64,000 bases of DNA from Pseudomonas protegens. Its GTDB lineage: Bacteria > Pseudomonadota > Gammaproteobacteria > Pseudomonadales > Pseudomonadaceae. Positions 1 to 64,000 of this stretch are shown piece by piece. The position numbers and the translations under genes were made by a program. Where the stretch lies: positions 104,126 through 168,125 of the forward strand of contig NZ_MOAK01000027.1 in NCBI RefSeq assembly GCF_003732485.1, given 5' to 3'. Position 1 is the stretch's first letter, and the number at the start of each line of letters is the position of its first letter. The notes beneath the pieces are model-generated. The model made no database searches. It saw only the letters and a list, made by a program, of their open reading frames with translations, and had not been told where the DNA came from.

Positions 1-2
1 CC

Positions 3-170
3 CTGTCCAAGGAACTGACCAACCACAGCCTGCCGGAAATCGGCGATGTGTTCGGCGGCCGCGACCACACCACGGTTCTGCACGCCTGCCGCAAGATCAA
101 TGAACTTAAGGAATCCGACGCGGACATCCGCGAGGACTACAAGAACCTGCTGCGTACTCTGACCACTTGA
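3..170 (+). CDS. dnaA: Chromosomal replication initiator DnaA, C-terminal end (partial)
   Basis: Only the last 55 codons are in the window; the gene continues upstream of base 1. This is the tail of DnaA domain IV, which binds the 9-bp DnaA boxes at the origin through a helix-turn-helix. The DnaA signature [11 protein letters not shown] is plainly readable and the protein ends LRTLTT. The position directly before dnaN is the standard arrangement and places the window next to oriC. Confidence 0.97.
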
Positions 171-208
171 TGACTCCAACGCAGCTTATTAAGGCAAGGG
201 ACTAGACC

Positions 209-1312
209 ATGCATTTCACCATTCAACGCGAAGCCCTGTTGAAACCCCTGCAACTGGTCGCCGGCGTCGTCGAACGCCGTCAGACCTTGCCGGTACTTTC
301 CAACGTGCTGCTGGTTGTCGAAGGCCAGCAACTGTCGCTGACCGGTACCGACCTGGAAGTCGAGCTGGTTGGTCGTGTGCAACTTGAAGAGCCAGCCGAG
401 CCGGGGGAAATCACCGTTCCCGCGCGCAAGCTGATGGACATCTGCAAGAGCCTGCCCAACGACGCTCTGATCGACATCAAGGTCGACGAGCAGAAACTGG
501 TGGTGAAGGCCGGTCGTAGCCGCTTTACCCTGTCGACCCTGCCAGCCAACGACTTCCCTACCGTGGAAGAAGGCCCTGGCTCGCTGACCTGCCAGCTGGA
601 GCAAAGCCGCCTGCGTCGCCTGATCGAACGCACCAGCTTCGCCATGGCCCAGCAGGACGTGCGCTACTACCTCAACGGCATGCTGCTGGAGGTGTCCGCC
701 GGCATCATCCGTGCCGTGGCCACCGATGGTCACCGTCTGGCGATGTGCTCGATGCAGGCGGATATCGGCCAGCCGGATCGCCACCAGGTGATCGTGCCGC
801 GCAAAGGCATCCTGGAACTGGCCCGTCTGCTCACCGAGCCGGATGGCAACGTCAGCATCGTCCTGGGTCAGCACCACATTCGTGCCACCACCGGCGAGTT
901 CACCTTCACCTCCAAGCTGGTGGACGGCAAGTTCCCTGACTACGAGCGCGTGCTGCCAAAAGGCGGTGACAAGCTGGTGCTGGGTGATCGCCAGGCCCTG
1001 CGTGAAGCCTTCAGCCGCACCGCGATCCTGTCCAACGAAAAGTACCGCGGCATCCGTCTGCAACTGGCCAATGGTCAGCTGAAGATCCAGGCCAACAACC
1101 CGGAGCAGGAAGAAGCGGAAGAAGAAGTGGGCGTGGAGTACAACGGCGGCTCGCTGGAAATCGGCTTCAACGTCAGCTACCTGCTGGACGTGCTGGGGGT
1201 GATGACCACCGAACAGGTGCGCTTGATCCTGTCCGATTCCAACAGCAGTGCGCTGGTGCAGGAATCCGACAACGACGACTCGGCTTACGTTGTCATGCCG
1301 ATGCGCCTGTAA
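209..1312 (+). CDS. dnaN: DNA polymerase III beta subunit (sliding clamp)
   Basis: 367 aa, the usual Pseudomonas length. It forms the ring-shaped dimer that tethers DNA polymerase III to the template. Three clamp domains of about 120 residues each are expected (about 1-120, 129-245 and 247-366). The N-terminus MHFTIQREALLKPLQLVAGV and the C-terminus VVMPMRL are typical of DnaN. It starts 38 nt after dnaA, with an AAGGGA-type ribosome site upstream, and recF follows after 20 nt, so the genes are probably co-transcribed. Confidence 0.98.
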   Translation: MHFTIQREALLKPLQLVAGVVERRQTLPVLSNVLLVVEGQQLSLTGTDLEVELVGRVQLEEPAEPGEITVPARKLMDICKSLPNDALIDIKVDEQKLVVKAGRSRFTLSTLPANDFPTVEEGPGSLTCQLEQSRLRRLIERTSFAMAQQDVRYYLNGMLLEVSAGIIRAVATDGHRLAMCSMQADIGQPDRHQVIVPRKGILELARLLTEPDGNVSIVLGQHHIRATTGEFTFTSKLVDGKFPDYERVLPKGGDKLVLGDRQALREAFSRTAILSNEKYRGIRLQLANGQLKIQANNPEQEEAEEEVGVEYNGGSLEIGFNVSYLLDVLGVMTTEQVRLILSDSNSSALVQESDNDDSAYVVMPMRL

Positions 1313-1332
1313 TCATGCCCAGCAGAAGCTAG

Positions 1333-4858
<3,526 letters not shown>

Positions 4859-4880
4859 TCCAGGGACACAGCTGAAAATA

Positions 4881-4911
4881 AAAAGGCCGACGCTTGCGTT
4901 GGCCTTTTTTA
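4881..4911 (+). terminator. Rho-independent terminator after gyrB
   Basis: AAAGGCC-gACGC pairs with GCGTtGGCCTTT around a short loop, followed by a run of T. It ends the replication operon and separates it from the small-gene island downstream. Confidence 0.9.
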
Positions 4912-4978
4912 TTGGCAGATTGTTCAATCCCTCATCCATAACGATTTACGTTTTTATCGGCCAAGGCAGTCATGGCGA

Positions 4979-5383
4979 ATGCTCAAGAAAATCATTGAAG
5001 ATGAATATGCCGGTAATCGTTGCCATACCCATGAGTGGTTGAACCCCGACTCGACGCAGGTGCTGTCCGCGCTCAACCGCCTGGACGGAAAGGCTTTCAG
5101 CTCGACGGTTTTTTTCTTCAGCGACGAGACCCTGATGCATATCGGGGGCGGTGCGGCCGATCAGTATGTGGTCTTTATTGCCCAGGACGTCGACCAATCG
5201 TTGCAGACCCTGCTCAGCGCAGACAGTCCTGACGATCAGCGGGTTGAATTGGTCGCGGGTGGCCAATCCGGCAGTTACCCGCGGTATCAGTGTGTGGCTA
5301 AAGAGCGAGCGAGACAGGCCCTGGCTTATTTCTCGGCCTATGGCTCGGCTGATCCCGATCTGGCCTGGGAAGTGGAAGGCTAA
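4979..5383 (+). CDS. Imm1-like immunity protein (putative)
   Basis: 134 aa, no signal peptide, acidic. The layout resembles the Imm1 immunity family, which neutralises polymorphic or contact-dependent toxins: an LNRLDGKAFS segment near residue 35, then a short strand and turn containing MHIGGGAADQYVVF (family pattern: a GGG turn followed by YVV), and a C-terminal RQALAYFSAYGSADPDLAWE block. This assignment is from memory of the family pattern. An AAGG lies 12 nt before the ATG, a loose ribosome site. It is the first of five plus-strand small genes; no toxin gene is adjacent, so it would be an orphan immunity gene. Confidence 0.6.
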   Translation: MLKKIIEDEYAGNRCHTHEWLNPDSTQVLSALNRLDGKAFSSTVFFFSDETLMHIGGGAADQYVVFIAQDVDQSLQTLLSADSPDDQRVELVAGGQSGSYPRYQCVAKERARQALAYFSAYGSADPDLAWEVEG

Positions 5384-5405
5384 CTGGATAATAAGGACGT
5401 TGACC

Positions 5406-5717
5406 TTGGCAGGTACAAGCCGCCACCTATGCGATGAAGCGCGTTACCCCATCGCCTGGCGTTTCAATGCCGCGGATTTTGCCCTGCGCGGTGATTCGTC
5501 GTTGCTCTGCGAGCGGTGCTTAAGCCCGGAGGCAGACCTGCTCTGGCTGTTCTGGGGCAGGTGCAGGTACCCAAAATGTTGGGATGCCCCACACCTGTCC
5601 TCCATCACCGACGACCAACATATCGCCTATGAAGATACTTGTTTACAGCACGGGGCCATTGAGCCTGCGCGCATGAGCGAGTGCTCTCCACTGGCTTCAC
5701 TTGAGGTTCAAGCATGA
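5406..5717 (+). CDS. Unrecognised small cysteine-rich protein
   Basis: 103 aa if read from the TTG at 5406, chosen because AAGGA lies 8 nt upstream (5393-5397) and the gene then starts 22 nt after the preceding stop. The reading frame is open further upstream, but that part overlaps the previous gene. Cysteines are clustered (LLCERC, then GRCRYPKC), which could bind a metal, although the spacing fits no zinc finger I recognise. The stop codon overlaps the next ATG (ATGA), so translation is probably coupled to the Imm10-like gene. Function unknown; the location suggests an immunity or accessory role. Confidence 0.5.
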   Translation: MAGTSRHLCDEARYPIAWRFNAADFALRGDSSLLCERCLSPEADLLWLFWGRCRYPKCWDAPHLSSITDDQHIAYEDTCLQHGAIEPARMSECSPLASLEVQA

Positions 5718-6097
5718 CTGTTGAATGGCCTGCCACTTATTTCAGCGCAACCCTGGAAGACGATGTATGGCTTGTGGCTTTTGCCGATGCCGCCGATGAG
5801 CCCGAACACTACCTGTTGTTGCAACGCAGCACCGAGTGCGATGAACAGGATGCAGCCCTGGGCCAGGACACTTACCACCTTGAAATCTCCAGCCCTGCCC
5901 TCTCCGGTTATGGCGGGGTTGCACAAGTGCGTATCGAACAGGACCGCATCATTTTCAGCATGACCAGCTCCGCCACCTGGTGTGCGGGCCTGGATCGGTT
6001 GGTGCTGTTGTTGGCACCTGAGCTGCAAGACGATCCGGCCATCGAACAGGCGCTTCGAGACGTGTTTATCGAGCAGTTGACCCCGCTACGCTGCTGA
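5714..6097 (+). CDS. Imm10-like immunity protein (putative)
   Basis: 127 aa. After an N-terminal beta-rich part (YLLLQRS), the segment YHLEISSPALSGYGGV is followed by AQVRIEQDRIIFSM and a LDRLVLLL strand. This order, with YGGV before a strand that ends in a new strand-forming segment, matches the Imm10 immunity family as I remember it. No signal peptide, so cytoplasmic. It overlaps the preceding gene by 4 nt (ATGA). No cognate toxin is visible in the window. Confidence 0.6.
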   Translation: MTVEWPATYFSATLEDDVWLVAFADAADEPEHYLLLQRSTECDEQDAALGQDTYHLEISSPALSGYGGVAQVRIEQDRIIFSMTSSATWCAGLDRLVLLLAPELQDDPAIEQALRDVFIEQLTPLRC

Positions 6098-6153
6098 GCC
6101 CGGCTCGGCTCTTTTAACCCTTTGTAAAAACAGCCATCGCTCGGAAATTTGTT

Positions 6154-6639
6154 ATGGATGATGAAAAACAGGAAATATCGATTCGGGTTGTTGCGGGGAA
6201 AAACGACCATGGCCCGGTCTATGAGCCGCTGCATGTACGGCGGATCGATGAGGACAGTTACGAGATTCTCTATTCACCGGGGCTGACGCTGAACCTGGCC
6301 AAGGGCGACATTATTTCGATCAAGGACCCGCAGGCACCTGCCGTGGTGCTCAAGCGTGGCGGCAACTTCTGCATCCACATTTATTCGAATCACATTCCGG
6401 AAGAACACATCGTTGCCCTGGCGGCGGATGTGGTGACCGAATTGGGCGGCATGCTCGACGGGCGCCGTAAGGGCAATCTGACATTGTCGGTGCCAGCGCG
6501 AAACGGCATGGACAACATCGCCCGGTTCTTCAACCGCTTCCGCGAGACCACGGGCATCGAGTGGTACTACGCCAACATCTATAAAAACCTCGATGACACC
6601 GATGACGAGACCTTGCTCAATTGGTGGCTGGCCGAATGA
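6154..6639 (+). CDS. DUF4265 domain-containing protein
   Basis: 161 aa. The N-terminal half has the DUF4265 pattern: PVYEPLHVRRIDEDSYEIL, SPGLTLNLAKGDIISI, then VVLKRGGNFCIHIY. The C-terminal half is an unassigned alpha/beta segment ending ETLLNWWLAE. DUF4265 proteins are often found among immunity genes of polymorphic toxin systems; the biochemical role is unknown. The upstream ribosome site is weak. The stop overlaps the start of the next gene (ATGA), so the two are probably translated together. Confidence 0.75.
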   Translation: MDDEKQEISIRVVAGKNDHGPVYEPLHVRRIDEDSYEILYSPGLTLNLAKGDIISIKDPQAPAVVLKRGGNFCIHIYSNHIPEEHIVALAADVVTELGGMLDGRRKGNLTLSVPARNGMDNIARFFNRFRETTGIEWYYANIYKNLDDTDDETLLNWWLAE

Positions 6640-6956
6640 ACGAAAGACAGCAGCTTATCTGTGAACGCTACGACCTCGCTCCCCAGACACCGGAGCCGAT
6701 GATTGCGCTGGCCATCGGCTCGCTTGCGCAGTCGCCCATCTATGGCACCCGGGTCGAGTTGCCGGAGAACGGCACGGTCAGTTGGTTTATCCACTGCGGC
6801 GAACATTCCACAGCCGTGGATTTCTACCAGCCTCTGTGCGCCGAACATCTGCTCGAGCTGTTGCCGGAGGTGATCGATTACCTGTATCTGCCGAGCGGGA
6901 CGCGCTTCATCATCGACCGCGCCGGCTATGAAGATGTCTGGCAGGACCCGGAATGA
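6636..6956 (+). CDS. Imm33-like immunity protein (putative)
   Basis: 106 aa from the ATG at 6636, which overlaps the preceding stop by 4 nt; an upstream in-frame start is ignored for that reason. The core WFIHCGEHSTAVDFYQPL, then HLLELLPEVIDYLYLP, then GTRFIIDRAGYEDVW follows the Imm33-type pattern (DFFQPLH, HL, YL-LPPGWRFLI, YEDVW). It is the last gene of the island. The TGACGG/CCGTCA palindrome at 6971-6986 lies just after it and could act as a weak bidirectional transcription end with the convergent regulator gene. Confidence 0.6.
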   Translation: MNERQQLICERYDLAPQTPEPMIALAIGSLAQSPIYGTRVELPENGTVSWFIHCGEHSTAVDFYQPLCAEHLLELLPEVIDYLYLPSGTRFIIDRAGYEDVWQDPE

Positions 6957-6983
6957 TATCAAGCCGCTTTTGACGGCAAGCCG

Positions 6984-7712
6984 TCAGTTGCCCTGCTCGT
7001 CAGCCGACGCGACACTTTCCAGCCGGTAGCCGTAACCGTAGATGGTCAGCAACTGCCAGCCACGATCCGCGGTCAGCCCGAGCTTGTTGCGCAGGCGGTA
7101 GATGTGGGTATCCAGGGGCCGTGAGGAAACGATTTCCTCATGGGTCCAGAATCGTTCGTACAGGTAATCCCGGGACAGCGGCCGGCCCAGGTTGGCGAAC
7201 AGACAGCGGGCCAGGCGGTACTCGCGTTCGGTGAGGCTGATGGGCGCACCGGCGCGGGTGACGGTCAGTTCGGCATCATCGAAGGTCAGGTCGTTGAAGC
7301 TCAGGACCTCTTCACTGCTGTTGCGCTGCAAGCCGTGGCGGCGCAGTACCGCATTGACCCGGGCCTTGAGTTCATTGGGGCGAAACGGCTTGCTCAGGTA
7401 GTCGTCGGCACCGGTGTTCAGGGCCTGGACGATATCGCTCTCGGCATCACGGCTGGTGAGCATGATGGCCGCGGGCGGCGAATCCATGTGTTCCCGGGTC
7501 CAGCGCAGCAGAGACAGGCCGCTGAGGTCCGGCACTTGCCAGTCGAGGATCAGCAGGTCGAAGGTTTCCCGGCGCAACTGGCGCAGCAGGTCCTCACCGC
7601 GCTCGAAGCTGTGTACGGTCCAGGGCTGTTCGCCGGGGCCGGGAATCTCTCGCAGTGTCTGTTCCACCCGCGCCAGTTCCGCAGGTTCGTCATCCAGTAT
7701 TGCGACACGCAT
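6984..7712 (-). CDS. OmpR-family response regulator
   Basis: 242 aa. The start at 7712 is chosen because AAGGAA lies about 10 nt upstream and the protein then begins directly with the receiver fold (MRVAILDDEP); the longer open frame upstream has no receiver-like sequence. The receiver domain spans about 1-120 with the acidic pair at 7-8, the phospho-acceptor Asp57 (LILDWQVPDLSG) and Lys in LSKPF. The winged-helix DNA-binding domain is about 140-232 (ISLTEREYRLARCLF, DTHIYRLRNKLG, TIYGYGYRL). It is encoded opposite the FecR and CHASE2 kinase genes and is the obvious partner of that kinase. Confidence 0.93.
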   Translation of the reverse strand: MRVAILDDEPAELARVEQTLREIPGPGEQPWTVHSFERGEDLLRQLRRETFDLLILDWQVPDLSGLSLLRWTREHMDSPPAAIMLTSRDAESDIVQALNTGADDYLSKPFRPNELKARVNAVLRRHGLQRNSSEEVLSFNDLTFDDAELTVTRAGAPISLTEREYRLARCLFANLGRPLSRDYLYERFWTHEEIVSSRPLDTHIYRLRNKLGLTADRGWQLLTIYGYGYRLESVASADEQGN

Positions 7713-7941
7713 GCGAGGCAGTTCCTTATGGTTCCAAGAGCGCCCGAGGCAGTGGCTTGCCGGGCTCGGACTGAGGGGAAGTTTAGGCGCCTGACCCGAA
7801 TCTGAACAATTGTGGCGAATTGCTCTTGAGCCCCGGGTCCCTCGGTACGCTGATATCAAATAGCCGGTAAGGCGCCCGGAGCACGGGCCGCCGGACTATT
7901 GAGCAGCACGATACCGGCTCGTACAAACAAGGAAAAGAACC

Positions 7942-8232
7942 ATGGGGAACCTGCTCAGGAAAGGCCAGATCGCGCTTGTCAGAATATTCAGCGGCGATGA
8001 TCCAGTGCGCCTCTTCAGCTTGATGCTGGCGGCTTATCTGGGGATAAGTGCCAGTGCATTGCCTTCGTTGACTGGCGCCCGCTCTCAGGCAACGAGTGTC
8101 GAGGGCTACCACCAGATGGCAGTCTTGCCCATCCGCAGCGAATCGAACCTGACCCTGGACGCCGAACCGGTAATAGGGCGGATAGCGCTACCTTCGGGTC
8201 AGCAGCAACCCGCGCCGCGGTGGGTCTTTTAA
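7942..8232 (+). CDS. Possible small single-pass membrane protein
   Basis: 96 aa, not recognised. It has a good ribosome site (AAGGAAAAGAACC directly before the ATG) and one hydrophobic stretch, LFSLMLAAYLGISASAL, at about residues 24-40, followed by a polar tail. It lies between the divergent response regulator and the FecR-kinase pair, so it might belong to that system. The case for a real gene is the ribosome site and the membrane segment only; spurious ORFs of this length are common in GC-rich DNA. Confidence 0.4.
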   Translation: MGNLLRKGQIALVRIFSGDDPVRLFSLMLAAYLGISASALPSLTGARSQATSVEGYHQMAVLPIRSESNLTLDAEPVIGRIALPSGQQQPAPRWVF

Positions 8233-8630
8233 GAGGGCGCAGCGATGATTCTGAACAAATATTGCAAATCCGTCGCAGCCTTCCGGCCAGCGTTACATTG
8301 CCTCCCGCTGAGTGGCACACGGGGGCACCTGGAAGTGCTCCGACACAGGGAGTGTCAACCGCCAGGCTGGCGGCACAACGCGCGCTTGCGTGCGTCGTTG
8401 AAGGGGAATACAGGGAGTGCCTCCTCAGGACTTTGGGCCGGGCGACCTGTCGCCCCGGTTCCGACACAGGGACGTGTCACTTTTTTGTCCCTGTGCTCTT
8501 CCCTCCCGGTTCCGACTCGCCCCCTCTCCTTGGGCGACGCCCCGCAGCGTCCGGCTTTCTGCCCATGCGCTGCCTCAGGTATGGTGCGTAGGATTTCGCC
8601 GTGGTTTTCCCAAAGGCTCAAAGCATATTC
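8233..8630. repeat. Repeated-hairpin region upstream of the FecR gene
   Basis: No convincing gene. It holds two near-identical small hairpins, GACACAGGGAGTGTC at 8342-8356 and GACACAGGGACGTGTC at 8463-8478, the second followed by six T. A 9-bp inverted repeat CACAGGGAC (8465-8473) / GTCCCTGTG (8487-8495) overlaps the second hairpin, so the two folds exclude each other. The 12-bp CCCGGTTCCGAC occurs at 8454-8465 and 8505-8516. It looks like a REP-type or structured-RNA element. Confidence 0.55.
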
Positions 8631-9629
8631 ATGAATGACCTCTGCCCTTCTCCGTCCGTTGGCCGGTTGCAGGTGGCGTGCGCCGCATTGCTGCTAGCGG
8701 GCCTGAGCCTGCCACTGTGCGCCGTGCAGGCCGCCCCGCAACGCCTTCCCTATATAGATGACAACCAGCAATGCCGTGGCCAGCCCTTGCCGGCTACCGT
8801 CGAGCACCTGACCGGTGATGCCTGGAAACTGGATGCCAAGGGCCGCGAGGTGGCCCTGGAGGAAGGCATGAGCATCGATGAGCAAGAAGGGGTGAAAACC
8901 TCGCCATCGGCTTTCGTCAGCCTGTCCCTTGGCGATGGTTCGCGAGTGGTGTTGCCCTCCAGCTCCCAGGTCACCCTGCAACTGAATACGCAATACAGCA
9001 TTCCTCAGGTGGTCCTGGAACAGGGCCAGATCGAATCCTATGTGATCAAGCGCAACAGCGACCACGACCGCTTCCAGATCGTGACCCCCGTCGGCGTGTT
9101 GGGGGTACGCGGTACGCACTTCCGGGTGCGCAATGACGACCAGCATTCCCTGGTGGAGGTGCTCAACGGTCAGGTGGCGGTGAGCCGTGATGACCAGCCG
9201 CCGAGTAAGGCTGCTCGGCGTTCCGGCAAGCGCGTTGTGGATAAACCTGCAGGTCCGCTGCCTGAGGAAGTCCAGGTCATGGCGCGCCAGGGATTGCGCA
9301 TTCAGAAGCAGGGCGACCTCAAACCGGTGGAACTGCTGGCCGCGCCCCGGCTGCTGGGGCAGGCCGGACAAACCGGCGCCCTGCCCGTCTGGCAGCTGAT
9401 CCTTCAACCTTTGCCGGGCGCCCGTCGCTATCGGGCACAGGTGGCCACGGACAAGGATTTCCTGAACATCAAGCAGGAACAGTTCTCCAGCACCCCGCAA
9501 GTCAACTTCACTGGTCTGAAGGCGTTTTTCTATCATGTACGGCTCTCGGCATTCGACGAGCATGGCCTGGAAGGAGAAACCGGGGTCTATGACATCTTCT
9601 ACTACCCCAGGACCACACGTGTTCAATAA
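8631..9629 (+). CDS. Secreted FecR-domain protein
   Basis: 332 aa from the ATG at 8631; a start 30 nt further upstream is also open. A signal peptide is clear (hydrophobic LQVACAALLLAGLSLPLCAV, then AQA-type cleavage near APQ), so the protein is probably periplasmic. The FecR domain follows: GMSIDEQEGVKT, FVSLSLGDGSRVVLPSSSQV, LEQGQIESYV and TPVGVLGVRGTHFRV are the hallmark beta strands and GVRGT turn. The C-terminal part (WQLILQPLPGARRYRAQVA) resembles a fibronectin-like fold. It precedes the CHASE2 kinase by 18 nt, suggesting that it presents or modulates the signal the kinase senses. Confidence 0.85.
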   Translation: MNDLCPSPSVGRLQVACAALLLAGLSLPLCAVQAAPQRLPYIDDNQQCRGQPLPATVEHLTGDAWKLDAKGREVALEEGMSIDEQEGVKTSPSAFVSLSLGDGSRVVLPSSSQVTLQLNTQYSIPQVVLEQGQIESYVIKRNSDHDRFQIVTPVGVLGVRGTHFRVRNDDQHSLVEVLNGQVAVSRDDQPPSKAARRSGKRVVDKPAGPLPEEVQVMARQGLRIQKQGDLKPVELLAAPRLLGQAGQTGALPVWQLILQPLPGARRYRAQVATDKDFLNIKQEQFSSTPQVNFTGLKAFFYHVRLSAFDEHGLEGETGVYDIFYYPRTTRVQ

Positions 9630-9647
9630 CCCGTCGGCGGGCCGTCG

Positions 9648-11963
9648 ATGAGTCTCTGGAAGCAACGGACCAACGGCCGCGAGCCGACCCAGGCCCAGCG
9701 CCTGTTTCGCCGCCTGGTACGTGAATGGCTGTGGGTCGGCCTGATTCTTCTGCCCCTGACCGCAGTGCTTTCCCTGAGCCACGGCCTGGCGTTGAACAAC
9801 CTGTTCTATGACAACCTGCGACGCTTTACCCCGCTGCCGGTAGACCCGCGAATTCTGTTGGTGACCATCGACGACTACAGCCTGCAGCAACTGGGACGCT
9901 GGCCCTGGCCACGGGCGATCCATGGACAGTTGCTGGACCGGCTGACGGACGCCAAGGTCAAGGGCGTGCTGTTCGATGTGATCTTCAGCGAGCCCGGCAG
10001 CACTGTGGAAAACGACACGCGGCTGGCCGCCGCCCTGTGTCGCGCCGGCACGGTGTTCCTGCCGGTACTGCGCGAGGGTGTCGCTCGCTATGGCCAGGAC
10101 CTGGAGGAGATCCCTCCGGTGCCGGTGCTGCGCCACTGTGCTCGGGGCCTGGGGCATATCAACGCCGAAGCCGATGCTGACGGTACCGTGCGTAGCGTCT
10201 ACCTGCGGGAAGGCCCGCAGCAGGCGCCGCGGGCGCAGTTGACCTGGTTGCTCTACCAGCTCACCGAAGCCGACCCGCTGTCGCCGCTGATGCCGGGCCC
10301 CGGGACTCCGCAGATTGCCAGGGGCTGGCTGCGAGCCAACCCGGTACGTATTGCCTTTATCGACAAGGCGGCAGGTTTTCCCAGCGTGCCCTATGTCAGC
10401 GTGCTGCGTGGCGAGGTGCCGGCCGAGTTGCTGCGTGACCGGTTGATCCTGGTGGGGTCCACCGCACCGGGGCTGGGCGACCGTTATGTCACCCCGCAGT
10501 CCGGCAGCCAGGGCACGACCCCAGGCGTGGAGATCCAGGCCAACCTGCTCAATGGCCTGTTGCAGCATCGCAGTATTGTCGCCCTGGGCCAGTGGTCGGG
10601 GATGCTGTGGTCCATGGTCCTGACCGCAGCCTTGCTCGGATTGTTGCTGTGGCGTCCGCGCCACGCCTTGTGGATAACCCTGGGTTGCATGGGGCTGGCC
10701 CTGTTGGGGTCGGTGCTGATGCTGCGCTTGGGCTACTGGTGGTCGCCGGTCGCCAGCCTGCTGGGCATGTTGCTGGCGTACCTGATCTGGAACTGGCGTC
10801 GGCTCAGCGTGATCCTGGCCTATTTCGGTTGGGAGCTGGAACGCCTGGACAGCGAGCCCAAGGTGTTGCCGGAACGCCGTCGTAGCCAGCCCCCCGGTGA
10901 TGTGCTGCAAGGGCAGATCGTTGCCCTGGAACAGGCCCTGAGCCGGACCCGGGACACCCGGCGCTTTATCGCCGATGGCTTGGAGTACCTGCCGGTGGCG
11001 ACCCTGATCAGCGATCCGGACGGCAAGATTCTGCTGGCCAACCGCAATGCCCGGGAAGTGTTCGCCCACTCACTGGTCGGACAGCCGTTGATTGCGCAGT
11101 TGGCCGCCCTGGGTTATCCAGGCCTGACGGAACCGGCGCTGTACCCACGTATTGAGCAACTGACAGCGGTGGAGTTTCGCGACATTCAGCAACGCAGCCT
11201 GCGCATGGAACTGGCGCCGCTGCTGCCGGTGGACAGTGACAACGCCATCGGTTGGTTATTGAGCTTCACCGACCTCAGCATCGAGCGGGACGCCGAACAG
11301 CAACGTGGCGTACTGCTGCGTTTTCTTTCCCATGATCTGCGCGCCCCCCATTCGGCGATCCTCGCGCTGCTGGATGTACAGAGTCGCCAGCCATCGCAGC
11401 CCAAGCAGGTCTACAGCCAGATCGAGCAACAGGTGCGTCGGGCCCTGGGGCTGACCGAGGCGTTCGTGCAATTGGCCAAGGCCGAATCGGAGGCCTATCA
11501 GTTCGCGCCGAGCATGTTTGCCATGCTGGTCCTGGATGCCTTCGACCAGGCCACGACCCTGGCCCAGTTGAAAAATATCCACCTGGTGCACGATCTGGAT
11601 GAGGAAGGCGAGAGCATGATCCTGGCGGATCAGTCGCTGCTGACCCGGGCCCTGTTCAATCTGCTGGAAAACGCCATCAAGTACAGCCCGGCGGGGTCCA
11701 CCGTCAATGTTCAGGTGAGCTGTGCCGAGGGCTGGCTGCGTTGCGAAATCATCGACCAGGGCCGGGGCATTGCGGCCCAGGACCTGCCCCTGCTGTTCGG
11801 TCAGTACCAGCGTTTCGCCTCGGCCCAGGGCATCGATGGCCTGGGCCTGGGCCTGTCCATGGTCAAGGCGGTGGTGGACCGGCACCAAGGGCGGATCAGC
11901 TGCCGTAGCGAGGTGGGCCAGGGCTCCTGTTTCATCCTTGAGTTGCCCTTGCTGGAGGAGTAG
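9648..11963 (+). CDS. CHASE2-domain sensor histidine kinase
   Basis: 771 aa. An N-terminal membrane helix (about 25-45) is followed by a CHASE2 extracytoplasmic domain (about 48-310: DPRILLVTIDDYSLQQLGRWPWPR, GVLFDVIFSEP, LILVGSTAPGLGD). Three more membrane helices (about 320-395) lead to a PAS-like segment (LEYLPVATLISDPDGKILLANRNA), a HisKA box SHDLRAPHSAI with His562 as the phospho-acceptor, and an HATPase_c domain with NLLENAIKYSP, DQGRGIA and GLGLGLSMVKAVV. It is probably co-transcribed with the FecR gene, and the divergent OmpR-type regulator is its likely target. Confidence 0.93.
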   Translation: MSLWKQRTNGREPTQAQRLFRRLVREWLWVGLILLPLTAVLSLSHGLALNNLFYDNLRRFTPLPVDPRILLVTIDDYSLQQLGRWPWPRAIHGQLLDRLTDAKVKGVLFDVIFSEPGSTVENDTRLAAALCRAGTVFLPVLREGVARYGQDLEEIPPVPVLRHCARGLGHINAEADADGTVRSVYLREGPQQAPRAQLTWLLYQLTEADPLSPLMPGPGTPQIARGWLRANPVRIAFIDKAAGFPSVPYVSVLRGEVPAELLRDRLILVGSTAPGLGDRYVTPQSGSQGTTPGVEIQANLLNGLLQHRSIVALGQWSGMLWSMVLTAALLGLLLWRPRHALWITLGCMGLALLGSVLMLRLGYWWSPVASLLGMLLAYLIWNWRRLSVILAYFGWELERLDSEPKVLPERRRSQPPGDVLQGQIVALEQALSRTRDTRRFIADGLEYLPVATLISDPDGKILLANRNAREVFAHSLVGQPLIAQLAALGYPGLTEPALYPRIEQLTAVEFRDIQQRSLRMELAPLLPVDSDNAIGWLLSFTDLSIERDAEQQRGVLLRFLSHDLRAPHSAILALLDVQSRQPSQPKQVYSQIEQQVRRALGLTEAFVQLAKAESEAYQFAPSMFAMLVLDAFDQATTLAQLKNIHLVHDLDEEGESMILADQSLLTRALFNLLENAIKYSPAGSTVNVQVSCAEGWLRCEIIDQGRGIAAQDLPLLFGQYQRFASAQGIDGLGLGLSMVKAVVDRHQGRISCRSEVGQGSCFILELPLLEE

Positions 11964-11984
11964 AGGCGCCGGGTTACTTCTGGC

Positions 11985-12019
11985 GAAAAAAAACCGGCAT
12001 CAAGGCCGGTTTTTTTTGT
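11985..12019 (+). terminator. Rho-independent terminator after the histidine kinase
   Basis: AAAACCGGC/GCCGGTTTT with a short loop and an eight-T run on the plus strand; the A-run on the other side could let it work for minus-strand transcripts too. Confidence 0.85.
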
Positions 12020-12144
12020 TGCGGTAAAACTTATGCACGTTTTTAAAAATTTTATGAGCTTAAGAAATATACATATAAATCAGTGATTTATACGTCTAAT
12101 TCAGTTGTTGTACGAATAGTCGTACACAGGTTATCCACAGAAGC
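12020..12144. other. AT-rich tail-to-tail spacer with inverted repeat and DnaA box
   Basis: A strikingly AT-rich stretch in GC-rich DNA, between two convergent genes where no promoter is needed. It contains the 7-bp inverted repeat TGTACGA (12109-12115) / TCGTACA (12120-12126), followed at once by an exact DnaA box TTATCCACA (12131-12139). Confidence 0.6.
12131..12139. promoter_or_regulatory. DnaA box in the AT-rich spacer
   Basis: Exact TTATCCACA next to the 7-bp inverted repeat, in the tail-to-tail gap before plsC. Confidence 0.75.
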
Positions 12145-12915
12145 TCATACAGCAACCTTATCCGTGGAAGTCGCCAATGGTGGCAATGAGCCCATATCTC
12201 GCTGGGCCTGTTCGTTCCAGGCTGCTACCCGGTCGTTGAGCTCGGCGATGGCACGCGGGCCGCTGCCTTCGGCGTACATGGGCGCGCCAATGGTCACGGT
12301 GATGGTTCCGGGCCGCTTGGCCCAACCGGTCTTCGGCCAGAACTTGCCGGCGTTGTGGGCCACTGGCAGCACCGGCAGATCGGCGTTTACCGCCAGGGCG
12401 CTGCCGCTGCGGGAGAACTTGCCAACCGTGCCGTAAGGCACGCGGGTGCCTTCCGGAAAGATCAGCACCCAGACCTTGTCCTTGAGCAGCTCGTCGCCCT
12501 TGCTCGCCACCTGCTTGAGGGCCGCCTTGGGGTTGTCCCGGTCGATGGCGATGGGGCGCAGCATGGCCATGGCCCAGCCGAAGAACGGCACATACAGCAA
12601 CTCGCGCTTGAGCACCTGGCTCAAAGGCTCGAAGTAGGCCGAGAGGAAGAAGGTCTCCCAGGTGCTCTGGTGGTTGGAGACGATCACGCAGGGCCGCTCG
12701 GGGACGTTTTCAGCGCCCTTCACTTCCACGCGAATGTTCAAAAACACCTTGGTCAGCCACAGCGCGCAGCGACACCAATAGACGTTGATAAAGCGGTAGC
12801 GCGCCTTGAATGGCAGGAACGGCGCGATAAAAAAGCTCAGGGAGCACCACAGCAAGGAACTGGTGCCCAACAGCAGGTAAAAGAAGAAGGTTCTGATGGC
12901 CTGCAGGATCGACAT
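12145..12915 (-). CDS. plsC: 1-acyl-sn-glycerol-3-phosphate acyltransferase
   Basis: 256 aa from the ATG at 12915 (MSILQAIRTFFF); eight extra upstream codons are possible. It acylates lysophosphatidic acid to phosphatidic acid at the inner membrane. Two hydrophobic segments at about 7-45 anchor it. The acyltransferase box is NHQSTWE (HX4E, a variant of HX4D seen in this group) and the second motif is FPEGTR. It is the last gene of the minus-strand series after glyQ-glyS-gmhB, 82 nt downstream of gmhB. Confidence 0.93.
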   Translation of the reverse strand: MSILQAIRTFFFYLLLGTSSLLWCSLSFFIAPFLPFKARYRFINVYWCRCALWLTKVFLNIRVEVKGAENVPERPCVIVSNHQSTWETFFLSAYFEPLSQVLKRELLYVPFFGWAMAMLRPIAIDRDNPKAALKQVASKGDELLKDKVWVLIFPEGTRVPYGTVGKFSRSGSALAVNADLPVLPVAHNAGKFWPKTGWAKRPGTITVTIGAPMYAEGSGPRAIAELNDRVAAWNEQAQRDMGSLPPLATSTDKVAV

Positions 12916-12997
12916 AGCGGCATTTACCATTGCGGGCATGCCCGCCTGTTAAAAAGCGCTCTCCCGAACAGTCCTTGGTCAGGATGCCAGAAGGGGC

Positions 12998-13531
12998 CTA
13001 ATTGTGGATAAGTTCAGCGGCAACGGCCGCCAGGTCGTCAAAAATCAAGGTGCCTACCGGCAGGGTTTTCCCCAGAGTCTTTTCGCCTTTCCCGGTCTTT
13101 ACCAATACTGGCTGAGAGTCGACGGCTTTTGCGGCCTCCAGGTCACCGAGACTGTCACCGACAAACCATAGACCTGTCAGTTCTGCCTGGTAATGCTCGG
13201 CAATGGTTCGCAGCATGCCCGGTTTCGGTTTGCGGCAGGCGCACCCTTCGTCGGGGCCATGGGGGCAATAGACGATCAGCCCGACCTCGCCGCCCTGCTC
13301 CACCACCAGCTCGCGCAGGCGCGCGTGCATGGCGTCGAGGGTGGCCAGGTCGTAGTAGCCGCGAGCGATGCCGGACTGGTTGGTGGCGATCGCCACCGTC
13401 CAGCCGGCCTTGCTCAACTGCGCAATGGCTTCGATCGAGCCGGGGAGTGGAATCCACTCCTGCACCGATTTGATGTAGGCATCGGAGTCGTGATTGATCA
13501 CGCCGTCACGGTCGAGTATCAGCAGTTTCAC
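12998..13531 (-). CDS. gmhB: D-glycero-beta-D-manno-heptose 1,7-bisphosphate 7-phosphatase
   Basis: 177 aa, the usual size. A HAD-family phosphatase that removes the 7-phosphate in making ADP-heptose for the LPS core. The catalytic motif DRDGVIN is at residues 7-13. The zinc-loop cysteines and histidine (CPHGPDEGCACRKPKPGM) are all present, followed by FVGDSLGDLEAA. It starts 17 nt after the glyS stop, so it is probably in the same transcript. An exact DnaA box overlaps its last codons (13003-13011). Confidence 0.95.
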   Translation of the reverse strand: MKLLILDRDGVINHDSDAYIKSVQEWIPLPGSIEAIAQLSKAGWTVAIATNQSGIARGYYDLATLDAMHARLRELVVEQGGEVGLIVYCPHGPDEGCACRKPKPGMLRTIAEHYQAELTGLWFVGDSLGDLEAAKAVDSQPVLVKTGKGEKTLGKTLPVGTLIFDDLAAVAAELIHN

Positions 13532-13548
13532 AGCAGTTCCTTACCTGA

Positions 13549-15603
13549 TCAGCTCAGTACCGAAATGTCCGCCACACCCAGGAACAGGCCCCGCAGACGC
13601 GCCAGCAGCGCATAGCGGTTGGCCCGTACCTTGGCGTCCTCGGCATTGACCATCACCGCTTCGAAGAAGGCGTCCACTGGTTCGCGCAGGGCGGCCAGGC
13701 GGGCCAGGGTCTCGCTGTACTGACGAGCTGCGGCCATGGGCTGTACCGCCTGGTCCGCCTGCTGGATCGCCGAGTACAGGGAGAACTCGTTGGCGTTGTC
13801 GAAGTACTTGGCTTCGACGGTGGTCGGCACATTGCCTTCGATCTTGCTCAGCAGGTTCGACACGCGCTTGTTCACGGCGGCCAGGGCGGCGGCTTCCGGC
13901 AACTTGCGGAAGGCCTGCACGGCTTGCACGCGCTGGTCGAAGTCCAGGGCCGAGCCCGGCTTCAGGGCACGTACCGACAGGTAGGTGGCCACATCCACGC
14001 CTTCGTCTTCGTAACGGGCGCGCAGACGGTCGAAGATGAACTCCAGCACCTGATCGGCCAGGCCGGCGGCCTTGACCTTGCTGCCGAAGGCGCTGACGGC
14101 GAAGGCCACGGCGTCGTTCAGGTCGAGGTCGAACTTCTTCTCGATGAGGATACGCAGCACGCCCAGGGCCGCGCGACGCAGGGCGTAGGGGTCCTTGCTG
14201 CCGGTGGGCAGCATGCCGATGCCGAAGATCCCCACCAGGGTGTCCAGCTTGTCGGCGATGGCCACGGCGGCACCGGTCACGGTGCTTGGCAGCTCGGCGC
14301 CGGCGCCACGTGGCATGTACTGCTCGTTGAGGGCCAGGGCCACATCTTCCGGCTCGCCGTCATTGAGGGCGTAGTAGTAGCCGGCGATGCCTTGCATCTC
14401 CGGGAACTCGCCGACCATCTCGGTGGCCAGGTCGCACTTGGACAGCAGGCCGGCACGGGCGGCGCGCTGAGCGTCGCCGCCAATGCGCGGCGCGATGAAG
14501 GCGGCCAGCTTGGAAATCCGCTCGGCCTTGTCGTAGACGCTGCCGAGTTTTTCCTGGAATACCACGTTCTGCAGGCGCAGGTTGAAGTCTTCGAGCTTCT
14601 GCTTCTTGTCCTGCTTGAAGAAAAACTCGGCGTCGGTCAGGCGTGGGCGCACGACTTTCTCGTTGCCCTCGATGATCTGGCGCGGGTCCTTGCTCTCGAT
14701 GTTGGCCACGGTGATGAAGCGCGGCAGCAGCTTGCCGTCCACGTCCAGCAGGCAGAAGTACTTCTGGTTGTCCTGCATGGTGGTGATCAGGGCTTCTTGC
14801 GGCACTTCGAGGAAGCGTTCCTCGAACGAGCACACCAGCGGCACAGGCCATTCCACCAGGGCGGTCACTTCGTCCAGCAGGTCGGCCGGGACGATCGCCG
14901 TGCCTTCTTGCAGGGTTGCCAGTTCCGCGGTGCGCTTGCTGATCAGCTCGCGGCGCTCGTTGGCGTCGGCCAGCACGTAGGCGGCACGCAGGTCGTTGAG
15001 GTAGTTGGCCGGCGAAGTGATGCGCACGCTGTCCGGGTGGTGGAAGCGGTGACCACGAGAGTCGCGGCCGGCCTTCTGGGCAAGGATGGTGCAGTCGATG
15101 ACGTCGTCACCCAGCAGCATCACCAGCCATTGGGTCGGACGCACGAACTCTTCCTTGCGCGCGGCCCAGCGCATGCGCTTGGGAATCGGCAGGTCGTTCA
15201 GGGAATCTTCGACGATGGTCGGCAGCAGGCTGGCGGTCGGCTTGCCCTTGATGCTCTGGCTGTAGCGCAGTTTCGGGCCGCTCTGGTCGATCTCGCTGAG
15301 TTCGACGCCGCACTTCTTGGCAAAGCCCAGGGCCGCCTGGGTCGGGTTGCCTTCAGCGTCGAAGGCCGCCTGGCGTGGCGGGCCGTCGAGGTTGATGCTG
15401 CGATCCGGCTGCTGGGTGTCCAGCTGGGTGATCAGCACCGCCAGGCGCCGTGGCGCGGCGTAGACATGCTTGGCCTGAAAGCTCAGGCCGGCGCTCTGCA
15501 GGCCTTTCTCGATGCCGGCCAGGAAGGCTTCGGCCAGGGTGTTCAGGGCTTTGGGTGGCAGTTCTTCAGTGCCCAGTTCAACCAGAAAATCTTGCGCACT
15601 CAT
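13549..15603 (-). CDS. glyS: Glycyl-tRNA synthetase beta subunit
   Basis: 684 aa, typical for the bacterial alpha2-beta2 enzyme. The beta subunit binds tRNA-Gly. The N-terminus [20 protein letters not shown] is diagnostic, and the C-terminal anticodon-binding helical part contains [22 protein letters not shown]. Its ATG overlaps the glyQ stop by 4 nt (ATGA), so the two subunits are translationally coupled. Confidence 0.98.
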
Positions 15604-16553
15604 TGTGCCGCCTCCAGCTTAGCCAACACTTCATCACGCAGATCCGGGGTCGCCATCGGGAAGCCCAGCTTGGCACGGGCCAGCAGGTAGGCTTGCGCAA
15701 CGGAACGCGCCAGGGTGCGGACACGCAGAATGTATTGCTGGCGCGCGGTAACCGAGATGGCACGGCGGGCATCCAGCAGGTTGAAGGTATGGGAGGCCTT
15801 CAACACCATTTCATAGCTCGGCAACGGCAGCGGCTGATCCAGTTCGATCAGGCGCTTGGCTTCGCTTTCGTAGAAATCGAACAGTTCGAACAGCTTCTCG
15901 ACGTTGGCGTGTTCGAAGTTGTAGGTCGACTGCTCCACTTCGTTCTGGTGGAACACATCGCCATAGGTGACCTTGCCGAACGGGCCGTCGGCCCAGACCA
16001 GGTCGTATACCGAGTCCACGCCCTGCAGGTACATGGCCAGGCGTTCCAGGCCGTAGGTGATCTCGCCGGTCACCGGGTAGCACTCGATGCCACCGGCTTG
16101 CTGGAAGTAGGTGAACTGAGTCACTTCCATGCCGTTGAGCCAGACTTCCCAGCCCAGGCCCCAGGCGCCCAGGGTCGGCGATTCCCAGTTGTCCTCGACG
16201 AAGCGAATGTCGTGCACCAGCGGGTCCAGGCCCACGTGTTTCAGGGAACCCAGGTACAGCTCCTGGAAGTTCTCCGGGTTGGGTTTCAAGACCACCTGGA
16301 ACTGATAGTAGTGCTGCAGACGGTTGGGGTTTTCGCCGTAGCGGCCGTCAGTCGGGCGACGACTGGGCTGCACATAAGCGGCGTTCCAGGTTTCCGGGCC
16401 GATGGCCCGCAGGAAGGTTGCGGTGTGGAAAGTGCCGGCGCCTACTTCCATATCGTAGGGCTGAAGTACCACACAACCTTGCTCGGCCCAGTATTGCTGG
16501 AGGGCGAGGATCAAGTCTTGGAAGGTACGCACGGCTGGCGTAGGCTGGCTCAC
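15600..16553 (-). CDS. glyQ: Glycyl-tRNA synthetase alpha subunit
   Basis: 317 aa from the GTG at 16553. An earlier in-frame GTG at 16562 exists, but the AGGTGA ribosome site overlaps it and is correctly spaced only for the second GTG. It is the catalytic subunit that activates glycine. The sequence [20 protein letters not shown] and the [18 protein letters not shown] segment are characteristic. First gene of the glyQ-glyS-gmhB-plsC series and divergent from tag. Confidence 0.98.
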
Positions 16554-16634
16554 GAAATTCACCTGTTACTTGGGCTGCGATTTAAGGAGCGGGAGTATAC
16601 CCGATTCAGTCCTGCGCACGCCCCCTGGAGCCTT

Positions 16635-17198
16635 ATGCCACGCTGCTTTTGGTGTTCCGAAGATCCGCTGTACATGGCTTATCACGATCAGGAGTGGGGC
16701 GTGCCGCTGCGCGATGGGCAGCGTCTGTTCGAGTTGTTATTGCTCGAAGGGTTCCAGGCCGGCCTGTCCTGGATCACCGTGCTGAAGAAGCGCGAGCGCT
16801 ATCGCCAGGTGCTGTTCGGCTTCGATGTGCAGCGCGTGGCGCAGATGAGCGATGCCGAGATCGAGGACCTGATGCAGGACCCGGGCATCATCCGCAACCG
16901 CCTCAAGCTCAACGCCGCCCGGCGCAATGCCCAGGCCTGGCTGGAGCTGGAAGACCCGGTGGCCTTTCTCTGGTCCTTCGTCGGCGGCGTGCCGAAGATC
17001 AATCATTTCCGGGACCGCAGCGAAGTCCCGGCGGTGACCCCGGAGGCCGAAGCCATGAGCCGCGGCCTGCAGAAAGCCGGTTTCACCTTCGTCGGCCCGA
17101 CCATCTGCTACGCGCTGATGCAAGCCTCGGGCATGGTCATGGATCACACGCAGGATTGTGATCGCTACGCCATCCTCGCCAACGCGCGGTTAGAATAG
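16635..17198 (+). CDS. tag: DNA-3-methyladenine glycosylase I
   Basis: 187 aa from the ATG at 16635, with GGAG 4 nt upstream. It excises 3-methyladenine from alkylated DNA. The zinc-snap residues Cys4, His17 (MPRCFW, YHDQEWG) and the C-terminal H-X3-C pair (MDHTQDCDRY) are intact. FELLLLEGFQAGLSWITVL and the PTICYALMQASG segment are typical of Tag. The gene is divergent from glyQ and precedes the lauroyltransferase gene by 42 nt. Confidence 0.96.
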   Translation: MPRCFWCSEDPLYMAYHDQEWGVPLRDGQRLFELLLLEGFQAGLSWITVLKKRERYRQVLFGFDVQRVAQMSDAEIEDLMQDPGIIRNRLKLNAARRNAQAWLELEDPVAFLWSFVGGVPKINHFRDRSEVPAVTPEAEAMSRGLQKAGFTFVGPTICYALMQASGMVMDHTQDCDRYAILANARLE

Positions 17199-17240
17199 CC
17201 GGCTGCGACTAGGTCAAGACCGACAGATCAGGAGTCATGT

Positions 17241-18128
17241 GTGGATAAGTTCAAAGGCGCCCTGCTGGTGGGTGCTCTGCGGTTGTTTGCCCTGCTGCCC
17301 TGGCGCGCGGTGCAAGCGGTCGGCGCGGCCATCGGCTGGATCATGTGGAAGACGCCCAATCGCTCCCGCGATGTGGTGCGCATCAACCTGGCCAAGTGTT
17401 TTCCACAGATGGACCCCGCCGAGCGCGAGCGTCTGGTGGGCCAGAGCCTGAAAGACATCGGCAAGTCCCTGACCGAAAGCGCCTGCGCCTGGATCTGGCC
17501 GGCCGAGCGCTCGATCGCCCTGGTGCGGGAGGTCGAGGGCCTTGACGTACTCAAGGACGCCCTGGCCTCGGGCAAGGGCGTGGTTGGCATCACCAGCCAC
17601 CTGGGCAACTGGGAAGTGCTCAACCACTTCTATTGCAGCCAGTGCAAACCGATCATTTTCTACCGTCCGCCCAAGCTCAAGGCAGTGGACGAACTGCTGC
17701 GCAAGCAGCGGGTGCAACTGGGCAACCGTGTGGCGGCCTCCACCAAGGAAGGCATCCTCAGCGTCATCAAGGAAGTGCGCAAAGGTGGTGCGGTGGGCAT
17801 TCCCGCCGACCCGGAACCGGCCGAATCCGCCGGGATCTTCGTGCCCTTCTTCGCCACCCAGGCCCTCACCAGCAAGTTCGTGCCGAACATGCTGGCCGGC
17901 GGCAAGGCCGTGGGGGTCTTCCTTCACGCCCTGCGCCTGCCGGACGGTTCGGGCTACAAGGTGATCCTCGAAGCGGCCCCGGAAGACATGTACAGCACCG
18001 ACACCGAAACCTCCTGTGCGGCCATGAGCAAGGTGGTCGAACGCTATGTCGGGGCGTATCCGAGCCAGTACATGTGGAGCATGAAACGCTTCAAGAAGCG
18101 CCCGCCGGGTGAGGCACGCTGGTACTGA
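17241..18128 (+). CDS. Lipid A late acyltransferase (lauroyl, LpxL/HtrB type)
   Basis: 295 aa, an inner-membrane enzyme adding a secondary acyl chain to lipid A. An N-terminal hydrophobic helix (about 8-35) and the HX4E catalytic motif HLGNWE are visible, followed by FYRPPK and the substrate-binding GIPADPEP. The start is the GTG at 17241, preceded by AGGAG; an ATG 4 nt earlier would stop after three codons. The GTG lies inside an exact DnaA box (17240-17248). It corresponds in position to PA0011 of P. aeruginosa. Confidence 0.93.
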   Translation: MDKFKGALLVGALRLFALLPWRAVQAVGAAIGWIMWKTPNRSRDVVRINLAKCFPQMDPAERERLVGQSLKDIGKSLTESACAWIWPAERSIALVREVEGLDVLKDALASGKGVVGITSHLGNWEVLNHFYCSQCKPIIFYRPPKLKAVDELLRKQRVQLGNRVAASTKEGILSVIKEVRKGGAVGIPADPEPAESAGIFVPFFATQALTSKFVPNMLAGGKAVGVFLHALRLPDGSGYKVILEAAPEDMYSTDTETSCAAMSKVVERYVGAYPSQYMWSMKRFKKRPPGEARWY

Positions 18129-18143
18129 CCGAGCTGGCACGAT

Positions 18144-18177
18144 CTGTGGATAACCCCGCGTAGGGCGTTATCCACAG
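18144..18177. promoter_or_regulatory. Inverted pair of exact DnaA boxes
   Basis: CTGTGGATAAC at 18144-18154 and its perfect reverse complement GTTATCCACAG at 18167-18177, 12 nt apart, each containing a consensus DnaA box. Located in the 72-nt gap between the lauroyltransferase and the PilZ gene. No T-run follows, so it is not an ordinary terminator. Confidence 0.75.
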
Positions 18178-18200
18178 CACACAGAACAAGGGCGCTGAAG

Positions 18201-18440
18201 ATGTCCGATCACCGCAAGTCGTTCCGTATCAAGATTTCCCACGAGAGCATTGGCGAATGCCTGGGGCAGACCCGCAACCTGTCTGCCAGTGGCGTCTATG
18301 TGCAAAGCCCGGCCCTGGCAACACTGCCCAAGGGCGCGGTGGTCTATGGGCAGGTGCAAGGCCTGCCGGTGGTCGCGCCACGGGTGCGCATGGAAGTGGT
18401 GCAAGTGGATGCGCAAGGGATCGCCCTGCGCTATCTCTGA
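18201..18440 (+). CDS. PilZ-domain c-di-GMP-binding protein
   Basis: 79 aa, little more than a single PilZ domain. Both c-di-GMP motifs are intact: RXXXR at residues 5-9 (RKSFR) and the D/NXSXXG box NLSASG near residue 28. It is probably a stand-alone receptor acting on a partner protein by contact. It follows the acyltransferase gene after a gap that holds the inverted DnaA-box pair. It corresponds to the PA0012 position in P. aeruginosa. Confidence 0.92.
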   Translation: MSDHRKSFRIKISHESIGECLGQTRNLSASGVYVQSPALATLPKGAVVYGQVQGLPVVAPRVRMEVVQVDAQGIALRYL

Positions 18441-18457
18441 CCAGAGGCCACTGGCGC

Positions 18458-18775
18458 TCAGGCCCCGGCTTGGCGCTCGAGCTTCTTGATGAACACGGTC
18501 ATTTCCTTTTCCGCCTGTTTGTCGCCATGGCCGCGTGCGGCCTCCAGCCCCTGCTCCCAGGCCTGGCGCGCCCCTTGAAGGTCGCCCTGCCCCTGGCAAG
18601 CCTTGCCCAGCAGCTTCCAGGCCGCTGAATACTTGGGATCGAAGGCCACGCAGCGTTGCAGGTGCTCAACAGCCTTGGCGTACTCGGCCTGATCCAGATA
18701 GCCCTTGCCCAGACCAAAGCGCAGCAGGGCGTTATCCACACCCTTGGCGAGCATTTTTTCCAGCGATTCAAGCAT
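18458..18775 (-). CDS. Small TPR-repeat protein
   Basis: 105 aa from the ATG at 18775 (a GTG and a TTG just upstream are alternatives). Two to three tetratricopeptide repeats are readable: NALLRFGLGKGYLDQAEYAKA, then LQRCVAFDPKYSAAWKLLGKA, then DLQGARQAWEQGLEAA. Such repeats mediate protein contacts; the partner is unknown. Convergent with the PilZ gene. A DnaA box (18732-18740) lies in its 5-prime part. Confidence 0.85.
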   Translation of the reverse strand: MLESLEKMLAKGVDNALLRFGLGKGYLDQAEYAKAVEHLQRCVAFDPKYSAAWKLLGKACQGQGDLQGARQAWEQGLEAARGHGDKQAEKEMTVFIKKLERQAGA

Positions 18776-18790
18776 CACCAATACCTCATC

Positions 18791-18847
18791 TGTAGGAGCC
18801 GGCTTGCCGGCGAATGCGCTCTCCTTTCGCCGGCAAGCCGGCTCCTG
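18791..18847. repeat. REP pair (inverted)
   Basis: TGTAGGAGCCGGCTTGCCGGCGAA followed by its inverted copy after a 10-15 nt spacer, between the TPR gene and trkA. Each unit is itself a hairpin (GCCGGCTTGCCGGC core). Confidence 0.9.
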
Positions 18848-18851
18848 CGCG

Positions 18852-20225
18852 TCAGAAGAAGCTCAGGCCGACGTGGAACAGTTTCTCCACGTCGCGAATG
18901 TGCTTTTTATCCACAAGGAACAGGATCACGTGGTCCCCGGCTTCGATCACGGTGTCGTCGTGGGCGATCAGCACTTCTTCATCGCGAATGATCGCGCCGA
19001 TGGTGGTGCCCGGCGGCAGGCCGATGTTCTCGATGGCGCGGCCGATCACCTTGCTCGACTTGGCGTCGCCGTGGGCGATGGCCTCGATGGCTTCCGCCGC
19101 GCCACGGCGCAGGGAGTGCACGCTGACGATATCGCCGCGGCGCACGTGGGCCAGCAGGGTGCCGATGGTGGCCAGCTGCGGGCTGATGGCAATGTCGATA
19201 TCGCCACCCTGGATCAGGTCGACATAGGCCGGGTTGTTGATGATGGTCATGACCTTCTTCGCCCCCAGGCGCTTGGCCAGCAGCGAGGACATGATGTTGG
19301 CCTCGTCATCGTTGGTCAGCGCCAGGAAGATGTCGGCGTCGGCGATGTTCTCTTCCAGCAGCAGGTCGCGGTCCGAGGCGCTGCCCTGCAGCACCACGGT
19401 GCTGTCCAGGGTGTCGGACAGGTAGCGGCAGCGGGCCGGGTTCATCTCGATGATCTTCACCTGATAGCGGCTCTCGATGGCCTCGGCCAGGCGCTCGCCG
19501 ATCTGCCCGCCCCCGGCGATGACGATGCGCTTGTAGGACTCTTCCAGGCGGCGCATCTCGCTCATCACCGCGCGGATGTGGGCCTTGGCGGCGATGAAGA
19601 ACACCTCGTCATCGGCCTCGATCACCGTATCGCCCTTGGGCATGATCGGCCGGTCGCGACGGAAGATCGCCGCCACTCGGGTATCGACATTGGGCATGTG
19701 CTCGCGCAACTGGCGCAGTTGCTGGCCCACCAGCGGGCCGCCGTAGTAGGCCTTGACCGCCACCAGTTGCGCCTTGCCCTCGGCGAAGTCGATCACTTGC
19801 AAGGCGCCGGGGTGCTCGATCAGGCGCTTGATGTAGTTGGTCACCACCTGTTCGGGGCTGATCAGCACGTCCACCGGGATGGCGTCGTTGTCGAACAGCC
19901 CGGCGCGGGTCAGGTAGGCGGCCTCGCGCACCCGGGCGATCTTGGTCGGGGTGTGGAACAGGGTATGGGCAACCTGGCAGGCGACCATGTTGGTTTCGTC
20001 GCTGTTGGTCACCGCCACCAGCATGTCGGCGTCGTCGGCGCCGGCCTGGCGCAGCACCGTCGGGAATGAGGCGCGGCCCTGCACGGTGCGGATGTCCAGG
20101 CGATCGCCAAGGTCGCGCAGGCGTTCGCCGTCGGTGTCCACCACGGTGATGTCATTGGCTTCGCTGGCCAGGTGTTCCGCCAGCGTGCCGCCCACTTGCC
20201 CGGCGCCGAGGATGATGATCTTCAT
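18852..20225 (-). CDS. trkA: Trk potassium uptake system, NAD-binding protein TrkA
   Basis: 457 aa, the usual length. A cytoplasmic regulatory subunit of the TrkH/TrkG potassium channel. It has two tandem RCK units, each with a Rossmann NAD-binding start ([20 protein letters not shown] and, at about residue 233, [18 protein letters not shown]) and a TrkA-C domain. It follows rsmB by 22 nt as the last gene of the def-fmt-rsmB-trkA series. An exact DnaA box lies at 18907-18915 near its 3-prime end. Confidence 0.97.
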
Positions 20226-20247
20226 CCAGTCACTCCCTTAAAACCGT

Positions 20248-21573
20248 TTAGCCGCGAGCTGCGGCGATCTTGATCAGCTTGGCGTAGTAGAAGCCGTCGT
20301 GGCCGCCCGCTTGCGCCAGCAACTGGCGTCCGTGGGGCTGCTTGAGGCCGGCCGCAGGCTGCCCCAGTTGGCCGCCGATGTCCAATTCACGAGCACCCGG
20401 GGTGCGGGCCAGGAAGGCCTCGATCACTTCGGTGTTCTCGGTGGGCAGGGTCGAGCAGGTGGCGTAGAGCAGGATGCCGCCCACTTCCAGGGTCTGCCAC
20501 ATGGCGTCCAGCAGTTCGCCTTGCAATTGCGCCAGGGCGGCGATGTCTTCGGCTTGGCGAGTCAGCTTGATATCCGGATGGCGACGAATCACCCCGGTGG
20601 CCGAGCAGGGAGCGTCCAGCAGGATGCGCTGGAACGGCTTGCCGTCCCACCAGGCCTGAGTATCGCGGCCGTCGGCGGCGATCAGTTGGGCATCGAGCCC
20701 CAGGCGGTCGAGGTTTTCCCGCACCCGCACCAGACGCTTGGCTTCCAGGTCCACCGCCACCACGCCGGCCAGCTCCGGCTGCACTTCAAGGATGTGGCAG
20801 GTCTTGCCGCCCGGTGCGCAGCAGGCATCCAGCACCCGTTGCCCTGGGGCCAGCTCCAGCAGATCGGCTGCCAGTTGCGCGGCTTCGTCCTGGACGCTGA
20901 CCCAGCCTTCGGCAAAGCCCGGCAGGCTGCGCACATCACCGGCTTCGTCGAGGACGATGCCGTCCTGGCTGTAGACGCAGGCCTTGGCCGCAACCCCCGC
21001 TTCGCTCAACAGCTTCAGGTAGGCATCCCGGGAGTGATGACGACGATTGACCCGCAGGATCATCGGCGGGTGAGCGTTGTTGGCGGCGCAGATGGCTTCC
21101 CATTGCTCGGGCCAGAAGGCCTTGAGGGATTTCTGCAGCCAGCGTGGGTGGGCGGTGCGCACCACTGGATCATGTTCCAGCTCGGCCAACAGGGCCTCGC
21201 TTTCACGCTGGGCACGGCGCAGCACGGCGTTGAGCAGGGCCTTGGCCCAGGGTTTTTTCAACTTGTCGGCGCAGCCCACGGTTTCGCCGATGGCGGCGTG
21301 GGCCGGCACCCGGGTGTAGAGCAACTGATAGAGCCCCACCAGCAGCAGCGCCTCGACATCGGCATCGGTGGCCTTGAACGGCTTCTGCAGCAGCTTGGCC
21401 GCCAGCGCCGACAGCCGCGGCTGCCAGCGCGCGGTGCCGAACGCCAGGTCCTGGGTGAAGCCGCGATCACGGACCTCGACCTTGTCCAGCTGGATCGGCA
21501 GCGAGCTGTTGAGCGAGGCCTTGCCGTTGAGGACCGCGGTCAGTGCCTTGGCGGCGGCCAGACGCGGGTTCAT
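20248..21573 (-). CDS. rsmB: 16S rRNA (cytosine-967-C5)-methyltransferase RsmB
   Basis: 441 aa from the ATG at 21573 ([15 protein letters not shown]), which overlaps the fmt stop by 4 nt. An N-terminal NusB-like RNA-binding domain (about 1-140) is followed by a SAM-dependent methyltransferase: [12 protein letters not shown], the DAPCSATG motif and the catalytic-cysteine TC motif in [12 protein letters not shown]. It methylates C967 of 16S rRNA. Confidence 0.96.
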
Positions 21574-22529
21574 TGGGCGTCCGCCGTCTGGCCGAGGACG
21601 GTGCCGATGGCGAATTTCTCGCGGCGGCTGTTGAACAGGTCGCTGAAGTTCAGCGCCTTGCCCCCGGGCAGTTGCAGACGGGTCAGGCACAGCGCCTGTT
21701 CACCGCAGGCGACGATCAGGCCGTCTTTGCTGGCGCCGAGGATCTCTCCCGGGGCGCCTGTGCCTTGGCTCAGAGTGGCGGCCAGGACCTTCAGGGCTTC
21801 GCCATTGAGCGTGCTGTGGCAGATCGGCCAGGGATTGAAGGCCCGGACCAGACGCTCCAGCTCCACGGCCGGACGGTTCCAGTCGATGCGCGCTTCGTCC
21901 TTGTTCAATTTGTGGGCGTAGGTGGCCAGGCTGTCGTCCTGGACTTCGCCTTCCAGGGTGCCGGCGGCCAGGCCTTCGATGGCTTGCAGCACCGCGGGCG
22001 GGCCCAATTCGGCCAGACGGTCGTGCAGGCTGCCGCCGGTGTCCTGGGCGCTGATCGGGGTGCTGACCTTGAGCAGCATCGGTCCGGTGTCCAGGCCGGC
22101 TTCCATGCGCATCACGGTCACACCGCTGGTGTCGTCACCGGCTTCTACGGCGCGCTGGATCGGCGCCGCACCGCGCCAGCGCGGTAGCAGGGAAGCGTGG
22201 CTGTTGATGCAGCCAAGACGCGGAATATCCAGCACCACTTGAGGCAGGATCAGGCCGTAGGCCACCACCACCATCAGGTCCGGCTTGAGCGCCGCCAGTT
22301 CGGCCTGGGCCTCGGCATTGCGCAGGGTGGGCGGTTGCAGCACCGGGATCTGGTGCTCCAGGGCCAGCTGTTTGACCGGGCTTGGCATCAGCTTCTGCCC
22401 GCGCCCCGCCGGACGGTCCGGCTGGGTGTAGACCGCAACGATCTGGTAAGGGCTGTCGAGCAGGGCCTTGAGGTGTTCGGCGGCGAATTCGGGGGTGCCG
22501 GCAAAGACGATGCGCAGTGGCTCAGTCAT
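21570..22529 (-). CDS. fmt: Methionyl-tRNA formyltransferase
   Basis: 319 aa from the ATG at 22529 ([16 protein letters not shown]). It formylates the initiator Met-tRNA using 10-formyltetrahydrofolate. The signature region [20 protein letters not shown] carries the catalytic Asn and His, and DTGPMLL follows. It is paired with def, which removes the same formyl group from nascent proteins, and is translationally coupled to rsmB. Confidence 0.97.
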
Positions 22530-22560
22530 GGGAATTCTCGATGTTAAACATGCGGAAAAG

Positions 22561-22587
22561 AAAAAGGCTTGCCGTAGCAAGCCTTTG
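22561..22587 (-). terminator. Terminator-like hairpin between def and fmt
   Basis: A perfect 10-bp stem, AAAGGCTTGC (22563-22572) with GCAAGCCTTT (22577-22586) and a four-base loop. In the minus-strand direction it is followed by a T-rich tract (TTTTTCTTTTCC). It could partly stop transcription from def before fmt. Confidence 0.75.
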
Positions 22588-22598
22588 CAAGACGGTCA

Positions 22599-23105
22599 TC
22601 AAGCCTGCTGGCGATGCTGCTTTTCCAGCTTCTTCTTGATCCGGTCACGCTTGAGCGTGGACAGGTAGTCGACGAACAGCTTGCCGTTCAGGTGGTCGCA
22701 TTCGTGCTGGATGCACACCGCCAGCAAACCTTCGGCGATCAGCTCATAGGGCTGGCCGTCGCGGTCCAGGGCCTTGATCTTGACGCGCTGCGGACGGTCG
22801 ACGTTCTCGTAGAAACCCGGTACCGAAAGGCAGCCTTCCTGGTACTGGTCCATCTCGTCGGTCAGGGCTTCGAACTCGGGGTTGATGAATACCCGGGGCT
22901 CGCTGCGATCTTCGGACAGGTCCATGACCACGACGCGTTTGTGCACGTTGACCTGGGTCGCCGCCAGACCAATGCCTGGGGCCTCATACATTGTTTCAAA
23001 CATGTCATCGACCAACTGACGCACTTCGTCGTCCACTACGGCCACTGGTTTGGCGATAGTGCGCAGGCGCGAATCGGGGAATTCGAGGATGTTTAAAATG
23101 GCCAT
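22599..23105 (-). CDS. def: Peptide deformylase
   Basis: 168 aa from the ATG at 23105 ([18 protein letters not shown]), the standard size; the longer upstream frame is not family sequence. It is a metallohydrolase that removes the N-formyl group from new proteins. All three motifs are present: [17 protein letters not shown] and QHECDHLNG, with the metal-binding Cys and two His. Upstream of fmt on the same strand. Confidence 0.97.
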
Positions 23106-23504
23106 AAGCGTAATTGCTACACGTGTGAAGTAAGGGCGGAGTCGGCGTCCTGGCAGGTCCTGGACCTGGGCCGCCGATGCAAAACGTGCTCTGCAAAGGA
23201 GCGAGCCGTGCAGGCTCTGGCGTTTTACGCGAACGCACATAATAAAGGGATTCAGCCCCTGAGGAAATGTCTGTTCACCCTGCTGCTATTGGGCTGGACC
23301 GCCATCGGTCGGACCTGCAAGCGGCTTCGTCAGGCCTGATTGGCGTGCTTGCGGTTGGCTGCACGGGGTGCCGGGCAGAGCATGGCCGAGGTCGATAGCT
23401 CGCGCTCCTGGTGCAGCAGGAAACCTTTCCTCAACAAGTTACCAACAGACTTATCCACAGCTTGTTCCGGCTCTCGCCGGACCTATGACGATCAAGGATG
23501 ATCC
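23106..23504 (+). pseudogene. Gap between def and dprA with a possible LysM-gene relic
   Basis: In most Pseudomonas a LysM-domain gene lies here, ahead of dprA. Instead there is a short open stretch at about 23259-23339 reading [20 protein letters not shown] and then stopping. This resembles the signal-peptide start (MRKSLLALLLL) of that LysM protein, but it begins with CTG and has no mature protein after it. The rest of the 399 nt shows no gene. An exact DnaA box is at 23451-23459, just before dprA. Confidence 0.4.
23451..23459. promoter_or_regulatory. DnaA box upstream of dprA
   Basis: Exact TTATCCACA, 45 nt before the dprA start. One of at least fourteen exact boxes in the window. Confidence 0.7.
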
Positions 23505-24611
23505 ATGTCGCACTCGATCAGTGCTGCCATTTCCCCCGCGGAACTGGAAGCCCGTTTACGTTTGCATGGCCTGCCTGCTCTGGGAGCCATGCGTTTTCAG
23601 CGTTTGCTCCAGGCCTTCGGTTCAGCCTCCAAGGCTCTCAGTGCTCCGGCCCGCGCCTGGCACTCCCTGGATCTGCCAATGGCCTGTACCGACGCCCGGC
23701 GCAGCGTCGAAGTTCGGGAGGGCGCCCGCCGCGCACTGGCCTGGATAGACAACCAGGCCCAGCATTTGCTGATGTGGGACCAGCCCGACTATCCCCCGCT
23801 GCTGGCGCAACTGGAGGATGCGCCACCGCTGTTGTTCGTGGCCGGCGATCCGTCGATTCTTCAACGGCCGCAGCTGGCGCTGGTGGGCAGCCGTCGGGCT
23901 TCGCGTCCGGGGCTGGACACGGCCGCAGCGTTTTCCCGGAGTCTGGCCGCAGCTGGATTCGTGATCACCAGCGGCCTGGCCCTGGGAATCGATGGCGCTG
24001 CGCACCAGGCGGCCCTGGACGTTGGGGGGCGTACCGTGGGCGTGTTGGGCACGGGCCTGGAAAATTGTTATCCACAGCGGCATCGGGCCCTCGCCAGAGC
24101 GATGATCGACCAGGGCAGCGCAGTGATTTCCGAGTTCCCCCTGGACACCGGCCCACGTCCGGAACACTTCCCCAGGCGCAATCGGATCATCAGTGGCCTG
24201 TCCCTGGGGGTACTGGTGGTGGAAGCCAGTGTCGCCAGTGGCTCGCTGATCACCGCCCGCCTGGCGGCCGAGCAGGGCCGCGAGGTGTACGCGATCCCCG
24301 GTTCGATTCATCACCCCGGTGCCCGAGGCTGTCACCAACTGATCCGTGACGGCGCGGTGCTGGTGGAAAGCGTGCAGCACATCCTGGAAACCCTGCGAGG
24401 CTGGCAACACCTGCCGCCGCCCGCTGCAGCGCCGGTGGAGGTCAGTGAGCACCCGCTGCTGGCCCTGCTCCAGGCGGCCCCCCACAGCAGCGAGGCCCTG
24501 GCGCTTGCCAGCGGCTGGTCCCTGCCCCGGGTGCTGGCGGCGCTGACCGAGCTGGAAATCGAGGCTCGGGCAGTCAATGAAAACGGCCGCTGGTTTGCGC
24601 GTCTGAGCTAG
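23505..24611 (+). CDS. dprA: DNA-processing protein DprA
   Basis: 368 aa. DprA binds incoming single-stranded DNA and loads RecA during transformation. An N-terminal helical part (LRLHGLPALGAMRFQRLLQAFG) is followed by the Rossmann-like DprA/Smf core with LALVGSRRASRPGLD, SGLALGIDGAAHQAAL, FPRRNRIISGLS and VEASVASGSLITA, then a C-terminal winged-helix part. A DnaA box lies within the gene (24068-24076) and another in the upstream gap. Confidence 0.96.
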   Translation: MSHSISAAISPAELEARLRLHGLPALGAMRFQRLLQAFGSASKALSAPARAWHSLDLPMACTDARRSVEVREGARRALAWIDNQAQHLLMWDQPDYPPLLAQLEDAPPLLFVAGDPSILQRPQLALVGSRRASRPGLDTAAAFSRSLAAAGFVITSGLALGIDGAAHQAALDVGGRTVGVLGTGLENCYPQRHRALARAMIDQGSAVISEFPLDTGPRPEHFPRRNRIISGLSLGVLVVEASVASGSLITARLAAEQGREVYAIPGSIHHPGARGCHQLIRDGAVLVESVQHILETLRGWQHLPPPAAAPVEVSEHPLLALLQAAPHSSEALALASGWSLPRVLAALTELEIEARAVNENGRWFARLS

Positions 24612-24665
24612 GTTTTATAGGCAGGATCGGTAAACTGCGCACAGCTTTTATCTGGAGATTCGGCA

Positions 24666-25223
24666 ATGGTCAGCAGTTGGCGTGTGCAGCAAGCCGCACG
24701 AGAGATTCGCGCAGGGGCGGTGATTGCCTATCCAACCGAAGCGGTCTGGGGCTTGGGGTGCGATCCGTGGAATGAAGAGGCGGTGGATCGCCTGCTGGCA
24801 ATCAAGTCACGGTCGGTGGACAAGGGCCTGATCCTGATCGCCGACAACATCCACCAGTTCGATTTCCTCTTCGAGGACTTCCCGGATACCTGGATCGAGC
24901 GCATGGCCAGCACCTGGCCGGGGCCCAATACCTGGCTGGTGCCCCATCAGAACCTGCTGCCGGAGTGGGTGACCGGGGTCCATGACACGGTAGCGCTGCG
25001 GGTCAGCGACCATCCGCTGGTACGTGAGCTGTGCGCCTTGGTGGGGCCGTTGATTTCCACTTCGGCCAATCCCCAGGGACGGCCGGCGGCGCGTACGCGG
25101 CTTCGTATCGAGCAGTACTTCCGTGGGCAGTTGGACCTGGTGCTCAGTGGCAGCCTGGGCGGGCGCAAGAACCCGAGCCTGATTCGGGATCTGGCCACCG
25201 GCAAGGTGGTGCGACCTTCCTGA
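24666..25223 (+). CDS. tsaC: Threonylcarbamoyl-AMP synthase
   Basis: 185 aa, the short form of the YrdC/Sua5 family. It makes threonylcarbamoyl-AMP for the t6A37 modification of tRNA. The family motifs are present: [15 protein letters not shown] near the N-terminus, [12 protein letters not shown] and [15 protein letters not shown]. It follows dprA by 54 nt, the usual neighbour in Pseudomonas. Confidence 0.95.
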
Positions 25224-25257
25224 ACCGCTTCGTCGGCAGCCGTCTCCCACGATGATC

Positions 25258-25282
25258 CGTAGGAGCCGGCTTGCCGGCGAAA
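25258..25282. repeat. REP element (single)
   Basis: CGTAGGAGCCGGCTTGCCGGCGAA between the convergent tsaC and qor genes, with the usual GCCGGC hairpin core. Confidence 0.85.
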
Positions 25283-25286
25283 GCGT

Positions 25287-26264
25287 TTAAGGCAACAGCA
25301 CGGTCGAGCCGGTAGTACGCCGTGCCGACAACTCGATATGGGCCTTGGCCGCGTCCGCCAGAGCGAAGCGCTGGCCAATCTCGATCTTCAGCTTGCCGCT
25401 GGCAATCATGCCGAACAGATCGTCGGCCATGAGCTGCAGATTTTCGGCATTGTTGGCGTAGCTGGCCAGGGTCGGCCGAGTCACGTACAGCGAGCCCTTG
25501 GCCGAGAGAATCCCCAGGTTCACCCCGTCCACCGCTCCCGAGGCATTGCCGAAGCTGACCATCAGCCCGCGCGGTGCCAGGCAATCCAGGGAGGTCAGCC
25601 AGGTGTCTTTGCCGACACCGTCGTAAACCACCGGGCACTTCTTGCCATCGGTCAGTTCCAGCACGCGCCTGGCTACGTCTTCATGGCTGTAGTCGATGGT
25701 TTCCCAGGCGCCGAGGGCTTTGGCGATGGCGGCCTTTTGCGGCGAGCTGACGGTACCGATCAGTTTTACCCCAAGGGCCTTGGCCCACTGGCAGGCCAGG
25801 GAACCGACGCCCCCCGCTGCGGCGTGGAACAGTACGGTTTCGCCACCCTTGAGTTCATAGGTCTGACGCAGCAGGTACTGCACGGTCAGGCCCTTGAGCA
25901 TCACCCCGGCGGCTTGCTCGAAGCTGATGGCCGCCGGCAGATGCACCAGATTGGCTTCCGGCAGTACATGCACATCGCTGTAGGCGCCCAGTGGGCCGCT
26001 GCCATAGGCCACGCGATCACCCACCTTGAAGCGTGTCACCGCGCTGCCCACCGCCTCCACCACCCCGGCTCCTTCGGCGCCCAGGCCGGACGGCAGCGCC
26101 GGCGGGGCATACAGGCCGCTACGGAAATAGGTATCGATGAAGTTCAGGCCGATGGCCTTGTTGCTGACGCGAACCTGCTGTGGTCCAGGTTCGCCGGGCT
26201 GGTAATCCACATACTCGAGTACTTCGGGGCCGCCATGGGCGCGGAACTGGATACGTTTGGCCAT
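25287..26264 (-). CDS. qor: NADPH:quinone reductase (zeta-crystallin-like)
   Basis: 325 aa from the ATG at 26264 (MAKRIQFRAHGGPEVLEYVD); the longer upstream open frame is antisense to hemF and is ignored. A zinc-independent medium-chain dehydrogenase that reduces quinones with NADPH. Motifs: GLNFIDTYFRSGLY, GAEGAGVVEAVG, GDRVAYGSGPLGAYSD and the cofactor loop HAAAGGVGSLACQWAKALG. Divergent from hemF. Confidence 0.94.
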   Translation of the reverse strand: MAKRIQFRAHGGPEVLEYVDYQPGEPGPQQVRVSNKAIGLNFIDTYFRSGLYAPPALPSGLGAEGAGVVEAVGSAVTRFKVGDRVAYGSGPLGAYSDVHVLPEANLVHLPAAISFEQAAGVMLKGLTVQYLLRQTYELKGGETVLFHAAAGGVGSLACQWAKALGVKLIGTVSSPQKAAIAKALGAWETIDYSHEDVARRVLELTDGKKCPVVYDGVGKDTWLTSLDCLAPRGLMVSFGNASGAVDGVNLGILSAKGSLYVTRPTLASYANNAENLQLMADDLFGMIASGKLKIEIGQRFALADAAKAHIELSARRTTGSTVLLP

Positions 26265-26408
26265 CTGCACTCTCTCCTCGGTCGTGTCGTGAAAGTGCTC
26301 TATCGGACTCCTGTGCTTGACCTTCGTCAACTGCGGAGCGCCCCGACGCGGTGTTATGCTACGCGCCCATTTGCGCGCGTCCCCTGCTCCATCCCTAGCG
26401 CCGCGTAG

Positions 26409-27350
<942 letters not shown>

Positions 27351-27360
27351 ACCGCACCCA

Positions 27361-27388
27361 CTGTGCAGGAGCCGGCTTGCCGGCGAAG
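27361..27388. repeat. REP element (single)
   Basis: CAGGAGCCGGCTTGCCGGCGAA in the hemF-aroE gap. Confidence 0.85.
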
Positions 27389-27443
27389 AGGCCTTCAAGG
27401 CGGATGCGGTTCCTGCCAGTGTGTTGAGCAAATGGGATGAGAG

Positions 27444-28265
27444 ATGGATCAGTACGTTGTCTTTGGTAATCCGATCGGCCACAGCAAATCACCGTTGATC
27501 CATCGGCTGTTCGCCCAGCAGACCGGCCAGCAACTGGAATACAACACCCTGCTGGCGCCTCTGGACGACTTCGCCGGCGCCGCTCGCGGTTTCTTCGCCC
27601 AGGGCCGCGGTGCCAACGTCACGGTACCGTTCAAGGAAGACGCCTATCGCCTGTGCGACAGCCTGACCGAGCGCGCCCAGCGGGCCGGTGCGGTGAACAC
27701 CCTGAGCAAGCAAGCGGACGGCACTCTGCTGGGAGACAACACCGACGGCGCCGGACTGGTGCGCGACCTGACGGTGAACGCCGGGGTCAGCCTCAAGGGC
27801 AAGCGCATCCTTCTGCTGGGGGCCGGTGGCGCGGTGCGTGGAGCCTTGGAGCCCCTGTTGGCGCAGCGGCCGGCGTCGGTGGTGATTGCCAATCGCACCG
27901 TGGAAAAAGCCGAGTTGCTGGCCGAACTGTTCGCCGATTTGGGGCCGGTGTCGGCCAGCGGCTTCGACTGGCTGGAGGAGTCGGTGGACCTGATCATCAA
28001 TGCCACTTCCGCCAGCCTGTCGGGGGACTTGCCGCCCATTGCCAGCAGCCTGATCGAGCCAGGCAAGACCGTGTGCTACGACATGATGTACGCCAAGGAG
28101 CCGACGCCGTTCTGCCGTTGGGCCAGTGAACATGGCGCGGCGCTGGTGCTGGATGGCTTGGGCATGCTGGCCGAACAGGCGGCGGAAGCCTTCTACCTGT
28201 GGCGCGGTGTGCGCCCGGACAGCGCCCCGGTGCTGGCCGAACTGCGTCGCCAGTTGGCGCAGTAA
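27444..28265 (+). CDS. aroE: Shikimate dehydrogenase
   Basis: 273 aa. It reduces 3-dehydroshikimate to shikimate with NADPH in aromatic amino acid synthesis. The substrate-binding [18 protein letters not shown] is at the N-terminus, then the catalytic Lys in [13 protein letters not shown], the [10 protein letters not shown] motif, the Rossmann loop [13 protein letters not shown] and the NADP-favouring NRTVEKA. A GAGAG ribosome site precedes the ATG. Confidence 0.97.
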
Positions 28266-28270
28266 ACCCC

Positions 28271-28353
28271 CGTAGGCGCTGGCTTGCCAGCGAAGGCGGC
28301 TTCACGGCTGGCGCCAGGCTCAAGGGCCTCTTCGCCGGCAAGCCGGCTCCTAC
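28271..28353. repeat. REP pair (inverted, one degenerate)
   Basis: CGTAGGCGCTGGCTTGCCAGCGAA at 28271-28294 and an inverted standard copy TTCGCCGGCAAGCCGGCTCCTACG at about 28331-28353, between the convergent aroE and SulP genes. In the first copy the stem has compensating changes (GCTGGC/GCCAGC), so the hairpin is kept. Confidence 0.85.
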
Positions 28354-28381
28354 GTCGGGGGTGGGCAAGGCGCCTGCGGGT

Positions 28382-29950
28382 TCAGTCTTCGAAGTGGATC
28401 GGGCAGTGCTCCGGTCCTTCGAGCTTGATCAATTCCTCTTTCACCGTTTGCCGCGCCCGGCGCAGGGTCAGGCTGCGGTCCTGGCGTTTCAGCCGGCGCG
28501 CCTCTTGGTGCAGCATTTCCACCCCTGAGTAGTCGATGAAGTTGATCTGCCGGGCGTCGATCACCAGTTTCGGTGCGTGGCAGCGTTGCATGCGCACTTG
28601 CAGGTAATGACTGGCGCCAAAGAAGATCGAGCCGCCCACCCGCAGGATGTCTTCATCGCCCTCGCTGGAATGTTGCACCCGGGGTTGGGAGGTACGCTTG
28701 AGGTAGAAGAACAGCGACGCCAGGACCCCGGCATAGATCGCCGTCTGCAACTCCAGGAGCAAGGTGGCGATGCAGGTCAGGCTCATCACCAGGAATTCGG
28801 CGCGGCTGACCCGGAACAGCGCGCGAATGCCCCGATGATCCACCAGGCCCCAGCAGATCAGCAGGATGCTCCCGGCCATGGCCGGAATCGGGATATGGGC
28901 GATCAGCCCGGCGCCGGCCACCGCGAACAGCGCCACCCACAGCGCCGAGAACACCCCGGCCAGGGGTGAGCGGGCACCGGCTTCATAACTCAAGCCCGAG
29001 CGGGTGAAGGAACCGGAGGACAGGTAGCCGGAGAAAAACGCCCCCACCATGTTCGACAAGCCCTGGGCGCGGACTTCCTGGTTGGCGTCCAGCAGTTGTT
29101 CCGAGCGTGCCGACAGTGAGCGGGCAATCGACAGGCTGGTCACCAGCCCCAGCATCCCCACCGCCACGGCACTGGGCAGCAGCCGCAGGACCAGATCCAG
29201 GTCCAGTGGCAACGGGCTCAAGGGCGGTAGCCGACCCACGAAGGCGCTGACCAGCTTGACGTGGCCGAACACCCCCGGCAGCAGCCAGACCACCAGTGCA
29301 CTGAGGACCAGGCTGAGCAACAGGCTGGGCCAGCGTGGCGCCAGCAGCTTCAGGCCGAGGCCGACGATCAGCGTGCCCAGCCCCAGCAACAGCGAAGGTT
29401 TGTCCACAGCGTCCAGGTGTTCCAGCAGCGAGGTCAGGCTATTGAGGGCGGTGGCCTGGTTCGGCAGGTCCAGGCCCAGGAGGTTGGGCAATTGCCCCAG
29501 GGCGATTACCGCTGCCGCACCGAGGGTGAAACCCAGCACCACCGAGTGCGAGACAAAGTTCACCAGGGCGCCGAAACGCAACATTCCCAGCAGCCACTGG
29601 AAGACCCCGGCCAGCAGGGTCAGCAGCAGGATCAGGGTGATGTAGTCCTCGGATGCCGGCACCGCCAGAGGGCTGACGCTGGCATACAGAACAATGGAGA
29701 TCGCTGCCGTGGGCCCGCAGATCAGGTGCCAGGACGAGCCCCAGAGGCAGGCGATCAATACCGGGACTATGGCCGCGTACAGCCCGTACTCCGGCGGCAG
29801 GCCGGCGATCAGGGCATAGGCGATGGATTGCGGCAGGGCGAGAATCGCGCCGCTCAGGCCCACCAGCAGATCCCGGCCAACGCTGGCCCGGGTCTGCCGT
29901 GGCAGCCAGCTCAGAAAAGGCAGGAGTGAATGGCAGTTGGGCCAGGCCAT
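28382..29950 (-). CDS. SulP-family anion transporter with STAS domain
   Basis: 522 aa from the ATG at 29950 (MAWPNCHSLLPFLSWLP). About a dozen hydrophobic segments (GRDLLVGLSGAILALPQSIAYALIAGLPP, then a CGPTAAISIVLYAS pore segment, then SGYLSSGSFTRSGLSYEAGA) form the SulP fold. The C-terminal STAS domain (LVIDARQINFIDYSGVEML) ends the protein. Probable sulfate or bicarbonate uptake; the substrate cannot be told from sequence. The neighbouring choline-sulfate genes make sulfate plausible. Confidence 0.88.
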   Translation of the reverse strand: MAWPNCHSLLPFLSWLPRQTRASVGRDLLVGLSGAILALPQSIAYALIAGLPPEYGLYAAIVPVLIACLWGSSWHLICGPTAAISIVLYASVSPLAVPASEDYITLILLLTLLAGVFQWLLGMLRFGALVNFVSHSVVLGFTLGAAAVIALGQLPNLLGLDLPNQATALNSLTSLLEHLDAVDKPSLLLGLGTLIVGLGLKLLAPRWPSLLLSLVLSALVVWLLPGVFGHVKLVSAFVGRLPPLSPLPLDLDLVLRLLPSAVAVGMLGLVTSLSIARSLSARSEQLLDANQEVRAQGLSNMVGAFFSGYLSSGSFTRSGLSYEAGARSPLAGVFSALWVALFAVAGAGLIAHIPIPAMAGSILLICWGLVDHRGIRALFRVSRAEFLVMSLTCIATLLLELQTAIYAGVLASLFFYLKRTSQPRVQHSSEGDEDILRVGGSIFFGASHYLQVRMQRCHAPKLVIDARQINFIDYSGVEMLHQEARRLKRQDRSLTLRRARQTVKEELIKLEGPEHCPIHFED

Positions 29951-30036
29951 GGTTACTCGCGGGTGGTTAGATTCAGGGGGGCCAGGGTAAAGCATTGTCC
30001 GGCCTTGGGCATGTGGCGAGGCCGGCCCCTCATCCC

Positions 30037-30061
30037 GTAGGAGCCGGCTTGCCGGCGAATG
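30037..30061. repeat. REP element (single)
   Basis: GTAGGAGCCGGCTTGCCGGCGAA directly downstream of choX on its 3-prime side, upstream of the SulP gene. Confidence 0.85.
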
Positions 30062-30077
30062 GCCGGTGCACCTCGGG

Positions 30078-30995
30078 CTACAACTTGCCCTTCACCGCCG
30101 CCAGGGCCTCTTTGTCATCGATGGTCCGGACCCCTTCCAGCCATTGCTCCAGCACCGCCGGATTGGCCTTGATCCAGGCCTTGGCGGCGTCGGCGTTGCT
30201 GACCTTCTTGTTCACCACCTCGGCCATGATGGCGTTCTCCATGTCCTGGGTGAACCGCAGATTGGCCAGGAGCTTGCCGACGTTCGGGCAGGCCTGTGCA
30301 TAACCCTTGCGGGTCAGGGTGTAGACGCTGCCGCTGGCGCCGAAGTACTTCTCGCCCCCGGTCAGGTAATGCATTTTCAGCTGCACGTTCATCGGGTGCG
30401 GGGTCCAGCCGAGGAAGGTCACGAAGCGCTGTTTTTTCGTGGCCCGGGACACTTCGGCGAGCATCGCCTGCTCGCTGGATTCGATCAGCTTCCACTGGCC
30501 GAGGCTGAACTCGTTGTTCTTGATGATCTCCTGCAGCGACAGGTTCGCCGGAGCACCGGAGCCGATGCCGTAGATCTTCTTGTCAAACTGGTCGGCGAAC
30601 TTGCTCAGGTCGGCAAAGTCATGCACCCCGGCGTCCCACACGTAGTCCGGAACCGCCAGGGTGAACTCGGTGCCTTCCAGGTTCTTCGCCAGCTGGATCA
30701 CCTCGCCATTGGCCACGAACTTGTCGTAGAAGCCCTGCTGCGCCGGCATCCAGTTGCCCAGGAACACATCCACCTGGCCGTCCTTGAGGCCGCCGTAAGT
30801 GATCGGCACCGCCAGGGTGTCGATCTTGGCCTTGTAGCCCATGCCGTCCAGCAGAAAGCTGGCGATGGCGTTGGTGGCGGCGATATCGCTCCAGCCCGGA
30901 TCGGCCATCTTCACGGTTTCGCACGAGTCGGCCCAGACGGTTGTGCTGCCCAGGGCCAGGAACCCGACTGCCAGCGCTGTGGATAACTTTTGCAT
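30078..30995 (-). CDS. choX: Choline ABC transporter substrate-binding protein
   Basis: 305 aa with a signal peptide (MQKLSTALAVGFLALGSTTVWA). A periplasmic quaternary-amine binding protein of the OpuAC/ProX type: CETVKMADPGWSDIAATNAI, VFLGNWMPAQQGFYD and FVTFLGWTPHPMNVQL contain the aromatic residues expected for a choline cage. No ABC permease or ATPase gene is beside it, so it must work with a transporter encoded elsewhere. It follows betC by 15 nt, so choline-sulfate cleavage and choline capture are co-expressed. A DnaA box overlaps the signal-peptide region. Confidence 0.9.
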   Translation of the reverse strand: MQKLSTALAVGFLALGSTTVWADSCETVKMADPGWSDIAATNAIASFLLDGMGYKAKIDTLAVPITYGGLKDGQVDVFLGNWMPAQQGFYDKFVANGEVIQLAKNLEGTEFTLAVPDYVWDAGVHDFADLSKFADQFDKKIYGIGSGAPANLSLQEIIKNNEFSLGQWKLIESSEQAMLAEVSRATKKQRFVTFLGWTPHPMNVQLKMHYLTGGEKYFGASGSVYTLTRKGYAQACPNVGKLLANLRFTQDMENAIMAEVVNKKVSNADAAKAWIKANPAVLEQWLEGVRTIDDKEALAAVKGKL

Positions 30996-31010
30996 GCTCT
31001 TCCCCTTGGA

Positions 31011-32525
31011 TTATTGGTTTTGGCAGGGTTGTGGATAACGAGCCTTGCGCTCCAGATCGTCGAGGTCGATGTGGTTGCGCATGTATTGCGCACTGGCGTC
31101 TACCAGCGGCTGGTGATCCCAGCTCTTGCGCGTGCCCCGGCCCAGGGCGTCGGCCACCAGGCGGCGACGGCGCTGGCTGGCCAGGACCTGTTGGTGAAGG
31201 GTCGGGATGTCCCACTTGGCCCGGGCTTCGGCGAGGAAAGCGCTGAACAGTGCTCGATGCTCGGCCGACTGGCTGAGGTCGCGGTGTTCCTGGGTGTCGT
31301 TGGCTACATCGAAGAGTAGGCAGGGGTCGTCTTCGCTGTAGATGAATTTGTAGGCGCCCCGACGAATCATCATCAGCGGGCTGATGGTGCCTTCGGCCAT
31401 GTATTCGCCGAACACCTCATCGTGGCCGCCCTGCCCCAGCAGATGGGGAACCAGCGAGCGGCCGTCCAGGGGCAGGTCCGCCTCCACCCGGCCGCCGGCC
31501 AGTTCCACCAGGGTCGGCAGCAGGTCGGCGGTGGAGACTGCCGCGCTGACTCGCCCGGCGGCGAACTGCCCCGGTGCGCAGATCAACAGCGGCACCCGGG
31601 CGGCCATTTCGAACCAGTGCATTTTGTACCAGAGGCCGCGCTCCCCGAGCATGTCGCCGTGGTCGCCGGAAAACACGATCAGGGTGTCGTCCGCCAACCC
31701 GGTGTCTTCAAGGGTCTGCAGCAGTTTGCCGACGTTGCTGTCGATGTAGCTGCAGGCGCCGAAGTAGGCCCGCCGCGCGTCGCGGATCTTATCCACAGGC
31801 AGGGGCTTGTCCCACAGGTCGTAGACCTTGAGCAGGCGCTGGGAATGAGGGTCCAGTTCGCTTTGCGGTGGGGTCTGGGGCAGTGGGATCTCGTCGTCGC
31901 GGTACAGGTCCCAGAAGGCCTTGGGAATGGTGTAGGGATCGTGGGGGTGGGTCATGGACACCGTCAGGCAGAACGGCTGGTCGCCGTCCTCGCGGACATG
32001 GTCGAACAGGTACTGCTGGGCCTTGAACACCACCTCTTCATCGAAATCCAGCTGGTTGGTGCGCACGCAGGGCCCGGCCTGCAGCACCGAGGACATGTTG
32101 TGGTACCAGCTGGGACGCACTTGGGGCTCATCCCAGTTCACTGCCCAGCCGTAGTCGGCGGGGTAGATATCGGTGGTCAGGCGCTCTTCATAACCGTGCA
32201 ACTGATCCGGGCCGCAGAAGTGCATCTTGCCCGACAGCGCGGTGCGGTAGCCCAGGCGCCGCAGGTAGTGGGCGTAGGTGGGCACGTCGGCGGGAAAGTC
32301 CGCAGCGTTGTCATAGGCGCCGATCCTGCTCGGCAACTGCCCGCTGACCAGGGTAAAGCGCGACGGTGCGCACAGGGGGCTGTTGCAGTAGGCGGCATCG
32401 AATACCACGCCCTGGGCAGCCAGACGGCTGAGGTGCGGCAGCTTGATCGGCGATGAACCGTAGAACGGCAGCAAGGGCGCGGCCATCTGGTCGGCCATGA
32501 TGAAAAGAATGTTCTTGCGCTTCAT
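31011..32525 (-). CDS. betC: Choline-sulfatase
   Basis: 504 aa from the ATG at 32525 (MKRKNILFIMADQMAAPLLP). It hydrolyses choline-O-sulfate to choline and sulfate. The sulfatase signature CAPSRFTLVSGQLPSRIG carries the Cys that becomes formylglycine; metal-site residues are in IMADQ and VFSGDHGDMLGERGLWYKMHWFE. The C-terminal choline-sulfatase extension is present. Divergent from a LysR regulator with a 114-nt shared promoter region. Confidence 0.95.
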   Translation of the reverse strand: MKRKNILFIMADQMAAPLLPFYGSSPIKLPHLSRLAAQGVVFDAAYCNSPLCAPSRFTLVSGQLPSRIGAYDNAADFPADVPTYAHYLRRLGYRTALSGKMHFCGPDQLHGYEERLTTDIYPADYGWAVNWDEPQVRPSWYHNMSSVLQAGPCVRTNQLDFDEEVVFKAQQYLFDHVREDGDQPFCLTVSMTHPHDPYTIPKAFWDLYRDDEIPLPQTPPQSELDPHSQRLLKVYDLWDKPLPVDKIRDARRAYFGACSYIDSNVGKLLQTLEDTGLADDTLIVFSGDHGDMLGERGLWYKMHWFEMAARVPLLICAPGQFAAGRVSAAVSTADLLPTLVELAGGRVEADLPLDGRSLVPHLLGQGGHDEVFGEYMAEGTISPLMMIRRGAYKFIYSEDDPCLLFDVANDTQEHRDLSQSAEHRALFSAFLAEARAKWDIPTLHQQVLASQRRRRLVADALGRGTRKSWDHQPLVDASAQYMRNHIDLDDLERKARYPQPCQNQ

Positions 32526-32639
32526 GGATTCGCGGCATTCCATAGTCGATGGTTATGCGAAAGTGCTGCGATTGAGCATGGATTCCATGTCTTTGGCGGT
32601 AAAGCCCATGCACGGCAATGACTAGGATAAGCACAGCTT

Positions 32640-33590
32640 ATGTATGAAGCCCTTGGCGACTTGTCCCTGGACCTGCTCCGGGTGTTTGAAGCAGCGGCCC
32701 GTTTGCGCAGCTTCACCGCTGCAGCGGTGGAACTGGGTACGACCCAGCCGGCCATCAGCCAGCAGATCAAACGGTTGGAGGAGCGGTTGAACGTGCGCCT
32801 GTTCGACCGGATCTACCGCGGTATCGAACTGACCGAATCCGGCGCCTTGCTACTGGAACAGGTGCAGGTCGGCTTGCAGAGCATCGATGCCGGCCTCAGT
32901 GCCCTCAGCCAGCAGCATCAGCACGAGGTGCTGCAGGTGGCCACGGACTTCGCCTTCGCTGCCTATTGGCTGATGCCGCGCCTGCATCGCTTTCATCAGG
33001 CCAACCCCCAGGTGGACGTCAGCCTGGTGACCAGTGAACGCAGCCACAGCATGCTGCGCAGCGATATCGACGTGGCGGTGCTGTTCGGCGATGGGCGTTT
33101 CAAGCACGGCGAAAGTCGCTGGCTGTTCAGCGAGGAAGTGTTTCCGGTGTGCAGCCCGCTGCTGCTCAAGGAGCGCGCCGCGCCCTTGTCTGTGCATTGC
33201 CTGCCGGAGTTGCCACTGCTGCACCTGCGGGGCGAGAACAGCAGCCACTGGTTCGACTGGAGCGGGGTGTTTCGCGAGCTGGGCCTGGCCAGCGCCCCGG
33301 CCCCCGGGCAATTGCGTTTCGACAACTACACCCTGCTGATCCAGGCGGCCATCGGCGGCCAGGGCGTGGCCATCGGCTGGCGTCACCTGGTGGACAACCT
33401 GCTGGAGCAGGGTCTGCTGTGTCGGCCCATCGCCGAGACCCTGATCTCCCGCTACGGCTACTACGTGGTGCTGCCCCAGCGTAAGCGCCGTGGCCCGTTG
33501 ATCCAGCGTTTCGTCGACTGGCTGATGAACGAGCAGGCCGGCAGCGCCCAGTCCCTCAAGGGGCTGACGTTGCCGTCCATTGCCCTGTAG
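32640..33590 (+). CDS. LysR-family regulator of choline-sulfate use
   Basis: 316 aa. The N-terminal winged helix-turn-helix is clear (LLRVFEAAARLRSFTAAAVELGTTQ, AISQQIKRLEERLNVRLFDR), followed by an effector-binding domain. It is divergent from betC, as in other Pseudomonas, so it most likely activates betC-choX in response to choline sulfate or choline. The start at 32640 lies close to the promoter region; a TTG or ATG slightly downstream cannot be excluded. Confidence 0.9.
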   Translation: MYEALGDLSLDLLRVFEAAARLRSFTAAAVELGTTQPAISQQIKRLEERLNVRLFDRIYRGIELTESGALLLEQVQVGLQSIDAGLSALSQQHQHEVLQVATDFAFAAYWLMPRLHRFHQANPQVDVSLVTSERSHSMLRSDIDVAVLFGDGRFKHGESRWLFSEEVFPVCSPLLLKERAAPLSVHCLPELPLLHLRGENSSHWFDWSGVFRELGLASAPAPGQLRFDNYTLLIQAAIGGQGVAIGWRHLVDNLLEQGLLCRPIAETLISRYGYYVVLPQRKRRGPLIQRFVDWLMNEQAGSAQSLKGLTLPSIAL

Positions 33591-33817
33591 GCGGCGCCTT
33601 TAAACCGCTTGAGGAGGGCCCGGCCAGCCCGGCACCAGGATCTTGAACAGGGCGTGGGCGATGCAATGCACTGGGCGCTGGAGGTGGTGGCGACCCTGCA
33701 AGCCGAACCGTAGGGGCCGCCAGCAGCCTGACTCATGGCACCATGGCGCATGCACAGCGGCTGGTACGGCCACTGCGCCGCCGGCCTGGGCCAGGACAAT
33801 TTCATGAGGATTTCGAC
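33591..33817. other. Intergenic stretch with a possible 3-prime gene remnant
   Basis: 227 nt with no complete gene. A plus-strand frame ending at the TAG 33711-33713 reads QGVGDAMHWALEVVATLQAEP, which looks like a real protein tail (amphipathic helix) with no upstream gene. I cannot assign it to a family. Confidence 0.3.
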
Positions 33818-34171
33818 ATGCAACGGATCAAGGGCTATCACGCCCATGTCTATTTCGACGCCAGTACCATCGATCAGGCCCGGGCCTTGTGCGAGCAGGC
33901 GGCACAATTGTTCCCGCTGAAAATGGGCCGGGTTCACGAGCGGCCGGTGGGGCCGCATCCGGACTGGAGTTGCCAGCTGGCGTTCAAGCCGGCGCTGTTC
34001 GCCGAGCTGCTGCCCTGGCTGATGCTCAATCGCCAGGGCCTGGTGGTGCTGGTCCACCCGATCACCGGCAGCGACCTGCGCGATCATCGCGATTACCCGA
34101 TATGGATGGGGGCGACCCGGCCGCTGGATCTCTCGGATCTCAGCGACGGACCTGTGGACTACCAGCTCTAG
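33818..34171 (+). CDS. DOPA 4,5-dioxygenase family protein
   Basis: 117 aa from the ATG at 33818, with GAGG upstream. The family pattern is present: IKGYHAHVYFDAST, VGPHPDWSCQLAF, LVVLVHPITGSDLRDHRDYPIWMG, with conserved His residues suited to binding iron. Such enzymes open catechol rings by extradiol cleavage; the bacterial substrate is unknown. It ends 3 nt before the convergent amine oxidase gene. Confidence 0.85.
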   Translation: MQRIKGYHAHVYFDASTIDQARALCEQAAQLFPLKMGRVHERPVGPHPDWSCQLAFKPALFAELLPWLMLNRQGLVVLVHPITGSDLRDHRDYPIWMGATRPLDLSDLSDGPVDYQL

Positions 34172-34174
34172 GCT

Positions 34175-35575
34175 TCAGCCCAGGGCTTGCAGCACCTCCT
34201 CGGCGGCCCGCTCACCGGCACGCACCGCACCCTCGAGGTAGCCGCACCAAACTTCGGACGTTTCACAGCCAGCCCAGTGCAGGCTCCCCACGGCGGGCCG
34301 CAGGTGCTGGCCATAGCGGCTGAGCACTTGCGGCTTGAGGGCGGTGACGCAGCCGGCACTCCAGGGGTCGCGCGACCAGTCCTGCTCGACATAACCCAGC
34401 GGCTGCCGCGCCGTCTCGCCAAACAGGGCCACCAGCTCTTCCAGTACCCGGGCGCGGCGTTGCTGCGGCTGGTCCCGCAGAACCTGCGGGTCGATGAACG
34501 CCAGCAGCACCCCGCCCCGGGCCGGATCACAAGTGCTGTCGAAGGTCACCTGGACCAGGCCCCGGTCATTGCTGCTGGCGCCGCTGAGGCCAGCGTCGCG
34601 CCAGAACGGCCGTGAATAGTGCAGGTGCACTTTCATGCCGCTGTAGCCGCTCCAGTTTTCCTGCAGCGCCTGGCGCCCCGCCGGCAGCGGCGGCGAGAAC
34701 TCGATCTGGCGGATATCGGCCGGCATCATCGCCACTATGACGCGGCGGGCATGGATCAGGCCCTGGCTGCAGCACAGGAGCTGCGACTGGTCATCGCGGG
34801 TGACGATGCGCTGTACCGGGCAATCCAGCCGCAGACGGCCGTCCAACTGCTCGGCCAGGCGCAGGGACAGCGCCTGGGCACCGCCCTGCAACCGATATTG
34901 CTGGGCCTGTTCGTCCAGGGCTTCGAAGCCGCCGGCAGAGGCCAGGTAGAACAGCAGCCAGAGCAACGAGACGTTCCCCGGCTCGGTGCTCAGGGTGGTG
35001 CCGATGGTGCGGGCGACGGCTTCCCGTGCGGCTTCGCTCAAGCCTTCGCGGTCCATCCAAGCTTCGACGCTCAGGGCATCCAGCGCCACGGCGTGGGGCG
35101 CCAGCCAGGGCGCGCTGCCGGGCACGTGGGCCGCCATGGCTTCCAGGCGTCGTTGCACGTCCTGACGCTCGCGCCGTGCTTGGGCGTCGTCCCGCGGGCC
35201 GTCGCCCAGGACCACCGGATCGCCTTCGTCGTATTGCTCCAGCAGCGGGATATCCAACTTCCGGGCCAGCTCCAGCACCCGGCATTGGCTGCCGCCTATC
35301 CACTGGCCGCCGCCATCCACCCACAGGTTGTCGCCGAGGGCCTGGTTCCAGGTACGCCCGCCAACCCGGTCGCGGGCCTCCAGGACCAGCACCCGCAGGC
35401 CCGCGTCCTGCAAGGCTCGGGCGGCCACCAGTCCGGACAGGCCGGCGCCGACCACGGCCACGTCGACTTCCGCCAGCCATGGGCCGCCCAGGACACCGGC
35501 AGCGCCAGGCTGGTCGTGATGGTCAGCCAGCAGCGGCCGAGGAAAACCCACAGGATTCATCAGTTGATAGCGCAT
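34175..35575 (-). CDS. FAD-dependent amine oxidase
   Basis: 466 aa from the ATG at 35575 (MRYQLMNPVGFPRPLL). A flavin monoamine-oxidase family protein: dinucleotide motif VAVVGAGLSGLVAARALQDA, VLEARDRVGGRTWNQ, and a C-terminal FAD-contact region GSLHWAGCETSEVWCGYLEGAVRAGERAA. The substrate amine is unknown. The palindrome CTTGGTAACCAAG sits 11-23 nt upstream of the start and matches one before the adjacent GntR gene, so that regulator probably represses this gene. Confidence 0.88.
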   Translation of the reverse strand: MRYQLMNPVGFPRPLLADHHDQPGAAGVLGGPWLAEVDVAVVGAGLSGLVAARALQDAGLRVLVLEARDRVGGRTWNQALGDNLWVDGGGQWIGGSQCRVLELARKLDIPLLEQYDEGDPVVLGDGPRDDAQARRERQDVQRRLEAMAAHVPGSAPWLAPHAVALDALSVEAWMDREGLSEAAREAVARTIGTTLSTEPGNVSLLWLLFYLASAGGFEALDEQAQQYRLQGGAQALSLRLAEQLDGRLRLDCPVQRIVTRDDQSQLLCCSQGLIHARRVIVAMMPADIRQIEFSPPLPAGRQALQENWSGYSGMKVHLHYSRPFWRDAGLSGASSNDRGLVQVTFDSTCDPARGGVLLAFIDPQVLRDQPQQRRARVLEELVALFGETARQPLGYVEQDWSRDPWSAGCVTALKPQVLSRYGQHLRPAVGSLHWAGCETSEVWCGYLEGAVRAGERAAEEVLQALG

Positions 35576-35585
35576 GCTGCCTCCG

Positions 35586-35598
35586 CTTGGTAACCAAG
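35586..35598. promoter_or_regulatory. GntR-type operator before the amine oxidase gene
   Basis: CTTGGTAACCAAG, a palindrome about the central base, 11 nt upstream of the amine oxidase start on the minus strand. The same 13-mer (central base complemented) lies before the regulator gene at 36348-36360. Confidence 0.8.
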
Positions 35599-35610
35599 TT
35601 GATACGAACA

Positions 35611-35634
35611 AAAAAAGACCGCATTCAGCGGTCG
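35611..35634 (-). terminator. Rho-independent terminator after the GntR gene
   Basis: GACCGC (35617-35622) pairs with GCGGTC (35628-35633) and is followed on the minus strand by six T. It separates the regulator from the amine oxidase gene, so each has its own promoter. Confidence 0.85.
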
Positions 35635-35646
35635 GGGGTCAAGGGT

Positions 35647-36333
35647 TCAGCCTCGGGAAGTGCGTACCGAAGCCAGGTAATAGGGCAAGGGGTCCTGCCG
35701 GCTCGACAACTGCCTGGCCAGGGTCAGGTAGAACCAGCGCACGGTCTGGGGCTCGCCTTCCTCCGGTTGGGCCTTGTCGCTCCAGCGTTGCCAGAGGGCC
35801 ATTTCCATTTGCAGGATGCGATTCTTCCCGGCTGCGGTAACGGCCTGCCAGAAGCGCTGGCTCAATTGTTCAGCCTGTTGCGGGTCCAGGTCATCGGGAT
35901 AGGCTTCCACCAACTGCAGCAGGCGTTGGCGCTGCTGGTCGCTGGCATGGCGCGCGGCGGCCTCCAGCAGCCCGGTGGCATACAGCTCCTGATATTCGGC
36001 CAGATCCTGCAGCAGGCCGCGGGCGGCGTCCGATTGCAGCTTGTCGGCATGACGCAGCAGCAGTTCCAATACCCGGGCGTCGGCCTTGGTCGGATCGCAA
36101 ACTTTGCTCGCGCCGCCCTGGCGGACCTCCACCAGGCCCAGGTCCTTGAGCTTGTGCACCGCCTGGCGCACGGTGATCCGCGAAACCCCGTAGCGCTCGG
36201 CCAACAGGCGTTCGGCAGGCAGGGCTTCGCCCGGGGCCAACAGGCCGTCGAAGATTTCCACGAACAGGCCTTGCAGTGCGGCATCGCTGGCGTGTTCGGC
36301 AGTTGGGGGCGGAGTGTCGTCGAGAGTGTTCAT
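35647..36333 (-). CDS. GntR-family (FadR/FCD) transcriptional regulator
   Basis: 228 aa. N-terminal winged helix (LLAPGEALPAERLLAERYGVSRITVRQAVHKLKDLGLVEVRQGG) and a C-terminal all-helical FCD-type ligand domain (about 90-215). The palindrome ACTTGGTTACCAAGT lies 14-28 nt upstream of its start and a matching one precedes the amine oxidase gene, indicating autorepression and control of that neighbour. Confidence 0.92.
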   Translation of the reverse strand: MNTLDDTPPPTAEHASDAALQGLFVEIFDGLLAPGEALPAERLLAERYGVSRITVRQAVHKLKDLGLVEVRQGGASKVCDPTKADARVLELLLRHADKLQSDAARGLLQDLAEYQELYATGLLEAAARHASDQQRQRLLQLVEAYPDDLDPQQAEQLSQRFWQAVTAAGKNRILQMEMALWQRWSDKAQPEEGEPQTVRWFYLTLARQLSSRQDPLPYYLASVRTSRG

Positions 36334-36346
36334 GGGTGGAAAATCT

Positions 36347-36361
36347 ACTTGGTTACCAAGT
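36347..36361. promoter_or_regulatory. GntR-type operator before the regulator gene
   Basis: ACTTGGTTACCAAGT, palindromic apart from the central base, just upstream of the GntR gene start. It has the TGGTNACCA core often seen for FadR-type regulators. Confidence 0.8.
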
Positions 36362-36443
36362 TAAGTCAAGGTCATGCTCAAGAATTTTTCCACGCGGTGT
36401 CGGTGCCGGTGGGGCTTGAAGGGCCCCCGGGCCCCGCGAGGCT

Positions 36444-36884
36444 TCAGTAGAGCACGCCGTCGAGGATCTCGTAGACGATGCCGGTGCCTACAGCGATCAG
36501 GACGATATCCCCGCCCATGCGGCGCCATTCATAGCCGTGGTACACCGGCAGGCGTGACAAGGCACGGGGGTCCAGGCGTTCGCCGTAGTAGCCGCGTGGC
36601 AATGGCTGCCCGCGGACCAGGCGTATCCCCGGTGGCGGTGGCGCACCGCGTACGAAGTAGCCGTGGTTGTCACGGATGGTCTGGCGCACCGGGCCGAAAT
36701 CCCGGGGCGGGCCGCCACGGTGGTCGTCCCCCGGGCCGCGATGTACATTGCCGCGGTTGTCCCAATGCCCCTGTTGCGGGCCGCCGCGGTCACCACCGCG
36801 CTCGTCGGCCATGACCTGCAGCAAGGGGCTGGCGCTGAGCATCAGCAGGACCGCACCGGCCATCAGACGTTTGGGCGTTTTCAT
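36444..36884 (-). CDS. CigR/RcnB-family periplasmic protein
   Basis: 146 aa from the ATG at 36884 (MKTPKRLMAGAVLLMLSASP). A signal peptide is followed by a Gly/Arg/Pro/Asp-rich low-complexity stretch (about 30-75) and then a conserved C-terminal block: GIRLVRGQPLPRGYYGERLDP, LPVYHGYEWRRMGGDIVLIAVGTGIVYEIL. The C-terminal block matches CigR-like proteins, with an RcnB-type fold, ending in a hydrophobic segment. Role in Pseudomonas unknown. Confidence 0.8.
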   Translation of the reverse strand: MKTPKRLMAGAVLLMLSASPLLQVMADERGGDRGGPQQGHWDNRGNVHRGPGDDHRGGPPRDFGPVRQTIRDNHGYFVRGAPPPPGIRLVRGQPLPRGYYGERLDPRALSRLPVYHGYEWRRMGGDIVLIAVGTGIVYEILDGVLY

Positions 36885-36910
36885 CAGGTATTCCTCGGGG
36901 CACACACAGC

Positions 36911-36942
36911 AAAAAAGGGTTCGTAACCTGGATCACGAACCC
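36911..36942 (-). terminator. Rho-independent terminator after trpA
   Basis: GGGTTCGT (36917-36924) pairs with ACGAACCC (36935-36942) and is followed by a run of T in the minus-strand direction. It lies downstream of the trpBA genes. Confidence 0.85.
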
Positions 36943-37005
36943 CCGGATCTTGCTGTTTAGTCTGTGTCTCGAGGCGCTAATTCCTCTGTATCAGGAACTT
37001 TACCC

Positions 37006-37817
37006 TCAGCTGACGCGGGCCTTACGTACCCCTTCGGAAAGGGCCGCGCACAGGCTCAGGACGCCATCCACCGCCTGCTCGGAAGACTCGGCATTGGCGA
37101 TGTGGTCGATCAGCGCCGAGCCCACGACCACGCCGTCTGCCAGACGGGCGATGGCGGCGGCCTGCTCCGGGGTGCGGATGCCGAAACCGATGCTGATGGG
37201 CAGGTCGGTGTGGCGACGCAGGCGGGCCACGGCCTCTTCCACATGTTCCAGGGTGGCGGCGCCGGCCCCGGTCACCCCGGCCACCGAGACGTAGTAGACA
37301 AAGCCTGAGCTGCCGTCGAGCACCTTCGGCAGGCGCGCGTCGTCGGTGGTCGGGGTGGTCAGGCGGATGAAGTCGATACCGGCGGCCTGGGCCGGGTCGC
37401 ACAGCTCGCTGTTATGTTCCGGCGGCATGTCCACCACGATCAGGCCATCCACACCGGCTGCCTTGGCGTCGGCGATGAAGCGCGGCACGCCGTAGTGGTG
37501 GATCGGATTGAAGTAGCCCATCAGCACCAGCGGCGTGTCGCTGTTGCCTTCGCGGAACTCGCGGACCATCTGCAGGGTTTTCGCCAGGTTTTGCTTGGCC
37601 CCCAGGGCGCGGATGTTGGCCAGTTGGATCGCCGGGCCGTCGGCCATCGGATCGGTGAAGGGCATGCCCAGTTCGATCACGTCGGCACCCGCCGCGGGCA
37701 GGCCCTTGAGGATCGCCAGGGAAGTGTCGTAGTTCGGGTCGCCGGCGGTGACGAAGGTCACCAGGGCGGCGCGGTTCTGTTGTTTCAGCTCGGCAAAACG
37801 GGTTTGCAGGCGGCTCA

Positions 37818-37818
<1 letters not shown>
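37006..37818 (-). CDS. trpA: Tryptophan synthase alpha subunit
   Basis: 270 aa from the ATG at 37818. It cleaves indole-3-glycerol phosphate to indole. The catalytic Glu and Asp are in [19 protein letters not shown]; the phosphate-binding motifs ([21 protein letters not shown]) are near the C-terminus. The start overlaps the trpB stop by one base (TGATG), so the two are coupled. As usual in Pseudomonas, the pair is separate from the other trp genes. Confidence 0.98.
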
Positions 37819-39168
<1,350 letters not shown>

Positions 39169-40062
39169 ATGAGCCGCGACCTGCCCCCCCTGAATGCTCT
39201 GCGAGCCTTCGAAGCCACTGCCCGGTTCAACAGCGTCAGCCAGGCTGCCGAACAACTGCACGTGACCCACGGCGCGGTCAGCCGGCAGTTGAAGGTGCTG
39301 GAAGAGCACCTGGGCCTGAGCCTTTTCGTCAAGGATGGCCGTGGCATTAAACTCACAGATGCCGGGGTTCGCCTGCGGGACGCCAGCAGCGAGGCCTTCG
39401 AGCGTCTGCGGGACGTCTGTGGCGAATTGACCCGGGGCAGTGCCGATGCGCCCTTCGTGCTCGGCTGCTCCGGCAGCCTGCTGGCGCGCTGGCTGATTCC
39501 GCGCCTGGGGCGCCTGAACGCCGATTTGCCGGACCTGCGCCTGCACCTTTCCGCCGGTGAAGGCGACCTGGACCCCCGGCGCCCGGGGCTGGATGCCTTG
39601 CTGGTGTTTGCCGAGCCCCCCTGGCCGGCGGACATGCAGGTCTATGAGCTGGCCAGCGAACGTATCGGGCCGGTGCTCAGCCCGCGCTATGCCGGTTACT
39701 CGCGCTTGCGCGAAGCGCCGGCGGCGGCCCTGGCGGCAGAATCGTTGCTGCACACCACCTCGCGCCCCCAGGCCTGGCCCAGTTGGGCACGGCACAACGG
39801 CATCAGCGCCGAGGGGCTGAAGTACGGGCAGGGTTTCGAGCACTTGTATTACTTGCTGGAAGCGGCAGTGGCCGGGCTGGGCGTGGCAATCGCTCCAGAG
39901 CCGCTGGTGGCTGAAGACTTGCTGGCGGGCAGGCTGGTTGCCCCGTGGGGGTTTTCCGACACCCCGGGGCAACTGGCGCTGTGGTTACCCAAGCGCGCCG
40001 CCGATGGGCGCGCCCGGCAATTGGCGCAGTGGTTGAAAAACGAACTGCGCCAGGCGCTTTAG
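39169..40062 (+). CDS. trpI: LysR-family activator of trpBA
   Basis: 297 aa. The HTH is [42 protein letters not shown], followed by a substrate-binding-like effector domain. Divergent from trpBA in the arrangement known for TrpI, which activates trpBA with indole-3-glycerol phosphate. Its stop overlaps the 3-prime end of the convergent DUF883 gene by 4 nt. Confidence 0.94.
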
Positions 40063-40385
40063 TTGCCGCGCTTGCACAGCAGGTAGGCGGCCAGCAAGCC
40101 AATGGCACCCACCGCCACACCCGCAGTGGTCCAGGGATGTTCCTGGGCGTAGTCGCGGGTGGCGATCCCGGTCTCACGGGTTTTCACTTTGACTTCTTCA
40201 TAGGCATCGCTGAGCAGGCTGCGCGAGTGCTTCAGCGCGCTCTCGGCGTTGCCCTTGAGGGCCTTGAGGGTCTTGCGCGATTCGTCAGTCGCATCGTCCT
40301 TGAGGCTTTCCAGGGGTTTGAGCAGGCTTTCGATCTCGGCTTCCATACTTTCCAGTGAGGCTTTGCGTAACGAGGTGTTGGCCAT
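40059..40385 (-). CDS. DUF883 (ElaB/YqjD-type) membrane-tail protein
   Basis: 108 aa from the ATG at 40385 ([18 protein letters not shown]). A long amphipathic helix (about 10-75) is followed by [22 protein letters not shown], the hydrophobic C-terminal anchor typical of this family. Relatives bind ribosomes and sit on the inner membrane in stationary phase. The start is chosen from family-like sequence; an earlier start is not. Confidence 0.88.
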
Positions 40386-40543
40386 GTCGGCTCTCCTGCA
40401 GGGTGATGAATAGGCTGTGTAGGTTCCGACTGCGGCCTGTTGGGAAAGTGCAGAAAATCTGAACTTACCCTTTGGCATTGGCGCCCCAAGTAATAAGAAA
40501 AATCACTGCTAGGCTGTATTTCACAGCTAAAAAGGAGAGCGCC

Positions 40544-40759
40544 ATGACTGATCATCACACCTACAAGAAAGTCGAATTGGTGGGTTCGTCGCCGAACAGC
40601 ATCGAAGAGGCAATCAACAACGCGCTGGCCGAGGCGCACAAGAGCATCAAGCACCTGGAGTGGTTCGAAGTGACCGAAACCCGGGGTCATATCAAGGACG
40701 GTAAAGCGGCGCATTTCCAGGTCACCCTCAAGGTAGGTTTCCGGATTGCCAATAGTTGA
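40544..40759 (+). CDS. Dodecin
   Basis: 71 aa from the ATG at 40544, with AGGAGA upstream. A small flavin-binding protein that forms a hollow dodecamer and stores FMN or lumichrome. The sequence [36 protein letters not shown] and the C-terminal [11 protein letters not shown] are typical of dodecins; the Trp in LEWFEV stacks on the flavin. Confidence 0.95.
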
Positions 40760-40893
40760 ACGCTTGGGCTAGGCTCAGGAACTTGTGCGCTGGCCGAGTG
40801 CCATAGGAAGTGGCAAAGCGCTACAACTGTCTTGAGCCTCTGTCAGGCTGGCTTCAACGCCGCCTCTTTTGATCCGACCAGGGAATGTGACCG

Positions 40894-41118
40894 ATGAAAA
40901 AACTAGTATTAGCTGCTGCTTTGTTGAGTCTTGCGGGAACAGCCCTTGCCGCCGGCAAGCCGTGCGAAGAGCTGAAAAGCGAGATCGCCGCGAAGATCGA
41001 TGCCAATGGCGCCACCCATTATTCGCTGGAAGTGGTTGACAAAGGCGCGGCGGCTGACGGCAAAGTGGTTGGCTCCTGCGAAGCCGGCACCAAGGAGATT
41101 GTCTACAAGCGCGGTTGA
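40894..41118 (+). CDS. DUF1161 periplasmic protein (copy 1)
   Basis: 74 aa with a signal peptide (MKKLVLAAALLSLAGTALAA). The mature part KPCEELKSEIAAKIDANG, then VVGSCEAGTKEIVYKRG is the DUF1161 pattern with two Cys that probably form a disulfide. Function unknown. A paralogue lies at 43009-43242. A strong terminator follows. Confidence 0.9.
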   Translation: MKKLVLAAALLSLAGTALAAGKPCEELKSEIAAKIDANGATHYSLEVVDKGAAADGKVVGSCEAGTKEIVYKRG

Positions 41119-41140
41119 GCCTTTGTAGAAGCCCATTGAA

Positions 41141-41170
41141 AAGCCGACGCATCAGCGTCGGCTTTTTTGT
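41141..41170. terminator. Rho-independent terminator (possibly bidirectional)
   Basis: Perfect 10-bp stem AAGCCGACGC (41141-41150) / GCGTCGGCTT (41155-41164), four-base loop, then TTTTTT on the plus strand. It serves the DUF1161 gene and perhaps the convergent luciferase-like gene. Confidence 0.9.
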
Positions 41171-41184
41171 GCCCGAAAGCAGCC

Positions 41185-42186
41185 TTAGCCCTTCATCACC
41201 TGGGCCAGCAACTCATAGGAGTGCAGGCGATCGGCGTGTTCGTACAGGTCGCAGGTAAAGATCAGTTCGTCGGCGCCGGTCTGCTCGATCAGCACCTCAA
41301 GCTTGGCGCGGATCTTCGCCGGGCTGCCGATCATCGCCAACCCCAGGAAACTCGACACCGCCTCCTTCTCATGGGGCAGCCACAGACCGTCCATGCTGTT
41401 GACCGGCTTGCGCTGGACCAGGCTCTGGCCGCGCATCAGGGCGAGAATCCGCTGGTACACCGAGGTGGCCAGGTAATCCGCGTGTTCATCGGTATCCGCG
41501 GCTACCAGAGGCACGCCCAGCATCACGTAAGGCTTGTCGAGCACCGCGGAAGGCTTGAAGTGATTGCGATAGACACGAATCGCCTCATGCATGTAGCGCG
41601 GTGCGAAATGCGAGGCGAAGGCGTAAGGCAAACCCCGTTCCCCTGCCAATTGCGCACTGAACAGGCTGGAGCCCAGCAGCCACACCGGTACGTTGGTGCC
41701 GGTGCCCGGCACCGCGATCACCCGTTGTTCCGGAGTCCGCGGGCCGAGGTAGGCCATCAGTTCCGCCACGTCCTCGGGGAAGTCGTCGGCGCTGCCGGAG
41801 CGTTCCCGACGCAGGGCGCGGGCGGTCATCTGGTCGGAGCCCGGGGCGCGGCCCAGGCCCAGGTCAATGCGTCCCGGATACAGGCTTTCCAGGGTGCCGA
41901 ACTGTTCGGCGATCACCAGCGGTGCGTGGTTGGGCAGCATGACCCCGCCGGAGCCGACGCGAATGCTCGATGTCCCGCCGGCCAGATAACCCAGCAACAC
42001 CGAGGTGGCGGAGCTGGCGATTCCGTCCATGTTGTGGTGTTCGGCGACCCAGAAGCGGGTGTAGCCGAACTTTTCCACGTGCTGCGCCAGGTCCAGGGAA
42101 TTGCGCAGGGATTGCGCCGGGCTGCCGTCTTCACGGACGGGCACCAGGTCGAGGGTCGAGAATTTAACAGCGGACAGCGGTTTCAT
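41185..42186 (-). CDS. LLM-class flavin-dependent oxidoreductase
   Basis: 333 aa, a luciferase-like TIM-barrel monooxygenase. The N-terminus [20 protein letters not shown], then [25 protein letters not shown] and [43 protein letters not shown] are the family hallmarks. It uses reduced FMN and oxygen; the substrate is unknown. It stands alone between the DUF1161 terminator and osmC. Confidence 0.9.
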
Positions 42187-42425
42187 AGGCCTGCTTCTCC
42201 ATAGGGGTGCAGGCCTTTGTCATGAGCCAAAACCTGCCGAAATCTGTAAGTCAGACTCATGCAATGTGGGCATATACCCGAGTTTCAATAGTCAGAGTGA
42301 ATTTGTCGGGTAAATAGACGTCGTGCACACCGGCTGAACTTTGCCGTCGGATCTATCCTCAGAACCCTTAGGCAACAGAAACAAGCGCGGTGCGACCCTT
42401 CGCACCGGTTCTTGAGGAGAAAGAG

Positions 42426-42857
42426 ATGAGTATCAAAAAGAAAGCCTCGGCTCATTGGGAAGGTGATCTGAAAACCGGCATCGGCTCGATCTCGACCGAA
42501 ACCGGGGTATTGCGTGAGGCGCCCTATGGCTTCAAGGCGCGTTTTGAAGGCGGTAAGGGCACCAATCCGGAAGAGTTGATCGGCGCGGCCCATGCGGGCT
42601 GCTTCTCCATGGCGTTTTCGATGATTCTCGGTGATGCCGGGCTCAAGGCGGACAGCATCGACACCCAGGCAGAAGTGACCCTGGACCAGGTGGATGGCGG
42701 CTTCGCCATCACGGCGGTGCACTTGATCCTCAAGGCGAAGATCCCCGGTGCCAGCCAGCAGCAGTTCGAGGAGCTGAGCAACAAGGCCAAGGAAGGTTGC
42801 CCGGTGTCCAAGGTGCTCAACGCCAAGATCAGCCTGGAAGCGACGCTGCTGGGTTGA
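42426..42857 (+). CDS. osmC: OsmC-family peroxiredoxin
   Basis: 143 aa from the ATG at 42426, preceded by GAGGAG. It reduces organic hydroperoxides. The two catalytic Cys are in AAHAGCFSMAFS and KEGCPVSKVL. The Arg in the N-terminal strand region and the N-terminal MSIKKKASAHWEGDLKTG are typical of OsmC rather than Ohr. The 239-nt upstream gap is likely to hold its promoter. Confidence 0.93.
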   Translation: MSIKKKASAHWEGDLKTGIGSISTETGVLREAPYGFKARFEGGKGTNPEELIGAAHAGCFSMAFSMILGDAGLKADSIDTQAEVTLDQVDGGFAITAVHLILKAKIPGASQQQFEELSNKAKEGCPVSKVLNAKISLEATLLG

Positions 42858-42861
42858 TCGT

Positions 42862-42916
42862 TGCGCCGGCAAGCCGGCTCCTGCACCGGTTTGTAGGAGC
42901 CGGCTTGCCGGCGAAT
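42862..42916. repeat. REP pair (inverted)
   Basis: GCGCCGGCAAGCCGGCTCCTGC then GTAGGAGCCGGCTTGCCGGCGAA, tail to tail, directly after osmC. Confidence 0.9.
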
Positions 42917-43008
42917 GCGTCTGTGCGGCGGACAAGAACCTGTGGTCGAATACGCGACTGCGGCTTCAGCGCACGCTCGTGCGCGCCGTAGCAAGGGAGC
43001 TTGAGATC

Positions 43009-43242
43009 ATGAAACGTTTTGCCTTGGCGGTTGTTTGTTGTGCGCTGGTCACATCGGCCTTCGCCGCCCCCAAGCCCTGCGAGGAACTCAAGGCCGAGAT
43101 CGAAGCCAAGATCCAGGCCCAGGGCGTTGCCTCCTACACGCTGGAAATCGTCACCAATGACGAGGTCCACGACAACAACATGGTGGTCGGCAGCTGTGAG
43201 AACGGCACGAAGAAGATCATCTATCAGAAGAACGATCGCTGA
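43009..43242 (+). CDS. DUF1161 periplasmic protein (copy 2)
   Basis: 77 aa from the ATG at 43009; the signal peptide is MKRFALAVVCCALVTSAFAA. The mature part KPCEELKAEIEAKIQAQG, then MVVGSCENGTKKIIYQKND is closely related to the protein at 40894-41118, with the same pair of Cys. GGAG lies upstream. Function unknown. Confidence 0.9.
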   Translation: MKRFALAVVCCALVTSAFAAPKPCEELKAEIEAKIQAQGVASYTLEIVTNDEVHDNNMVVGSCENGTKKIIYQKNDR

Positions 43243-43248
43243 GCCCCA

Positions 43249-43668
43249 TCAGGGCACGCAGTTGACCATGCGCTCCTCGGCGACGATCTCGCGCCTGGCG
43301 TTGTACAGCCGGGCGCTGGGGGTGAACGCCAGGTTGCGCGCCTCCAGGCGATAGCGCTGGCCGGCTGCAAAATGGTCGTAGCGCAGGCTCAGGTAGCACA
43401 GTCGTTCCTGGGGATCGGTGGTCATGCCCATGCCGCCGCCGAACACTTCGAAGTCGAAACGCACCATCAACTCGTGGCTGCCGGGGCTGACCTGGAAGAA
43501 GCGACCGTCCTGCAGGCGCTGGTTGTCCAGGCGCTCGGCCATGACCAGCTTGCCCCCCGGCGTCGGCGTAGCCAGATCGATCCAGGCCAGTTGCGGATCG
43601 ACGCTGGGCAGGGGCGTGCTGCAGGCACTGAGGGTGGCAAGGGCAAAGATCAGCAGAAGTGGGCGCAT
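43249..43668 (-). CDS. PA0061/PA0062-type lipoprotein (copy 1)
   Basis: 139 aa with a lipobox (ATLSAC, lipidated Cys16). The mature part has LAWIDLATPTPGGKL, PGSHELMVRFDF, LSLRYDHFAAGQRYRLEA and a Cys-containing end. It is homologous to the next gene (43711-44124), indicating tandem duplication. Probably outer-membrane anchored; function unknown. Confidence 0.82.
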   Translation of the reverse strand: MRPLLLIFALATLSACSTPLPSVDPQLAWIDLATPTPGGKLVMAERLDNQRLQDGRFFQVSPGSHELMVRFDFEVFGGGMGMTTDPQERLCYLSLRYDHFAAGQRYRLEARNLAFTPSARLYNARREIVAEERMVNCVP

Positions 43669-43710
43669 GACGGAGGCCGAATAAGCGAAAGGCCCTCAGC
43701 ATAACGCCGA

Positions 43711-44124
43711 TCAACTGCGCTGGCAGCCCGCCGGCTGGGCTTTGCCCAACAGGGTGTGCTGCTCATCGTAGAGCCTGGCCCAGGGATGGAAGCCGATGTT
43801 GCCGGCCTGGACGCGATAGCGCTGACCGGCGCTGAAATCGGTGAATTTCACATTCAGCTGGCAATCGCGCCATAGCGGCTCGGCATCGGGGCCGATATTG
43901 CCCGGCAGCACCGCGAACCGGTAGCGCAGGGTCAGTTCATGGCTGCCGGGCGGCACCTGGAAATAGCGCGGGTCGAGGTTGGCTTTGTCGTCCACCTCCA
44001 CAGCTTGCAAGTGGCTGTCCTGGGGCGGAGTGAGGTCGATCCAGGCTTGCGCCGGGTCGGGGGCGGGCAGTCCGGCGCAGCCGGCGAGGGACAAGAGTCC
44101 GGTGGTCAGCAGCAACACACGCAT
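43711..44124 (-). CDS. PA0061/PA0062-type lipoprotein (copy 2)
   Basis: 137 aa from the ATG at 44124 (MRVLLLTTGLLSLAGCAG), lipidated Cys16. It shares AWIDL, QVPPGSHELTLRYRF and FTDFSAGQRYRVQAGNIGF with the downstream paralogue. The two genes are 42 nt apart on the same strand. Function unknown. Confidence 0.82.
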   Translation of the reverse strand: MRVLLLTTGLLSLAGCAGLPAPDPAQAWIDLTPPQDSHLQAVEVDDKANLDPRYFQVPPGSHELTLRYRFAVLPGNIGPDAEPLWRDCQLNVKFTDFSAGQRYRVQAGNIGFHPWARLYDEQHTLLGKAQPAGCQRS

Positions 44125-44183
44125 GGCGAAACTCCAGGCTGGCGAGATAGTCTTGCGGGCAGACTCTCTGTGGATGATTCGAA

Positions 44184-45371
44184 TTGAATAGGCCGCGTTC
44201 AAGCCATGGGTTACTTGATCCTCTTTTGCGCCTTTTGTTTCCGGCCCTGACGCTTTTGCTGCTCAACGGTTGCAGCAGCGCTGCGTATTACAGCCAGTTG
44301 GCCAGTGGCCAGATGCAGCTGTTGCGGGCTCGCACCCCGGTGGCCCAAGTGGTCGCCGACCCCACGCGCGACCCGACCCTGCGGGCCCATCTGGCCCAGG
44401 CGCAACGGGCCCGTACCTTTGCCAGCCAGCATCTGCACCTGCCGGATAACAACAGCTACCGGCTGTACGTCGATATCGGCCGGCCCTATGTGGTGTGGAA
44501 CGTGTTCGCTACCCCGGAGTTTTCCCTGAGCCCGCAAACCCATTGCTTCCCCATTGCCGGTTGCGTGGCCTACCGCGGCTATTACAGCCAGGGCGCCGCT
44601 CGGGGTGAGGCGGCGTTGCAGCAGCAAAAAGGCATGGACGTGGCGATCGGCGGTGTGGAGGCCTATTCGACCCTGGGCTGGTTCGATGACCCGATCATCA
44701 GCTCGATGATGCATTGGGGCGATGAGCGCCTGGCGACCCTGATCTTCCATGAGCTGGCGCACCAGCGCTTCTACGTGAAGGACGACACCGAGTTCAATGA
44801 GTCCTTCGCCACCTTCGTCGAGCAGGAAGGCACCCGACAGTGGCGGGCCTATCGTGGGCTGCCGCCCCAGGACAACGCCGATGTTCGTCAACGGGATCAG
44901 TTCATCCAGCTGTTGCTGGAGGCTCGCAAACGCCTGGAGCAGTTGTATGCCCAATCCTTGTCCGCCGAGCAGATGCGCCAGCGCAAGGCCCAGGAGTTCG
45001 AGGTACTGCGCCGGGATTATCGGCAGTTGCGGGACCGCGAGTGGGCCGGCTCCCAGCGCTACGATGCCTGGATCAACGCACCGTTGAACAACGCCCGGCT
45101 ACTGCCCTTCGGTCTGTACGATCAATGGGTGCCGGCGTTTGCCGCGCTGTTCAAGGAGGTCAATGGCGACTGGCCGGCGTTCTTCCTGGCAGTGGAAAAG
45201 CTGGGGCGCCTGCCGGCCGAACAGCGCAAGGCTGATTTGCTAAGGCTGCAGAGCGCCTACTCCGGACCTGCAGGCGCCGGCTTGCCGGTGAACAGCGGTT
45301 CTAAGGCCGTAAAAACGCCTGATGCAGCTCGGCCAGCGTCTCAAAGTGATAGGCCGGAGCTTCTGCGCTGA
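44184..45371 (+). CDS. Lipoprotein aminopeptidase (HELAH zinc type)
   Basis: 395 aa from the TTG at 44184; the true start is uncertain, but the signal segment LLRLLFPALTLLLLNGCSS carries a lipobox ending in the NGC cysteine. A zinc site HELAHQRFYVKDDTEFNESFA (HEXXH plus downstream Glu) marks it as a putative aminopeptidase. The C-terminus is odd: the last 37 or so residues read through a REP-like element (45268-45292) and into sequence antisense to the next gene, giving a low-complexity tail. It overlaps the convergent phosphatase by 71 nt. Confidence 0.75.
   Translation: MNRPRSSHGLLDPLLRLLFPALTLLLLNGCSSAAYYSQLASGQMQLLRARTPVAQVVADPTRDPTLRAHLAQAQRARTFASQHLHLPDNNSYRLYVDIGRPYVVWNVFATPEFSLSPQTHCFPIAGCVAYRGYYSQGAARGEAALQQQKGMDVAIGGVEAYSTLGWFDDPIISSMMHWGDERLATLIFHELAHQRFYVKDDTEFNESFATFVEQEGTRQWRAYRGLPPQDNADVRQRDQFIQLLLEARKRLEQLYAQSLSAEQMRQRKAQEFEVLRRDYRQLRDREWAGSQRYDAWINAPLNNARLLPFGLYDQWVPAFAALFKEVNGDWPAFFLAVEKLGRLPAEQRKADLLRLQSAYSGPAGAGLPVNSGSKAVKTPDAARPASQSDRPELLR
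45268..45292. repeat. REP-like element within a coding 3-prime end
   Basis: CTGCAGGCGCCGGCTTGCCGGTGAAC is a diverged REP unit with the GCCGGC core. It lies inside the reading frame of the aminopeptidase, where it encodes GPAGAGLPVNSGS. Confidence 0.7.
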
Positions 45372-45951
45372 GCTCCTCACGGCTGCCGAATCCATAACCC
45401 ACCGCCGCCGCATCCAGGCCGTTGCGCTTGGCGCCGATCAGGTCGTGCTTGCGATCGCCGATCATCAGGGTACTGGCCGGGTCCAGCCGTTCCTGCTCCA
45501 GCAAATGGGCGATCAACTGCACTTTGTCGGTGCGGGTGCCGTCCAGTTCGCTGCCGTAGATCACTTTGAAGTGGCGGGCGAAGTCGAAGTGGCGGGCGAT
45601 TTCCCGGGCGAACACCCAGGGCTTGGAGGTGGCGATGTACAGCTGGCGCCCTTGCCCGCCAAGGGTTTCCAGCAGCGGCGCGACCCCGTCGAAGACCCGG
45701 TTCTCATACAGGCCGGTGACCTTGAAGCGTTCGCGATAGAAGTTCACCGCCTCCCAGGCCCGGGCTTCGTCGAAACCGTAGAACTGCATGAAGGCCTGCA
45801 ACAGCGGCGGGCCGATGAAGTGCTCGAGCTTGGTCAGGTCCGGCTCGTCGATCCCCAGCTTGCCCAGGGCGAACTGGATCGAGCGGGTAATGCCCTCGCG
45901 GGGATCGGTCAGGGTGCCGTCGAGGTCGAACAGGACGGTTTGGTAATGCAT
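45301..45951 (-). CDS. HAD-family hydrolase (phosphoglycolate phosphatase-like)
   Basis: 216 aa. The HAD motifs are LFDLDGTLTDPREG (nucleophile Asp), YIATSKPW, a Lys in DKVQLIAHLL, and MIGDRKHDLIGAKRNGLDAAAV. The cap domain is helical. The likely substrate class is a small phosphate ester; phosphoglycolate is a family guess. Convergent with and overlapping the preceding gene. Confidence 0.88.
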   Translation of the reverse strand: MHYQTVLFDLDGTLTDPREGITRSIQFALGKLGIDEPDLTKLEHFIGPPLLQAFMQFYGFDEARAWEAVNFYRERFKVTGLYENRVFDGVAPLLETLGGQGRQLYIATSKPWVFAREIARHFDFARHFKVIYGSELDGTRTDKVQLIAHLLEQERLDPASTLMIGDRKHDLIGAKRNGLDAAAVGYGFGSREELSAEAPAYHFETLAELHQAFLRP

Positions 45952-45978
45952 GGCAATTCCTCGGCAGTCAGTAGCAGA

Positions 45979-46524
45979 TCAGGGACGGTCGTAGCCTTCG
46001 GCCAGGTGCAGGTCCTTGAGTTTCACGTAGTTGGCGGCGCTGTAGGTGAAGAAGGCGCGCTCCTTGTCGGTCAGCGGGCGCGCCTGCTTCACCGGGCTGC
46101 CGACGTAGAGGAAGCCGCTTTCCAGGCGCTTGCCCGGCGGTACCAGGCTGCCGGCGCCGACGATGACATCGTCCTCCACCACCGCGCCGTCCATGACGAT
46201 GCTGCCCATGCCGATCAGCACCCGGCTGCCGATGCTGCAACCGTGGAGCATGACTTTGTGGGCGATGGTCACGTCATCGCCGATCAGCAGCGGAAAACCC
46301 TCGGGGTTGAAGGGACCGGCGTGGGTGATGTGCAGCACGCTGGCGTCCTGCACGCTGGTGCGCGCGCCGATGCGGATGCGGTGCATGTCGCCGCGGATCA
46401 CGGTCAGGGGCCAGACCGAGCTGTCGGCACCGATCTCGACGTCGCCGATGACCACGGCCGAGTGGTCGACAAAGGCCCGTTCGCCCAGGTTCGGGGTGTG
46501 GTTCTGGTAGCTGCGAATGGCCAA
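45979..46524 (-). CDS. Gamma carbonic anhydrase family protein
   Basis: 181 aa, left-handed beta-helix of hexapeptide repeats: VIGDVEIGADSSVWPLTVIRGD, RIGARTSVQDASVLHITHAG, TIAHKVMLHGCSIGSRVLIGMG. The His ligands of the zinc/iron site (HITHAG, IAHKVMLHGC) are kept. It could be a carbonic anhydrase or a related acyltransferase; the family name is safe, the activity is not. It starts 102 nt before the divergent prlC. Confidence 0.88.
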   Translation of the reverse strand: MAIRSYQNHTPNLGERAFVDHSAVVIGDVEIGADSSVWPLTVIRGDMHRIRIGARTSVQDASVLHITHAGPFNPEGFPLLIGDDVTIAHKVMLHGCSIGSRVLIGMGSIVMDGAVVEDDVIVGAGSLVPPGKRLESGFLYVGSPVKQARPLTDKERAFFTYSAANYVKLKDLHLAEGYDRP

Positions 46525-46626
46525 GTGCGAATGCCTCTCTGAGATTTATTAATGGGGGCTATAGCTGCGGTGGCTGTCGATTGTAATTAAGATGGCTCAA
46601 TGTTTCTTCCAGCCAAGGTGCCCACC

Positions 46627-48678
46627 GTGAGTGTGAACAACCCTCTTCTGCAGCCCTACGACCTGCCGCCGTTCTCGGCGATCCGCGCCGAGCATGTGCA
46701 ACCTGCCATCGAACAGATCCTGGCTGACAACCGCGCCGCCATCGCTGAGATCCTCAAGACCCAGGCTACCCAGCCCACCTGGGCTGGCCTGGTACTGGCC
46801 ATGGACGAACTCAATGATCGTCTGGGCGCCGCCTGGAGCCCGGTCAGCCACCTCAACGCGGTGTGCAACAGCGCCGAACTGCGTGAAGCCTACGAGGCCT
46901 GCCTGCCGGCTCTGAGCGCCTACTCCACGGAAATGGGCCAGAACCGCGAGCTGTTCCAGGCCTTCGACGCTCTGGCCAAGAGCCCGGAAGCTGCCGGTTT
47001 CGATGTGGCGCAGAAGACCATTCTCGAACACTCCCTGCGAGACTTCCGCCTGTCGGGCATCGACCTGCCGCCGGAGCAGCAGCAGCGCTACGCGCAAGTG
47101 CAGAGCAAGCTGTCGGAGCTGGCCAGCCGTTTCTCCAACCAGTTGCTGGACGCCACCCAGGCCTGGACCAAGCACATCACCGACGTAGCGGCCCTGGCCG
47201 GCCTGACCGACTCGGCCAAGGCGCAGATGGCCGCCGCGGCCCAGGCCAAAGGCCTGGATGGCTGGCTGATCACCCTGGAATTCCCCAGCTACTACGCGGT
47301 GATGACCTACGCCCAGGACCGCGCCCTGCGCGAAGAAGTCTATGCCGCCTACTGCACCCGAGCGTCGGACCAAGGTCCTAATGCCGGTCAGAACGATAAC
47401 GGCCCGGTGATGGAAGAGATCCTCGACCTGCGTCAGGAACTGGCCAAGCTCCTGGGTTTTGCCAGTTTCTCCGAGCTGAGCCTGGCCACCAAGATGGCCG
47501 AATCCAGCGATCAGGTGCTGAGTTTCCTGCGGGACCTGGCCAAGCGCAGCAAGCCGTTTGCCGCCCAGGACCTGGAGCAGCTGCGGGCTTATGCCGCCGA
47601 ACAGGGCTGCGCTGACCTGCAAAGCTGGGACAGTGGCTTCTATGGCGAGAAGCTGCGGGAACAACGTTACAGCGTGTCCCAGGAAGCCCTGCGGGCCTAC
47701 TTCCCCATCGACAAGGTACTCGGCGGCCTGTTCGCCATTGTCCAGCGCCTGTACGGCATCGAGATTGCCGAGCAGCAAGGCTTCGACAGCTGGCATCCGG
47801 ATGTACGGCTGTTCGAAATCAAGGAAAACGGCCAGCACGTTGGCCGCTTCTTCTTCGACCTCTATGCCCGCTCCAACAAGCGTGGCGGTGCCTGGATGGA
47901 CGGTGCCCGCGATCGTCGCCGCACCGTTGACGGTGTGTTGCAGAGCCCGGTGGCCAACCTGGTGTGCAACTTCACCCCGGCCGACAGCGGCAAGCCTGCG
48001 CTCTTGACCCACGACGAAGTCACCACCCTGTTCCACGAGTTCGGTCACGGCCTGCACCACCTGCTGACCCGGGTAGAGCATGCCGGTGTATCCGGGATCA
48101 ACGGTGTGGCCTGGGACGCGGTGGAACTGCCGAGCCAGTTCATGGAGAACTGGTGCTGGGAGCCGGAAGGCCTGGCACTGATCTCCGGTCACTACGAGAC
48201 GGGCGAACCCCTGCCCCAGGACCTGCTGCAGAAGATGCTGGCAGCGAAGAACTTCCAGTCCGGGCTGATGATGGTGCGCCAGCTGGAGTTCTCCCTGTTC
48301 GACTTCGAACTGCACGCCACCCACGGCGACGGCCGCAGCGTGCTGCAAGTGCTGGAAACCGTGCGCGACGAGGTTTCGGTGATGCGTCCGCCGACCTACA
48401 ACCGCTTTCCCAACAGCTTTGCCCACATCTTCGCCGGCGGTTATGCCGCGGGTTACTACAGCTACAAGTGGGCGGAAGTGCTGTCGGCCGATGCCTTCTC
48501 CAAGTTCGAGGAAGACGGTGTGCTCAACCCGGCCACCGGACGGGCGTTCCGCGAGGCGATCCTGGCCCGTGGCGGTTCCCAGGAGCCGATGGTGCTGTTC
48601 GTCGATTTCCGCGGACGGGCGCCGTCGATTGACGCACTCTTGCGCCACAGCGGCCTCAGCGAGGACGCGGCAGCATGA
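46627..48678 (+). CDS. prlC: Oligopeptidase A (M3 zinc peptidase)
   Basis: 683 aa from the GTG at 46627, with AAGGTG 5 nt upstream; a start 27 nt earlier is open but is not family sequence. It is a cytosolic metalloprotease that degrades short peptides and signal peptides. The M3 zinc motif HEFGHGLHHLL is at about 478-488, with a Glu further on in WELPSQFMENW-like sequence. The yheV gene overlaps its stop by 4 nt. Confidence 0.97.
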   Translation: MSVNNPLLQPYDLPPFSAIRAEHVQPAIEQILADNRAAIAEILKTQATQPTWAGLVLAMDELNDRLGAAWSPVSHLNAVCNSAELREAYEACLPALSAYSTEMGQNRELFQAFDALAKSPEAAGFDVAQKTILEHSLRDFRLSGIDLPPEQQQRYAQVQSKLSELASRFSNQLLDATQAWTKHITDVAALAGLTDSAKAQMAAAAQAKGLDGWLITLEFPSYYAVMTYAQDRALREEVYAAYCTRASDQGPNAGQNDNGPVMEEILDLRQELAKLLGFASFSELSLATKMAESSDQVLSFLRDLAKRSKPFAAQDLEQLRAYAAEQGCADLQSWDSGFYGEKLREQRYSVSQEALRAYFPIDKVLGGLFAIVQRLYGIEIAEQQGFDSWHPDVRLFEIKENGQHVGRFFFDLYARSNKRGGAWMDGARDRRRTVDGVLQSPVANLVCNFTPADSGKPALLTHDEVTTLFHEFGHGLHHLLTRVEHAGVSGINGVAWDAVELPSQFMENWCWEPEGLALISGHYETGEPLPQDLLQKMLAAKNFQSGLMMVRQLEFSLFDFELHATHGDGRSVLQVLETVRDEVSVMRPPTYNRFPNSFAHIFAGGYAAGYYSYKWAEVLSADAFSKFEEDGVLNPATGRAFREAILARGGSQEPMVLFVDFRGRAPSIDALLRHSGLSEDAAA

Positions 48679-48953
48679 GTGACGCCCCCGTGAAGACCAA
48701 GAAACGCTTTATCGCCGGGGCGGTGTGCCCGGCGTGCAGTGAGCAAGACAAGCTGATGATGTGGAGTGAGGACGACGTGCCCCATCGCGAGTGCGTGGCC
48801 TGTGGCTACTCCGACACCCTCAACGAGCAGGGTCTGTCGGTGCCCAAGGAACTCGGGACCCGGGTCAACAGCCTCGCGCCGAAGGCAGCCGATACCAAGG
48901 TGCAATCGGTGCAGTTCTTCCCCAACCCCAAGCTGAAGAAAAAGACCGACTGA
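48675..48953 (+). CDS. yheV: YheV-type zinc-ribbon protein
   Basis: 92 aa. A zinc ribbon with two C-X2-C knuckles (CPACSEQDK and CVACGYSDT). It overlaps the prlC stop by 4 nt (ATGA), the usual prlC-yheV pairing in gammaproteobacteria. Function unknown; a nucleic-acid or protein-binding role is assumed from the fold. Confidence 0.9.
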   Translation: MSDAPVKTKKRFIAGAVCPACSEQDKLMMWSEDDVPHRECVACGYSDTLNEQGLSVPKELGTRVNSLAPKAADTKVQSVQFFPNPKLKKKTD

Positions 48954-48978
48954 CCCGCAAGAAAAAGCCGGCTCCCCT

Positions 48979-49059
48979 GTAGGAGCCGGCTTGCCGGCGA
49001 AGCGATTCGCCCCCCTTCTTTCGATCCCTGCGCTTTCGCGAGCAAGCTCGCTCCTACAC
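48979..49059. repeat. Two REP units of different type
   Basis: A standard copy (48979-49001, TGTAGGAGCCGGCTTGCCGGCGAA) and an inverted variant (49033-49059, TTTCGCGAGCAAGCTCGCTCCTACA). The second unit has GAGC/GCTC in place of GCCGGC, so two REP subtypes sit side by side between yheV and the convergent phosphatase. Confidence 0.88.
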
Positions 49060-49071
49060 AGGCTGTTGTGC

Positions 49072-49731
49072 TCAGTGGCTCAGCGGTTTGCTGACCCCCA
49101 CCGTCTCGAACCAGCTCTTCACCGAACAGGTGGCGAACACGCTGGTGCTGCAATCGCCGTTGGCCTGCGCAGTGCGCAGTTTGTCGACATCGGCCTGCAT
49201 CATGTAGCGAATGCCGTCCTTGAAGTGGGAACTGTCGCCAAAACCGCCCTGGGTCATCTCATTCAGCGCTTCCTCTTTGCTCCAGCCCTGGACCACCACT
49301 CGATACATGGCCGACATCAGGCCGGTGCGGTCCGAGCCATGTTTGCAGTGCATCAGCACCGGGCCTTGGGCTTCGGCGCTCTGGATCGCGCGCAGGGCCT
49401 TGAGCACGTCGGCGTCGTCCACATGGTTGGTGCGGTAAGGCAACTGCACTTGATGGATGCCGGGGGTGGACAGCCAACTGGCGTCAGACTCCGGCAGGAA
49501 GTTGATCACGGTCCCCACCTTGAGTTGTTCCAACAGCTGCACGGCGTCTTTGTCCGGCAGGGCGCTGCGGTACAGGGTCGGTGACATCTGGTACAGGTTG
49601 TACTGTTTCTCCACGGGCTGGGCCCATTGCCCCGGGCGGTTGGCGAGGGCATCGGCGGCCTGCGTCCGTGGCCCGGCCAGCAGCGCCAGCAACGACAGAC
49701 AGAGTGCAGAAATGAAGCGGGTTCTCGACAT
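49072..49731 (-). CDS. Secreted tyrosine/dual-specificity phosphatase-like protein
   Basis: 219 aa with a signal peptide (MSRTRFISALCLSLLALLAGPRTQA), so periplasmic. The active-site loop HCKHGSDRTGLM fits HCX5R. Upstream are PTLYRSALPDKDAVQ and INFLPESDA, typical of DSP/Siw14-like phosphatases. The substrate is unknown; it could be a phosphoprotein or an inositol-phosphate-like ester. Confidence 0.85.
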   Translation of the reverse strand: MSRTRFISALCLSLLALLAGPRTQAADALANRPGQWAQPVEKQYNLYQMSPTLYRSALPDKDAVQLLEQLKVGTVINFLPESDASWLSTPGIHQVQLPYRTNHVDDADVLKALRAIQSAEAQGPVLMHCKHGSDRTGLMSAMYRVVVQGWSKEEALNEMTQGGFGDSSHFKDGIRYMMQADVDKLRTAQANGDCSTSVFATCSVKSWFETVGVSKPLSH

Positions 49732-50025
49732 GTGCGGGGGTCACTGATGGGGGGGACAATGCCCGGCAGTGTCGTGTCCGTCCGGTCAAAGCCCCGTGAG
49801 CCGGCTGTCAAAGAAACGTGAAGCTGATACGTGATTTTCCGTCGCGTCTGATCTTTTTTTCGCCTGAAACGATTTATCCGAATGCTTAGCCTGCTACCAT
49901 TTGTAACCAAATTTTGCTGATGTGTTGATAAAAACCGGGTCTTGCCCGGCTTTGCGCGTTGCCAAAACACAAAGTCGCGCCATGACGCGGCTGACCATTC
50001 CATCAATGCCTGATGAGGTGCACCC

Positions 50026-50778
50026 ATGTCTGATCAAGATCGAGACAACCCGCGGCGTGAGTTTTTGCGTAAATCCTTGACCTTGATCCCTGTGGTCACT
50101 GTCGCCAGTACCGGCCTGGGCAGTTCCATGCTGGCGGCCGCACCCGAGACTGCCGCCCCTGCCAGGCCGGTGGCGTCGGGCAAGCTGCCCAGCGACAGCC
50201 AGAACTATGAGCCCAGTTACTTCAGCGCCGAAGAGTGGGCCTTCATCAAGGCGGCGGTGGAACGCCTGATCCCGGCGGACGAAATGGGGCCAGGTGCCCT
50301 GGAAGCCGGGGTGCCGGAGTACATCGACCGACAAATGAACACGCCCTACGCCACCGGCGCCCTGTGGTACATGCAAGGCCCATTCAAGGCCGACGCCGCG
50401 CCGGAGATGGGTTGGCAGAGCAAGCTGGTGCCCAAGGAGATCTATCGCCTGGGCATTGCCGCTGTGGATGCATGGTGCAAAGACCTCAAAGGTCATGTTT
50501 TTGCTGCGCAAGACAGCGCTACCCGAGACGCTTTGCTCAAGCAGCTGGAGGCTGGAATCCCGCAGTTCGATGCGCTCCCGGCCAAGCTTTTCTTCAATCT
50601 GCTGCTGCAAAACACCAAGGAAGGCTTCTTCAGCGATCCGATCCACGGTGGCAATAAGGGCCTGGTGGGCTGGACCCTGATCGGCTTTCCCGGCGCTCGC
50701 GCCGATTTCATGGATTGGGTGGAACGCAACGAGCAATACCCCTTCCCGGCAGTATCGATTCGCGGCGAGAGGGCTTGA
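50026..50778 (+). CDS. Gluconate 2-dehydrogenase-type subunit 3 (Tat-exported)
   Basis: 250 aa with a twin-arginine signal (PRREFLRKSLTLIPVVTVAS), so the complex is exported folded. The mature part SYFSAEEWAFIKAAVERLIPADEMGPGALEAG and HGGNKGLVGWTLIGFPGA matches the small subunit of FAD gluconate/sorbitol dehydrogenases. It is the first of three tightly spaced genes (gap to the next is 2 nt). Confidence 0.93.
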   Translation: MSDQDRDNPRREFLRKSLTLIPVVTVASTGLGSSMLAAAPETAAPARPVASGKLPSDSQNYEPSYFSAEEWAFIKAAVERLIPADEMGPGALEAGVPEYIDRQMNTPYATGALWYMQGPFKADAAPEMGWQSKLVPKEIYRLGIAAVDAWCKDLKGHVFAAQDSATRDALLKQLEAGIPQFDALPAKLFFNLLLQNTKEGFFSDPIHGGNKGLVGWTLIGFPGARADFMDWVERNEQYPFPAVSIRGERA

Positions 50779-50780
50779 GC

Positions 50781-52565
50781 ATGGCAACAGTGATGAAGAA
50801 GGTCGACGCAGTGATCGTTGGTTTTGGCTGGACCGGCGCGATCATGGCCAAGGAGCTGACCGAAGCCGGGCTTAATGTGCTGGCGCTGGAGCGCGGGCCG
50901 ATGCAGGACACCTACCCGGACGGCAGTTATCCCCAGGTGATCGACGAGCTCACCTACAGCGTGCGCAAGAAACTCTTCCAGGACATTTCCAAAGAGACGG
51001 TGACCATCCGCCACAGCGTCAACGACGTGGCCCTGCCCAACCGTCAACTTGGCGCCTTCCTGCCGGGCAATGGCGTGGGCGGCGCCGGCCTGCACTGGTC
51101 CGGCGTGCACTTTCGGGTCGACCCCATCGAGCTGCGCATGCGCAGCCACTACGAAGAACGTTACGGCAAGAACTTCATCCCCAAGGACATGACCATCCAG
51201 GACTTCGGCGTCAGCTATGAAGAGCTGGAGCCGTTCTTCGACTATGCGGAAAAGGTCTTCGGCACTTCGGGCCAGGCCTGGACCGTAAAGGGCCAATTGG
51301 TGGGCGACGGCAAGGGCGGCAACCCTTATGCACCGGATCGCTCGGACCACTTCCCCCTGGAGTCGCAGAAGAACACCTATTCCGCACAGCTGTTTCAGAA
51401 AGCCGCCAATGAAGTGGGCTACAAGCCTTACAACCTGCCGTCGGCCAATACCTCGGGGCCTTATACCAACCCCTACGGCGCACAGATGGGGCCGTGCAAT
51501 TTCTGCGGTTTCTGCAGTGGCTATGTCTGCTACATGTATTCCAAGGCCTCGCCCAACGTGAACATTCTGCCGGCCCTCAAGCCGCTGCCGAACTTCGAGT
51601 TGCGTGCCAATTCCCACGTGCTCAAGGTCAATCTCGACAGCAGCAAGACCCTCGCCACCGGCGTGACCTATGTCGACGGCCAGGGCCGGGAGATCGAGCA
51701 GCCGGCGGATCTGGTGATCCTCGGCGCCTTCCAGTTCCACAACGTGCGCCTGATGCTGCTGTCGGGCATTGGCAAGCCCTACGACCCGATCACCGGCGAA
51801 GGCGTGGTGGGCAAGAACTTCGCCTACCAGAACATGGCTACCATCAAGGCCTACTTCGACAAGGACGTGCACACCAACAACTTCATCGGCGCCGGCGGCA
51901 ACGGTGTGGCGGTGGACGACTTCAACGCCGACAACTTCGACCACGGCCCCCATGGTTTCGTCGGTGGTTCGCCGTTCTGGGTCAACCAGGCCGGCAGCCG
52001 GCCCATCGCCGGGACTTCCAACCCGCCGGGCACCCCGACCTGGGGCAGCGCCTGGAAGAAGGCCACCGCCGATTACTACACCCATCAGGTATCCATGGAC
52101 GCTCACGGAGCGCATCAGTCTTACCGTGGCAACTACCTGGATCTGGACCCGGTGTACCGCGATGCCTACGGCTTGCCTCTGCTGCGGATGACGTTCGACT
52201 GGCAGGAAAACGACATCAAGATGAACCGTTTCATGGTCGAGAAGATGGGCAAGATCGCCGAGGCGATGAACCCCAAGGCCATTGCCTTGCTGGGCAAGAA
52301 GGTCGGTGAGCACTTCAACACCGCGTCCTACCAGACCACCCACTTGAACGGTGGCGCGATCATGGGGGTTGATCCGAAAACCAGCGCCCTGAACCGCTAT
52401 CTGCAGAGCTGGGACGTGCACAACGTCTTCGTTCCCGGGGCTTCGGCCTTTCCTCAGGGCCTGGGCTACAACCCTACCGGCCTGGTGGCGGCGCTGACCT
52501 ACTGGTCGGCCCGGGCGATCCGCGAGCAGTACCTGAAAAAACCCGGCCCGCTGGTTCAGGCATAA
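50781..52565 (+). CDS. GMC-family FAD dehydrogenase, large subunit
   Basis: 594 aa from the ATG at 50781. The FAD motif is VIVGFGWTGAIMAKELTEAG, and GNGVGGAGLHWSGVHFRVDP follows. A conserved Cys cluster NFCGFCSGYVC could hold an iron-sulfur or disulfide site, as in related gluconate dehydrogenases. No signal peptide of its own: it is probably co-exported with the Tat-bearing subunit. The substrate is probably gluconate or a related sugar acid; 2-ketogluconate, fructose or sorbitol are alternatives. Confidence 0.9.
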   Translation: MATVMKKVDAVIVGFGWTGAIMAKELTEAGLNVLALERGPMQDTYPDGSYPQVIDELTYSVRKKLFQDISKETVTIRHSVNDVALPNRQLGAFLPGNGVGGAGLHWSGVHFRVDPIELRMRSHYEERYGKNFIPKDMTIQDFGVSYEELEPFFDYAEKVFGTSGQAWTVKGQLVGDGKGGNPYAPDRSDHFPLESQKNTYSAQLFQKAANEVGYKPYNLPSANTSGPYTNPYGAQMGPCNFCGFCSGYVCYMYSKASPNVNILPALKPLPNFELRANSHVLKVNLDSSKTLATGVTYVDGQGREIEQPADLVILGAFQFHNVRLMLLSGIGKPYDPITGEGVVGKNFAYQNMATIKAYFDKDVHTNNFIGAGGNGVAVDDFNADNFDHGPHGFVGGSPFWVNQAGSRPIAGTSNPPGTPTWGSAWKKATADYYTHQVSMDAHGAHQSYRGNYLDLDPVYRDAYGLPLLRMTFDWQENDIKMNRFMVEKMGKIAEAMNPKAIALLGKKVGEHFNTASYQTTHLNGGAIMGVDPKTSALNRYLQSWDVHNVFVPGASAFPQGLGYNPTGLVAALTYWSARAIREQYLKKPGPLVQA

Positions 52566-52571
52566 GGAGCG

Positions 52572-53882
52572 ATGACCATGAAAGCACTCGTTATCGCCAC
52601 CCTGGCGCTGCTGGGCAGCGCCTCTGTCAACGCCGCCGAAGTGGATCAGCAGGCCCTGGTGCAACAGGGCGAATACCTGGCCCGTGCCGGTGACTGCGTG
52701 GCCTGCCACACTGCCAAGGACGGCAAGCCGTTCGCCGGCGGGCTACCGATGGAGACCCCCATCGGGGTGATCTATTCCACCAATATCACCCCCGACAAGA
52801 CCGGCATCGGCGACTACAGCTTCGAGGACTTCGACCAGGCCGTGCGCCATGGCGTGGCCAAGAACGGCAGCACCCTGTACCCGGCCATGCCCTTCCCGTC
52901 CTATGCCCGGGTCAGCGACGCCGACATGCAGGCGCTGTACGCCTACTTCATGAAAGGTGTGGCGCCAGTGGTCCGGGACAATCAGGACAGCGACATTCCC
53001 TGGCCCCTGAGCATGCGCTGGCCGTTGTCGATCTGGCGCTGGATGTTCGCCCCAAGTGTGGAGACCCCGGCGCTCGCGACCGGCAGCGATCCGGTGATCA
53101 GCCGCGGTGCCTATCTGGTGGAGGGCCTGGGCCACTGCGGCGCCTGCCATACGCCGCGGGCCCTGACCATGCAGGAGCAGGCCCTGAGCGCCAGTGACGG
53201 CAGCGCCTTCCTGTCCGGCAGCGCACCGTTGGAGGGCTGGATCGCCAAGAGCCTGCGCGGTGACCACAAGGATGGCCTGGGCAGCTGGAGCGAAGAGCAG
53301 CTGGTGCAGTTCCTCAAGACCGGCCGCAGTGATCGCAGTGCGGTGTTTGGCGGCATGAGCGATGTGGTGGTGCACAGCATGCAGTACATGAGCGAGGCCG
53401 ACCTGACGGCGATCGCCCGCTACCTCAAGTCCCTGCCGGCCAATGATCCCCAGGACCAGCCGCAGCCGTACGACAAGCAGGTGGCCGAGGCCCTGTGGAA
53501 AGGTGACGACAGCCAGCCGGGCGCGGCGGTGTACATCGACAACTGCGCAGCCTGCCACCGCACCGACGGCCAGGGTTATACCCGGGTATTCCCGGCGCTG
53601 GCGAGCAATCCGGTGCTGCAATCGGCGGATGCCACTTCGCTGATCCACATCGTGCTCAAGGGCGGCACCTTGCCGGCCACCCACAGCGCGCCTTCGACCT
53701 TCACCATGCCGCCCTTCGCCTGGCGCCTGTCGGACCAGGAGGTGGCCGATGTGGTCAACTTCATTCGTGGCAGCTGGGGCAACCAGGCTTCGGCGGTGAA
53801 GCCCGGGGATGTGGCGGCGCTGCGCAATGGCGACCTGCAGAGCACCTCCAATGACGACCTGGGGCAGGTCACCAGCCACTAG
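52572..53882 (+). CDS. Tri-haem cytochrome c subunit of the dehydrogenase
   Basis: 436 aa with a signal peptide (MKALVIATLALLGSASVNAA after a short N-terminal part). Three haem-binding CXXCH motifs: CVACHTA, CGACHTP and CAACHRT. It takes electrons from the GMC subunit and passes them to quinone or the respiratory chain. It starts 6 nt after the GMC gene with AAGGAG in between. Confidence 0.94.
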   Translation: MTMKALVIATLALLGSASVNAAEVDQQALVQQGEYLARAGDCVACHTAKDGKPFAGGLPMETPIGVIYSTNITPDKTGIGDYSFEDFDQAVRHGVAKNGSTLYPAMPFPSYARVSDADMQALYAYFMKGVAPVVRDNQDSDIPWPLSMRWPLSIWRWMFAPSVETPALATGSDPVISRGAYLVEGLGHCGACHTPRALTMQEQALSASDGSAFLSGSAPLEGWIAKSLRGDHKDGLGSWSEEQLVQFLKTGRSDRSAVFGGMSDVVVHSMQYMSEADLTAIARYLKSLPANDPQDQPQPYDKQVAEALWKGDDSQPGAAVYIDNCAACHRTDGQGYTRVFPALASNPVLQSADATSLIHIVLKGGTLPATHSAPSTFTMPPFAWRLSDQEVADVVNFIRGSWGNQASAVKPGDVAALRNGDLQSTSNDDLGQVTSH

Positions 53883-53927
53883 CCCCAAGGCCGGCGCTCG
53901 CTGCGGGCGCCGGCCCGGGGTGGCTGT

Positions 53928-54284
53928 TCAGCCCAGGGTGAAGCGCTGGATGCCCAAGCGGCTTTCCAGCTGATAGCCGGCGATGCAGTCCGCCAGCCCG
54001 GCGTTCATCAGGTCTTCCCAGCTTGCGGGGAGCAGGCCGATGCCATCGTGGTGGGAGCTCCAGCGCACCTCGGCGAACTTCGGGTCCGCTTCATCGAAGG
54101 GGTGCTGACCGCTCACCGCGGCCTTTTCGATGTCCTGGGTGCACAGGTCGAACTCGCAGGCCAGGCCCCAGAGCTGGCCATCGGGTGCCCTGACGATGAT
54201 CAGGTCGGCGCCTTGTTCGTAGCTCGGGAGGTAGGCATCCGCTGCGTAGAAGATCTTTTCCAGCCTGCCAGGTGTCCTGGACAT
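53928..54284 (-). CDS. Hypothetical protein
   Basis: 118 aa from the ATG at 54284 (MSRTPGRLEKIFYAADAYLP), with AGGAG upstream. Mixed alpha/beta sequence, no signal peptide or membrane segment, motifs LWGLACEFDLCTQDIE and RWSSHHDGIGLLPASWEDLM. I do not recognise the family. Convergent with the cytochrome subunit gene; a REP unit (54335-54359) lies upstream. Confidence 0.7.
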   Translation of the reverse strand: MSRTPGRLEKIFYAADAYLPSYEQGADLIIVRAPDGQLWGLACEFDLCTQDIEKAAVSGQHPFDEADPKFAEVRWSSHHDGIGLLPASWEDLMNAGLADCIAGYQLESRLGIQRFTLG

Positions 54285-54334
54285 GTTTGCACTCCTGTTC
54301 TTTGAGCCTGCCTTATACCCCAACGCTACAAACC

Positions 54335-54359
54335 TGTAGGAGCCGGCTTGCCGGCGAAG
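54335..54359. repeat. REP element (single)
   Basis: CTGTAGGAGCCGGCTTGCCGGCGAA upstream of the hypothetical gene and ahead of the SOS-box promoter. Confidence 0.85.
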
Positions 54360-54451
54360 GTGCGGTACGGCCGGCGTCGCGCTGGGGAGCATTCACTGGC
54401 GGGGGTGGGTTTCGGTCCGGCGGTGCTGGTCAGATAAATCCGACTCCATTA

Positions 54452-54467
54452 CTGTATGTTAATACAG
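54452..54467. promoter_or_regulatory. LexA (SOS) box
   Basis: CTGTATGTTAATACAG fits the CTG-N10-CAG LexA consensus with an AT-rich centre, 16 nt before the radical SAM gene start. Confidence 0.85.
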
Positions 54468-54482
54468 TAATGGAGCGCTCCC

Positions 54483-55541
54483 ATGTTCACCCCCCTGCCT
54501 CCCCGTGGTCGCGGTACCGCGAGCAATCCGCACAACCGTTTTGCGCCCAATCGTTCGGTGGCCGAGGACGACGGCTGGTACCAGGAGGTGCCGCTGACCC
54601 AGGGCACCGAGGTGCGTTTTGAAACGGCGAAATCCATCATTACCCGCAACAGTTCGCCGGACCTGCCCTTCGATCGCTCGATCAACCCCTATCGCGGTTG
54701 TGAGCACGGCTGCATCTATTGCTACGCGCGGCCCAGCCATGCCTATTGGGATATGTCTCCCGGGCTGGATTTTGAAACCAAGCTGATCGCCAAGAGCAAC
54801 ACCGCAGCGCTGCTGGAGCAGCAACTGTCCAAGCCCGGCTATCGTTGCGCACCGATCAACCTGGGGTCCAATACCGACCCCTACCAGCCCATCGAGCGCG
54901 AGCAGCAACTGACCCGACGCACCCTGGAAGTGCTGCTGCGCTATCGGCACCCGGTGACCATCGTCACCAAGGGCTCGCTGATCCTGCGGGACCTGGACCT
55001 GCTGGTCGAGCTGGCCCGGCAGCGGCTGGTGGCGGTGATGATCAGCCTGACCACCCTGGACGATGAGTTGAAGCGCATTCTCGAACCCCGGGCGGCGGCG
55101 CCCAAGGCGCGTTTGCGGGCGATCCGGGTGATGCGCGCAGCGGGCATCCCGGTGGGGGTGCTGTGCTCGCCGATGATCCCGATGATCAACGACAGCGAAC
55201 TGGAAAGCCTGCTCAGTGAGGCCCATGCCGCCGGGGCACAAAGCGCGGCCTACATGATGCTGCGGTTGCCCCTGGAAGTGGCGCCGCTGTTCGAGGAGTG
55301 GCTGGCGGCCCATTACCCGCAGCGGGCCGCCCATGTGCTCAGCCTGATCCGCCAGAGCCGTGGTGGTGAGCTCTACGACAGCCGTTTCGGCAGCCGCATG
55401 CGCGGTGAAGGGCCCTTCGCCGACCTGTTGGCCCAGCGTTTCGCCAAGGCGCTCAAGCGCCTGGGGCTCGACCGGCGCGAGGGCTTCGATCTTGATTGCT
55501 CGGCCTTCTGTCCGCCGGGGGGGCAGATGTCGTTGCTGTGA
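54483..55541 (+). CDS. PA0069-type radical SAM protein
   Basis: 352 aa. The radical-SAM cluster motif CEHGCIYCYARPSHAYW (CX3CX2C) binds 4Fe-4S and SAM. The family resembles spore photoproduct lyases; the substrate is unknown. The LexA box 16 nt upstream predicts DNA-damage induction, and PA0069 of P. aeruginosa is reported in the SOS regulon. An AGGGAG-like stretch is weak as a ribosome site; AUG at 54483 follows GGAGCGCTCCC. Confidence 0.93.
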   Translation: MFTPLPPRGRGTASNPHNRFAPNRSVAEDDGWYQEVPLTQGTEVRFETAKSIITRNSSPDLPFDRSINPYRGCEHGCIYCYARPSHAYWDMSPGLDFETKLIAKSNTAALLEQQLSKPGYRCAPINLGSNTDPYQPIEREQQLTRRTLEVLLRYRHPVTIVTKGSLILRDLDLLVELARQRLVAVMISLTTLDDELKRILEPRAAAPKARLRAIRVMRAAGIPVGVLCSPMIPMINDSELESLLSEAHAAGAQSAAYMMLRLPLEVAPLFEEWLAAHYPQRAAHVLSLIRQSRGGELYDSRFGSRMRGEGPFADLLAQRFAKALKRLGLDRREGFDLDCSAFCPPGGQMSLL

Positions 55542-55560
55542 GAAGCATTGGCCTATGGTT

Positions 55561-55602
55561 GACTAGCGGACGTTGCTGACGGAGGTCCGCTGGTCATCTT
55601 TT
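55561..55602 (+). terminator. Probable terminator after the radical SAM gene
   Basis: GACTAGCGGAC (55561-55571) pairs with GTCCGCTGGTC (55585-55595) with one mismatch, followed by ATCTTTT. The T-run is short, so the call is tentative. Confidence 0.6.
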
Positions 55603-55783
55603 GACATCGCCCATAGTGGCGTTCTAGAGCGCTCCATTCAGTTTGAGTTAAGTTTTTGCCGCTACCTTGTTCATCAAGTGACCAGCGGGTCGCGCTCGGC
55701 GCCCCGGTTATTTTTTAATCAATTACTGGCGTCGTGCCGGATAATTCTGGAAAATTCACCAAATCCGACAGAGAGGCTGAATC

Positions 55784-56518
55784 ATGAGTGACAAGGATAA
55801 ACAGCCGTTGGCTGCGTCGGCTCCCGCACCCGCCGAGGTTGCCGAAACTGCCGATGCAGCGCTGCAGCATATCGTTGACGGCTTTTTGCATTTTCATCAT
55901 GAAGTCTTCCCGCAGCAGGAAGAATTGTTCAAGAAACTCGCCACCGCCCAGCGGCCACGGGCGATGTTCATTGCTTGCGCGGATTCGCGCATCGTTCCCG
56001 AACTCATTACCCAGAGCTCTCCCGGCGACCTGTTCGTGACCCGCAACGTAGGCAACGTGGTGCCGCCCTATGGGCAAATGAACGGGGGTGTTTCCACGGC
56101 GATCGAATACGCGGTGCTGGCCCTTGGGGTGCACCACATCATCGTCTGTGGGCACTCGGACTGCGGCGCCATGCGTGCGGTGCTCAATCCGCAGAGCCTG
56201 GAGAAGATGCCCACGGTCAAGGCCTGGCTGCGGCATGCCGAAGTGGCGCGGACCATGGTCCACGAGAACTGCGATTGCGCCGACGAATCCTCCAGCATGC
56301 ATGTGCTGACCGAGGAGAACGTCATCGCCCAGTTGCAGCATCTGCGCACCCACCCTTCGGTGGCTTCGCGCATGGCCAACGGCCAATTGTTCATCCATGG
56401 CTGGGTCTATGACATCGAGACCAGCTCGATCAAGGCCTACGACGCGGACAAGGGCTGTTTCCTGCCGCTCGATGGCACTCATCCGATCCCCGTGGCGACG
56501 CCCAAAGCGCGCTTCTGA
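55784..56518 (+). CDS. Beta carbonic anhydrase
   Basis: 244 aa. Interconverts CO2 and bicarbonate. Zinc ligands are in FIACADSRIVPE and VCGHSDCGAMRAV. The start at 55784 gives an acidic/Ala-Pro-rich N-terminal tail of about 25 residues. It is followed after 91 nt by a SulP transporter gene, a known pairing that suggests bicarbonate handling. Corresponds to PA0102 in P. aeruginosa. Confidence 0.95.
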   Translation: MSDKDKQPLAASAPAPAEVAETADAALQHIVDGFLHFHHEVFPQQEELFKKLATAQRPRAMFIACADSRIVPELITQSSPGDLFVTRNVGNVVPPYGQMNGGVSTAIEYAVLALGVHHIIVCGHSDCGAMRAVLNPQSLEKMPTVKAWLRHAEVARTMVHENCDCADESSSMHVLTEENVIAQLQHLRTHPSVASRMANGQLFIHGWVYDIETSSIKAYDADKGCFLPLDGTHPIPVATPKARF

Positions 56519-56609
56519 ATCCTCCTAAACCCCTGTGAGGTTGTGGTCAGGGCCGCCGTTCGCGCGGCCCGGCTTTGCCACGCCTGAAGAAAATGTCGGG
56601 AGAAAAGTC

Positions 56610-58145
56610 ATGCGTGCAGCACAGCTGAAAAATGTCCTGCCCCGGGAGCTGCTGGCTTCGGTGGTGGTGTTCCTGGTGGCCCTGCCCCTATGCATGGGGA
56701 TTGCCATCGCCTCGGGCTTGCCGCCGGCCAAGGGCCTGATCACCGGGATCATCGGCGGCCTGGTGGTGGGCTGGCTGGCGGGGTCGCCCTTGCAAGTCAG
56801 CGGTCCGGCCGCGGGGCTGGCGGTGCTGGTGTTCGAACTGGTGCGCCAGCACGGTGTGGCCATGCTCGGGCCGATCCTGCTGTTGGCGGGGCTCCTGCAA
56901 TTGCTGGCCGGGCGTCTGCGCCTGGGGTGCTGGTTCCGGGTCACGGCGCCGGCGGTGGTCTACGGCATGCTGGCAGGGATTGGTGTGTTGATCGTGCTGT
57001 CCCAGGTGCATGTGATGCTGGATGCCGCCCCCCAGGCCTCGGGGCTGGCTAACCTTGTCGGTTTCCCTCAGGCGCTGGCTCAGGCTTTGCCGAGCCTGGG
57101 TTGGCAGGCGGGCTTGCTGGGGTTGTCGACCATCGCGGTGATGTGGGGGTGGGACAAGTGGCGTCCACAATCGCTGCGCTTCATTCCCGGAGCATTGCTG
57201 GGTGTGGGCCTGGCGACCCTGGCCAGCCTGTTCCTGGCCCTGGAGGTGAAGCGGGTCGAGGTGCCGGCCAACCTGAGCGAGGCCATCGACTGGCTGCGCC
57301 CCGCCGACCTGCTCAACCTGGCGGACCCCAACCTGCTGATCGCCGCCTTTGCCGTGGCCTTTATCGCCAGTGCCGAAACCCTGCTGTCCGCCGCCGCGGT
57401 GGATCGCATGCACAGCGGCCAGCGTTCGGATTTCGACCGTGAGCTGTCGGCCCAGGGTGTGGGGAACATGCTCTGCGGTTTGTTGGGGGCCTTGCCCATG
57501 ACCGGGGTCATCGTGCGCAGCTCGGCCAATGTCCAGGCCGGGGCCCAGACCCGCTATTCGACGATCTTCCACGGTGTGTGGCTGCTGGGTTTCGTGCTGT
57601 TGCTGTCCAGCGTGCTGCAGAGCATTCCGGTGGCGAGCCTGGCGGGGGTGCTGGTCTATACCGGCTTCAAGCTGGTGGACCTCAAGGTCTTTCGTGGCCT
57701 GGGACGCTACGGGCGGATGCCGATGCTGACCTACGCGGTGACGGCCCTGGCGATTGTCTTCAGTGACCTGCTGACCGGGGTATTGATCGGGTTTGCCCTG
57801 ACCCTGGCCAAGCTGGCGTTCAAGGCTTCACGCCTGAAGATCAGCCTCATCGACCTGACGCAGGACGGCGAGATGGAGTTGCGTCTGGTGGGTGCGGCGA
57901 CCTTTCTCAAGGTGCCGGCCCTGACTCGGGTTCTGGCGACGATTCCCCCGGCCACCACGGTGCATGTGCCCCTCAGCAACCTCAGCTATATCGACCATGC
58001 GTGCCTGGAGCTGCTGGAAGACTGGAACCGGGCCAACAGCGCCAAGGGGTCGCGGCTGGTGATTGAAACGCGGGGCTTGAAGCGGCGCCTGGAGGGGCGG
58101 TTGAGCACGACCAGCGGGGTGGGCACGGCTGCGGCGAGAGGTTGA
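56610..58145 (+). CDS. SulP-family transporter paired with carbonic anhydrase
   Basis: 511 aa from the ATG at 56610, with GGGAGA upstream. Membrane-rich: LPRELLASVVVFLVALPLCMGIAIASGLPP, GSPLQVSGPAAGLAVLVFELV, then a string of further helices and a C-terminal STAS-like segment (LRLVGAATFLKVPALTRVLA, LSYIDHACLELLEDW). Next to the carbonic anhydrase, a bicarbonate transporter is the best guess; sulfate is the alternative. Confidence 0.9.
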   Translation: MRAAQLKNVLPRELLASVVVFLVALPLCMGIAIASGLPPAKGLITGIIGGLVVGWLAGSPLQVSGPAAGLAVLVFELVRQHGVAMLGPILLLAGLLQLLAGRLRLGCWFRVTAPAVVYGMLAGIGVLIVLSQVHVMLDAAPQASGLANLVGFPQALAQALPSLGWQAGLLGLSTIAVMWGWDKWRPQSLRFIPGALLGVGLATLASLFLALEVKRVEVPANLSEAIDWLRPADLLNLADPNLLIAAFAVAFIASAETLLSAAAVDRMHSGQRSDFDRELSAQGVGNMLCGLLGALPMTGVIVRSSANVQAGAQTRYSTIFHGVWLLGFVLLLSSVLQSIPVASLAGVLVYTGFKLVDLKVFRGLGRYGRMPMLTYAVTALAIVFSDLLTGVLIGFALTLAKLAFKASRLKISLIDLTQDGEMELRLVGAATFLKVPALTRVLATIPPATTVHVPLSNLSYIDHACLELLEDWNRANSAKGSRLVIETRGLKRRLEGRLSTTSGVGTAAARG

Positions 58146-58183
58146 ATCAGGAGGCGGGCGCGAGGCGTATCGAGAGGCCTGGC

Positions 58184-58221
58184 CCTTCGCCACAAGGCTC
58201 GCTGCGAGCCTTGCTGGCGAG
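58184..58221. repeat. REP-like hairpin
   Basis: TTCGCCACAAGGCTCGC with GCGAGCCTTGCTGGCGA, around TGC, between the convergent SulP gene and the hypothetical gene. It belongs to a different REP subtype and may end both transcripts. Confidence 0.75.
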
Positions 58222-58228
58222 GAGTGGG

Positions 58229-58879
58229 TCAGGCGGCGGGTTGGTCGAGTTCCAGTTCCACGCCCAGCTGGCGTGACAGGCAGGGCCAGCGTTTCCAGGC
58301 GGCCTCGGTGTCCGGGCTGTTGAGTTTGTCGCGGTAGGCTTCCACCGATTCCAGAGCGAAGCTTTCTTCGTCGAGCATGGCGTCGACCGCGTGGTGCACC
58401 GCTTCGTCCAGCTGGTTGGCGAAGGTTTCGCCGATCAGTTGGTGGGCGATGAGATTGGCGACCGTCATGTCCAGAGGGATCAGTGGACGGCCGAAGTGCT
58501 TGATGTACAGATCGTTGACCTCTTCCACCAGGCGCAGTGCCAGGTAGGCTTCGTCCAGCAGGCTGTCGAGGCCGATGTGGCCGTCCATGATGGCCGGTGG
58601 CTGGAGGAAGAATTGCTCGGCGATCTTCAGTACCGGTTTGATCTGCGACTCGATGCCGGCTTCACGGGCCACCGCATTGGCGGCGTCCAGCAGGTCCGGA
58701 ACCTGGTCGATGTAGGCGCTGACGAAACGGGTCATGACGCCCTTGGCGTCGACTTCGGGCAGCTGGATGGCGGGGTGCAGGTGAGGCAATTGGCTCTCCA
58801 ACTGACGGGTCAGGAGGCCGGTACTGGCTTCGTGCTGCTGGGCCAGTTTGATCTGCTCGCGCAATGCGGCGGTGTTCAT
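58229..58879 (-). CDS. Conserved Pseudomonas hypothetical protein (PA0104-like position)
   Basis: 216 aa from the ATG at 58879 (MNTAALREQIKLAQQHEA). Mostly helical and soluble, no signal peptide or recognised domain; segments FVSAYIDQVPDLLDAANAVA and LVEEVNDLYIKHFGRPLIPLDMTVANLIAHQLIGE. The gene order (carbonic anhydrase, SulP, this, cox cluster) is the same as PA0102-PA0108. Function unknown. Confidence 0.8.
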   Translation of the reverse strand: MNTAALREQIKLAQQHEASTGLLTRQLESQLPHLHPAIQLPEVDAKGVMTRFVSAYIDQVPDLLDAANAVAREAGIESQIKPVLKIAEQFFLQPPAIMDGHIGLDSLLDEAYLALRLVEEVNDLYIKHFGRPLIPLDMTVANLIAHQLIGETFANQLDEAVHHAVDAMLDEESFALESVEAYRDKLNSPDTEAAWKRWPCLSRQLGVELELDQPAA

Positions 58880-59251
58880 GAAAACTCCAGGGAACAAGGG
58901 CAATTGAATAGGGAGAACATAAGTTAGCCTGCTTACGAAAATGCTTAAGACGCATTTGTCATAATTATTTCATGCTTAGTCACCACGGTTATATCGTTTC
59001 GCCATCCAGGGCACTTGACCCCTTTCCCGCCGTGGCCTGCAAACCTCCTTTCCAGTGTTTCAGCTGATTTACGCCCTCGCGTTGCGAGGTGAGAGTCGCT
59101 GTCTATACTCGCCATTGTATGAAGTTAGCTGATGACGCCCGACTGCAAATGCAGCGAGGCCCGGCCGGTTTAAGTTCGTAGTCTAGGCAGCCGCTCCCTT
59201 GCCGCAGGTGTTAAGCCGGCGGGATAACAAGAACGATAAGGGGAACCCGCA
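58880..59251. promoter_or_regulatory. cox upstream region with a possible sigma-70 promoter
   Basis: 372 nt without a gene between the divergent hypothetical gene and coxB. A candidate promoter is TTGCGA (59082-59087), 16 nt, TATACT (59104-59109), leaving a leader of about 140 nt before coxB. The first part near 58910-58980 is AT-rich. Confidence 0.55.
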
Positions 59252-60379
59252 ATGATGCGACATCCACATGTCTGGATGGGCCTCCTGTTGTGGTCGATAT
59301 TCAGCCAGGCGCAAGCCGCCTGGACGGTGAATATGACGCCTGGGGCTACCGAGATAAGCCACGCGGTATTCGACCTGCACATGACCATCTTCTGGATCTG
59401 TGTGGTGATCGGCGTCATCGTCTTCGGCGCGATGTTCTGGTCAATGATCGTTCACCGCCGCTCCACGGGCCAGGTCCCGGCCCGGTTCCACGAAAGCACC
59501 ACCGTGGAAATCCTCTGGACCATCATCCCCTTCCTGATCCTGGTGGCCATGGCCGTACCGGCCACTGCGACCCTGATCAAGATGTACGACACCAGCGAGC
59601 CGGATGTGGACATCCAGATCACCGGCTACCAGTGGAAGTGGCACTACAAATACCTCGGCCAGGATGTGGAGTTTTTCAGCAACCTGGCCACCCCCGCCGA
59701 GCAGATCCACAACCAGAGCACCAAGGGCGAGCACTACCTGCTGGAAGTCGACCAGCCGCTGGTGCTGCCAGTGGGGGCCAAGGTGCGCTTCCTGGTGACC
59801 GCCGCCGACGTCATTCACTCCTGGTGGGTGCCGGCCTTTGCGGTCAAGCGTGATGCCATCCCGGGTTTCGTCAACGAAGCCTGGACCCGAGTCGACAAGC
59901 CCGGCATCTACCGTGGCCAGTGTGCCGAGCTGTGCGGCAAGGACCACGGCTTCATGCCGATCGTGGTGGAGGTCAAGAGCCAGGCCGACTACGACACCTG
60001 GATGGGCGAGCGCAAGGCCGAGGCGGCCAAGCTCAAGGAGCTGACCAGCAAGGAATGGACCCTCGATGAGCTGGTGGCCCGTGGCGACAAGATCTACCAC
60101 ACCACCTGTGTCGCCTGTCACCAGGCGGAAGGCCAGGGTCTGCCGCCGATGTTCCCGGCCCTCAAGGGCTCGAAGATCGCCACCGGTCCCAAGGAGGCTC
60201 ACCTGAGCATCGTCTTCCATGGCAAGCCGGGCACCGCCATGGCGGCCTTCGGCAAGCAGCTGTCGGAAGTCGATATCGCCGCGGTCGTCACTTACGAGCG
60301 CAACGCCTGGGGCAACAACAAGGGCGACATGGTCACGCCAAAAGAAGTGCTGGCGCTGAAACAGGCGGAAAGCAAATGA
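59252..60379 (+). CDS. coxB: Cytochrome c oxidase subunit II with fused cytochrome c domain
   Basis: 375 aa. A signal/hydrophobic start and second membrane helix (HMTIFWICVVIGVIVFGAMFW) are followed by the CuA domain with HSWWVPAFAVKRDAIPG, then CAELCGKDHGFMPIVV. The C-terminal extension carries a CXXCH haem site (CVACHQAEGQGLPPMF), making this a caa3-type subunit. It catalyses electron entry from cytochrome c to oxygen. Confidence 0.97.
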   Translation: MMRHPHVWMGLLLWSIFSQAQAAWTVNMTPGATEISHAVFDLHMTIFWICVVIGVIVFGAMFWSMIVHRRSTGQVPARFHESTTVEILWTIIPFLILVAMAVPATATLIKMYDTSEPDVDIQITGYQWKWHYKYLGQDVEFFSNLATPAEQIHNQSTKGEHYLLEVDQPLVLPVGAKVRFLVTAADVIHSWWVPAFAVKRDAIPGFVNEAWTRVDKPGIYRGQCAELCGKDHGFMPIVVEVKSQADYDTWMGERKAEAAKLKELTSKEWTLDELVARGDKIYHTTCVACHQAEGQGLPPMFPALKGSKIATGPKEAHLSIVFHGKPGTAMAAFGKQLSEVDIAAVVTYERNAWGNNKGDMVTPKEVLALKQAESK

Positions 60380-60461
60380 GCCGGCTTATTGGGTATTTCC
60401 GCAACCGCTCGGGGTGCAGTGTCCCTGAGCGTCCAGCCCACCCGTTTGCAGGAGACAGGGC

Positions 60462-62057
60462 ATGAGTGCAGTGATCGATGACCACGGCCACGCCGGCCAT
60501 GATGACCACGCCCATGGCCCGGCCAAGGGCCTGATGCGCTGGGTGCTGACCACCAACCACAAGGACATTGGCACCCTGTACCTGTGGTTCAGCTTCTGCA
60601 TGTTCCTGCTCGGCGGTTCGTTCGCCATGGTGATCCGTGCCGAACTGTTCCAGCCCGGGCTGCAGATCGTCGAGCCGGCGTTCTTCAACCAGATGACCAC
60701 CATGCATGGCCTGGTGATGGTCTTCGGTGCGGTGATGCCGGCCTTCGTCGGCCTGGCCAACTGGATGATTCCGCTGATGATCGGCGCCCCGGACATGGCC
60801 CTGCCGCGGATGAACAACTTCAGCTTCTGGTTGCTGCCGGCAGCCTTCCTGCTACTGGTCTCGACCCTGTTCATGCCCGGTGGCGGGCCAAACTTCGGCT
60901 GGACCTTCTACGCCCCGCTGTCCACCACCTACGCCCCGGAAAGCGTGACCTTCTTCATCTTCGCCATCCACCTGATGGGCATCAGTTCGATCATGGGGGC
61001 GATCAACGTGATCGCCACCATCCTCAACCTGCGTGCCCCGGGCATGACCCTGATGAAGATGCCACTGTTCGTCTGGACCTGGCTGATCACCGCCTTCCTG
61101 CTGATCGCGGTGATGCCGGTGCTGGCGGGCTGCGTGACCATGATGCTGATGGACATCCACTTCGGCACCAGCTTCTTCAGTGCGGCCGGCGGTGGTGATC
61201 CGGTCCTGTTCCAGCACGTGTTCTGGTTCTTCGGTCACCCCGAGGTGTACATCATGATCCTGCCGGCCTTCGGCGCCGTCAGCTCGATCATCCCCACCTT
61301 CAGCCGCAAGCCGCTGTTCGGCTACACCTCGATGGTCTATGCCACCGGGGCCATCGCCTTCCTGTCGTTCATCGTCTGGGCGCACCACATGTTCGTGGTG
61401 GGCATCCCGCTGGTGGGCGAACTGTTCTTCATGTACGCCACCCTGCTGATCGCCGTGCCCACCGGGGTCAAGGTGTTCAACTGGGTCAGCACCATGTGGC
61501 AGGGCGCGCTGACGTTCGAGACGCCGATGCTGTTCGCCGTGGCCTTTGTCATTCTGTTCACCATTGGCGGCTTCTCCGGGTTGATGCTGGCCATCGCCCC
61601 GGCGGACTTCCAGTACCAGGACACCTACTTCGTGGTGGCGCATTTCCACTACGTGCTGGTGCCGGGGGCGATCTTCGGGATCTTCGCTTCAGCCTATTAC
61701 TGGCTGCCCAAGTGGACCGGGCACATGTACGACGAAACCCTGGGCAAGCTGCACTTCTGGCTGTCCTTCGTCGGCATGAACATGGCCTTCTTCCCCATGC
61801 ACTTCGTCGGGCTGGCGGGCATGCCGCGGCGGATTCCGGACTACAACCTGCAGTTCGCCGACTTCAACATGGTGTCCTCCATCGGTGCCTTCACCTTCGG
61901 TGCGACGCAGATCTTCTTCCTGTTCATCGTCATCAAGTGCATCCGCGGCGGCAAACCGGCCCCGGCCAAGCCGTGGGAAGGGGCCGAAGGGCTGGAATGG
62001 AGCATTCCATCACCGGCGCCGTACCACACCTTCGTCACGCCACCGGAAGTGAAATGA
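60462..62057 (+). CDS. coxA: Cytochrome c oxidase subunit I
   Basis: 531 aa, twelve membrane helices. Haem a and CuB ligands: TTMHGLVMVFGAVMPAF, the cross-linked His-Tyr HPEVYIMILPAFG, AHHMFVVG, and VAHFHYVLVPG. The active-site subunit reducing oxygen to water and pumping protons. It follows coxB after 82 nt, and an inverted REP pair separates it from ctaG. Confidence 0.98.
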   Translation: MSAVIDDHGHAGHDDHAHGPAKGLMRWVLTTNHKDIGTLYLWFSFCMFLLGGSFAMVIRAELFQPGLQIVEPAFFNQMTTMHGLVMVFGAVMPAFVGLANWMIPLMIGAPDMALPRMNNFSFWLLPAAFLLLVSTLFMPGGGPNFGWTFYAPLSTTYAPESVTFFIFAIHLMGISSIMGAINVIATILNLRAPGMTLMKMPLFVWTWLITAFLLIAVMPVLAGCVTMMLMDIHFGTSFFSAAGGGDPVLFQHVFWFFGHPEVYIMILPAFGAVSSIIPTFSRKPLFGYTSMVYATGAIAFLSFIVWAHHMFVVGIPLVGELFFMYATLLIAVPTGVKVFNWVSTMWQGALTFETPMLFAVAFVILFTIGGFSGLMLAIAPADFQYQDTYFVVAHFHYVLVPGAIFGIFASAYYWLPKWTGHMYDETLGKLHFWLSFVGMNMAFFPMHFVGLAGMPRRIPDYNLQFADFNMVSSIGAFTFGATQIFFLFIVIKCIRGGKPAPAKPWEGAEGLEWSIPSPAPYHTFVTPPEVK

Positions 62058-62068
62058 ACATCTGTGTT

Positions 62069-62138
62069 GTAGGAGCGAGCTTGCTCGCGAAGGTGCCAGA
62101 AGGTGGTGCCCGGTTCGCCGGCAAGCCGGCTCCTACAG
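62069..62138. repeat. REP units of two types inside the cox operon
   Basis: TGTAGGAGCGAGCTTGCTCGCGAA at 62069-62092 and the inverted standard unit TTCGCCGGCAAGCCGGCTCCTACA at about 62114-62138. They lie between coxA and ctaG, in what should be one transcript. Confidence 0.88.
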
Positions 62139-62156
62139 GTTCGGGAGGACGTTGAA

Positions 62157-62711
62157 ATGGCCGAGATCTCGCTGAAGAAGCTGGTCACCCGCCTGTTGCT
62201 GGTGGTGGTGGCGATGTTCGTCTTCGGCTTTGCCCTGGTGCCGATCTACGACGTGATGTGCAAGGCCTTGGGCATCAATGGCAAGACCGGCGGGCAGTAC
62301 GCGGACCAGGGGCAGCAGATCGATGCTTCGCGCCAGGTGCGGGTGCAGTTCCTGTCCACCAATGCCATCGACATGGTCTGGGAGTTCTACCCCAAGTCCG
62401 ATGACATCGTGGTCCACCCGGGGGCGGTCAACGAGATGGTGTTCATCGCCCGCAACCCCAGCGATCACCCGATGAGCGCCCAGGCCATCCCGAGCATTTC
62501 CCCCAGCAGCGCGGCCATGTATTTCCACAAGACCGAGTGCTTCTGCTTTACCCAGCAGGTGCTGCAGCCCGGGGAGAAGATCGAGATGCCGGTGCGTTTC
62601 ATCGTTGACCGCGACATGCCCAAGGATGTGAAGCACCTGACGCTGGCTTACACGCTGTTCGATATCACCGCGCGTCATCCACCGGTGGCGGCTGCCGCCA
62701 CCGGTGGATAG
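62157..62711 (+). CDS. ctaG: Cytochrome c oxidase assembly protein CtaG/Cox11
   Basis: 184 aa from the ATG at 62157 (MAEISLKKLVTRLLLVVV). One membrane helix, then a periplasmic domain that delivers copper to CuB; the copper-binding Cys pair is in HKTECFCFTQQVLQPGEKIEMPV. It lies between coxA and coxC as usual. Confidence 0.95.
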   Translation: MAEISLKKLVTRLLLVVVAMFVFGFALVPIYDVMCKALGINGKTGGQYADQGQQIDASRQVRVQFLSTNAIDMVWEFYPKSDDIVVHPGAVNEMVFIARNPSDHPMSAQAIPSISPSSAAMYFHKTECFCFTQQVLQPGEKIEMPVRFIVDRDMPKDVKHLTLAYTLFDITARHPPVAAAATGG

Positions 62712-62744
62712 ACGATCTGGCGTGCCCGATAAGGAGAACAACCC

Positions 62745-63632
62745 ATGGCGACTCATGAGCACTATTACGTTCCTGCCCAGAGCAAGTGGCCGATCATCGC
62801 GACGGTGGGCATGTTCGTCACCGTGTTCGGCCTGGCGACCTGGTTCAACGACCTCAAGGCGGCGCGCCCGGAATCCCATGGCCCGCTGATCTTTTTCGTC
62901 GGTAGCCTGCTGCTGGCCTACATGCTGTTCGGCTGGTTTGGCGCGGTGATCAAGGAAAGCCGCGCCGGCTTGTACAGCGCTCAGCTGGACCGCTCGTTCC
63001 GCTGGGGCATGAGCTGGTTCATCTTTTCCGAAGTAATGTTCTTCCTGGCCTTCTTCGGCGCGCTGTTCTATGTGCGGCACCTGTCCGGACCCTGGCTCGG
63101 TGGTGAGGGGCACAAGGGCATCGCCCATATGCTCTGGCCGAACTTCGAGTTCGTCTGGCCCCTGCTCAACAACCCCGATCCAAAACTCTTTCCATCGCCC
63201 ACGGGCACCATCAGCCCCTGGGGCTTGCCGCTGCTCAACACCGTGCTGCTGGTGAGTTCCAGTGTCACCGTGACCATCGCCCACCATGCCCTGAAGAAAG
63301 GCCATCGTGGTGCGCTGAAGATCTGGCTGGCGCTGACCGTGCTGCTGGGGTGCGCCTTCCTCGGCTTCCAGGCCGAAGAATATATCCACGCCTATCACGA
63401 GCTGGGCCTGACCCTGGGGTCGGGGATCTACGGCGCCACCTTCTTCATGCTCACCGGTTTCCACGGCGCCCACGTGACCATCGGCACCTTGATCCTGTTC
63501 GTGATGCTGATGCGCATCATGCGTGGGCATTTCGACGCCGAACATCAGTTCGGCTTTGAAGCGGCCAGCTGGTACTGGCACTTCGTCGATGTGGTGTGGA
63601 TCGGTCTGTTCGTTTTCGTCTACGTGCTCTGA
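62745..63632 (+). CDS. coxC: Cytochrome c oxidase subunit III
   Basis: 295 aa, seven membrane helices. Characteristic segments: HYYVPAQSKWPI, FSEVMFFLAFFGALFYVRHL, HHALKKGHRGALKIWLALTVLLG, GFHGAHVTIGTLILFVMLMRI, and the C-terminal WHFVDVVWIGLFVFVYVL. Supports the core subunits. Confidence 0.97.
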   Translation: MATHEHYYVPAQSKWPIIATVGMFVTVFGLATWFNDLKAARPESHGPLIFFVGSLLLAYMLFGWFGAVIKESRAGLYSAQLDRSFRWGMSWFIFSEVMFFLAFFGALFYVRHLSGPWLGGEGHKGIAHMLWPNFEFVWPLLNNPDPKLFPSPTGTISPWGLPLLNTVLLVSSSVTVTIAHHALKKGHRGALKIWLALTVLLGCAFLGFQAEEYIHAYHELGLTLGSGIYGATFFMLTGFHGAHVTIGTLILFVMLMRIMRGHFDAEHQFGFEAASWYWHFVDVVWIGLFVFVYVL

Positions 63633-63646
63633 CGACCTGCTGCGCC

Positions 63647-63850
63647 CTACCAGGGCGCGTGGGACACCAGCTGGCCGCTGAAGAAACCCCAGGCGATCAA
63701 GCCCACGGTGATCGCGGCCAGGCATACCCGAATACTTAAGGCGGTCACCAGGCGTTTGGATTGGCTGTCGTCCTTGACCAGAAAGAACAGGCCGCTGAAC
63801 AGGCTGATAACCGTGGCAATCAGCATCAGGACGATGGCTGCTTTGAGCAT
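63647..63850 (-). CDS. Twin-transmembrane small protein (DUF2909)
   Basis: 67 aa with two hydrophobic segments (AAIVLMLIATVISLFSGLFFLV and VTALSIRVCLAAITVGLIAWGF) linked by the polar KDDSQSKRL loop, the DUF2909 pattern. Encoded opposite the cox genes between coxC and SURF1, where it is found in other Pseudomonas. Role unknown, presumably oxidase-related. Confidence 0.85.
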   Translation of the reverse strand: MLKAAIVLMLIATVISLFSGLFFLVKDDSQSKRLVTALSIRVCLAAITVGLIAWGFFSGQLVSHAPW

Positions 63851-63920
63851 GCTGGGACTCCGGGGGAAACGCGATGTACAGCAGTATAGCGAGTGGATTT
63901 CTCAGCCTTGTGGACCGGCC

Positions 63921-64000
63921 ATGAAAGGCTTCCGGCCGGGAGTCGTACCGACCCTGGTGGTGCTGTTGCTGCTGCCTGTGCTGGTTTCCCTGGGCTGCTG
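63921..64000 (+). CDS. SURF1-family protein, N-terminus (partial)
   Basis: The first 26 codons only; the gene runs off the window. MKGFRPGVVPTLVVLLLLP followed by VLVSLGC reads as the first membrane helix of SURF1, a cytochrome oxidase assembly factor for haem a insertion. The position after coxC and DUF2909 supports it. Confidence 0.75.
   Translation, partial: MKGFRPGVVPTLVVLLLLPVLVSLGC

Follow-up and report, generated by a model that had tools for sequence, protein, structure and literature searches.

An inverted pair of exact DnaA boxes between a lipid A acyltransferase gene and a gene for a PilZ-like protein of Pseudomonas protegens was found to belong to a dense field of boxes around the replication origin. 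Our preferred reading, to which we give about an even chance on the basis of genome comparison, is that the pair represents two predicted DnaA sites of an oriC-proximal field of 40 consensus boxes that titrates DnaA. What we observe are the sites, how densely they lie and how well they are conserved within the clade, by position as well as by sequence and including boxes in coding regions; binding of DnaA and titration are what we infer from them.

An exact-word scan of the window, i.e. the whole 64,000-nt stretch of DNA that was analyzed, located the DnaA box TTATCCACA at 18145..18153 on the minus strand (left box) and at 18168..18176 on the plus strand (right box), with a box-to-box distance of 14 nt. 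The pair lies in an inverted repeat, also a predicted RNA hairpin (18144..18177, no strand), with perfect 11-nt arms at 18144-18154 and 18167-18177 separated by 12 nt and extendable to 14 nt at 93% complementarity; its inner four pairs covary in relatives. The gap reads ...GATC TGTGGATAA CCCCGCGTAGGGCG TTATCCACA GC... and is 72 nt long, from the stop of the lpxL-like gene at 18128 to the PilZ start at 18201, and the right box ends 24 nt before that start. The two exact boxes, the 11-bp perfect inverted repeat, the 12-nt spacer and the 72-nt gap described in an earlier, sequence-only reading are all present, and both words, there called DnaA boxes, are exact consensus boxes kept as such across the close clade. 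The word TTATCCACA is listed as the high-affinity box of P. putida (PMC4285127). Among 52 named loci with a short spacer the bases flanking the pair are C...A in 40, C...G in 11 and C...C in one, so that many relatives lack the C...G pair that closes the 11-bp arms on the outside here. Chance does not account for the pair: TTATNCACA has 16 occurrences in the window where 0.44 are expected, a number that 0/100 shuffles reach, and the facing arrangement CTGTGGATAAC-N4-30-GTTATCCACAG is present at a single location in the 7.2 Mb of the genome, with 0 for the reversed control. Boxes as such are not peculiar to the lpxL-PilZ gap, as the window holds 14 exact ones in total.

Upstream of the pair lies the lipid A acyltransferase gene (lpxL/htrB-like, 17241..18128, plus strand; PF03279, E 3.2e-48). 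The downstream gene (18201..18440, plus strand) encodes a protein of 79 aa, and its earlier designation as PilZ holds in the form PilZ-like, the match to PF07238 (E 2e-4) scoring 22.1 bits, 0.4 below the curated cut-off of 22.5. By eye, the protein has RxxxR and NxSxxG, which we take to be the c-di-GMP-binding motifs of PilZ. Facing it on the minus strand is a gene for a TPR protein (18458..18781; profile match), whose coding sequence contains a conserved box.

The dnaA gene is situated at about window positions -1384 to 100 and rpmH at -2073 to -1936. Since dnaA ends at the window start and rpmH lies to its left, oriC is placed immediately to the left of where the window begins. From the dnaA start to the pair, which lies on the right, the distance is 19.5 kb. 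The order rpmH-oriC-dnaA is as described for P. putida (PMC3056050), where twelve boxes are known in the dnaA promoter region (review PMC8203912).

Around this origin, 40 exact boxes were counted in a region of 76.5 kb that extends 43.4 kb to the left and 33.2 kb to the right of the dnaA start. The whole 7.2-Mb genome contains 166 exact boxes (16 occurrences of the reversed word), and the density of the field is 51.9 per 100 kb vs. 1.76 elsewhere, a ratio of 29.5, or 25.8 when the five oriC/dnaA boxes are omitted. The 226-kb contig carries 43 exact boxes, 40 of them in the field and the other three some 95 kb to the left of window position 1. These three have the same orientation and lie outside the field within 103 bp of each other (window -95133 to -95031; contig C53 8992-9094). 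Besides the pair, about 38 further exact boxes around oriC are found beside or inside other genes, and outside oriC the pair represents the sole facing field boxes within 120 bp of each other in this genome. A strand-biased array was considered and rejected, the two orientations numbering 7 and 8 on the right arm and 7 and 14 on the left.

Next to the pair, exact boxes are located across the GTG start codon of lpxL, which one of them overlaps (17240..17248, minus strand; kept in 5/10 aligned genomes), in the TPR gene (18732..18740, plus; 7/9) and in an ORF named trkA-like by eye (18907..18915, plus; 6/10). Nearer the origin, field boxes occur on the minus strand at 9236..9244 (1/2), 10669..10677 (1/3) and 13003..13011 (5/8) and on the plus strand at 12131..12139 (7/7). 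Farther out, they were found at 23451..23459 (plus; 6/6), with a box-like word of 2 mismatches 3 bp off, at 24068..24076 (plus; 8/10), at 30978..30986 (minus; 6/8), at 31030..31038 (minus; 7/9) and, as the rightmost box of the right arm, at 31789..31797 (plus; 4/9).

An excess of boxes near oriC is a feature of all 11 genus genomes analyzed, the present one included, with 10-43 boxes per region. Composition as the cause was rejected, the words made by permuting the letters having a mean of 0.2-0.6 and a best single word of 5-8. The lowest count belongs to G138, with just 10 boxes; nine of these lie less than 20 kb from dnaA, on its left side. The genomes compared with ours, nine single-contig ones and G128 with two contigs, were fetched in stretches reaching unequal distances from dnaA, and the retention counts for aligned boxes refer to these 10 non-random genomes of one genus, uncorrected for relatedness. 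Aligned box instances were retained in 199 of 263 cases vs. 75 expected from neighbouring 9-mers, the 263 including 30 instances of oriC boxes, all retained, and 5 of the 43 boxes being without alignment. With oriC omitted, retention was 168/233 (0.72) for exact boxes, 130/243 (0.53) for one-mismatch words and 627/1590 (0.39) for permuted words. One-mismatch words are also above permuted ones, and therefore a bias of word type or weaker sites may contribute to the signal.

Plain conservation of coding sequence as an explanation was ruled out by a comparison restricted to wobble positions, with the caveat just given for one-mismatch words. Among coding boxes with identical non-wobble positions, 125/142 were retained vs. 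56.5 expected (coding status inferred from the phase of mismatches; the 142 include 8 instances from the two boxes of the gap, which have coding sequence on their flanks). All 22 coding boxes outside the gap exceed their own control (sign test), although for six of them no more than two genomes could be aligned, in some cases one, and a further box exceeds it barely. The excess is missing in the two most distant genomes, G138 (4/17 vs. 0.22 for permuted words) and G012 (2/17 vs. 0.18), and the field is therefore regarded as a clade trait. Seven genomes from six other genera of the family have 2 to 25 boxes outside oriC on the left arm and 0 to 4 on the right, within the fetched stretches (7 to 61 kb on the right). 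The low number on the right indicates that the right-arm field, and the pair with it, characterizes part of the genus. The distance from the lpxL-PilZ pair to dnaA is 51 kb in G005, 67 kb in G128 and 34 kb in G100, vs. 19.5 kb here. In these three genomes the lpxL-PilZ block is 14 to 48 kb further out and retains boxes, with a box-free stretch in between; an inserted island is a likely cause of the larger distance.

The sequence-only reading suggested that the pair may belong to a DnaA-regulated promoter serving PilZ. In a wider form of this idea, DnaA at the facing boxes would control a promoter in the gap or block read-through from lpxL, and the level of PilZ would be coupled to DnaA. Such an arrangement fits the 24 nt between the right box and the PilZ start and the roadblock termination by DnaA described in E. 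coli (PMC11317965). A simple consensus scan for sigma-70-like promoters, the one promoter type within its scope, gave none in 17000-19000. The 38 other exact boxes around oriC, which as a set are also conserved, speak against a role confined to this gene as well.

The distribution of the pair among relatives bears on the same question. Of 149 genus genomes, 61 (own included) gave a PilZ match, namely 34 close and 26 distant genomes plus G037. Both boxes are exact in 32 of the 34 close genomes, as counted by reading the sequences; 25 of these 32 have spacers of 12-16 nt and seven of 62-109 nt, and five of the seven long spacers contain inserts that look by eye like the REP type. Such REP-like palindromic repeats lie between the boxes in L007, L010, L014, L017 and L030, and both boxes are still exact there. 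The distant genomes lack any box in the 400 nt upstream of PilZ (0/26).

A second set, the best 80 of 226 named loci, includes P. protegens, chlororaphis, fluorescens, koreensis, jessenii, mandelii and others; it overlaps the 149 genomes, and the two sets of counts are not additive. Both boxes are exact in 72 of these 80 loci, one box has 1-2 changes in five and no pair was found in three. The spacer is 12-15 nt long in 54 of the 77 loci with a pair, a point in favour of DnaA control of PilZ, and is stretched to 46-109 nt in 20 of the 77, a point against it.

The 50 genomes first by handle number among the 88 without a PilZ match were inspected in the same way. Neither box of the pair is present in 42 of them, which agrees with a link to PilZ. 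Three retain the pair, however, and four more keep the left box alone, right after lpxL; L187 has one box elsewhere in the gap, 39 have none there and three have a box 159-194 nt after lpxL, taken as belonging to the following gene. In G037 (L166) the PilZ match covers residues 1-36 alone, in a frame of 42 codons, i.e. a truncated PilZ, and the pair is retained. The pair and PilZ are mostly inherited or lost together, yet each is found without the other. Because the pair survives without PilZ (3/50, and beside one truncated gene) and all 26 distant PilZ genes lack it, control of PilZ is possible but not favoured, and we rate it as rather unlikely. The narrower claim of a DnaA-regulated promoter specific to PilZ finds no support in the same observations or in the scan for sigma-70-like sites in 17000-19000.

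The sequence-only reading had named a hairpin in the mRNA as the alternative, and this receives some support. Folding of the gap RNA gives a predicted stem of 13 bp (-26.1 kcal/mol, z -2.25; 6/200 shuffles as good), which in the lpxL-PilZ transcript could affect PilZ translation, processing or stability; the resemblance to DnaA boxes would then be secondary. At the inner four positions, all 35 distinct 14-nt spacers together show 16 both-sided cells vs. 4.1 in shuffled sets (0/500). When the partner is slid, all pairing measures for these 35 spacers drop save the number of pair types, which one slid version equals. A tree of 51 loci has 7 both-sided changes over five inner positions, compared with 3 when the partner is shifted by one position and 2 when it is shifted by two. 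Against shuffles of the 35 spacers, pairing at four positions was reached in 0/5000; at three positions the result is weak (35/5000 with standard pairs, 638/5000 with Watson-Crick pairs). In a hand-picked set of 26 spacers (24 of the 35 plus two others), the number of pairs with both-sided changes was not unusual (57/500 shuffles). Kinship among the loci can inflate the shuffle result. The alignments admit exact-box loci alone, so that the outer nine pairs are fixed and the invariant arms carry no evidence. We read the inner-pair covariation as real pairing, either selected or maintained by template-switch repair.

The arms themselves behave differently from the inner pairs. Both 9-mers are exact in 72 of the 77 pairs from the best 80 of 226 named loci, and in the five loci with a changed box the other box is intact, so that no compensated change was observed; the arm sequence therefore matters, and not pairing alone. 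In 20 of the 77 the loop has grown to 46-109 nt through inserts, an intrinsic terminator (GC-rich stem with a U-run) is lacking at the gap, and no other facing field boxes within 120 bp occur outside oriC in this genome. Judging from sequence, the hairpin may have a structural role, but as the main function of the pair we find it improbable, at about the level of PilZ control. Template-switch repair of quasi-palindromes yields both-sided changes beside perfect arms. A functionless old inverted duplication kept symmetric in this way would account for the both-sided changes next to the perfect arms on the 51-locus tree; it would leave unexplained the exact 9-mer pairs in 72 of the best 80 of 226 named loci despite a variable spacer, the boxes that stay exact after being split by insertions and the field as a whole, and we consider it very unlikely.

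Facing boxes might also nucleate a complex that alters the nucleotide state of DnaA, like boxes I and II of E. coli DARS. DARS and datA resemble the present pair in being DnaA sites outside oriC, and DARS has an oppositely oriented box; the core of DARS consists of three boxes, with box I opposite to II and III, and datA has five (PMC5742627, PMC5295017). DARS2 and datA also require IHF, and DARS2 Fis as well (PMC5742627, PMC5295017). The opposite orientation of the pair, its near-constant spacing in most close loci and the head-to-head contact stated as a feature of DARS (PMC5742627) favour a module of this kind. Against it, DARS cores share three boxes at a common spacing, the spacing of the present pair is lost in loci with insertions, and no box-like word was found at 2-3 bp from either member of the pair (best candidate 6 mismatches for both boxes). 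Identity with a DARS core was rejected, the third box being absent and the gap holding two exact boxes, and a DARS-like function seems to us scarcely probable.

In E. coli, 13 of 32 consensus boxes are at regions bound in ChIP-seq, and paired boxes 2-3 bp apart are preferred (Stringer et al. 2024, PMC11317965). The pair studied here shares with this double DnaA box the pairing of boxes; as a candidate the double box, with the same orientation and 2-3 bp between boxes, was rejected, as our two boxes face each other across 14 nt and neither is accompanied by a partner 2-3 bp away. In the field as a whole, partner words at 2-3 bp (at most 4 mismatches) accompany 11 of 40 boxes vs. 5.5 expected, a weak excess. 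Since E. coli favours close double boxes, and the field has this weak excess and the pair none, single boxes may bind weakly.

The titration reading, which we prefer, has its nearest parallels in two other systems. DnaA boxes accumulate around oriC in E. coli and Salmonella, and titration of DnaA immediately after initiation has been proposed as their role (Olivi et al. 2025, PMC12371093). The likeness is an excess of boxes near oriC; in those species the peak spreads widely (windows of 10 centisomes, degenerate motifs, median Z 2.1; PMC12371093), whereas here the exact word TTATCCACA is enriched 29-fold in 77 kb, i.e. ~1% of the genome, and single sites are conserved inside genes. In B. subtilis, joint removal of six oriC-proximal DnaA-box clusters leads to early initiation, ascribed to free DnaA (Okumura et al. 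2012, via PMC5295017). These sites too are near the origin yet outside oriC, but they are clusters, unlike the mostly single boxes scattered here over genes and gaps. What appears to be new is the dense field of exact boxes in Pseudomonas; oriC-proximal accumulation in E. coli and Salmonella and the clusters of B. subtilis were known already. The word Pseudomonas has 0 occurrences in the main text of PMC12371093, and among the matches listed for open-licence articles in PubMed Central, a scope mostly outside the subscription literature, the titles and abstract openings yielded no description of such a field in Pseudomonas or of DnaA control of PilZ.

Under the titration reading, each box of the field would bind DnaA, and the field would be replicated soon after initiation. 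At usual fork speeds, copying it takes about a minute. With the high-affinity sites beside oriC doubled, free DnaA would fall, and oriC would be spared from premature refiring. The DnaA of G061 contains DHTT, which we take to be the motif of its DNA-binding domain. Hda is present in the P. protegens genome (profile search, above cut-off), and SeqA (PF03925) gave no match in this genome, which is 96.5% complete, in a search that detects the E. coli SeqA; with Hda detectable and SeqA not, there is room for a titration mechanism. The inner-pair covariation is unexplained by titration. Beyond titration, the pair may add a local role, either as a DnaA roadblock between lpxL and PilZ or through mRNA structure.

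Chromosomal titration of DnaA in bacteria is an old question, and a recent study calls experimental evidence still lacking and then offers it for E. coli (PMC12371093, 2025). A 29-fold packing of boxes in 77 kb around oriC, conserved site by site, provides a cleaner natural case, in which titration becomes testable by removal or relocation of boxes. It also advises caution, in that a DnaA box beside a gene of the oriC region need not mean regulation of that gene. A broader proposal, offered tentatively and with the chances somewhat against it, is that in one large Pseudomonas clade the control of initiation depends on a dispersed titration field, in which ~35-40 consensus boxes within about 45 kb of oriC, in genes as well as gaps and under purifying selection at synonymous sites, replace sequestration of the SeqA type, that the facing pair, the one tight pair of this kind in the field, combines a DnaA site with a hairpin, and that a second, strictly patterned cluster ~0.55 Mb from oriC is a datA-like partner.

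This second cluster (L170 985-3531; G000:C24:153584-156130) packs eight exact DnaA boxes into 2.5 kb next to an ORF that is etfB-like by eye, with four direct copies 172-193 nt apart in what appears by eye to be a repeated unit. Some of its boxes have a box-like word 3 bp on and resemble E. coli double boxes. The matching locus has 6-8 boxes in 7/7 relatives, and of 119 genus genomes 43 show a strict three-box pattern, compared with 0 for the reversed control. In G061, G062, G036, G097 and G108 a cluster of this type lies ~530-590 kb left of oriC by contig coordinates, distances which assume that the contig starts near dnaA, as confirmed in G061. Its sequence makes it a candidate datA-like locus.

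Facing pairs of DnaA boxes of some kind occur in 117 of 199 genus genomes. Two more families recur among the matches listed, L155 (G061:C1:320593-320637) and L154 (G000:C63:45313-45358), both inside coding sequence, by eye for a RecQ-like helicase and a mechanosensitive-channel-like protein, respectively. At L169 (G000:C20:134015-134069), between genes that are livF-like and dehydrogenase-like by eye, facing boxes flank a GC-rich palindrome and a T-run in a terminator-like fashion, and the same arrangement is found in G061 (C1:669524-669577).
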